Shown here in pieces: positions 1 to 24,838 of a DNA stretch of 24,838 bases. The stretch is from a virus. The notes under the pieces were generated by a model. That model saw nothing but the letters and a program-made list of their open reading frames with translations. It was not told where the DNA came from and did not search any database. Each line of letters opens with the position of its first letter. Position 1 is the stretch's first letter. A program made the translations under genes and the position numbers. Where the stretch lies: IMG/VR virus record IMGVR_UViG_3300047554_000121, positions 1 through 24,838 of that record. One strand, 5' to 3'.

Positions 1-74
1 TCCCCTTTGTCATTGCGTTCGACGACACGGATAATGTCGTCGTTGCGATCGTAGAATGCGTCAACGTAACTCAA
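1..74 (-). CDS. 43: DNA polymerase gp43-like, N-terminal end only (partial at left edge)
   Basis: Only the first 24 codons lie in the window, and the gene runs off the left edge. The start is a TTG at 72-74: an in-frame TAG lies four codons upstream (84-86) and an AGGAG Shine-Dalgarno sits six bases before the TTG. The peptide begins MSYVDAFYDRNDDIIRVVER, which I recall as the start of family B replicative polymerases (gp43) in a group of T4-like marine phages. That recognition is from memory and rests on 24 residues, so it is probable and not certain. Its position downstream of a DsbA-like gene and the hairpin just before its Shine-Dalgarno (see 87-104) fit gp43, which in T4 represses its own translation. 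A non-ATG start is unusual for this highly packed genome and would also lower expression. Confidence 0.6.
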   Translation of the reverse strand, partial: MSYVDAFYDRNDDIIRVVERNDKG

Positions 75-86
75 ATTTTTCTCCTA

Positions 87-104
87 TGCAATTTATGGCT
101 TGCA
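87..104 (-). promoter_or_regulatory. Candidate gp43 translational operator hairpin
   Basis: On the minus strand TGCAAGCCATAAATTGCA forms a perfect 5-bp stem (TGCAA/TTGCA) with an 8-nt loop GCCATAAA. One base later comes the AGGAG Shine-Dalgarno of the polymerase gene. The T4 gp43 operator is also a 5-bp stem with an 8-nt loop next to the Shine-Dalgarno, bound by the polymerase itself. The geometric match is seen in the sequence; the function is inferred. Confidence 0.5.
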
Positions 105-152
105 AATACCTAACGTGCGGCTTATGGCCTCGCCTACCATCTAATTTAAATT

Positions 153-160
153 TATTTATA
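153..160 (-). promoter_or_regulatory. Late-promoter octamer TATAAATA upstream of gp43
   Basis: The minus strand reads TATAAATA, a perfect match to the T4 late promoter octamer, overlapping the stop codon of the small membrane protein gene and about 79 bases before the gp43 start. T4 late promoters need no -35 element. The surroundings are AT-rich, so chance is possible, and a late promoter for a replication gene would be unusual. It could serve something beyond the left edge. Confidence 0.35.
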
Positions 161-449
161 ACATACGGATTAGGCCGATAGTATCTATGGTCGTTAATAG
201 CAGGTAGTTAGCCAGCATGCCAAACGATTTCCTAGTATAAGCAGCCCAACCATACATAGCGCAACCAGTAATCCAGATAGGATATAAGATAAGTAGGGGA
301 GGAGTGGGGACCGTGAGAGCCATAGTAATGCTACATCCAATCGAGATAGCCCAAGCCACGACTTCGACCACGAAACGAAACGGGTGAGATCTCCAATCAT
401 CTTTAATCCATTCTATAGTGCCGGCGAACACATTTGCTAAAAAAATCAT
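156..449 (-). CDS. Small integral membrane protein, unknown function
   Basis: A 97-residue protein with three hydrophobic segments, roughly residues 26-46, 50-70 and 78-95, after a short amphipathic start containing WIKDDW. It is not a recognisable holin and has no catalytic motif. I recall similar proteins in marine T4-like phages, with conserved KDDWRSHP and a C-terminal LLxTIDTIG, but none with a known role. Its ATG overlaps the stop of the DsbA-like gene by four bases (ATGA), so the two are probably translationally coupled and transcribed from the promoter at 727-755. The gap of about 80 bases to gp43 downstream holds the gp43 leader. An inner-membrane location is inferred from hydrophobicity only. 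Confidence 0.8.
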   Translation of the reverse strand: MIFLANVFAGTIEWIKDDWRSHPFRFVVEVVAWAISIGCSITMALTVPTPPLLILYPIWITGCAMYGWAAYTRKSFGMLANYLLLTTIDTIGLIRML

Positions 450-706
450 TCGGGTAATCTCTTGGTAACACCTAAGATCATTTCAATTTCATCCCACTCT
501 TCTTCGTGTGACTTCCAATTATCTTTGTGTGCGATTTTAATTGCTTTATTGATGATGCTAGGCTTTACTTGCAGTTCTTCTGCAACAGCTTTGACAGTTT
601 CTTTAAGACCTTCTTGCAGATCTTCTATTTCACGAAGGACATTACCACCTTCGTTGATTAATCTCTCTAGTTTTGCTTTTTCTTCCGGACCATACATCTT
701 TGCCAT
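446..706 (-). CDS. dsbA: DsbA-like double-stranded DNA-binding late transcription protein
   Basis: An 86-residue, charged, helical protein. Residues 1-40 look like a coiled coil (EKAKLERLINEGG...EIEDLQEGLKET), followed by an AEELQVKPSIINKAIKIAHKDN segment that resembles the ELGVDGKMFNRLLALYHKDN stretch of T4 DsbA (89 residues) in length, position and the HKDN ending. T4 DsbA binds double-stranded DNA near late promoters and aids late transcription. The ATG has a strong AAGGAG Shine-Dalgarno, and a good sigma-70 promoter lies just upstream (727-755), so early expression is likely. That would suit a protein needed to switch on late genes. Assignment is by remembered similarity. Confidence 0.65.
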   Translation of the reverse strand: MAKMYGPEEKAKLERLINEGGNVLREIEDLQEGLKETVKAVAEELQVKPSIINKAIKIAHKDNWKSHEEEWDEIEMILGVTKRLPE

Positions 707-726
707 ATAATTCTCCTTATAGGACT

Positions 727-755
727 ATTATATAGTCAATAAAAAAGCCAGTCAA
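727..755 (-). promoter_or_regulatory. Sigma-70-type promoter built into a terminator (drives the dsbA-like gene)
   Basis: The minus strand has TTGACT (755-750), a 17-base spacer (749-733) and a perfect TATAAT (732-727). The expected start is near 720, giving a leader of about 14 bases with AAGGAG before the ATG at 706. The -35 box lies in the loop and right arm of the terminator at 743-771, and the terminator T-tract is part of the spacer. Element quality and spacing are near consensus. Confidence 0.75.
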
Positions 756-771
756 CTAAGGACTGGCTTTT
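743..771 (-). terminator. Rho-independent terminator of late operon E
   Basis: A stem GCCAGTC/GACTGGC, extended by A/T pairs, with a 7-nt loop, lies 18 bases beyond the stop of the 289-residue gene. On the minus strand it is followed by six T residues, so it reads best for minus-strand transcription. It also contains the -35 box of the next promoter. Confidence 0.85.
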
Positions 772-788
772 GTTTACCAAAATGTTAA

Positions 789-1658
789 TTATTTCTGATC
801 TTCGGATAGAACATCATACATTTCGAATACACCACCGTTACGCTCGTAGATTAAACCAGCATAAAGATCTGCCTTCATGCCTTCACCTAGCTTGCTGGTA
901 GCAACTCGAGTGGCCCAATTGAACAATGCTTTATCGATAGGATCGATTTGTTGTTGACCGCCACTTTCTTGAACTAGCTTAACCATATCTTTGAAAGATA
1001 ATTTTTGTTCTACGCTTTCAGCAACAACTTTCTTTAGTTGAACTTTTGATTCGTTCTTCTTACCGAAATATTTTTCTTGCTTGGCAGACATACCTTTCTT
1101 GCCTTCTTTCTTGTCGCCGCCTTTTTCAGCAGCGGCTTTCTTCATTGGCTCTTTCTTGTCGCCGTCTTTGTCTACGTCTAAAAAGTCTGGCTTAGCACCT
1201 TCTTCCATCTTCTTAGCTTTTTTGTCTTTCTTTTCTTCTTTGTCGGCCTTCTTAGCTTCGACCATCTTAGAAAACTTAGACTTGAACTGTTCAGGATCTA
1301 TAGACTCTTTTTTAGCTTTTTTCTTGGACTTTGGAGCATCATCATCTGCATCTGGATCAGTATCTTTATCATCGGATCCGCCGTAGTTGCCTGGTCCTGC
1401 TTTATGAACGATACCTGTCTTAGTCTTAGTAACAGTTCCGCCTTTGGCAGTCTTTTTGCTGTCACCGACTTTCATTTCTTCTTTAACATCGTCTTCGGCT
1501 TTTTTCTTAGCTTCTGCGATATAAGAAGAAGTTCCTGCTAAAACACGAAGTTGTGCATCTTCATTGAGCTGCACAGCTTTTGGTAATTCTGGAGCAGCGA
1601 TGGTTTCGATCTTGTCATCCATCGAGCTGATTTTTGTAATTAATGATTTAAAGTCCAT
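789..1658 (-). CDS. Lysine-rich virion-associated protein, last gene of the capsid-cargo operon
   Basis: A 289-residue protein in three parts. Residues 1-60 are mixed (MDFKSLITKISSMDDKIETI, then ELPKAVQLNEDAQLRVLAG). Residues 55-205 are low-complexity, dominated by K, E, D and A, with runs such as KKAEDDVKEEMK and DVDKDGDKKEP. The C-terminal 80 residues are ordered (LSFKDMVKLVQESGG...FNWATRVATSKLGEG...YDVLSEDQK). No enzyme motif is visible. I recall similar proteins in marine T4-like phages without a known role. The middle looks like a disordered polyampholyte, which would fit a scaffold-like or internal head protein. It has an AGGAT/TAGGA-type ribosome site, its own late promoter octamer at 1685-1692, and ends at the operon terminator. 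Confidence 0.8.
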   Translation of the reverse strand: MDFKSLITKISSMDDKIETIAAPELPKAVQLNEDAQLRVLAGTSSYIAEAKKKAEDDVKEEMKVGDSKKTAKGGTVTKTKTGIVHKAGPGNYGGSDDKDTDPDADDDAPKSKKKAKKESIDPEQFKSKFSKMVEAKKADKEEKKDKKAKKMEEGAKPDFLDVDKDGDKKEPMKKAAAEKGGDKKEGKKGMSAKQEKYFGKKNESKVQLKKVVAESVEQKLSFKDMVKLVQESGGQQQIDPIDKALFNWATRVATSKLGEGMKADLYAGLIYERNGGVFEMYDVLSEDQK

Positions 1659-1684
1659 AGTCCTAATCCTAAAGGTGTATAATG

Positions 1685-1692
1685 TATTTATC
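1685..1692 (-). promoter_or_regulatory. Late promoter GATAAATA for the 289-residue gene
   Basis: The minus strand reads GATAAATACATT, close to the T4 late promoter TATAAATACTATT. It lies 27 bases before the ATG at 1658. Expected transcription start is near 1679, leaving a leader of about 20 bases that includes the ribosome-binding site. It overlaps the stop region of the preceding gene, as T4 late promoters often do. Confidence 0.6.
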
Positions 1693-1870
1693 TTTTGATT
1701 GCCGGTCCGCCAAAAAGGCTAACATTCTTAGTATCTAGGGCATTTGCACTAACTACTTTGGCTTTCTTTTTGCTGACTTTTTTAGTGAAATCAGGGTTAA
1801 CAACAGTGGCAATATTACCTGCACTAGTAGCGCCTGCTGTAGCTGTTTCGAAGATTTCTCTGATTTTCAT
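1688..1870 (-). CDS. 60-residue basic protein with capsid-targeting-like N-terminus
   Basis: The protein begins MKIREIFETATAGATSAGN. The start resembles the T4 capsid-targeting peptide (MKTYQEFIAE), and IFE|T fits the gp21 prohead protease pattern of hydrophobic-x-E before the cut. The rest is basic (KKVSKKKAKVV) and ends LFGGPAIKR. No function is known to me. No Shine-Dalgarno is visible before the ATG; the preceding gene stops 11 bases upstream, so translation may depend on re-initiation. It is the shortest of the proteins in this operon with the N-terminal signature apart from the tiny peptide at 2878-2952. Confidence 0.75.
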   Translation of the reverse strand: MKIREIFETATAGATSAGNIATVVNPDFTKKVSKKKAKVVSANALDTKNVSLFGGPAIKR

Positions 1871-1880
1871 GATATAATAT

Positions 1881-2081
1881 TTATTTCTTCTTGCCGCTCT
1901 TCATGTTAGCGCACCAGTGATACATCTTAGCCTTTTCACCGCTGGCATTTTTAGCACGTTTGCGCAGGTCTGTTACACTGCCATTACAGCTAGCACCTGA
2001 GCGTTTTACACGCCCTGGGCGACTTTTGCCTTTGCGTTTTCCGTCTGCAAAGTTCTCGTTTATAATGTCAGAAATTCTCAT
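1881..2081 (-). CDS. 66-residue basic Cys-containing protein with capsid-targeting-like N-terminus
   Basis: Residues 1-9 are MRISDIINE, matching the hydrophobic-x-E end of a gp21-cleaved capsid-targeting peptide. The remainder is a strongly basic module with two cysteines: RPGRVKRSGASCNGSV, then LRKRAKNASGEKAKMYHWC and a KKK tail. I recall this module as a recurring one in marine T4-like phage proteins, often fused to other domains. Its charge suggests DNA binding, and the C/HxC residues could bind metal, but neither is shown. The start overlaps the stop of the GH19 gene by four bases (ATGA), so expression is coupled to it. Confidence 0.8.
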   Translation of the reverse strand: MRISDIINENFADGKRKGKSRPGRVKRSGASCNGSVTDLRKRAKNASGEKAKMYHWCANMKSGKKK

Positions 2082-2881
2082 TTCATAGCTACCATGAATG
2101 CTTGATGTTTTTCTTTTCTTTGATCTAGATGTTTCATGCCAGGGTTAATGGGCTTTGTTACATCTTTGGTATTTTTGAAATTGTCAACTTTATCACGAAC
2201 TCTTTCTTTCCAATACCACACTGCTACTTTGGCGGCTATCTCTGGTTTTTCTAAAAGTTCGGGTTTGTTAACTAGATCAATCCCTAGAGCATCGCTGGCT
2301 TTTTTATAGTTGTATTTTCCTGTGAGCTGTATATAACCACGACCTTTATATTTGGCACCATCGCCGGGCTTGGTGTTTCCTAACGCTTTTGCTTTCTTGG
2401 GAGCGAATTTTATATCATATTTTTTAAAATCTAACACGCCACCTATTTCTTTCATATGTTTAAAATCCATAGTTTCGTGAGCGCATTGTGCTAGGAATGC
2501 AGCAAGTTCGTTTCCCTTGATACCAGCTTTTTCAGCAGCTTTTTTAAGATATACTTCGTGCGGGTTTCCAGTAACGGATTTTGAAATTTCTTTTTTACTT
2601 ACTTGAGATATAGGATCTTTTGCTTTAGGTTTAGCAGCTTCAGCATCACCGGGACTACCAAATGCTAATGCAGTGCCTAGTGCTCCAGCAGCGGCCCAAT
2701 CTTTCCAACCTTCTTGTTCAATGCTTTCACCGGCTCCGCCGCCATCACCACCTGCGCCGCCCCCGTCTCCGCTGTAGCCAGTAGCATAACCGTAACCACC
2801 GTAAGGTCCTGGACCGTAAGCAGCCCAGCGAGGCTTTTTACGCTTACGCTTTTTTTCAGTTACAAACTCATGTGCTCTCAT
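2078..2881 (-). CDS. GH19-like muramidase/chitinase-type enzyme with capsid-targeting-like N-terminus
   Basis: A 267-residue protein. Residues 1-9 (MRAHEFVTE) closely resemble the T4 internal-protein signal MKTYQEFIAE and end at a gp21-type site. A basic patch (KKRKRKK) and a Gly/Tyr-rich linker (about 20-55) follow, then a hydrophobic stretch (about 61-83, AAAGALGTALAFG...AEAA). The catalytic domain spans about 106-265 and has the GH19 hallmarks: AQCAHET with the likely catalytic Glu136, and YKGRGYIQLTGKYNY (178-192). GH19 members in phages cut peptidoglycan. A second GH19 protein in the lysis cassette (13022-13651) is shorter and lacks the N-terminal extension, so this copy more likely travels in the virion than acts in lysis. 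No Shine-Dalgarno is seen; its ATG overlaps the stop of a 24-residue ORF by ATGA. Confidence 0.85.
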   Translation of the reverse strand: MRAHEFVTEKKRKRKKPRWAAYGPGPYGGYGYATGYSGDGGGAGGDGGGAGESIEQEGWKDWAAAGALGTALAFGSPGDAEAAKPKAKDPISQVSKKEISKSVTGNPHEVYLKKAAEKAGIKGNELAAFLAQCAHETMDFKHMKEIGGVLDFKKYDIKFAPKKAKALGNTKPGDGAKYKGRGYIQLTGKYNYKKASDALGIDLVNKPELLEKPEIAAKVAVWYWKERVRDKVDNFKNTKDVTKPINPGMKHLDQRKEKHQAFMVAMK

Positions 2882-2952
2882 ACAGGACTGTAAGGATTTA
2901 AGGGACGATCTTCTTCGCCCTGTTGTTCTGGATATACTGGGTATTCATTCAT
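2878..2952 (-). CDS. 24-residue acidic, proline-rich peptide
   Basis: A very short ORF starting MNEYPVYPEQQ and ending NPYSPV. Its ATG overlaps the stop of the upstream gene by four bases (ATGA at 2949-2952), and its stop overlaps the start of the GH19 gene in the same way (ATGA at 2878-2881). It has GGAG ten or so bases before the ATG. Two exact ATGA junctions around an ORF of this size argue that it is translated. It may exist to carry ribosomes onto the GH19 gene, which has no Shine-Dalgarno of its own, or be a small virion peptide. It contains four prolines and three tyrosines and has no recognisable family. Confidence 0.6.
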   Translation of the reverse strand: MNEYPVYPEQQGEEDRPLNPYSPV

Positions 2953-3164
2953 ACTGGTTTCTCTCCAGTTAGATAAGGTTTACTAAACCATAACTTAAAC
3001 CATTCTGGGGTTCCGGGTCTGATGTCGTGTTTCTTCATCAGCTCTCCTTTTTCGTTACCAGTAACACTGATATTACTTCCATCTAGAGGATCAACGGGAT
3101 TATATTTTACATAACCCTTAAATTCGTTGATACCGGCAAGACGTTTTAATTCTTCGAGTTCCAT
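2949..3164 (-). CDS. 71-residue protein with capsid-targeting-like N-terminus
   Basis: The protein begins MELEELKRLAGINEFKGY, again with a hydrophobic-x-E (INE) site near residue 14 and an amphipathic start. The rest is soluble and mixed in charge, with RPGTPEWFKLWFSKPYLTGE near the C-terminus. An in-frame ATG 13 codons further upstream would lengthen it, but the start at 3164 overlaps the previous stop as TAATG, the coupling used throughout this operon, so I prefer it. I recall the MELEELKRLAG opening from other marine phage proteins. Function unknown. Confidence 0.8.
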   Translation of the reverse strand: MELEELKRLAGINEFKGYVKYNPVDPLDGSNISVTGNEKGELMKKHDIRPGTPEWFKLWFSKPYLTGEKPV

Positions 3165-3760
3165 TATGCTGTAGGTGCTTCGCCGGTGATATGCACAGTC
3201 CACTTCTTACCAGTGGCGTCGGATTTCTTCTGCGCCCAATCTTGTAATTGACGATAATGTTGTTTTTCTTTAAAGTCATCGGCATAGGTTCCACGACCTT
3301 GGAATACTTTCCATTTCTTACCGTTGATGTAGATAGCAAAGTTGTTTGGCGGTTCTGTGTTACCCTCGTCCCAATCGTCGGCTCTGTTTCTACGGCCAGA
3401 CCAACCGGGGCTAAAACTTGTGCCGCCTCCGAAGTATCCTGCTTCGTCCATATTTGTTCCTTCACTAGTATCCATCCGATCCCAAGCACGGTTAGCTGTT
3501 TGTTGATTCTTTTTAGCAGCCTTAGCATCGCGTTTGTCGTCTGCTTTGATCATACGATCCACAGCACGTTTCTGCACCTTGGTCAACATCTTTTGACCTT
3601 TAGCAGTATCACCGTATTCCTCTACTTTGCCTTTGTGCTTTTCGTATCCTTGTTTCTGTTCTTTCTTCTTATCTCGATGTGCGCCAGCACCTGATGTCTG
3701 TTGTTGACGAACTACAGGATTGCGAGGCTTACTTGCGGGTATAAATTCTTTTGCTTTCAT
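3164..3760 (-). CDS. 198-residue modular virion-associated protein
   Basis: The N-terminus MKAKEFIPASKPRNPVV resembles the capsid-targeting start (compare MRAHEFVTE of the GH19 gene) but has no Glu at the expected cut. A basic, glutamine-rich region follows (SGAGAHRDKKKEQKQGYEKHKGKVEEYGD), which I recall as an exchangeable module in marine T4-like phages. Residues 60-100 are lysine-rich and helical, residues 105-130 are Gly/Ser-rich, and the C-terminal 65 residues are a compact module (FAIYINGKKWKVFQGRGTYA...WTVHITGE) that also recurs in such phages. No enzyme motif. It starts within an ATGA overlap with the nucleotidyltransferase gene and ends in a TAATG overlap. Confidence 0.8.
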   Translation of the reverse strand: MKAKEFIPASKPRNPVVRQQQTSGAGAHRDKKKEQKQGYEKHKGKVEEYGDTAKGQKMLTKVQKRAVDRMIKADDKRDAKAAKKNQQTANRAWDRMDTSEGTNMDEAGYFGGGTSFSPGWSGRRNRADDWDEGNTEPPNNFAIYINGKKWKVFQGRGTYADDFKEKQHYRQLQDWAQKKSDATGKKWTVHITGEAPTA

Positions 3761-4728
3761 GATGATCTCTTTTGTTTAGGACCTTTACGAGTCTTCCATT
3801 TCTTATCTGTCGAACACCAGTAGCGACCATATCCTTCGTTGATATCATCTAACATAGGATCTATGCCACGACTGCGAATGCCACCTTTTTTACGCACCTT
3901 AGACAATTCTTCAAGAGCATGACGTATTTGTTCTACGTTCATTTTTAATTCGTCAAACTGTTTTGCGATAGTCTGCCATTCCCCAGGACTGGCTTTGTCA
4001 ACACGAGCAGCTATATCTTTAAATTGATTTGCTGCTCTTAGCATTCTATATTTTAATTTCGCAGGGTTACCTCCTGCACCGTAGATCATTGGATCCATGG
4101 GATCTGCAGGATCCATCTCGATAGGAGCCTCTGAAATACTTTCCGAGATCTTCATACCTTTACGAACAGCAGAAAATAATGGTTTGGCTAGCTCGCCTGC
4201 ACCGGTAGCCTCTTTGAAAGCTTCAAAGTCGTTGTTAGCTGCGGCAGCACGAGCACCACTAGCGGAAACACCTGCTACACCTTCGGCACCATCTTCTCTC
4301 TCACCACTGGATACAAAATCTAAAACTTCAAATTTATAATAACCGTGACTCTTACCTTCAACTCCATTATAGGCTTCTAAAAGTTTTTTCATATCTTCTA
4401 AACGATCACTACCTGCTACAAAGGTAGCAGCAGTATATCCTTGATCATGAAGATAGGAAGCAACTTTTACTATAGTGTTCAATCCAGCGTCATCGACAAC
4501 GTTATTAGCATACTCGGGAAACATTTCCTTGATGAACTTAATTTTTGTTCCATAGTCTAAAGGATTCTTTTTAGGATCTTGACTTTGGCTGACAAAAATC
4601 TTCATGTCGCCGCCTTGACTTTTCATAGTGTCTAACACTTGTTTGTGACCAATAGTAGGAGGGTTCATCCTGCCAAAGCAGAACGTTACATGTTTTGTGT
4701 CAGCTTCAAATAACTCGTTGAGTAACAT
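3757..4728 (-). CDS. Nucleotidyltransferase (HxGH superfamily) with capsid-targeting-like N-terminus
   Basis: A 323-residue protein. After MLLNELFE|AD, which resembles the start of T4 Alt (MELITELFDE), a nucleotidylyltransferase domain covers about residues 12-195. It has GRMNPPTIGHKQ (19-30) as the HxGH-type nucleotide-binding motif and VSASGARAAA (154-163) as the ISxTxxR-like C-terminal motif. Members move a nucleotide onto a phosphorylated substrate such as NMN, phosphopantetheine or CTP-using alcohols; the substrate here cannot be told. The C-terminal part has a helical stretch (about 220-300) and a basic tail with YWCSTDKKWKTRKG. If packaged, it would be an enzyme delivered with the DNA, comparable in logic to Alt. 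Coupled at both ends (TAATG, ATGA). Confidence 0.85.
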   Translation of the reverse strand: MLLNELFEADTKHVTFCFGRMNPPTIGHKQVLDTMKSQGGDMKIFVSQSQDPKKNPLDYGTKIKFIKEMFPEYANNVVDDAGLNTIVKVASYLHDQGYTAATFVAGSDRLEDMKKLLEAYNGVEGKSHGYYKFEVLDFVSSGEREDGAEGVAGVSASGARAAAANNDFEAFKEATGAGELAKPLFSAVRKGMKISESISEAPIEMDPADPMDPMIYGAGGNPAKLKYRMLRAANQFKDIAARVDKASPGEWQTIAKQFDELKMNVEQIRHALEELSKVRKKGGIRSRGIDPMLDDINEGYGRYWCSTDKKWKTRKGPKQKRSS

Positions 4729-5063
4729 TACTTGTAATCGCCCTTCTCGATATGTTTTTCTTGTTCTTCCGCAAATCGTTTTGCTAAATCGATTAATTTT
4801 TCTTTAGGAAATTTTTCGTCTCTATCTTGGATATCGAACATTTTGCAATAGTGATTTAAACAATTTTCTATTGGTCTAATATAGACTTTGAAAACATGAG
4901 GATTTCCTTTGTGTTCTTTATGCCTATCGACCGCAGGAAAGAAATAACGATTTAACATGTCGTTATCGTTGTCTATAAAAAATTTTAAATCATCTAACCA
5001 ATCGATTTCTTCATCATCTTGTTTAGGTGCGCCTATGGGCGAAAACATTTCTTTTAAAAGCAT
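4728..5063 (-). CDS. 111-residue protein, unknown function
   Basis: The start at 5063 (MLLKEMFSPIGAPKQ) overlaps the previous stop as TAATG and has GGAG six bases upstream; a longer form from 5120 would overlap the preceding gene by 58 bases and is less likely. The opening resembles MLLNELFEA of the next gene but lacks a Glu at the cleavage position. The body is acidic and helical: EEIDWLDDLKFFIDNDND, then FFPAVDRHKEHKGNPH, then LAKRFAEEQEKHIEKGDYK. No catalytic motif is recognised. It belongs to the same transcription unit as the cargo-like proteins. Confidence 0.8.
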   Translation of the reverse strand: MLLKEMFSPIGAPKQDDEEIDWLDDLKFFIDNDNDMLNRYFFPAVDRHKEHKGNPHVFKVYIRPIENCLNHYCKMFDIQDRDEKFPKEKLIDLAKRFAEEQEKHIEKGDYK

Positions 5064-6154
5064 TACCAGCTCCTGCATGACCAGTAACGTGCTTTCCAAC
5101 GCGGTCCTGGATTTTTGCAATTATGTCTTGCACGGAAAGATTTTCTGCGCTTAGGATTTGATTTCTTAATGCGCATCTTTTTGTCGCCGAAGTTTACTTT
5201 GACGATATTTCCATTTGGTTTACGAACATAGACTTTAGATTTCTTTACATCGCCTGGTAGTTTTTTACCTAGAGGAACTTCTTTTCCACGATATTTGGCT
5301 TCGTCTATGTCGTGTTCAATACTTTCACCGCTGCCTACTAGGTCTCCTACCTTGGCAGGTTTATCTTTTTTAGGACCTTTGTTGCGCCACTGACCTTCTG
5401 GACCTTCTTTGTGTCCTACAGCAGCACCAGCAAATGGAATTTTACTCTCTTCGGCATATTTGTTAGCCTTCATGTAATCTCTAGCAGTGTCGATATAGTC
5501 CATGGCCTTAACAATCTTAGCCTGGACCCACTCTGGAAGATTCTCGTCTGCTTGTATGATGCTGTAAAGTTCTTTAGCAGCATCGTTGATTGTGCGTAGA
5601 TCGTCTTTGGCCATGTCGCCTTCACGATCGTATTCGCCTTGATTGTATTCTGCGTTGGGATCTTCTGGACCGTGATCTTCCATCTTCACGCAGTTATCTA
5701 CACGCTTGCCACCTTTCATTTTAGTGCCCATGCGCTTATAACCTTTCCAGCAGGCTTTGCCGTCTAGGCCTTTTTGTTTTTCTTCACGGATAACTTCGCC
5801 TTCTAGGAATATCAGTCCTTCCTTGGCCAGCATGTCTAATGCTGTGTCATCAAGATCAATAACGATTCCATCTTCTAAGATATCTGTAATTTCTGTAGCA
5901 ATTTCAAAATCTTCAGAAAAACTGATTCCGAAATCGTCTCCTATTTCGAAATCTTCAGAAAAGCCCTTAGCTTTGGCTTCTCGTTCAAGATCTGATCTAC
6001 GTTGATCGATCGCTGCTGAAATCTCTGGATCTTTTGATGCTACAGGGTCGGCTTCTAGATCGTCAAGGGCTTTGCGCTTGGCATCTAGGTCTGCAGGGTC
6101 TTTAAGGGCTGTTTCGCTGACAATAGCGTCTAATTTACTTAAAAGGTCTCTCAT
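5063..6154 (-). CDS. 363-residue modular virion-associated protein, first gene of late operon E
   Basis: The N-terminus MRDLLSKLDAIVSE|TALKD has a VSE gp21-type site. Modules follow: an acidic region with the repeat FSEDFEI (about 65-90), a DGKACWKGYKRMGTKMKGG segment, a helical NLPEWVQAKIVKAMDYIDTA segment (about 205-225), and a very basic C-terminus with KRRKSFRARHNCKNPGPRWK and a final YWSCRSW. I recall the last three as recurring modules in marine T4-like phage proteins, consistent with shuffling between virion genes. The basic, Cys-containing tail could contact DNA. It has a GAGG ribosome site six bases from the ATG, hidden in a hairpin (6152-6180), and a late promoter at 6179-6186. Confidence 0.8.
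   Translation of the reverse strand: MRDLLSKLDAIVSETALKDPADLDAKRKALDDLEADPVASKDPEISAAIDQRRSDLEREAKAKGFSEDFEIGDDFGISFSEDFEIATEITDILEDGIVIDLDDTALDMLAKEGLIFLEGEVIREEKQKGLDGKACWKGYKRMGTKMKGGKRVDNCVKMEDHGPEDPNAEYNQGEYDREGDMAKDDLRTINDAAKELYSIIQADENLPEWVQAKIVKAMDYIDTARDYMKANKYAEESKIPFAGAAVGHKEGPEGQWRNKGPKKDKPAKVGDLVGSGESIEHDIDEAKYRGKEVPLGKKLPGDVKKSKVYVRKPNGNIVKVNFGDKKMRIKKSNPKRRKSFRARHNCKNPGPRWKARYWSCRSW
5901..5962. repeat. Short in-frame direct repeat coding FSEDFEI
   Basis: Two 20-base copies (5901-5920 and 5943-5962) differ at one base and lie 42 bases apart, in frame, so the protein carries FSEDFEI twice. This is a recent local duplication within the acidic region of the 363-residue gene. Confidence 0.7.
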
Positions 6155-6180
6155 AGTATTCCTCGTGAGGCAATACTATA
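6152..6180 (-). promoter_or_regulatory. Hairpin hiding the ribosome-binding site of the 363-residue gene
   Basis: On the minus strand ATAGTATT (6179-6172) pairs perfectly with AATACTAT (6160-6153). Inside it, after a bulged G, CCT (6170-6168) pairs with AGG (6163-6161), leaving the loop CACG. The AGG is the core of the Shine-Dalgarno and the outer arm includes the A and T of the start codon. RNA entering from upstream would have its start site closed. Confidence 0.65.
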
Positions 6181-6186
6181 TTTATC
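6179..6186 (-). promoter_or_regulatory. Late promoter GATAAATA of operon E
   Basis: The minus strand reads GATAAATATAGTATT, close to TATAAATACTATT of T4. T4 late transcripts start about six bases after the octamer, here near 6173-6172, inside the 5' arm of the hairpin at 6152-6180. Such a transcript would lack most of that arm and keep an open ribosome site. Confidence 0.65.
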
Positions 6187-6198
6187 GAACTCTACGGG

Positions 6199-6546
6199 TT
6201 AGTAATTATAACGGACTTTGACGATTGTGCCTTGATCTAATCGATAAGCGGCGCGGATCCATAGGAATCTGCCGGTAAAATTAACAGATTCGTTGGCTAT
6301 AAGTGGTGTGCTGTCCTCAACAGTTACGGTAGTTCCGTAAACATCTACCCAGTCTGATTCTCCTGGCTCTAATTCTAGCGTTCCTTGGATCTTAACAACC
6401 CCTACAAAGGCATCGAATTCATAAACAACAGTATGTAACCCGTCGTTGAATTTATTGTAACCGGCTGCTTTATTTTTAGAACCGTAGGAAAAACCCGAAG
6501 TTATTTCGGAAATATCGGATAGTAATTCTTTGTTTTCAGTGGACAT
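6199..6546 (-). CDS. 115-residue beta-rich protein, possibly virion structural
   Basis: The sequence is rich in alternating hydrophobic residues suggesting a beta-sandwich: LHTVVYEFDAFVGVVKIQGTL, then EPGESDWVDVYGTTVTV, then FTGRFLWIRAAYRL and a C-terminal VKVRYNY. No family is certain. I recall similar small proteins in marine T4-like phages near structural genes. It is separated from the 225-residue gene by three bases and ends just before the late promoter of operon E. An in-frame GATAAATA-like string at 6551-6558 is too close to the ATG to serve it. Confidence 0.75.
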   Translation of the reverse strand: MSTENKELLSDISEITSGFSYGSKNKAAGYNKFNDGLHTVVYEFDAFVGVVKIQGTLELEPGESDWVDVYGTTVTVEDSTPLIANESVNFTGRFLWIRAAYRLDQGTIVKVRYNY

Positions 6547-6549
6547 CTC

Positions 6550-7227
6550 TTATTTATCGGAGATAACGTAATTGTATACGCGGCCTACCACTGATGAATT
6601 TCGCAATTTTAACATCAATAGAGTAGGCTCGTCTTCTACTAAGATATATCGACGATCCCAATTCCAGTCAGTGTGCATGAACCATTCGGTGACTGATTCT
6701 GTAAGTCGTATCCGCGGGACTTGATTTCTCATCCAGTTTATGAACTTCTCTTTTTCTTCTTTATCACCGTTCATTTTATGAGGAAGCAGATATACCCTAA
6801 AGTTATATTTGTTATGAGGTAATTTTTTACCTATAATGACTTGAGGATTGTTTAGTATATCTATATCTGTTCCTGGTTCAAATCTAAGATTAACAAAATC
6901 TTTAAATTTTTCAGAAACTGCTGTGTAAAAATCTTGATCGTTGGTATAGAAATCAATGTTAGAATTTTCTATCCTTTTAGCCCATATACTTTGATCATAC
7001 CCTAAAAGGAAATTAGCTAACTCAGAAATTTGTTCTTTATTATGATATACTTTAGTTTCTAAAGAATGTCGATAGCTAGTTTGTTCGTTACACTTGAGAC
7101 AATAGTTATCAATATCAGTCAAAGGAATATTCCGAAAGATACCGGCTCCTTTGATATCCAAGGAAACTTTATAAGACCATTTATTGTAAAATTTTCTGGT
7201 AGTTTGTTTAGCTTTGAATTGTTTCAT
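6550..7227 (-). CDS. 225-residue protein of unknown function
   Basis: No family recognised. The N-terminus is basic ([20 protein letters not shown]), followed by a possible beta-strand segment (VSLDIKGAGIFRN) and a CLKC pair at about residues 43-46 that could bind metal or be chance. The middle is helical, and the C-terminal half has WMRNQVPRIRL, WFMHTDWNWDRRYILVED and LLMLKLRN, suggesting an alpha/beta fold. Its start lies 20 bases inside the ClpA-like gene, so the two are likely translationally linked. Its place directly after ClpA invites the guess of an adaptor or substrate of that unfoldase, but nothing in the sequence shows it. Confidence 0.8.
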   Translation of the reverse strand: MKQFKAKQTTRKFYNKWSYKVSLDIKGAGIFRNIPLTDIDNYCLKCNEQTSYRHSLETKVYHNKEQISELANFLLGYDQSIWAKRIENSNIDFYTNDQDFYTAVSEKFKDFVNLRFEPGTDIDILNNPQVIIGKKLPHNKYNFRVYLLPHKMNGDKEEKEKFINWMRNQVPRIRLTESVTEWFMHTDWNWDRRYILVEDEPTLLMLKLRNSSVVGRVYNYVISDK

Positions 7228-9544
7228 CGGTTTGTTCTAGAGATTTTTTAGCTTTAATAGCTTTTCTTTCTTCTTTAGTCAACGGCTTTGGCATTTCCGA
7301 AACAGTAAACTGAAGATCATCCTTTTCCGCTGAAACTTTAACCATTCCACCGTTGACTAAATCTCCGAAAAGCACTCTTCGGCTCAGAGGAGTTTTCAAT
7401 TTGTTATCGATTAAACGAGCCAACGGTCTAGCACCCATTTTCTTATCGTAACCTTTTTCTGCCAACCATTTTGCGGCAGAGGAATCTAAACTAATTTCGA
7501 TGCCTTTATCTTTGAGCTGAGAATTGAGCTCACTGACAAATTTCTTAACAATCTGTTCAACAACACTGGAGTCTAGTTTATTGAATTTAATAACACCGTC
7601 GAGTCTATTACGGAATTCGGGAGCAAAGAATTTCTTGATAGCCTTGTCGTCTTCACCTTCACGTTCTAACTCTCCAAAGCCGATGGTGTTACGCTCGTTA
7701 TCGGCTGCGCCTAAGTTTGAAGTCATAATAAGGATAGTGTTACGACCATCAGCGACTTTGCCGTTCGACCCAGTCACAAAGCCGTTATCCATGAATGCCA
7801 GCAAGATGTTGCTAACATCCGGATGTGCTTTTTCAATCTCGTCTAATAGTAGAATACTGTTAGGATGCTCTTGTAGTTTTGTGATCAACATACCGGCGTT
7901 ATCTTCATAGCCGACGTATCCCGGAGGAGCTCCGATCAATCTTGCCACCGAGTGCTTCTCTTGGTATTCGCCCATATCAAAACGGATTAACTGCATACCC
8001 ATCTTGTCTGCAAGTTGTTTAGCAGTTTCTGTTTTACCGCAGCCTGTGGGACCTAAGAACAAGAAGCTACCGATGGGCTTATTAGGACTTTTCATACCTG
8101 CTTGTGCTACAAAGATTTTATCTAGTAAGTTTTCAACAGCTTTATCTTGACCATAGACTACATTTTTCATATTGTTCTCTAAGGTTGAAAGATTTTTGCT
8201 TTCTTTTTGCGCCACTGTCTCTAATGGCATATTGATCATCTTACTAAGTTCGTAGGTTACCTGTTCTAAGTCAACGATTTGTTCTACACCTTCCATAGCT
8301 TCGTCGTCTTTGAGTTTATATCTTGCGCAGGCACAATCTAAGATATCGATAGCCTTATCTGGAAGTTTTTTATCACTCATGTATTTTACAGATAATTTAA
8401 CTGCTTGATCGATAGCAGCATCTGTGATTCTTACATTGTGGTGTTTTTCATAATATTTCTTGACACCTTTAAGGATCTTAACAGTCATTTCTGAACTTGG
8501 TTCGTCGATAGTCACACGCTGGAATCGACGCATTAGGGCACGGTCTTTTTCGAAGTGCTTGCGATATTCTTCCCAAGTAGTCGATGCAATGAGCTTAATC
8601 ACGCCTTTAGTAAGGATAGGCTTTAGCATATTGCTCATATCATTGCTTGACTGGTTAGCAGCACCGGCGCCTTGCATCATGTGTGCTTCGTCAATGAAAA
8701 GAATAATTTTACCTTTTCTTTCCAACGCTGTTAGCACAGCTTTGACTCGTTCTTCGAAGTCACCTCGATACTTACTACCGGCTAGTAATGCTGAGATATC
8801 TAGAGTATAGACCTGATGATCTTGAATGAACTTTGGAACTTTTTTCTCATGGATCTTACGAGCCAGTCCTTCTGCGATAGCAGTCTTACCGACACCCGGA
8901 TCACCAACCATAAGCACGTTGGCTTTATTTCTACGAGCTAATACTAATTGTATTTCTTCGATTTCGTTATCTCGTCCGATGACAGGATCGATCAATCTTT
9001 GTTTTGCTTTTAGACTTAGATTGGTGCAGAATTGATTTAGAATCTTATCTAACTGAGATGTGTTAACTATACGATTCTGCGGTTCTTCGCTTTCTTCTTC
9101 CTCGATTACAATATTTTCTTGGAAGAATTTCACAAATTTTTCTTTGGTTACTCCGCCCTTGGTCAAGAAGTAATAACCGAAACTGTTCTTTTCTGAAAGG
9201 ATGCTGATAATCACATCGGCGACTTCCATGCGTTGTCTTCCACCAAACAACACCTGGGTGAAACAACGATTTAATACACGCTCTACTGAGTTTGTTTTTC
9301 TAGGCTTAACTGCTCCTTGACCTGCACTAACGATATCATTTAGATTATTTTTTAAGAAATGTTCTAAGTTTGTTTTGATAAAATCAGCATCAGCACCAAA
9401 GGTTTTGATCATGTCAAATGATTCTTGCTCACATAAGATACCATAGACAATGTGTTCGATAGTGATGTATTCGTGTCTTAGTTTCTTTGCAGTTTCAACT
9501 GAAAATTCAAAGATCGCTTGTAGTTGAGAGCTGGGTTCAATCAT
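7208..9544 (-). CDS. clpA: ClpA-like double-ring AAA+ unfoldase
   Basis: A 778-residue protein, close to the 758 of E. coli ClpA. Residues 1-145 form the Clp N-domain ([26 protein letters not shown]). The first ATPase ring has Walker A GDPGVGKT (214-221), a KYRG pore loop (258-261) and Walker B ILFIDEAH (281-288). The second has GPTGCGKT (498-505), a GYVG pore loop (542-545), ILLLDEIE (564-571) and sensor-2 GARP (704-707). There is no ClpB middle domain. An IGF tripeptide at 621-623 sits where ClpA has its IGL ClpP-docking loop. No clpP is in the window, so it may use host ClpP. The start overlaps the deformylase stop as TAATG. Confidence 0.95.
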
Positions 9545-10038
9545 TATTTGTTCTTCCTAAGTTTTTTCATAGCTAATTGTAACTTCATCTGACTAACTCT
9601 GTCAACAAAACAAACTCCGTTCAGATGATCTAATTCGTGTTGGAAACACTTGCTGATGTATCCATCTACTTTGATTTCGTGTGTGTTTCCTTTGCTGTCT
9701 TGGTATTCGGCTAAAACCCAAGCAGGTCGTTTAACTTTTAAATAAAGACCGGGATAACTTAAACAACCTTCCTCATCTAATACTAATTCCGAGCTGGCTT
9801 CTTTTATCACAGGATTAAACAATGCGAAAGGACTAGGAAAGCCTTCGATATTGTTACTGCCCATTACAAACACTCTTTTGGTTATTCCTATTTGATTAGC
9901 AGCTAATCCTATGCCTTTGCTTTCGATCATAAAATCGATCATCGACTTTTCTAATACCTCGGCATCCCCGTCGACTCCGAACTCCCACGGTGTGCTAACT
10001 TCAACTAGGCTGTTGTGAGGACCTAATTTAAATTCCAT
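9544..10038 (-). CDS. def: Peptide deformylase
   Basis: A 164-residue protein with all three deformylase motifs: GIGLAANQ (42-49), EGCLS (90-94) with the metal-binding Cys, and HELDH (134-138) with two metal His and the catalytic Glu. It removes the formyl group from the first Met of new proteins. Deformylases occur in many marine phages, where they are usually somewhat shorter and lack the C-terminal helix; here a short basic C-terminus (LAMKKLRKNK) is present. It lies between a DnaJ-like and a ClpA-like gene with overlaps on both sides (11 bases and TAATG), placing it in a protein-maturation and quality-control operon. Confidence 0.96.
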   Translation of the reverse strand: MEFKLGPHNSLVEVSTPWEFGVDGDAEVLEKSMIDFMIESKGIGLAANQIGITKRVFVMGSNNIEGFPSPFALFNPVIKEASSELVLDEEGCLSYPGLYLKVKRPAWVLAEYQDSKGNTHEIKVDGYISKCFQHELDHLNGVCFVDRVSQMKLQLAMKKLRKNK

Positions 10039-10864
10039 CTTTTATGTCCTTTATTTTTGATAGTGTCTCTGCTGATAAATTTCTAGGAACAGTTACTTTT
10101 AATCTTATTAAAAGATTTCCTCGATACTTAGATCTTATATGAGGAAGTCCGTAACCGTTACAGCTTAATACCGTTTCGGGTTGGGTGCCGGGGGGAACTG
10201 TTATATCTAGTTGTTTATTGTCTAAGGTAGTAATCGACAGAGTAGTTCCTAACATAGCATCCCAAACTGAAATATTCTGCTCTATAGTTAAGTCTGTGCC
10301 ATTTCTTCTAAATCTAGTATGAGGGCGAACTACAATGTTGACTATTAAATCTCCAGGACGCAGATTTTTTATAGAATTGTCTCCCATGCCTTCATATCTA
10401 ATATGTTGTCCGTGTTCAACTCCAGGAGGAACAGAAATGCTTATCATCTTTTTAGCACCCCCCGGCATGCCAATTTCGGCATCTATATTCTTTCCGTTTA
10501 ATACATCTTCTAAGGTAATTTCAATGTTAACGTTTAACGTCTTGTTTCTTTGCATTGGTCTTTGACCGAACCCAAATCCAAAGTTTCCAAAGAGATCGTT
10601 TAGATTTTCTGTGCCAAAGTGGAATTCGAAAGGCCCTTGGTTAAAGTTTCCAGGACCTGGCTGTGCAAACGGATCTCCCCCCAAATCGATTATTCTTTTC
10701 TTTTCTGGATCGGAAAGAGCTTCATATGCCTGGCTTATTTCTTTAAATTTTTTCTCGTCACCGCCTCGGTCGGGGTGATGCTTCATAGCTAGGCTACGAT
10801 ACGCTTTTTTAATTTCGGCGTCGCTAGCACCTCGTTTTAATCCTAGTGTAGAGTAATAATCCAT
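10028..10864 (-). CDS. DnaJ/CbpA-like Hsp40 cochaperone
   Basis: A 278-residue protein. The J domain covers residues 1-65, with DYYSTLGLKRGASDAEIKKA and the essential HPD at 30-32, which stimulates Hsp70 (DnaK) ATPase. A Gly/Phe/Pro-rich linker (about 66-105) contains FAQPGPGNFNQGPFEF. Two beta-sandwich substrate-binding domains follow (about 110-270), with VPPGVEHGQHIRYEGMG and VPPGTQPETVL. There is no cysteine-rich zinc domain, so it resembles CbpA more than DnaJ. No dnaK is visible here, so the partner would be host DnaK. The ATG has no Shine-Dalgarno, and the predicted transcription start from the promoter at 10871-10899 falls at the ATG itself, suggesting a leaderless message. Confidence 0.93.
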   Translation of the reverse strand: MDYYSTLGLKRGASDAEIKKAYRSLAMKHHPDRGGDEKKFKEISQAYEALSDPEKKRIIDLGGDPFAQPGPGNFNQGPFEFHFGTENLNDLFGNFGFGFGQRPMQRNKTLNVNIEITLEDVLNGKNIDAEIGMPGGAKKMISISVPPGVEHGQHIRYEGMGDNSIKNLRPGDLIVNIVVRPHTRFRRNGTDLTIEQNISVWDAMLGTTLSITTLDNKQLDITVPPGTQPETVLSCNGYGLPHIRSKYRGNLLIRLKVTVPRNLSAETLSKIKDIKDGI

Positions 10865-10870
10865 AGTATT

Positions 10871-10899
10871 ATTGTATAATAAAAAAAGGACTGTGTCAA
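10871..10899 (-). promoter_or_regulatory. Sigma-70-type promoter built into a terminator (drives the DnaJ-deformylase-ClpA operon)
   Basis: The minus strand has a perfect TTGACA (10899-10894), a 17-base spacer (10893-10877) and TACAAT (10876-10871, one mismatch to TATAAT). The -35 box is the loop of the terminator hairpin, and the right arm plus T-tract form most of the spacer. The expected start is within a base or two of the ATG at 10864. Confidence 0.7.
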
Positions 10900-10910
10900 G
10901 CAGTCCTTTT
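10884..10910 (-). terminator. Rho-independent terminator of late operon C
   Basis: A 10-bp stem AAAAGGACTG/CAGTCCTTTT with a 7-nt loop (CTTGACA on the minus strand) and seven T residues, 28 bases beyond the stop of the exported-peptide gene. It is oriented for minus-strand transcription. Confidence 0.9.
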
Positions 10911-10937
10911 ATTTACTTTGTTATTCAGCTCAGTAAA

Positions 10938-11156
10938 TTATTTTTTCTTTTCAGGCACTGCTGTTCCTTCGTGCTTTTTATGAACCTTTACTGTCTTACA
11001 GGTTTGTTTTGGTTTTTTAGTTTTAGGATCCATAACAGGTTTCCCATCTTTCATAACATCTACACAGACCTGTTTTGTCTTTGGAGCTTCATCTCCAGCC
11101 ATTGCAGGCATGGCAAATGCTGCTGTTAAAATTAATGCTAATACTGTTGATTTCAT
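10938..11156 (-). CDS. Small exported dicysteine protein
   Basis: A 72-residue protein with a textbook Sec signal peptide: MKSTVLALILTAAFAMPAMA, predicted cut after AMA at residue 20. The mature 52 residues are very basic (over a quarter Lys) with two cysteines, Cys31 and Cys53, that could form one disulfide in the periplasm. It reads like two related halves, KQVCVDVMKDGKPV and KQTCKTVKVHKK. It is the last gene of the lysis operon, has an AAGGAAAG ribosome site and is followed by a strong terminator. I do not recognise a function. An envelope-modifying or superinfection-blocking role is a guess from location and export. Confidence 0.85.
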   Translation of the reverse strand: MKSTVLALILTAAFAMPAMAGDEAPKTKQVCVDVMKDGKPVMDPKTKKPKQTCKTVKVHKKHEGTAVPEKKK

Positions 11157-11166
11157 AATCTTTCCT

Positions 11167-11682
11167 TTATAGTTCGGGTTGATCAGGTTGAACCGGCATT
11201 GGTTTACCTGTGCTGCTCATCATTGGTGCTGCTGGCGCAGGCTTAGGTGCGCTTCCAAAGCTGCTTCCGCCAAAGCTACTTGGGGTGCTTGGTGTTCCGA
11301 AACTCGGCGTAGCTGGTGCTCCGAAACTGCTCGGTGCTGCTGGAGCAGAGCCAAATGTTGCTGGGCTAGCTGCTGGTGTGGCTGTTTGTAATCCGCCATT
11401 GTTTGCCCCTCCTAGTTTTTCTTGTGTGCGACCAAATGCCGCAATACCTAATACCGCGCCCATCGCGATATGGAATAAACCAGCACCTTGCAGTGTTAAG
11501 GGATTCCATTGTGTAATAGGGCTATGGGTTAAAGTTTGTAATAGACTCCATAGAATTGGAAATATTACCATGTCCATAGTGCAGACTAGCATATACATCC
11601 AACCCATCATTGGACGCCATTTACTGTTCATCCAATCTTCTTTTTTCTTTTCTGCATCACTCATATCTTTATACTCGCTCAT
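11167..11682 (-). CDS. Holin-like two-helix membrane protein with a long FG/Pro/Ala-rich tail
   Basis: A 171-residue protein. The first 85 residues have a short charged start, DWMNSKWRPMMGWMYMLV, then two hydrophobic segments (about 26-51 and 66-84), resembling in length and pattern the phage and gene-transfer-agent 3TM-type holins that carry WRP before the first helix. Residues 95-171 are low-complexity: repeated SFG, FGS and FGAP units among Ala, Pro and Ser (SSFGAPATPSFGTPSTPSSF). The tail is unusual for a holin and probably disordered. Holins pierce the inner membrane to time lysis. Neighbouring spanin-like and endolysin genes support this, but the DUF4337 protein next door is another candidate. 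Clear AAGGAGCG ribosome site. Confidence 0.7.
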   Translation of the reverse strand: MSEYKDMSDAEKKKEDWMNSKWRPMMGWMYMLVCTMDMVIFPILWSLLQTLTHSPITQWNPLTLQGAGLFHIAMGAVLGIAAFGRTQEKLGGANNGGLQTATPAASPATFGSAPAAPSSFGAPATPSFGTPSTPSSFGGSSFGSAPKPAPAAPMMSSTGKPMPVQPDQPEL

Positions 11683-11701
11683 TATTCGCTCCTTTTAAAT
11701 T

Positions 11702-12265
11702 TTAGAACCAGAGGAATAAACCATTAAGGCTTAAAACTAGTCCAATACCTGCCACGCCAAAACTCGCCCAGAACATTGCCATACTAACTGCAAGAATACT
11801 TGCTGATAATACAACAATGGCTAATTGGTAGGCAGTTGAGGCATATCCTATCCATGGACTAGATTTCTTTGCTAGTTCACGGTCAGCTTCCATCTTACGT
11901 GCATTGACAGCGATATCTTTTTTATCTGCTTCCATGCGCTCTGCTTCTGCTTTAAATTCTTTCTTTAAAGCAGGGTCGCTAGTAGTCTTACTAGCGATTT
12001 CATAACTTACTAAACGATTATTCTTTGCCTGGTATTGTGCCCAAGCATTATTAGCACCTAAGGTATTGTTTAATACTGTGCTAGATAGTTTGCCACTATA
12101 CCATGAATTTACTGCTAGGAATAATGCAAATACAGAAATAACCATACCTGCTTTGTCTTTGATCTTCGCTTCACGTTCACTGCGAGATCCAGGTGCTGGT
12201 TTTACTGCATTTTCCTCTTTAGGTTCTTTATTGATCAACTTTAGAATTGAATCGTGTAATGACAT
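11702..12265 (-). CDS. DUF4337-like membrane protein in the lysis operon
   Basis: A 187-residue protein. After a charged N-terminus comes a hydrophobic segment (about 39-56), then a soluble helical part with NNAWAQYQAKNNRLVSYEIA and long charged helices (ALKKEFKAEAERMEADKKD), then two hydrophobic segments (about 145-167 and 169-187) ending at FLWF. The AWAQYQAK signature after the first helix is typical of DUF4337, a family of bacterial membrane proteins of unknown function. Its place between o-spanin-like and holin-like genes suggests a role in lysis or in envelope protection. AAAGGAGC ribosome site, 20-base gap to the next gene. Confidence 0.75.
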   Translation of the reverse strand: MSLHDSILKLINKEPKEENAVKPAPGSRSEREAKIKDKAGMVISVFALFLAVNSWYSGKLSSTVLNNTLGANNAWAQYQAKNNRLVSYEIASKTTSDPALKKEFKAEAERMEADKKDIAVNARKMEADRELAKKSSPWIGYASTAYQLAIVVLSASILAVSMAMFWASFGVAGIGLVLSLNGLFLWF

Positions 12266-12283
12266 CTGCGCTCCTTTCGAAAA

Positions 12284-12553
12284 TTATTTCACGCTATCAA
12301 AGTTTTGTTTTTGGTCGTTATACCATTTAATCCACGCATCTACCTTAACACGACATTCATAGTAGGTGCCGTAATTTACTACAACCACATCAAGCAATTT
12401 GCTTAATTCTTGTGTTTCTTTCGATGCTTCTTTTAATTCAGGACAGGCCTGCATTATTTCCGGAATAGCTTCTGGAAAATTTCTCTTCACTGGTGCTGTA
12501 GTTAAACAACCAGTTAATAACATTGTCGGTATTAATAGGAGAATACGTTTCAT
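12284..12553 (-). CDS. Outer-membrane spanin-like lipoprotein
   Basis: An 89-residue protein with a lipoprotein signal: MKRILLLIPTMLLTGC, lipobox LTGC with Cys16 as the lipid-carrying residue. The mature part contains CPELKEASKETQELSKLL, YYECRVK and WIKWYNDQK. T4-like and lambda-like phages pair a small outer-membrane lipoprotein (o-spanin) with an inner-membrane coiled-coil protein (i-spanin) to fuse membranes at lysis. The gene directly follows such a candidate, with an ATGA overlap. It is less proline-rich than classical Rz1, so the call rests on the lipobox and context. Confidence 0.75.
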   Translation of the reverse strand: MKRILLLIPTMLLTGCLTTAPVKRNFPEAIPEIMQACPELKEASKETQELSKLLDVVVVNYGTYYECRVKVDAWIKWYNDQKQNFDSVK

Positions 12554-13020
12554 TTAGTCTCTCCTGGTTTGCGATTCTTCGCAGCATCGTTGTGTATATC
12601 AACAGCTACTTCTGGAACCTTACATTCTTTGTCAATAATTTTTTCTACTTCTTTAATTTTTTCTTGTATCACAACCTGTGTATCTTTCACAGTTTTAATT
12701 TTGTCTACATAGACTTTTTGTATAACTGTGTTAACCTGTTTGCCTTTTTCTTCAGCAGCACGAACTTTTTCTTCAAGTTCTGCTACCTTTGTTCGCCATT
12801 CCATCTCAACTCCATAACCGCCTTTGAGATAGATACCTGCTATTAATAGAGCCGCGCTGATAACCTGTAAAATAAGATAATAGGGAGAAAGTGCTGGAAA
12901 CCAGCGCAGTATTCTGTGTAATACAAAAAAGAATAAGAAAGAACCAACCGCACCAGCGATTAAAATAGCATTGATAACATAGATAAGAAAACTATCTGGT
13001 ATGAATGCTAACATCCACAT
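12550..13020 (-). CDS. Inner-membrane spanin-like protein with coiled coil
   Basis: A 156-residue protein. Two hydrophobic segments (about 11-35 and 47-65) are followed by a long charged, heptad-like region (about 73-135: RTKVAELEEKVRAAEEKGKQV, then VVIQEKIKEVEKIIDKE) and a short C-terminal tail with KCxV. Membrane anchor plus periplasmic coiled coil is the i-spanin plan, although most have one helix and this has two. It lies one base after the endolysin gene and overlaps the lipoprotein gene by ATGA, the expected endolysin/i-spanin/o-spanin order. A holin function for the two-helix part cannot be excluded. Confidence 0.7.
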   Translation of the reverse strand: MWMLAFIPDSFLIYVINAILIAGAVGSFLFFFVLHRILRWFPALSPYYLILQVISAALLIAGIYLKGGYGVEMEWRTKVAELEEKVRAAEEKGKQVNTVIQKVYVDKIKTVKDTQVVIQEKIKEVEKIIDKECKVPEVAVDIHNDAAKNRKPGETK

Positions 13021-13021
13021 A

Positions 13022-13651
13022 TTAGGCTACTCCGAAAATATGTAATGCGTGATTATAATGTTTGATACGATCTTCTAGACCAATAGTTCCACCATTGATA
13101 CGCTTGGTTAGTGTAAGGATATCACCTTTGTCTGCCCATTGGTTGAGATTGTTTTGTTCCCAGAAGAAACAGGCTGATTGCACAGCACCTTCGAATGTTT
13201 CGAGATATTCAGAAGCCTCTTCTAATGGAATGTCTAATGAAGCAGCGAAGAATGTATAGTTATCTTTTCCAGTTAACTGGATCAGACCACGACCACAAAA
13301 CTTCCACCCATCTCCACTTTCTTCAGGACCGTTGCCCATGCGGTTAGCATAGACTCTATTAGCGATCATCTGTGGTTTCTTTTCATAGGCTTGAGCTAAA
13401 TCGTCTGTGGGAAAATATTTAGGAAATACCTTGCGTAGACTTGCTGCTTTATAATTTAGATTTTCTTTTAAGAAAACAAAGCCACCGCTTTCGTGGGCGC
13501 ATTGTGCTAAGAAGGCTGCTACACGCTGTGGTGTATTGATTTCGTATTCTGGAAGTATTTCTGAAATAGCATGAAACCATTGATCCACATAAGGATTCTT
13601 TGGAATCATTTCTTTTAGTTGTTCTTTTCTGAAATCAAATGTAAAGCTCAT
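13022..13651 (-). CDS. GH19 endolysin
   Basis: A 209-residue protein that is nearly all GH19 catalytic domain. It has AAFLAQCAHESGGF with the likely catalytic Glu54, LNYKAASLRKVFPKYF, the CGRGLIQLTGKDNY core motif, and a C-terminal LTKRINGGTIGLEDRI. Phage GH19 enzymes cleave the peptidoglycan glycan chain. There is no signal peptide, so export would need a holin. It sits directly before the spanin-like pair, supporting the endolysin role. The second GH19 protein at 2078-2881 shares AQCAHE and GRGxIQLTGKxNY but differs widely outside these motifs, so the two are old paralogs or separate acquisitions. Confidence 0.92.
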   Translation of the reverse strand: MSFTFDFRKEQLKEMIPKNPYVDQWFHAISEILPEYEINTPQRVAAFLAQCAHESGGFVFLKENLNYKAASLRKVFPKYFPTDDLAQAYEKKPQMIANRVYANRMGNGPEESGDGWKFCGRGLIQLTGKDNYTFFAASLDIPLEEASEYLETFEGAVQSACFFWEQNNLNQWADKGDILTLTKRINGGTIGLEDRIKHYNHALHIFGVA

Positions 13652-13653
13652 TA

Positions 13654-14388
13654 TTATATCCTTTGCAATAACATGGCACGTTCGCCATTGGTAAACAATA
13701 ATTTGTCTCCAAACTTACTTATATCATAATCTCCTAAAACTTTTGTAAGCCAAAAGGTTTCAGCAGATGCAGCATCGTCTATGGTAGGCGCACCTTCAAC
13801 GATCGCTTGAGGATCGTTTTCGTTGAGCCAGCGTAGTTGTATTTTTTTATCAAACGGCTTGTGGATAGTAATAACATCTCCGTCTATGGTAAGATCATCC
13901 ATTAGGGTTTTATTAAAAAACTTTTTAACAGATTCGGTCCTAATCTTGTTCATCAATCCGTCATAATCACCGGGAGTCATTGGCACTACTTGCTTAATAA
14001 TATCTTCTGAGAGATCGTGTTCGGAGTTTTCTTTGTGATACTTGAATTTAAAATCTTCGATGCCTGTTAATTTTTTTACACCGTATATTAGATCTTTTAT
14101 CTGTTCTAATAGCTTAGGAGTTCTTGATAATTCAACGAACACAGCATATTCGCCGTTGGTGTTTTCTCCTGAACTAACATCTGCATCTAAAACAAATGGA
14201 TATCCTTTCTCGATAAATTCCATTAGGTCTTTAGCTGGGCTGCGATCTTTGACTTGAAAACTTAAAACGCAGACATCGCGGTCCTCTCCCATCTTGGATC
14301 TAAATGTGTCGATCTCGATTTTCTTATGGACCAATTCAACGAGATCCATTGATCTCAGTCCTTCATTAAGCTGCTGGTTGTTCTGCAT
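13654..14388 (-). CDS. 244-residue protein, possibly virion-associated
   Basis: The protein begins MQNNQQLNEGLRSMDLVEL. The LNE|G near residue 9 fits the gp21 cleavage pattern, and I recall the NEGLRS opening from a family common in marine T4-like phages. Residues 15-120 look alpha/beta (VCVLSFQVKDRSPAKDLMEF, EYAVFVELSRTP); the rest includes LSEDIIKQVVPMTPGDYDGL and DDLTIDGDVITIHK. No catalytic motif is evident. A start at 14349 is possible, but it would remove the conserved opening. The gene overlaps the preceding one by 23 bases and lies three bases before the endolysin gene. Confidence 0.75.
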   Translation of the reverse strand: MQNNQQLNEGLRSMDLVELVHKKIEIDTFRSKMGEDRDVCVLSFQVKDRSPAKDLMEFIEKGYPFVLDADVSSGENTNGEYAVFVELSRTPKLLEQIKDLIYGVKKLTGIEDFKFKYHKENSEHDLSEDIIKQVVPMTPGDYDGLMNKIRTESVKKFFNKTLMDDLTIDGDVITIHKPFDKKIQLRWLNENDPQAIVEGAPTIDDAASAETFWLTKVLGDYDISKFGDKLLFTNGERAMLLQRI

Positions 14389-14899
14389 TTGCCATTTCCT
14401 GTGCTTGTTGATCAGCTGGTTCTATTTCAGCATTTACAGATCCGCTGACATTGATAATATCTTCAACTTTATTTTTGTCTAATTCTGTGTAGCCTCTATT
14501 AATATCTGTCATTAATTTTTTAGGCATAGCGATTTTAACCATCCAAACTGGAACTAGATCTATTTTTCCTTTTTTCGTTCCTGGACGGATATCTTCTGGA
14601 GATTTAATCTTTCTTACTTTAGATAATTTTGCTTCGGCGACCTGAACCTTACAACCGTAATCGATCAATCTAAGTCCGCCCTTAGGCTCAGGCATTTTGT
14701 CCTGAGGCCACATAAAAGTGCATTCTACAAAGTAGCGACTTTCTTTAGGGCCTTCAACTAGTTCACCGTCGATCCAGTTATCGAACACGTAAACATCTAG
14801 CTCGTCGATAACACGCTCGAAATCTTTAAGCAAGCTGAGGCTGTTGTTAGAACCATAGATCTGTTCTATATTTTGTATGATATCTTTAATGTCTGCCAT
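14366..14899 (-). CDS. 177-residue protein, first gene of late operon C
   Basis: Start chosen at 14899 (MADIKDIIQNIEQIYG), with GGGAG ten bases upstream. An in-frame ATG at 14911 lies at the predicted transcript start and is unlikely to be used. The sequence is soluble: residues 20-45 are helical, followed by beta-rich RYFVECTFMWPQ, GLRLIDYGCKVQVAEAKL and LVPVWMVKIAMPKK, then an acidic, Ala/Gln-rich C-terminus. No motif or family with known function. I recall homologs in marine T4-like phages beside the 244-residue gene. Expression from the late promoter at 14915-14922 suggests a virion or assembly role. Confidence 0.75.
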   Translation of the reverse strand: MADIKDIIQNIEQIYGSNNSLSLLKDFERVIDELDVYVFDNWIDGELVEGPKESRYFVECTFMWPQDKMPEPKGGLRLIDYGCKVQVAEAKLSKVRKIKSPEDIRPGTKKGKIDLVPVWMVKIAMPKKLMTDINRGYTELDKNKVEDIINVSGSVNAEIEPADQQAQEMANAEQPAA

Positions 14900-14914
14900 A
14901 ACTTCTCCCATTTG

Positions 14915-14922
14915 TATTTATC
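14915..14922 (-). promoter_or_regulatory. Late promoter GATAAATA of operon C
   Basis: The minus strand reads GATAAATACAAAT in the divergent gap before phoH. Expected transcription start is near 14909, leaving about ten bases before the ATG at 14899, enough for the GGGAG ribosome site. It would drive both structural genes and the whole lysis cassette. Confidence 0.65.
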
Positions 14923-14962
14923 GCGATTTTTTAAACATAACATATATTATTTTGAATCTGAT

Positions 14963-14970
14963 ATTAAATA
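14963..14970 (+). promoter_or_regulatory. Possible late-type promoter for phoH
   Basis: The plus strand reads ATTAAATACTTTT, matching the TATAAATACT late pattern at six of the eight octamer positions. A start six bases later would fall at 14976, the first base of the structured leader. I see no convincing sigma-70 pair in the gap. Weak by itself. Confidence 0.3.
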
Positions 14971-14975
14971 CTTTT

Positions 14976-15021
14976 GTGTTCGGCCAGCGGACACTGCGGT
15001 TTTAGGGTCCGTGCCTAACAC
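14976..15021 (+). ncRNA. Candidate structured RNA leader of phoH
   Basis: Three nested helices fit without conflict: GTGTT (14976-14980) with AACAC (15017-15021), GGC (14982-14984) with GCC (15013-15015), and CGGAC (14988-14992) with GTCCG (15007-15011). Internal loops are 1x1 and 3x1 and the apical loop is 14 nt, ACTGCGGTTTTAGG. The AAGGAGGG ribosome site begins five bases after the last helix. The region is far richer in G and C than the flanking AT-rich gap. It matches no riboswitch class I can name. Confidence 0.5.
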
Positions 15022-15044
15022 ATTAGAAGGAGGGCTAACCTTAT

Positions 15045-15767
15045 ATGAAGCGTAAAAGAACGCAGCAAGCAGCAGTTTTACAACCCAATGTAATAAATAT
15101 CCATCAGCGTCTGGAAGAAAAGCGCAAGCGAGTCCAGATATATCCTAAAAATCTTAGCCAAGAAAGCTACTTACTTAAACTAAACGATCCCAATAAAATG
15201 ATAGTTTTTGCCATAGGTCCTGCGGGAACTGGTAAAACGATGTTGGCCGTGCAGTGGGCTATCGATCAGTTAAAGTATGGGGATATAGATAAGATCATTA
15301 TTACAAGACCTGCTGTGAGCGTAGATGAACAGCACGGCTTTTTACCCGGGGACTTGAATCAAAAAATGGAACCTTGGACGAAGCCGATAATGGATGTGTT
15401 TTCAGAAAACTACAATGCTAGAGAAATTACAAACATGATAACAGAGGGGGTGATTGAAGTTAGCCCTCTAGCATATATGAGAGGCCGCACATTTAAGAAT
15501 GCTGTAGTAATTGCAGATGAAATGCAAAATGCCACACCGTCACAGATGAAAATGTTACTAACACGTTTAGGACAGAAAAGCAAAATGGTAGTCACGGGGG
15601 ACCTACAACAGGCCGATCGTCCTAGCAACAATGGTCTTTTAGAGTTCTTGCAACTTTTTAAAGACTTCAAGAATAATCGTTATGTAGATGTCTGCCACTT
15701 CACTGTAGGTGATGTAGAAAGACACGAAGCTGTAAAGGAGATATTAGCGATTTACAAAGACTCGTAA
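15045..15767 (+). CDS. phoH: PhoH-like ATPase
   Basis: A 240-residue protein, the only plus-strand gene. After a basic, helical N-terminus (about 1-45) comes a P-loop ATPase domain with Walker A GPAGTGKT (58-65), the PhoH-typical IIITRPAV (84-91) and EQHGFLPGDL, Walker B VVIADE (154-159) followed by MQNATPSQMKMLLTR, and VVTGDLQQ. PhoH proteins are ATPases with suspected RNA-related roles; phage copies are common in marine genomes and their function is unsettled. It has a strong AGGAGG site 11 bases before the ATG and a structured leader. It ends at the bidirectional terminator shared with the deaminase gene. Confidence 0.95.
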   Translation: MKRKRTQQAAVLQPNVINIHQRLEEKRKRVQIYPKNLSQESYLLKLNDPNKMIVFAIGPAGTGKTMLAVQWAIDQLKYGDIDKIIITRPAVSVDEQHGFLPGDLNQKMEPWTKPIMDVFSENYNAREITNMITEGVIEVSPLAYMRGRTFKNAVVIADEMQNATPSQMKMLLTRLGQKSKMVVTGDLQQADRPSNNGLLEFLQLFKDFKNNRYVDVCHFTVGDVERHEAVKEILAIYKDS

Positions 15768-15769
15768 AA

Positions 15770-15791
15770 AAAGGGCTCCTCGGAGCCCTTT
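15770..15791. terminator. Bidirectional rho-independent terminator
   Basis: An inverted repeat GGGCTCC/GGAGCCC (15773-15779 and 15782-15788) is flanked by seven A residues on the left and TTT on the right. On the plus strand it follows phoH; on the minus strand it reads into seven T residues after the deaminase gene. It serves both convergent genes. Confidence 0.85.
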
Positions 15792-16317
15792 ATATTTGTT
15801 CTACAGTTACTCCGGACTTTTCTAAGAATTTAATTCCGTCCTCACTGCGATAACTATTGCGGTAGAATACACTGTTGATACCAGACTGATAAATTAGTTT
15901 GGCACAGTCAAGACAAGGACTGTGAGTAATGAACATAGCAGCACCGTTACCTGATTCTGTGCTTTTCGCTAACTTGGATATAGCATTTGTTTCGGCATGT
16001 AATACTTCGGGTTTAGTTTTAAGACGGTAGCGATTATTACGACTGTGACAAGTTTCGTCGCTGTAGTATTGAACCATCTCTCCCTCGAACGGCCACAGTG
16101 ATTCTATTTCTTCCGGACTTAACCAACCACCTGCATCTCCCATCCATTCTATATCTTCACAGTTGTTATCCCATCCTGCGGGCATACCATTGTAGCCAAT
16201 ACTGATGATCCTATCGTCTTTGACAACAATAGCACCGACATGCAATCTTTGAGCATGACTGAGTTCTGCGAATGTTTCCGCAGCCTTCATAAAGGCTAGT
16301 TTAAATTTTTCTTTCAT
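15790..16317 (-). CDS. cd: dCMP deaminase
   Basis: A 175-residue zinc deaminase with HAETNA (107-112; zinc His and catalytic Glu) and PCLDC (134-138; two zinc Cys). It turns dCMP into dUMP, feeding thymidylate synthesis for phage DNA. The N-terminus GAIVVKDDRIISIGYNGMP is typical of ComEB/T4 Cd. An insert of about 40 residues between GMPAGWDNN and HAE includes YYSDETCHSRNN, as in other phage members that carry extra sites for dCTP control. It overlaps the gp44 stop by ATGA and is last in its transcription unit. Confidence 0.95.
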   Translation of the reverse strand: MKEKFKLAFMKAAETFAELSHAQRLHVGAIVVKDDRIISIGYNGMPAGWDNNCEDIEWMGDAGGWLSPEEIESLWPFEGEMVQYYSDETCHSRNNRYRLKTKPEVLHAETNAISKLAKSTESGNGAAMFITHSPCLDCAKLIYQSGINSVFYRNSYRSEDGIKFLEKSGVTVEQI

Positions 16318-17231
16318 ACTAACTTTGAAAGCCTTACTAGTGTAGATGCAAGATTGATTTCTGGATCGATGATCAACGTGTGATCTACAAGACCTTGCTT
16401 GATAATCATGATAGCTTTTTCTTGATTATCGTCAGAGCCAAAAATTTCTAAGTTGTTGTATAACCAGCTGAAGACTTCTTCCATTTCTTCTGCACGTAAT
16501 TTACCACAGAGCATTTTTCGAGCTTCTGTGATCTTACCAGCTTTGAACAGTTCGATCATGTCAAACTTCCAGTCAGCAGCCCCCGAATCTCCTTGATTAG
16601 GTGGATTAAGTTTACTATCTTGACTGTTTTGCTGAACGAGTTGTATACATTTACGAAGATCTGGATAAGCGACTTTCACATAGCTATCTAATGTATCGAG
16701 ATCGAAGTCTATAGCTTCCTCGACCAGAACAGTAGCGACACGGGCAGTAAACTCAGTGATATCAGTCCGTTCAACATGAAATCCTTGACATCTAGAATGG
16801 ATGGCAGGAATGATCCTGTTAGGATAATTGCAAGTAAGAATAAATCTAGCGGTTGCGTGATATTCTTCCATAACGCCACGTAGAGCGGCCTGTGCGTTGG
16901 GCGACAAATAATCTGCTTCATCTAGTAACACTACCTTAAAAGGTCCAAACGGAATCATTTGAACAAAGTTTGTGATCTTATCTCGAACATCGTCGACGGA
17001 GTTAGTTCTTGATGCGTTGATCTCTAAGACATCGTAGTCTTCTATACCCAGCTCACTGATTAAGATTTTTGCTAGGGTCGTCTTACCGATACCAGCACTT
17101 CCGCTGAGTAACAGATGTGGAATACTTCGATCTTTAATCCAAGTTTCTACTTGTTTCTTTTGATGTGCGTCCCTAAAAACATAACCGTCAATTGTTTTGG
17201 GACGGTATTTCTCTACCCATAATTCTTTCAT
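16314..17231 (-). CDS. 44: Sliding clamp loader ATPase subunit gp44
   Basis: A 305-residue AAA+ protein with the clamp-loader opening LWVEKYRPKTIDGYV, Walker A GSAGIGKT (44-51), Walker B VVLLDEAD (100-107) and the SRC motif (146-148) that holds the arginine finger. T4 gp44 is 319 residues. Four gp44 with one gp62 load the gp45 clamp for the polymerase. The C-terminal half forms the helical collar. No gp62 gene is visible next to it here. It overlaps dCMP deaminase by ATGA, and a 42-residue ORF overlaps its start. Confidence 0.95.
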   Translation of the reverse strand: MKELWVEKYRPKTIDGYVFRDAHQKKQVETWIKDRSIPHLLLSGSAGIGKTTLAKILISELGIEDYDVLEINASRTNSVDDVRDKITNFVQMIPFGPFKVVLLDEADYLSPNAQAALRGVMEEYHATARFILTCNYPNRIIPAIHSRCQGFHVERTDITEFTARVATVLVEEAIDFDLDTLDSYVKVAYPDLRKCIQLVQQNSQDSKLNPPNQGDSGAADWKFDMIELFKAGKITEARKMLCGKLRAEEMEEVFSWLYNNLEIFGSDDNQEKAIMIIKQGLVDHTLIIDPEINLASTLVRLSKLV

Positions 17232-17316
17232 TTTCTTCCTCTGTGTCGTTAGCCCATTCGCCTTCGATTATATAGCAAGGCTCTGGTGGCTCGTGATAAT
17301 AATCATCATCCTGCAT
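17188..17316 (-). CDS. 42-residue acidic ORF between the cytidylyltransferase and gp44
   Basis: A short ORF starting MQDDDYYHEPPEPCYIIEGE. It overlaps the preceding gene by 11 bases and runs 44 bases into the gp44 gene in another frame, so its C-terminal third is probably of little meaning. It fills what would otherwise be a rare 74-base gap in a packed operon. Residues 1-33 are acidic with one Cys. AAAGG lies about six bases upstream. Translation is plausible but not certain. Confidence 0.45.
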   Translation of the reverse strand: MQDDDYYHEPPEPCYIIEGEWANDTEEENERIMGREIPSQNN

Positions 17317-17746
17317 TTTTCAAACCTTTATTGATTTCAGCAGCTATTACACGTTGTCGTAATTCGCTGGTTGAAAAGTTATGTTCACGCTTATTAAAAT
17401 AAAACTCAATGCCGCGATTCATACATTCGTATCTGCCTGTAAAATCTTCGTGTTCGTATTCCTGTCCTAGTATTCTAACATTAATAGGATAAGAAAGCAA
17501 GATGTTTACTAAATCTTCTTCAGTTTCATAAACTAAGATTTCGTCAACATACTTACAGGCTTTTAGTTGTTCGTAACGTTCAAATACACTTTGAACGGGT
17601 TTATTTTTAATTCCTGGACGGTCGATGGTTGGATCTGTTTGTAGACCTACGATCAAATGTTCGCACTGTGTCTTTGCTTCTTTGAGCATCATAATATGAC
17701 CTGCGTGAAACAGATCAAAGGTTGAACAGGTAAATCCAATTTTCAT
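17306..17746 (-). CDS. Cytidylyltransferase-like protein (TagD family)
   Basis: A 146-residue protein starting MKIGFTCSTFDLFHAGH, with HAGH at 14-17 as the nucleotide-binding motif, RYEQLKACKYVDEI (57-70) and STSELR (125-130) as the C-terminal motif. This is the glycerol-3-phosphate cytidylyltransferase pattern: CTP plus a phosphorylated alcohol gives a CDP-linked product. The start at 17746 overlaps the preceding stop by ATGA; a start 11 codons upstream would overlap more and adds nothing conserved. The true substrate is unknown. It is unrelated in detail to the nucleotidyltransferase at 3757-4728, though both belong to the HxGH superfamily. Confidence 0.9.
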   Translation of the reverse strand: MKIGFTCSTFDLFHAGHIMMLKEAKTQCEHLIVGLQTDPTIDRPGIKNKPVQSVFERYEQLKACKYVDEILVYETEEDLVNILLSYPINVRILGQEYEHEDFTGRYECMNRGIEFYFNKREHNFSTSELRQRVIAAEINKGLKNAG

Positions 17747-18108
17747 TTTACAAATCCTGTTAGGTCTGGTGGGGTCCATCCTAGCGGCTTTAGGACTTTG
17801 CCATCTTCACGCTTACGAACTTTGCCGGTTTCTTTGTCGATCTTAGCAAAGTTAGTTCGCATAACTTCCTTCCATCCGCCTTCTCCGTCGAATCCAGCCG
17901 AATGAATAGCACCTGTAGTAACAACGATAAAGTCTAGTAGTGCGTCTAATTGTTCTACACGATCACCGCTGTCTAACGCTACTTGTAATTCTTTCCATTC
18001 CTCTTCCATAAGGTCAAGGTAAAGTTTGTATTGTGTTTCGTTGAGTTCGCCTACGGACTGATCGCAGGCTGTCATGAATTTCGCTTGATCGCGAAACGGG
18101 TTAGTCAT
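17743..18108 (-). CDS. MazG/PRA-PH-like nucleotide pyrophosphohydrolase
   Basis: A 121-residue, all-helical protein with the metal-binding pattern of this superfamily: EEEWKE (35-40) and, one helix on, EQLDALLDF (52-60). The N-terminus FRDQAKFMTACDQ and the C-terminal KIDKETGKVRKREDGKVLKP with GWTPPDL are typical of the phage branch. Members hydrolyse nucleoside triphosphates to monophosphates; substrates proposed for phage MazG include dNTPs and (p)ppGpp, and this sequence does not decide. AAGGAG ribosome site. Its place beside dCMP deaminase and gp44 suggests a nucleotide-pool role. Confidence 0.88.
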   Translation of the reverse strand: MTNPFRDQAKFMTACDQSVGELNETQYKLYLDLMEEEWKELQVALDSGDRVEQLDALLDFIVVTTGAIHSAGFDGEGGWKEVMRTNFAKIDKETGKVRKREDGKVLKPLGWTPPDLTGFVK

Positions 18109-18118
18109 TCGTATCTCC

Positions 18119-18358
18119 TTAAGACTTTAGAATCTTAATGATACGCTTTTGTTCTTGTTCTGTCAACCACTCCTGTTCCAATTCACCAAAGTCTGGAGCA
18201 TTAGATAGAGCGTTGTCGACGATTAGTTTGAGTTGATATAGATCTTTTTTACACTCGAATGATGTGAAGCCATCGTTATACACTGAAGAACATTCGCGAG
18301 CCAGTGAGTGTATCTGACTCGCGATATCTGCTACGTCCCAGTTCTTTTTAAATCCCAT
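18119..18358 (-). CDS. 79-residue protein of unknown function
   Basis: A helical protein opening MGFKKNWDVADIASQIHSLA, with two cysteines (in ARECSSVY and SFECKKD) and an acidic C-terminal half ending LTEQEQKRIIKILKS. No family recognised beyond a memory of similar small proteins beside the cochaperonin gene in marine T4-like phages. Its start overlaps the cochaperonin stop by one base (TAATG), so the two are coupled. Confidence 0.75.
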   Translation of the reverse strand: MGFKKNWDVADIASQIHSLARECSSVYNDGFTSFECKKDLYQLKLIVDNALSNAPDFGELEQEWLTEQEQKRIIKILKS

Positions 18359-18711
18359 TAGATGCTGTTTGGAATAAAATCATCTTCAAACGACGGTGCT
18401 TGATCGCTAACAGCCATGATGCAATTAACATCTACTTTTTGAATTACTTTTTCACCATCACCGTCATCGATCTTAACTCCCCTAGTCCAACGACCGTGTT
18501 CGACTAGGATCCATTGTCCGATCTTAACATCTGTCTGATCGGGTCCGATGGCATATACTTTACCCCAGCGAGGTCTAACACCATGTGATTTACCGTTGTC
18601 GCTTCTAAGGACGATACCGCTGGATGTTTTAATTTCATCGAAGTTCATCTCTGTGATGATTACATCGTCGTGTAGGGCACGTATTTTAATTTGATGTGGT
18701 AATAAATTCAT
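18358..18711 (-). CDS. GroES-like cochaperonin (gp31-type role)
   Basis: A 117-residue protein. The opening IRALHDDVIITEMNF and the SSGIVLRSDNGKS segment match the Cpn10 beta-barrel and mobile loop, followed by WGKVYAIGPDQTDVKIGQWILVEHG, the GxVxAxGPG..VKxGDxVL-like core of GroES. T4 gp31 replaces GroES so that host GroEL can fold the major capsid protein. The C-terminal extension (KVDVNCIMAVSDQAPSFEDDF) is longer than in GroES. It is more GroES-like in sequence than T4 gp31 itself. It adds to the chaperone genes at 7208-10864, although it is in a separate operon. Confidence 0.85.
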   Translation of the reverse strand: MNLLPHQIKIRALHDDVIITEMNFDEIKTSSGIVLRSDNGKSHGVRPRWGKVYAIGPDQTDVKIGQWILVEHGRWTRGVKIDDGDGEKVIQKVDVNCIMAVSDQAPSFEDDFIPNSI

Positions 18712-18712
18712 A

Positions 18713-18937
18713 TTACTTCTTTCTCGTTACGATTTCTTCTTGAATAGCCCTTGGATTATTTTTGTAATAATCTTGTAGGATCTGCTCTCTGGTTCTAACA
18801 ATTTGTCCACCGGGACCTAATTCATCGCCTCTGGCATTTACTTTTAAATTTCCAACGGCTGGTAATGTTTCATTTTTAAGAGATAATTTTTCCATATCAA
18901 TCTCTTTACCTCTAATACTAGTGTATACTTTACCCAT
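18713..18937 (-). CDS. 74-residue conserved protein of unknown function
   Basis: A small basic protein: MGKVYTSIRGKEIDMEKL, then PAVGNLKVNARGDELGPGG, then a helical REQILQDYYKNNPRAIQEE. I recall this pattern in many marine T4-like phages, with no function known. The G-rich NARGDxLGPGG segment is likely a loop. AAGGAG ribosome site; it lies one base upstream of the cochaperonin gene. Confidence 0.8.
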   Translation of the reverse strand: MGKVYTSIRGKEIDMEKLSLKNETLPAVGNLKVNARGDELGPGGQIVRTREQILQDYYKNNPRAIQEEIVTRKK

Positions 18938-18938
18938 T

Positions 18939-19406
18939 TTATATCTCCTTGAAGAATTCTTCTATTGGTAGTTTATATTTAACACTGTCGATCTTATGGA
19001 CCCCTATTAAAAAGAGCGTATAACTAGCCACGCTAGATCCTCGACCAACTCCCCATATTACATTATTTTTTCTCAGTGTATCTACTATATATTTCATAGT
19101 TTTTAACACAGGAATCATTTGATTCTTACGATACAGTTCTAATTCTGTGACTAGCCTATCGTAGTTTTCTTTTGGACATATCTCAACTAAAAACCCTTCG
19201 ATATCCATATTTTTATACTCGTCTGGTATGAACCAGTTAGTGGGATCGATTTGATTCTTAGGCTGTGGATAGTTTAATCTTTCTTGATTTAACCTATCTA
19301 GATACTTAGATATGTCGTCTCTGGTTTGACAATATGAAAGGATATCAGGGCCATGATTTATTATGCCCTGTATTAATTCTTCTTCGGTATTGTAGTTAGT
19401 CCACAT
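18939..19406 (-). CDS. Small protein resembling a segment of family C DNA polymerase (PolIII alpha)
   Basis: A 155-residue protein. The C-terminal third, IWGVGRGSSVASYTLFLIG (about 117-135) followed by IDSVKYKLPIEEFFKE, resembles the palm segment GPGRGSGAGSLVAYALGIT...FERFLNPE of bacterial DnaE. It stops just before the place where DnaE has its PDxDxDF catalytic aspartates, so it is probably not a polymerase alone. Residues 1-110 are helical with TNWFIPDEYKNMDIEGFL, comparable to the region before that motif in DnaE. The phage has its own family B polymerase, so a separate role is likely. It overlaps the upstream gene by 11 bases. Confidence 0.65.
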   Translation of the reverse strand: MWTNYNTEEELIQGIINHGPDILSYCQTRDDISKYLDRLNQERLNYPQPKNQIDPTNWFIPDEYKNMDIEGFLVEICPKENYDRLVTELELYRKNQMIPVLKTMKYIVDTLRKNNVIWGVGRGSSVASYTLFLIGVHKIDSVKYKLPIEEFFKEI

Positions 19407-19629
19407 TAATCAGTTGATCCAAATCGCCATCTAATTCTCCCTTCATTTTTGCCGCATGGCGCTTTTGAAGTTCGTCTTTGTATATTGTAACAAATGTAGC
19501 GAGTTGTGTCAACAGTTCTGGCTTGCCCAGACGGTATGCTTGAAAGTATTTTCTGTTCAATTCTAAAAGACGCTGTTCAACTTCGGCGTCTTTTAATCCT
19601 GATAAATCACCTTCGAATGGATGGAACAT
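19396..19629 (-). CDS. 77-residue conserved protein of unknown function
   Basis: Start chosen at 19629 (MFHPFEGDLSGLKDAEVEQRL) because it overlaps the preceding stop as TAATG. A GTG 18 codons upstream (19683) is possible but would lie deep in the previous gene. The protein is helical and ends DQLINVD. I recall related proteins with MFHPFEGDLS and a C-terminal DLDxLINVD in marine T4-like phages near baseplate genes. Function unknown. Confidence 0.75.
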   Translation of the reverse strand: MFHPFEGDLSGLKDAEVEQRLLELNRKYFQAYRLGKPELLTQLATFVTIYKDELQKRHAAKMKGELDGDLDQLINVD

Positions 19630-20228
19630 TAGCTGAATTGTCCTACGTATCTCATAAAAATTATCTCTTGACTGTGTCGCCACACTTCGATAATAACAGG
19701 ATTTGTAGCTGATGTCAAGGTCAATACTGGCGTTCCGGACGCATATCCTGGAAAGCCCAGAGATTTAATAACGGTTCCGCCCGAAGTAGAAAAACTAGCG
19801 GTTCTTGAAGAACCATCGCTGTAAAGCTCTAAAGTTACCTTGCCCATTCCGATAGGAGTTGCTTCTGCTGTAAAAACAGGATCTCCTGGAAAATTTAAAA
19901 AATCAAATGTTACGTTTGCACCAACAGTATAAATTTGATAAGAACCTTGTTCGAAATCAATTGTTGTAGGTGACGCTGTTACCGAGCCGCCACTCCATTT
20001 TTGCTCTCTGTTATTTTGTAATAGAGCATTGCTGATTTTATTTAGGCCAAAATCATTGTCTAGATTTGTTTTGGCTGTGTTAGTTTGTAGATCTGTGATC
20101 TCATCTTTGGCATTTCTTAGACTGGTTTTGATCGTATCAAAATTGTCACGGAACACCTGTGTGTCGTTATCTTCGCCTGCTACAGGGAAGTTCTCGTTAA
20201 TACTCAAATAATTAATGTTGCTGGTCAC
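19629..20228 (-). CDS. 199-residue tail/baseplate-associated protein
   Basis: Starts with GTG (GTGA overlap with the preceding stop), GGAG ten bases upstream. The N-terminus NINYLSINENFPVAGEDNDT with VFRDNFDTIKTSLRNAKDEI is a helical module like the short N-terminal modules of the two proteins at 22709-23536 (there NIGxxxND...AFxKVNANFxEL). The C-terminal 110 residues are beta-rich (SYQIYTVGANVTFDF, GKVTLELYSDGSS, PVIIEVWRHSQEIIFM). This suits a small fibre or baseplate protein. A possible late promoter lies in the end of the upstream gene (20262-20269). Confidence 0.8.
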   Translation of the reverse strand: MTSNINYLSINENFPVAGEDNDTQVFRDNFDTIKTSLRNAKDEITDLQTNTAKTNLDNDFGLNKISNALLQNNREQKWSGGSVTASPTTIDFEQGSYQIYTVGANVTFDFLNFPGDPVFTAEATPIGMGKVTLELYSDGSSRTASFSTSGGTVIKSLGFPGYASGTPVLTLTSATNPVIIEVWRHSQEIIFMRYVGQFS

Positions 20229-22696
20229 GGTAATTTTTCTCCACGTTGCGGAAATGCAAGATATTTATCCTCTATTTCTCCGTCTAAAATATCTATGATG
20301 TATCGATCTGCTTCGAAATCGATAGTTTTGAAATCGAATCCAGAAGCTTTAATTCTGGCTATGATAGCATCAGATCTTCCTGGTTTAGCATAACATAGTG
20401 TTAGTGCTTTGACAAATCCCTTTTCGGATGTAGCAGTATCTTGTATACTCCTCATCCAGAGAGGTAAAAATTCTCTATCTCTGTCCCCTACACCACGTAT
20501 TCTTTTTCTCATGTTTTTGATGCTGTTAGGGAATATGCGTTGATGGTCTCGGTCACTGACTAAAGGTATGTCGCTGCTGACTTTTATGGCATCATAGCTG
20601 ACTAATACCTTGCTGTTTATGCTGTTCGACAATTCAACAGTGTCTATGATGCTGACTCCGTTTTTTTCATAAGGATCTATGATTTCAACATATATCACTT
20701 CGTATATAGTTTCTTGTGTTGCTGGATCTTTAGCTTTGGCAGAAATGACATCTCCAAATAACAATCTTTTACGATAGTGATTCCTACTCATAGCCTGAAC
20801 ATATGTTACAGCTTCAGTGCTTTCGATGCCAGCGAACACCAGCATCCTTAGGTCGGTTTGTATTCCATAATTTCCGTCACCATAACGATAGATGTCATCT
20901 GGAGTAAAGATAGTCACGTCGGTGATAAAATTATACCACTCTAATCTTTTATTTTTATTTTGTAAAGATTTTACATATAGATTAGCATACGTTTTTGTGT
21001 TGTCGGCTATTACAGTGATTGTAAAAGTTTTTAATGATTCTGCGAAGTTAGCAGAGTCTCTGGCTTTTACAGTAAATGTATAAACTTTGTCAAAGGAAGT
21101 AGTAGCACCATCGAATGAAGTATTGAACGATCTAGATCCGGTTGAATCTATTAAACTCGAATCATGATCGAAGAATCTTGTTAGGCCTAAGCCTGAAGAA
21201 TCTGCAAACTGTTTTACTTTACCTTCTATCAATCCCGTTGGCAATAATTCTAATCCCGGAGGTAATTTTCCAGACGCAAATTCGTAGACAACCTTTCCGC
21301 CATAGAGTAAACTTTCTGCTTCCACATATAGTGTGCTAGGCTGATTCGGTTTGATAGTTCCCCTGTCGCCAGGAGTTATCCAATTAATCGCGCTTTCGAT
21401 CTCACCTATGATTTCTACTGTGAAAGTTTTAGCTGCGCTGGTAGTTCCTTTGGTCCAGTAATCCGGATTCTCATCCGGTATTTTATTTCGATTAGCTACT
21501 ATACAGATATAGATTTCATTTAGATAGCTGATCGCATCGTTGACAAAAAAGTTAGAAGTAGAATCCCAACCGCTTCTCCAAACGTATTCAACGTTGGCTA
21601 GTTGTGCAGGGAAGTTTACTGCCAACATGGTAAACTTATAACTTTCTGAAATCCTTGCCTGATACGGAACTCTTCCCGCAATTTCACCAGTGACTGAATC
21701 TAGTTCGAGCCCCGGAGGAAACTCGCTGACGGTATTATCCGGATTTATTGGCAGTTTGATGTAGGTAATCGTTCCTGACAAGCTAGGTGGATCGTATACA
21801 TCGAGATATATGGTTAGATAATTATTAGCTCTATACCTACCAAGGTCGCTTTCAGTGATCCATAGCGGGATCCTATTCGCTGAAGCATCTGCCTGGAACA
21901 AGTTTGTATCGACTTGTAATATACTGTTGTCAGCCTGTAGAAACTCTTCAGTGACCACATAGATTTTAAAAATCCTGTTTACAGTATTGATACCATCAGT
22001 AACTGACACCGCGAAAGTGTAGATCCTGCTTAATCGTCTTGGACCTCTACTGCCTTCTGAATAATCAAAGGTTTGTGTGTCATAGAAATAACTGTCAAAG
22101 CCGTTGGACCTAGCTTCCACAATATCTAGCGGTGCTATATCGAATGCTCCAGTATCGTAGGCTCCGTTATAGGTATTGCTATATTCAACAGCAAATATAG
22201 GATCAGTGTATCCAGAAATCACACCATCTTCGCTGATGCTAAGACCTGGAGGTAATTCTCCTCCTGTGGGAGTGAGATAAAATTTTAAAACTTCTCCAGC
22301 ATTTAAATCTGGATCGTAAACGTCTAGCGCGAAGTTAACATAACTATTGTCTAAAACAAAATATGCATCTCCGAAACCAACATTTAAAAATCCTTCTCTA
22401 GTTATCCATTGAGGGATATCGGACCCGTCGACGGAGATACTGAATGTTCGATCTTCTATGTCTACTGAATCCGATGCACGGATAACGAATCTACTTTCGG
22501 TATATTTTCTAACTTCGACAGGAGAACCAACGATTTTATTTCCGCTGAGTCTCAAGCCTCTAGGCAAAGAACCAGATATCACTGAATAGGTAACAGGATT
22601 TGATGTGTTCGTTATTGCTGAGACCGTGATGTTTTGAATCACACGTTCAGTGATTGTTCCTAGGCTTCCTGCTGGTGTTAGCCAAGTAATAGCCAT
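20225..22696 (-). CDS. 823-residue structural protein with He_PIG Ig-like repeats
   Basis: At least four Ig-like (He_PIG) units are marked by the LPxGLxL...GxIxG pattern: near residues 43-60 (SLPRGLRLSGNKIVG), 146-163 (ELPPGLSISEDGVISG), 325-342 (FPPGLELDSVTGEIAG) and 476-493 (LPPGLELLPTGLIEG). Between the third and fourth, about 372-415, lies WRSGWDST...VNDAISYLNEIYICI...NPDYW, which looks like a small carbohydrate-binding module. The C-terminal 250 residues are non-repetitive (DIYRYGDGNYGIQTDLRML...) and probably attach it to the baseplate. Such proteins are found in marine T4-like phages as large tail structures and probably bind the cell surface. Confidence 0.88.
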   Translation of the reverse strand: MAITWLTPAGSLGTITERVIQNITVSAITNTSNPVTYSVISGSLPRGLRLSGNKIVGSPVEVRKYTESRFVIRASDSVDIEDRTFSISVDGSDIPQWITREGFLNVGFGDAYFVLDNSYVNFALDVYDPDLNAGEVLKFYLTPTGGELPPGLSISEDGVISGYTDPIFAVEYSNTYNGAYDTGAFDIAPLDIVEARSNGFDSYFYDTQTFDYSEGSRGPRRLSRIYTFAVSVTDGINTVNRIFKIYVVTEEFLQADNSILQVDTNLFQADASANRIPLWITESDLGRYRANNYLTIYLDVYDPPSLSGTITYIKLPINPDNTVSEFPPGLELDSVTGEIAGRVPYQARISESYKFTMLAVNFPAQLANVEYVWRSGWDSTSNFFVNDAISYLNEIYICIVANRNKIPDENPDYWTKGTTSAAKTFTVEIIGEIESAINWITPGDRGTIKPNQPSTLYVEAESLLYGGKVVYEFASGKLPPGLELLPTGLIEGKVKQFADSSGLGLTRFFDHDSSLIDSTGSRSFNTSFDGATTSFDKVYTFTVKARDSANFAESLKTFTITVIADNTKTYANLYVKSLQNKNKRLEWYNFITDVTIFTPDDIYRYGDGNYGIQTDLRMLVFAGIESTEAVTYVQAMSRNHYRKRLLFGDVISAKAKDPATQETIYEVIYVEIIDPYEKNGVSIIDTVELSNSINSKVLVSYDAIKVSSDIPLVSDRDHQRIFPNSIKNMRKRIRGVGDRDREFLPLWMRSIQDTATSEKGFVKALTLCYAKPGRSDAIIARIKASGFDFKTIDFEADRYIIDILDGEIEDKYLAFPQRGEKLP
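20262..20269 (-). promoter_or_regulatory. Possible late promoter GATAAATA inside the 3' end of the He_PIG gene
   Basis: The minus strand reads GATAAATATCTTGC 34 bases before the GTG at 20228, so a transcript would start near 20256 with a leader of about 28 bases. It also encodes Asp-Lys-Tyr-Leu of the He_PIG protein, so chance is possible. Confidence 0.35.
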
Positions 22697-22708
22697 CTAG
22701 CCTGCTCC

Positions 22709-23257
22709 TTAAACGATACTACCGCAATCAAGATTGACTGTAGAAGGTGTAGTAACTGTTCCAAAATCAACGTTTGAAAAAGCCAGTGCTAGTTGAGATG
22801 AATTTGTAAATGCTCCTGTTATAGGACCGAAGTCATAGGTAGTTAAAATGCTGGTTACAGGAATAACATTGCTAACTGTGATCACAGATCCTAATGCTGT
22901 GACATCGATATCGTCGCCGCCTTGTATAGTGATCTGTTGGAACGTTCCTGCACTTACTGTTCCAGCGTTGGTATCAATCCTAGTAAATGCATCAGGTGCT
23001 GTGTTATTGATAATAACTGAATTTGGAGCATCGTCGATTAAGATCTTAGTTCCTGATACTAATTTCTTAAACTGTAGATCGGCACCCACTTTCTGCTTAA
23101 ACAGCCCTGTGCCTGTGTCACCGATGTTAGAAGCAGTGGTAAACACATTAGATACTAACTCTGAGAAATTGGCATTAACTTTTTCAAATGCCGTGCGTAG
23201 GTCATCACCTAAACCATCGTTTACTTGATTACCTATGTTGATTGTCTGTATAGCCAT
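22709..23257 (-). CDS. 182-residue fibre/baseplate-associated protein
   Basis: Begins MAIQTINIGNQVNDGLGDDL, then RTAFEKVNANFSELVSNVF: the same N-terminal module as the 85-residue neighbour. The rest is beta-rich and Thr/Ser/Asn-rich (GTKILIDDAPNSVIINNT, GTFQQITIQGGDDIDVTAL, GSVITVSNVIPV), typical of fibre-like structural proteins. The module probably anchors each protein to a common partner. GAGAG-type ribosome site. Confidence 0.8.
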   Translation of the reverse strand: MAIQTINIGNQVNDGLGDDLRTAFEKVNANFSELVSNVFTTASNIGDTGTGLFKQKVGADLQFKKLVSGTKILIDDAPNSVIINNTAPDAFTRIDTNAGTVSAGTFQQITIQGGDDIDVTALGSVITVSNVIPVTSILTTYDFGPITGAFTNSSQLALAFSNVDFGTVTTPSTVNLDCGSIV

Positions 23258-23278
23258 AATTTACGCTCTCTTTAATAT

Positions 23279-23536
23279 TTACCAGGTATCATCTGGCCAA
23301 GGAATACGCTTCCAAATAACTGTGCTGTCGTCATAATCTGCTACACAGATATACAAATAGTTGTAGTCTACAGCTACCATTCCTTTAACGTCACCTAATG
23401 CGCCTTGACTTGTCGAAGGAACTGGTCTTGCATATAGCTCTGTAAAATTAGCATTAACTTTGTTGAAAGCGGCTCTAAGGCTATCACCGGTCCTATCGTT
23501 TGCTGTTGCGCCTATGTTTATTGATTGTTTAGCCAT
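23279..23536 (-). CDS. 85-residue protein sharing the INIG...KVNANF module
   Basis: Begins MAKQSINIGATANDRTGDSL, then RAAFNKVNANFTELYARP, clearly paralogous to the start of the 182-residue protein. The C-terminal half (GALGDVKGMVAVDYNYLYIC, IWKRIPWPDD) looks like a compact beta domain of the type found at fibre ends. It could be a minimal member of the family or a bridging protein. TGGAGCG ribosome site. Confidence 0.8.
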   Translation of the reverse strand: MAKQSINIGATANDRTGDSLRAAFNKVNANFTELYARPVPSTSQGALGDVKGMVAVDYNYLYICVADYDDSTVIWKRIPWPDDTW

Positions 23537-23549
23537 CTATCCGCTCCAA

Positions 23550-24838
23550 TTATAATGCCGCTATAGCTGTTTGGAAATCAGCATAGGTAGCAGCCGCTGC
23601 CACTAACGATTTCAATTCTGCAATACTGATCGCAGCGCCTGTTTGTTTGCTTGAATCCGGAAACGTTATGTCACCGCTAGAAATAATCAAACTGTCTTTA
23701 AATGTTGTATTTCCGTCAATGATAATAGAAGTTTGAAAATTAACCGGACTATCAAACTGCACAGCACTAGAATCGCTGGTTGAGATAGTGCTGCCTACGA
23801 ATTCTAATACGTTACTTGAAAATAGTTCACTGGTGGTCGTGTCATACATCAGTGGTCGGCCGTTGCCGGATGAACGTATTGGATTAATATATAATCCAGC
23901 GGCTGCTGCTTCTAGTGCCGCGCCGCTGGCATTTAATACTATGGAACTTGAATTTTGATTTGTAAAACCTGCTCTATAACCAATGGCGATAGCATAGTCG
24001 CCTTGATTGGTTTGACCAGCACTCCAACCAATTGCTACACCTGCTTGACCTTGTGTAATTTGAGCTGCGGTATAACCTATGGCAACTGCCCCTGAATCTT
24101 GAGTGTCCTTGCCGGCATAATAACCAATCGCTATTCCGGAAGAACCTTGACTGGTTTCACCTGCGCTCTGACCAATAGCAACGGCAATGCTTCCTTGGCT
24201 AGTCTGTCCTGCCTGAGGTCCAAATGCTATTGAGCTTGTTCCCTGAGAGGTTTCTCCAGCCTGTTGCCCGATAGCTATTGCATAACCATTTTGGTTAGTT
24301 AAACCTGCTTGCCAACCAATGCCTACGCTATATCCAGTGCTGCTTGAAGCTCTAGCCCGATATCCAAGAGAGATGCTCGTTTCACTTGTCCTTAGCGTTG
24401 TTGCTGAAACATTACCATAGATATAATTGTTAACACCGTCTACTAATATCGATGAATCATCACCGAACACAGAACCATTAATATCTATTCTTTGGTTTAA
24501 GGAAATATTAATTGTGTCTGTGGCCACATCTTTAGTAGTGATCAGTCCGTAACCTGTGTTGATATACATGGTGTCTGATGTGCTGTCAGCTACGATCGGG
24601 TTTAGTGTATCTCCATTGATCACATAGTTTCTAAATGTAACCTGCGCCGGGGCAGAGTTTGAAATTGTTGCGATACCTGTAGCAAGATCTGTTGATACTG
24701 TGATACCGAAACCTTGTTGGACTTCTAACACACCTGTGTTGGTAATTAAAACTCCGCCAGTGGCAGCACTTACAGAAATTCCAGAACCGGCAGTTAGTCC
24801 ACTGGGCAATGAAGTTGAATTTGTTAAGCTGGTAACAC
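23550..24838 (-). CDS. YadA-head-like tail fibre (partial at right edge)
   Basis: The frame is open to the right edge, so the N-terminus lies outside; a TTG at 24809 is only an apparent start. Upstream parts are beta-rich (GSGISVSAATGGVLITNTG; FGITVSTDLATGIATISN). A run of 16-residue repeats (DNA 23940-24380) follows, with the pattern xxAIAIGxxAGxTxQG, as in the left-handed beta-roll head of YadA-type trimeric adhesins. After it come YINPIRSSGNGRPLMYDTTT, a motif I recall from phage fibres, and a C-terminal helical end (SIAELKSLVAAAATYADFQT). It is probably a trimeric fibre or adhesin contacting the host. Confidence 0.85.
   Translation of the reverse strand, partial: VTSLTNSTSLPSGLTAGSGISVSAATGGVLITNTGVLEVQQGFGITVSTDLATGIATISNSAPAQVTFRNYVINGDTLNPIVADSTSDTMYINTGYGLITTKDVATDTINISLNQRIDINGSVFGDDSSILVDGVNNYIYGNVSATTLRTSETSISLGYRARASSSTGYSVGIGWQAGLTNQNGYAIAIGQQAGETSQGTSSIAFGPQAGQTSQGSIAVAIGQSAGETSQGSSGIAIGYYAGKDTQDSGAVAIGYTAAQITQGQAGVAIGWSAGQTNQGDYAIAIGYRAGFTNQNSSSIVLNASGAALEAAAAGLYINPIRSSGNGRPLMYDTTTSELFSSNVLEFVGSTISTSDSSAVQFDSPVNFQTSIIIDGNTTFKDSLIISSGDITFPDSSKQTGAAISIAELKSLVAAAATYADFQTAIAAL
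23940..24380 (-). repeat. Eight to nine 48-bp repeats coding a YadA-head-like beta roll
   Basis: Each unit codes 16 residues such as GYAIAIGQQAGETSQG, SIAVAIGQSAGETSQG and DYAIAIGYRAGFTNQN. The (A/S)IAIG core and AGxTxQ are kept while other positions drift, so the repeats are old rather than a fresh expansion. Confidence 0.85.

Follow-up and report, generated by a model that had tools for sequence, protein, structure and literature searches.

The window, which is the whole 24,838-nucleotide stretch of viral DNA that was analysed (IMG/VR record IMGVR_UViG_3300047554_000121), belongs to a jumbo phage and encodes a DnaJ-like protein, a peptide deformylase and a ClpA protein in genes that overlap head to tail, all on the minus strand (Table 1). 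Three overlapping genes had been claimed in an earlier, sequence-only reading of the window, and the open reading frames were found where it placed them, with overlaps of 11 nt (DnaJ/deformylase) and 1 nt (deformylase/ClpA, within TAATG). A fourth gene, absent from that account of the operon, shares 20 nt with the end of the ClpA gene. The structure predicted for its product (pLDDT 91.5) matched nothing in the PDB at E 0.001 or below, and the significant matches were uncharacterised phage proteins, one of them from Agrobacterium phage Atu_ph07; the model is that of a phage-only fold. The operon sits between virion structural genes both in the window and in Pseudomonas phage PA5oct, in which the homologues of the two upstream structural genes, gp189 (noted in ESI-MS/MS) and gp188, come just before DnaJ-ClpA, and in which a GroES-like gene likewise lies upstream in the same genome region.

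Table 1. Features of the operon and its surroundings in the window.
Feature	Position	Strand	Description and basis
J-domain protein	10028..10864	-	278 aa; class II/CbpA-like; Pfam, PDB match, HPD
Peptide deformylase	9544..10038	-	164 aa; Pfam and NCBIfam above cut-off, motifs
ClpA-type double-AAA+ unfoldase	7208..9544	-	778 aa; phrog_4871, E. coli ClpA PDB match
Fourth gene	6550..7227	-	225-aa protein without known family; conserved after clpA in close relatives
Sigma70-type promoter	10871..10899	-	TTGACA-17-TACAAT; 5' of DnaJ gene
Intrinsic terminator of upstream gene (10938-11156)	10884..10910	-	DnaJ promoter nested inside
GroES/gp31-like co-chaperonin	18358..18711	-	Cpn10 and phrog_931; outside operon
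Two virion structural genes, upstream	13654..14911	-	head and packaging families; phrog_13138, phrog_12928
115-aa gene, downstream	6199..6546	-	PA5oct homologue gp185 annotated as structural protein, mass spectrometry

The DnaJ-like protein was recognised by Pfam (DnaJ_C, 1.1e-40; DnaJ, 1.1e-22), with Thermus DnaJ2 as its best PDB match (3.7e-42), and comprises a J domain, a G/F linker and two C-terminal substrate-binding domains. The HPD motif was kept in 77/77 relatives, none of which carries the zinc-finger motif CxxCxGxG, and the protein is assigned to class II (CbpA/DnaJ2 type) and not to the class I of bacterial DnaJ. The deformylase was identified by Pfam (Pep_deformylase, 4.2e-43) and by NCBIfam (TIGR00079, 133.6 bits against a cut-off of 103.95); the metal-site motifs GIGLAANQ, EGCLS and QHELDH are intact and were retained in nearly all of 65 relatives. 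With all three motifs present, it is a predicted active member of its enzyme family. The GroES-like protein matched Cpn10 above the Pfam cut-off (4.5e-7) and the head morphogenesis family phrog_931 (1.6e-18), and its SSGIVL aligns with AGGIVL of GroES, its score being below every NCBIfam GroES cut-off. Relatives of this protein are present in many jumbo phages; in Salicola phage SCTP-2, no annotated DnaJ or ClpA was found within 22 kb around the GroES-like gene. The earlier description of proteostasis genes in one operon, with a GroES-like gene nearby, was supported.

The window ClpA matched phrog_4871 at 6.9e-251, E. coli ClpA as its best PDB match (675 bits), and the Pfam families AAA_2 (1.8e-56), AAA_lid_9, ClpB_D2-small and Clp_N. 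The N-domain, two Walker A/B sets, the pore loops and the Arg fingers are all present, and the ClpP-docking tripeptide IGF was located at residues 621-623. Among 92 J-linked or deformylase-linked phage ClpAs, the docking loop holds I in 86, G in 92 and F in 92, while the neighbouring residues vary; the ClpS-face residues E23, E28 and T81 are mostly retained. A ClpB-type disaggregase was ruled out by the absence of the M domain: the spacing from the D1 lid to D2 is 29-48 residues in all sequences but one, and the ClpB matches to the window protein fall in two separate stretches. With 892 bits against the NCBIfam ClpA equivalog TIGR02639, below the cut-off of 993, the protein is classed as ClpA-type, from a divergent phage branch and not the bacterial equivalog. 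The phage ClpAs form a single clade (support 100) in a tree with bacterial ClpAs, the closest of which mostly share ~45% identity. In comparison with the nearest relatives, Ka was 0.06-0.10, with synonymous sites almost saturated. Degraded or inactive enzymes, the latter named earlier as a ground for refutation, were ruled out at the sequence level, all known catalytic and partner motifs being present.

A single consensus promoter 5' of the DnaJ gene, conserved in relatives, agrees with the one shared promoter proposed earlier; a further promoter-like match (9605-9576), inside the deformylase gene, is a candidate second one. The end of the -10 element lies 6 nt from the DnaJ ATG and a Shine-Dalgarno sequence is absent, and the transcript is predicted to begin at this ATG and to be leaderless. 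The promoter is nested in the terminator of the upstream gene, with the -35 element in the loop and stem and the -10 element past the T tract, an arrangement found again in distant clades; the leaderless promoter was not found at the J gene of PA5oct, and the pattern is likewise missing at that of Atu_ph07.

The grouping exceeds what chance would give, being present in nearly all 80 close relatives and also in distant ones, and the conservation on which the sequence-only reading depended was confirmed. The gene order, which it had suggested seeking in marine phages, is conserved but not specifically marine, the pair occurring in Rhizobiaceae and Pseudomonas jumbo phages. Of 103 dereplicated phage loci, 91 have a J-domain gene directly 5' of clpA (34/43 at 70% identity); the share of 91/103 is overstated, because each of the three ClpA queries used to collect the loci itself has a J neighbour. 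Upstream of bacterial clpA, by comparison, a J-domain gene was found in 1/71 loci and clpS in 45/71. Recent capture of the cassette from a bacterial clpA locus is ruled out by the ~45% identity, the single phage clade and the lack of a J neighbour in bacteria. The J-domain gene beside clpA is the only one in 12/13 large contigs that hold such a gene, and likewise in PA5oct. In another clade, short J proteins (125-132 aa) that retain HPD are encoded in genes overlapping or abutting clpA. On the ClpA tree, the J association changed 5 times and the deformylase 19 times, and the tree distances of the J protein and ClpA were correlated (Mantel 0.83; 0.51 at 70% dereplication). The proteostasis operon is conserved, but not as a fixed three-gene unit: J-domain protein and ClpA make up the stable part, with deformylase as an optional insert in the same slot, and the pair is an old, widely conserved phage unit.

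Close relatives also keep nearby genes in order, and the linkage there may be plain synteny; many relatives preserve PhoH, the two head genes and the downstream 115-aa gene around the operon. The argument for coupling rests on distant relatives only, because the close ones keep the neighbouring genes too. That three unrelated housekeeping-type genes share one slot without any joint work would accord with this wider synteny, with the gain and loss of deformylase, and with RaK2, PBECO4, XaC1 and Vibrio 2.275.O, in which clpA stands by itself and a J-domain gene is missing. This explanation is nevertheless improbable, since Sinorhizobium phage Phosso and several distant clades keep J-(PDF)-ClpA together where the upstream flank order is broken, and the J gene remained on clpA even as its form altered between long and short.

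An own ClpP is encoded in 16/18 large-genome records, and also in Phosso and Atu_ph07, and the S-H-D triad was intact in 17/17 complete copies examined. In the close clade of the window, ClpP was found in 2/16 contigs, most of which are fragments, and was not found in contigs of 280, 195, 187 and 186 kb. The ClpP partner need not be that of the host, because most large relatives encode ClpP with an intact triad, and it is probably often the phage's own, which corrects the earlier proposal that ClpA works with host ClpP. ClpS was not found in the operon and occurs elsewhere in 3/18 records. A phage-supplied DnaK was rejected, the family cut-off being passed in 1/18 records only (a 280-kb contig).

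The best explanation, to which a probability of roughly 55% was assigned, is that the operon is a phage-run J-protein/ClpAP protein quality-control unit placed among virion genes. Host RNA polymerase would initiate at the sigma70 promoter, with a leaderless first cistron. The phage J protein, judging from HPD and from what is known of its family, would recruit host DnaK and hold or present new or misfolded chains, whereas ClpA from the same message would unfold chains and, as the conserved motif suggests, pass them through its IGF loops to a ClpP of either phage or host origin. Where present, the deformylase would strip N-formyl groups off the phage proteins being made in great number. The likely purpose is that mass-produced phage and virion proteins are kept foldable and the failures cleared.

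An attack on the host, with DnaK and ClpP diverted by the J protein and ClpA towards the destruction of host or defence proteins, is unlikely. The J, ClpA and ClpP-docking parts are intact, and a host-type sigma70 promoter permits early expression. Moreover, in RB43 the phage J protein Rki binds the DnaK of its host and stabilises sigma32 (PMC3486835), and the defence protein bNACHT25 requires DnaJ (PMC12169576). The genes are, however, placed among virion structural genes, and the pair is conserved from rhizobia to Pseudomonas hosts, unlike attack factors, which as a rule turn over. The earlier claim that lacked support is that protein quality control of the host is taken over, with host protein loss; the position suits the care of phage proteins at least as well. 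That same position, and the match of the GroES-like protein to a head-morphogenesis family, would also suit ClpA remodelling virion intermediates without proteolysis while the J and GroES-like proteins aid folding; Iyer et al. 2021 proposed a role in assembly for each of the phage proteins ClpA and DnaJ, taken separately (PMC7824862). This too is doubtful, since IGF is kept in a variable loop and ClpP in most large relatives, both needless for a pure remodeller.

Phage chaperones and Clp proteins are usually reported singly and termed sporadic. No relevant paper joining DnaJ, deformylase and ClpA in a phage was found in the literature covered, subscription papers being mostly outside its scope. 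In Atu_ph07, gp293 (DnaJ) lies directly upstream of gp292 (ClpA), with PhoH and a clamp loader nearby, and the phage encodes ClpP and ClpS but, unlike the window, no deformylase; its authors list both proteins and do not describe the operon or its conservation (PMC6102473). Phosso (PV764938) has the full trio in DnaJ-deformylase-ClpA order, although its ClpA shares ~42% identity with that of the window and its flanking genes differ, and in Sinorhizobium phage AP-J-162 deformylase (gp154) and DnaJ (gp155) adjoin by number (PMC11242549). PA5oct resembles the window in carrying DnaJ-ClpA (gp187-gp186) amid virion structural genes, with PhoH and GroES-like genes upstream, but lacks deformylase and has a shorter J protein. 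Bacterial clpS-clpA shares the ClpA fold, the IGL/IGF loop and the ClpS-binding face, and differs in its neighbouring adaptor, which is ClpS and not a J protein, and in its separate ClpA clade. The DnaK/DnaJ-ClpB bichaperone likewise pairs a J protein with a double-AAA+ motor, whereas the phage unit has no M domain and possesses the ClpP loop. Rki is likewise a J-domain protein from a phage that acts on the DnaK of the host, but its gene is described as an orphan and the protein as something other than a generic cochaperone, with no ClpA link stated in the abstract (PMC3486835).

To our knowledge, a J protein acting as a ClpA adaptor has not been described in bacteria. A more speculative extension, put forward tentatively, is a dedicated phage ClpAP with the J protein as built-in adaptor, in which DnaK clients would be passed directly to phage ClpA and the leaderless message might be translated despite failing normal initiation under infection stress. 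J-domain protein and ClpA are a single unit kept together across distant large phages, with its ClpP docking site preserved, and the pair suggests that a J protein can act as a ClpA adaptor. PA5oct and Atu_ph07 are isolates suited to testing this unit, a concrete case in which a virus would itself decide between folding and degradation.

The three genes that the sequence-only reading had grouped as a DnaJ-like, peptide deformylase and ClpA-like operon were all recovered as open reading frames on one strand, and the overlaps it had claimed were confirmed, with 11 nt shared by the DnaJ-like and deformylase genes and 1 nt by the deformylase and ClpA-like genes. The product of a fourth, overlapping gene has a confident predicted fold (pLDDT 91.5); it matched no solved structure and only uncharacterised phage proteins, one of them from the Agrobacterium phage Atu_ph07. 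The window is a 24.8-kb virus fragment, and the gene content given here is that of this stretch alone.

Features of the window and of related viral loci
Feature	Position	Strand	Remarks
DnaJ-like (J) gene	10864-10028	minus	strong Pfam/family matches
Deformylase gene	10038-9544	minus	strong family matches
ClpA-like gene	9544-7208	minus	strong family matches
Fourth gene	7227-6550	minus	20-nt overlap with the end of clpA; 225 aa
Promoter TTGACA-17-TACAAT	upstream of the J gene		nested inside the terminator of the preceding gene
GroES-like gene	18358-18711	minus	separate from the operon
Endolysin/chitinase-like genes (two, separate)	2078-2881; 13022-13651	minus	both phrog_181
Nucleotidyltransferase-type genes (two)	3757-4728; 17306-17779	minus	cytidyltransferase and adenylyltransferase families
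Short J proteins, 125-132 aa	L126-L130, L155, L169, L178, L183, L208, L215, L216 (related loci)		upstream of clpA, overlapping or abutting
ClpS gene adjoining full-length DnaK gene	L018 (280-kb record of a relative), 11687-14415		

The best solved match to ClpA was E. coli ClpA (residues 8-748, 675 bits). Both Walker A/B sets, the pore loops and the arginine fingers are present and are kept across 88 full-length ORFs (a set that contains overlapping fetches as well as the E. coli control), and a sequence check between the modules found no M domain. The protein falls below the NCBIfam ClpA equivalog cut-off (892 vs 993 bits) and is therefore of ClpA type, yet on a divergent branch. The deformylase carries the motifs GIGLAANQ, EGCLS and QHELDH, and the J protein, whose nearest solved protein is Thermus DnaJ2, has the HPD motif, G/F linker and DnaJ_C but no zinc finger. 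The GroES-like gene passes the Pfam cut-off for Cpn10, with only a weak match to solved GroES. Comparison with the closest relatives gave nearly saturated synonymous change and a Ka of 0.06-0.10, indicating strong purifying selection on all three operon proteins.

The order J-(deformylase)-ClpA-225aa-115aa is near universal in 80 viral contigs from close relatives, with ClpA identities of 76-94%; a subset of them lacks the deformylase. Since neighbouring genes are also syntenic in these contigs, distant loci were sought, with the ClpAs of Atu_ph07 and the Sinorhizobium phage Phosso as queries. A J-domain gene was found upstream of clpA in 91/103 phage loci at 90% dereplication and 34/43 at 70%, shares inflated by the query choice, and in 1 of the 71 bacterial control loci with enough upstream sequence, 45 of which had clpS there. 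Among large-genome records, 14 of 18 encode a J-domain gene, exactly one in 13 of them (12 contigs and the Pseudomonas phage PA5oct), and by coordinates this sole gene adjoins clpA in 13/13; in the other four (RaK2, PBECO4, XaC1 and Vibrio 2.275.O) no J-domain gene was detected and clpA stands alone. Plain synteny, with which the shared neighbours of the close contigs would agree, is an improbable account of the grouping given the distant loci in which J and clpA stay together. In L139-L141, three related loci, a deformylase lies immediately upstream of clpA and no J-domain gene was detected.

The phage ClpAs form a single clade with a support of 100 (FastTree, 120 ClpAs), and the tree implies 5 changes in J association and 19 in deformylase presence, counts that do not separate gain from loss. 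Because the deformylase, where present, lies between J and clpA, the simplest reading is an ancestral trio with repeated losses. Distances of the J protein correlated with those of ClpA (Mantel 0.83 for 47 loci; 0.51 for 32 loci at 70%), and those of the deformylase did so less (0.74; 0.29 at 70%). In one clade, the J protein consists of a J domain with a short tail, HPD being kept; these short forms are candidate direct ClpA adaptors.

The ClpP-docking tripeptide is I/V/L-G-F in 92/92 operon-linked ClpAs (86 I, 92 G, 92 F), with widely varying flanking positions. Residues matching E. coli E23, E28 and T81, which we take to be the ClpS contact face, are mostly kept. ClpP is encoded by 16/18 large records, by Phosso, by Atu_ph07 and by two contigs from the clade to which the window belongs, with an intact catalytic triad in each complete copy checked; none was found in four window-clade contigs of 186-280 kb. 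At least two ClpP-family genes occur per phage in Phosso, RaK2 and the records G024, G025 and G026, often one near bacterial ClpP and another very divergent. ClpS was found in 3/18 large records and DnaK in 1/18. Since ClpP is common and DnaK rare, host DnaK is the probable partner of the J protein, and ClpA may work with phage ClpP, host ClpP or both. An operon directed against the host would be compatible with such partners and is considered unlikely.

Two genes upstream of the operon match virion head-and-packaging families, and the annotation of the PA5oct homologue of a downstream gene records its detection by mass spectrometry. The run is shared with PA5oct, where the order is GroES-like, clamp loader, PhoH, two structural genes, DnaJ, ClpA and a structural gene. 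A service to virion assembly without proteolysis would suit this setting, but is doubtful beside the invariant G-F of the ClpP-docking loop.

The -10 element ends 6 nt upstream of the J-gene ATG, so the transcript is predicted to start at the ATG itself. No Shine-Dalgarno sequence was found within 18 nt in 45/45 unique close-clade upstream regions, and the promoter was present in 37/45, mostly at 6 nt, compared with 40/900 shuffled sequences. At a threshold of 10/12, 40/91 J starts and 20/1548 other ORFs carried it; in both groups, the start codon chosen was the best among several candidates. Of the 20 other ORFs, 7 belonged to the same operon, as its deformylase or ClpA gene. At 70% dereplication, 9/34 J starts passed (script count); as their flanking sequences are unrelated, this placement is one that distant clades share. 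In four related loci (L168, L179, L182 and L120), the deformylase gene too begins at a sigma70 promoter of the leaderless type. Bacterial leaderless mRNAs are initiated mostly by direct 70S binding at the 5' AUG (PMC9031893), and whether they have a stress-specific role in bacteria is debated; a stress role for the predicted phage message is speculation.

Parts of the operon have been described earlier. The Atu_ph07 authors listed seven Clp proteins and DnaJ and suggested aggregate clearance (PMC6102473), Iyer et al. treated DnaJ and ClpA separately and termed DnaJ sporadic (PMC7824862), deformylase and DnaJ are gp154 and gp155 of the Sinorhizobium phage AP-J-162 (PMC11242549), and in Moraphages ClpA is a core gene and DnaJ frequent (PMC12619734). 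No description of the J-deformylase-ClpA operon was found in the literature searched, most subscription papers lying outside it.

The most likely reading, with a probability of roughly 0.55, is a phage-run quality-control unit acting on phage proteins. From a message starting leaderless, the J protein would recruit DnaK and clients would be handed over to ClpA and degraded, while the deformylase would deformylate phage proteins.
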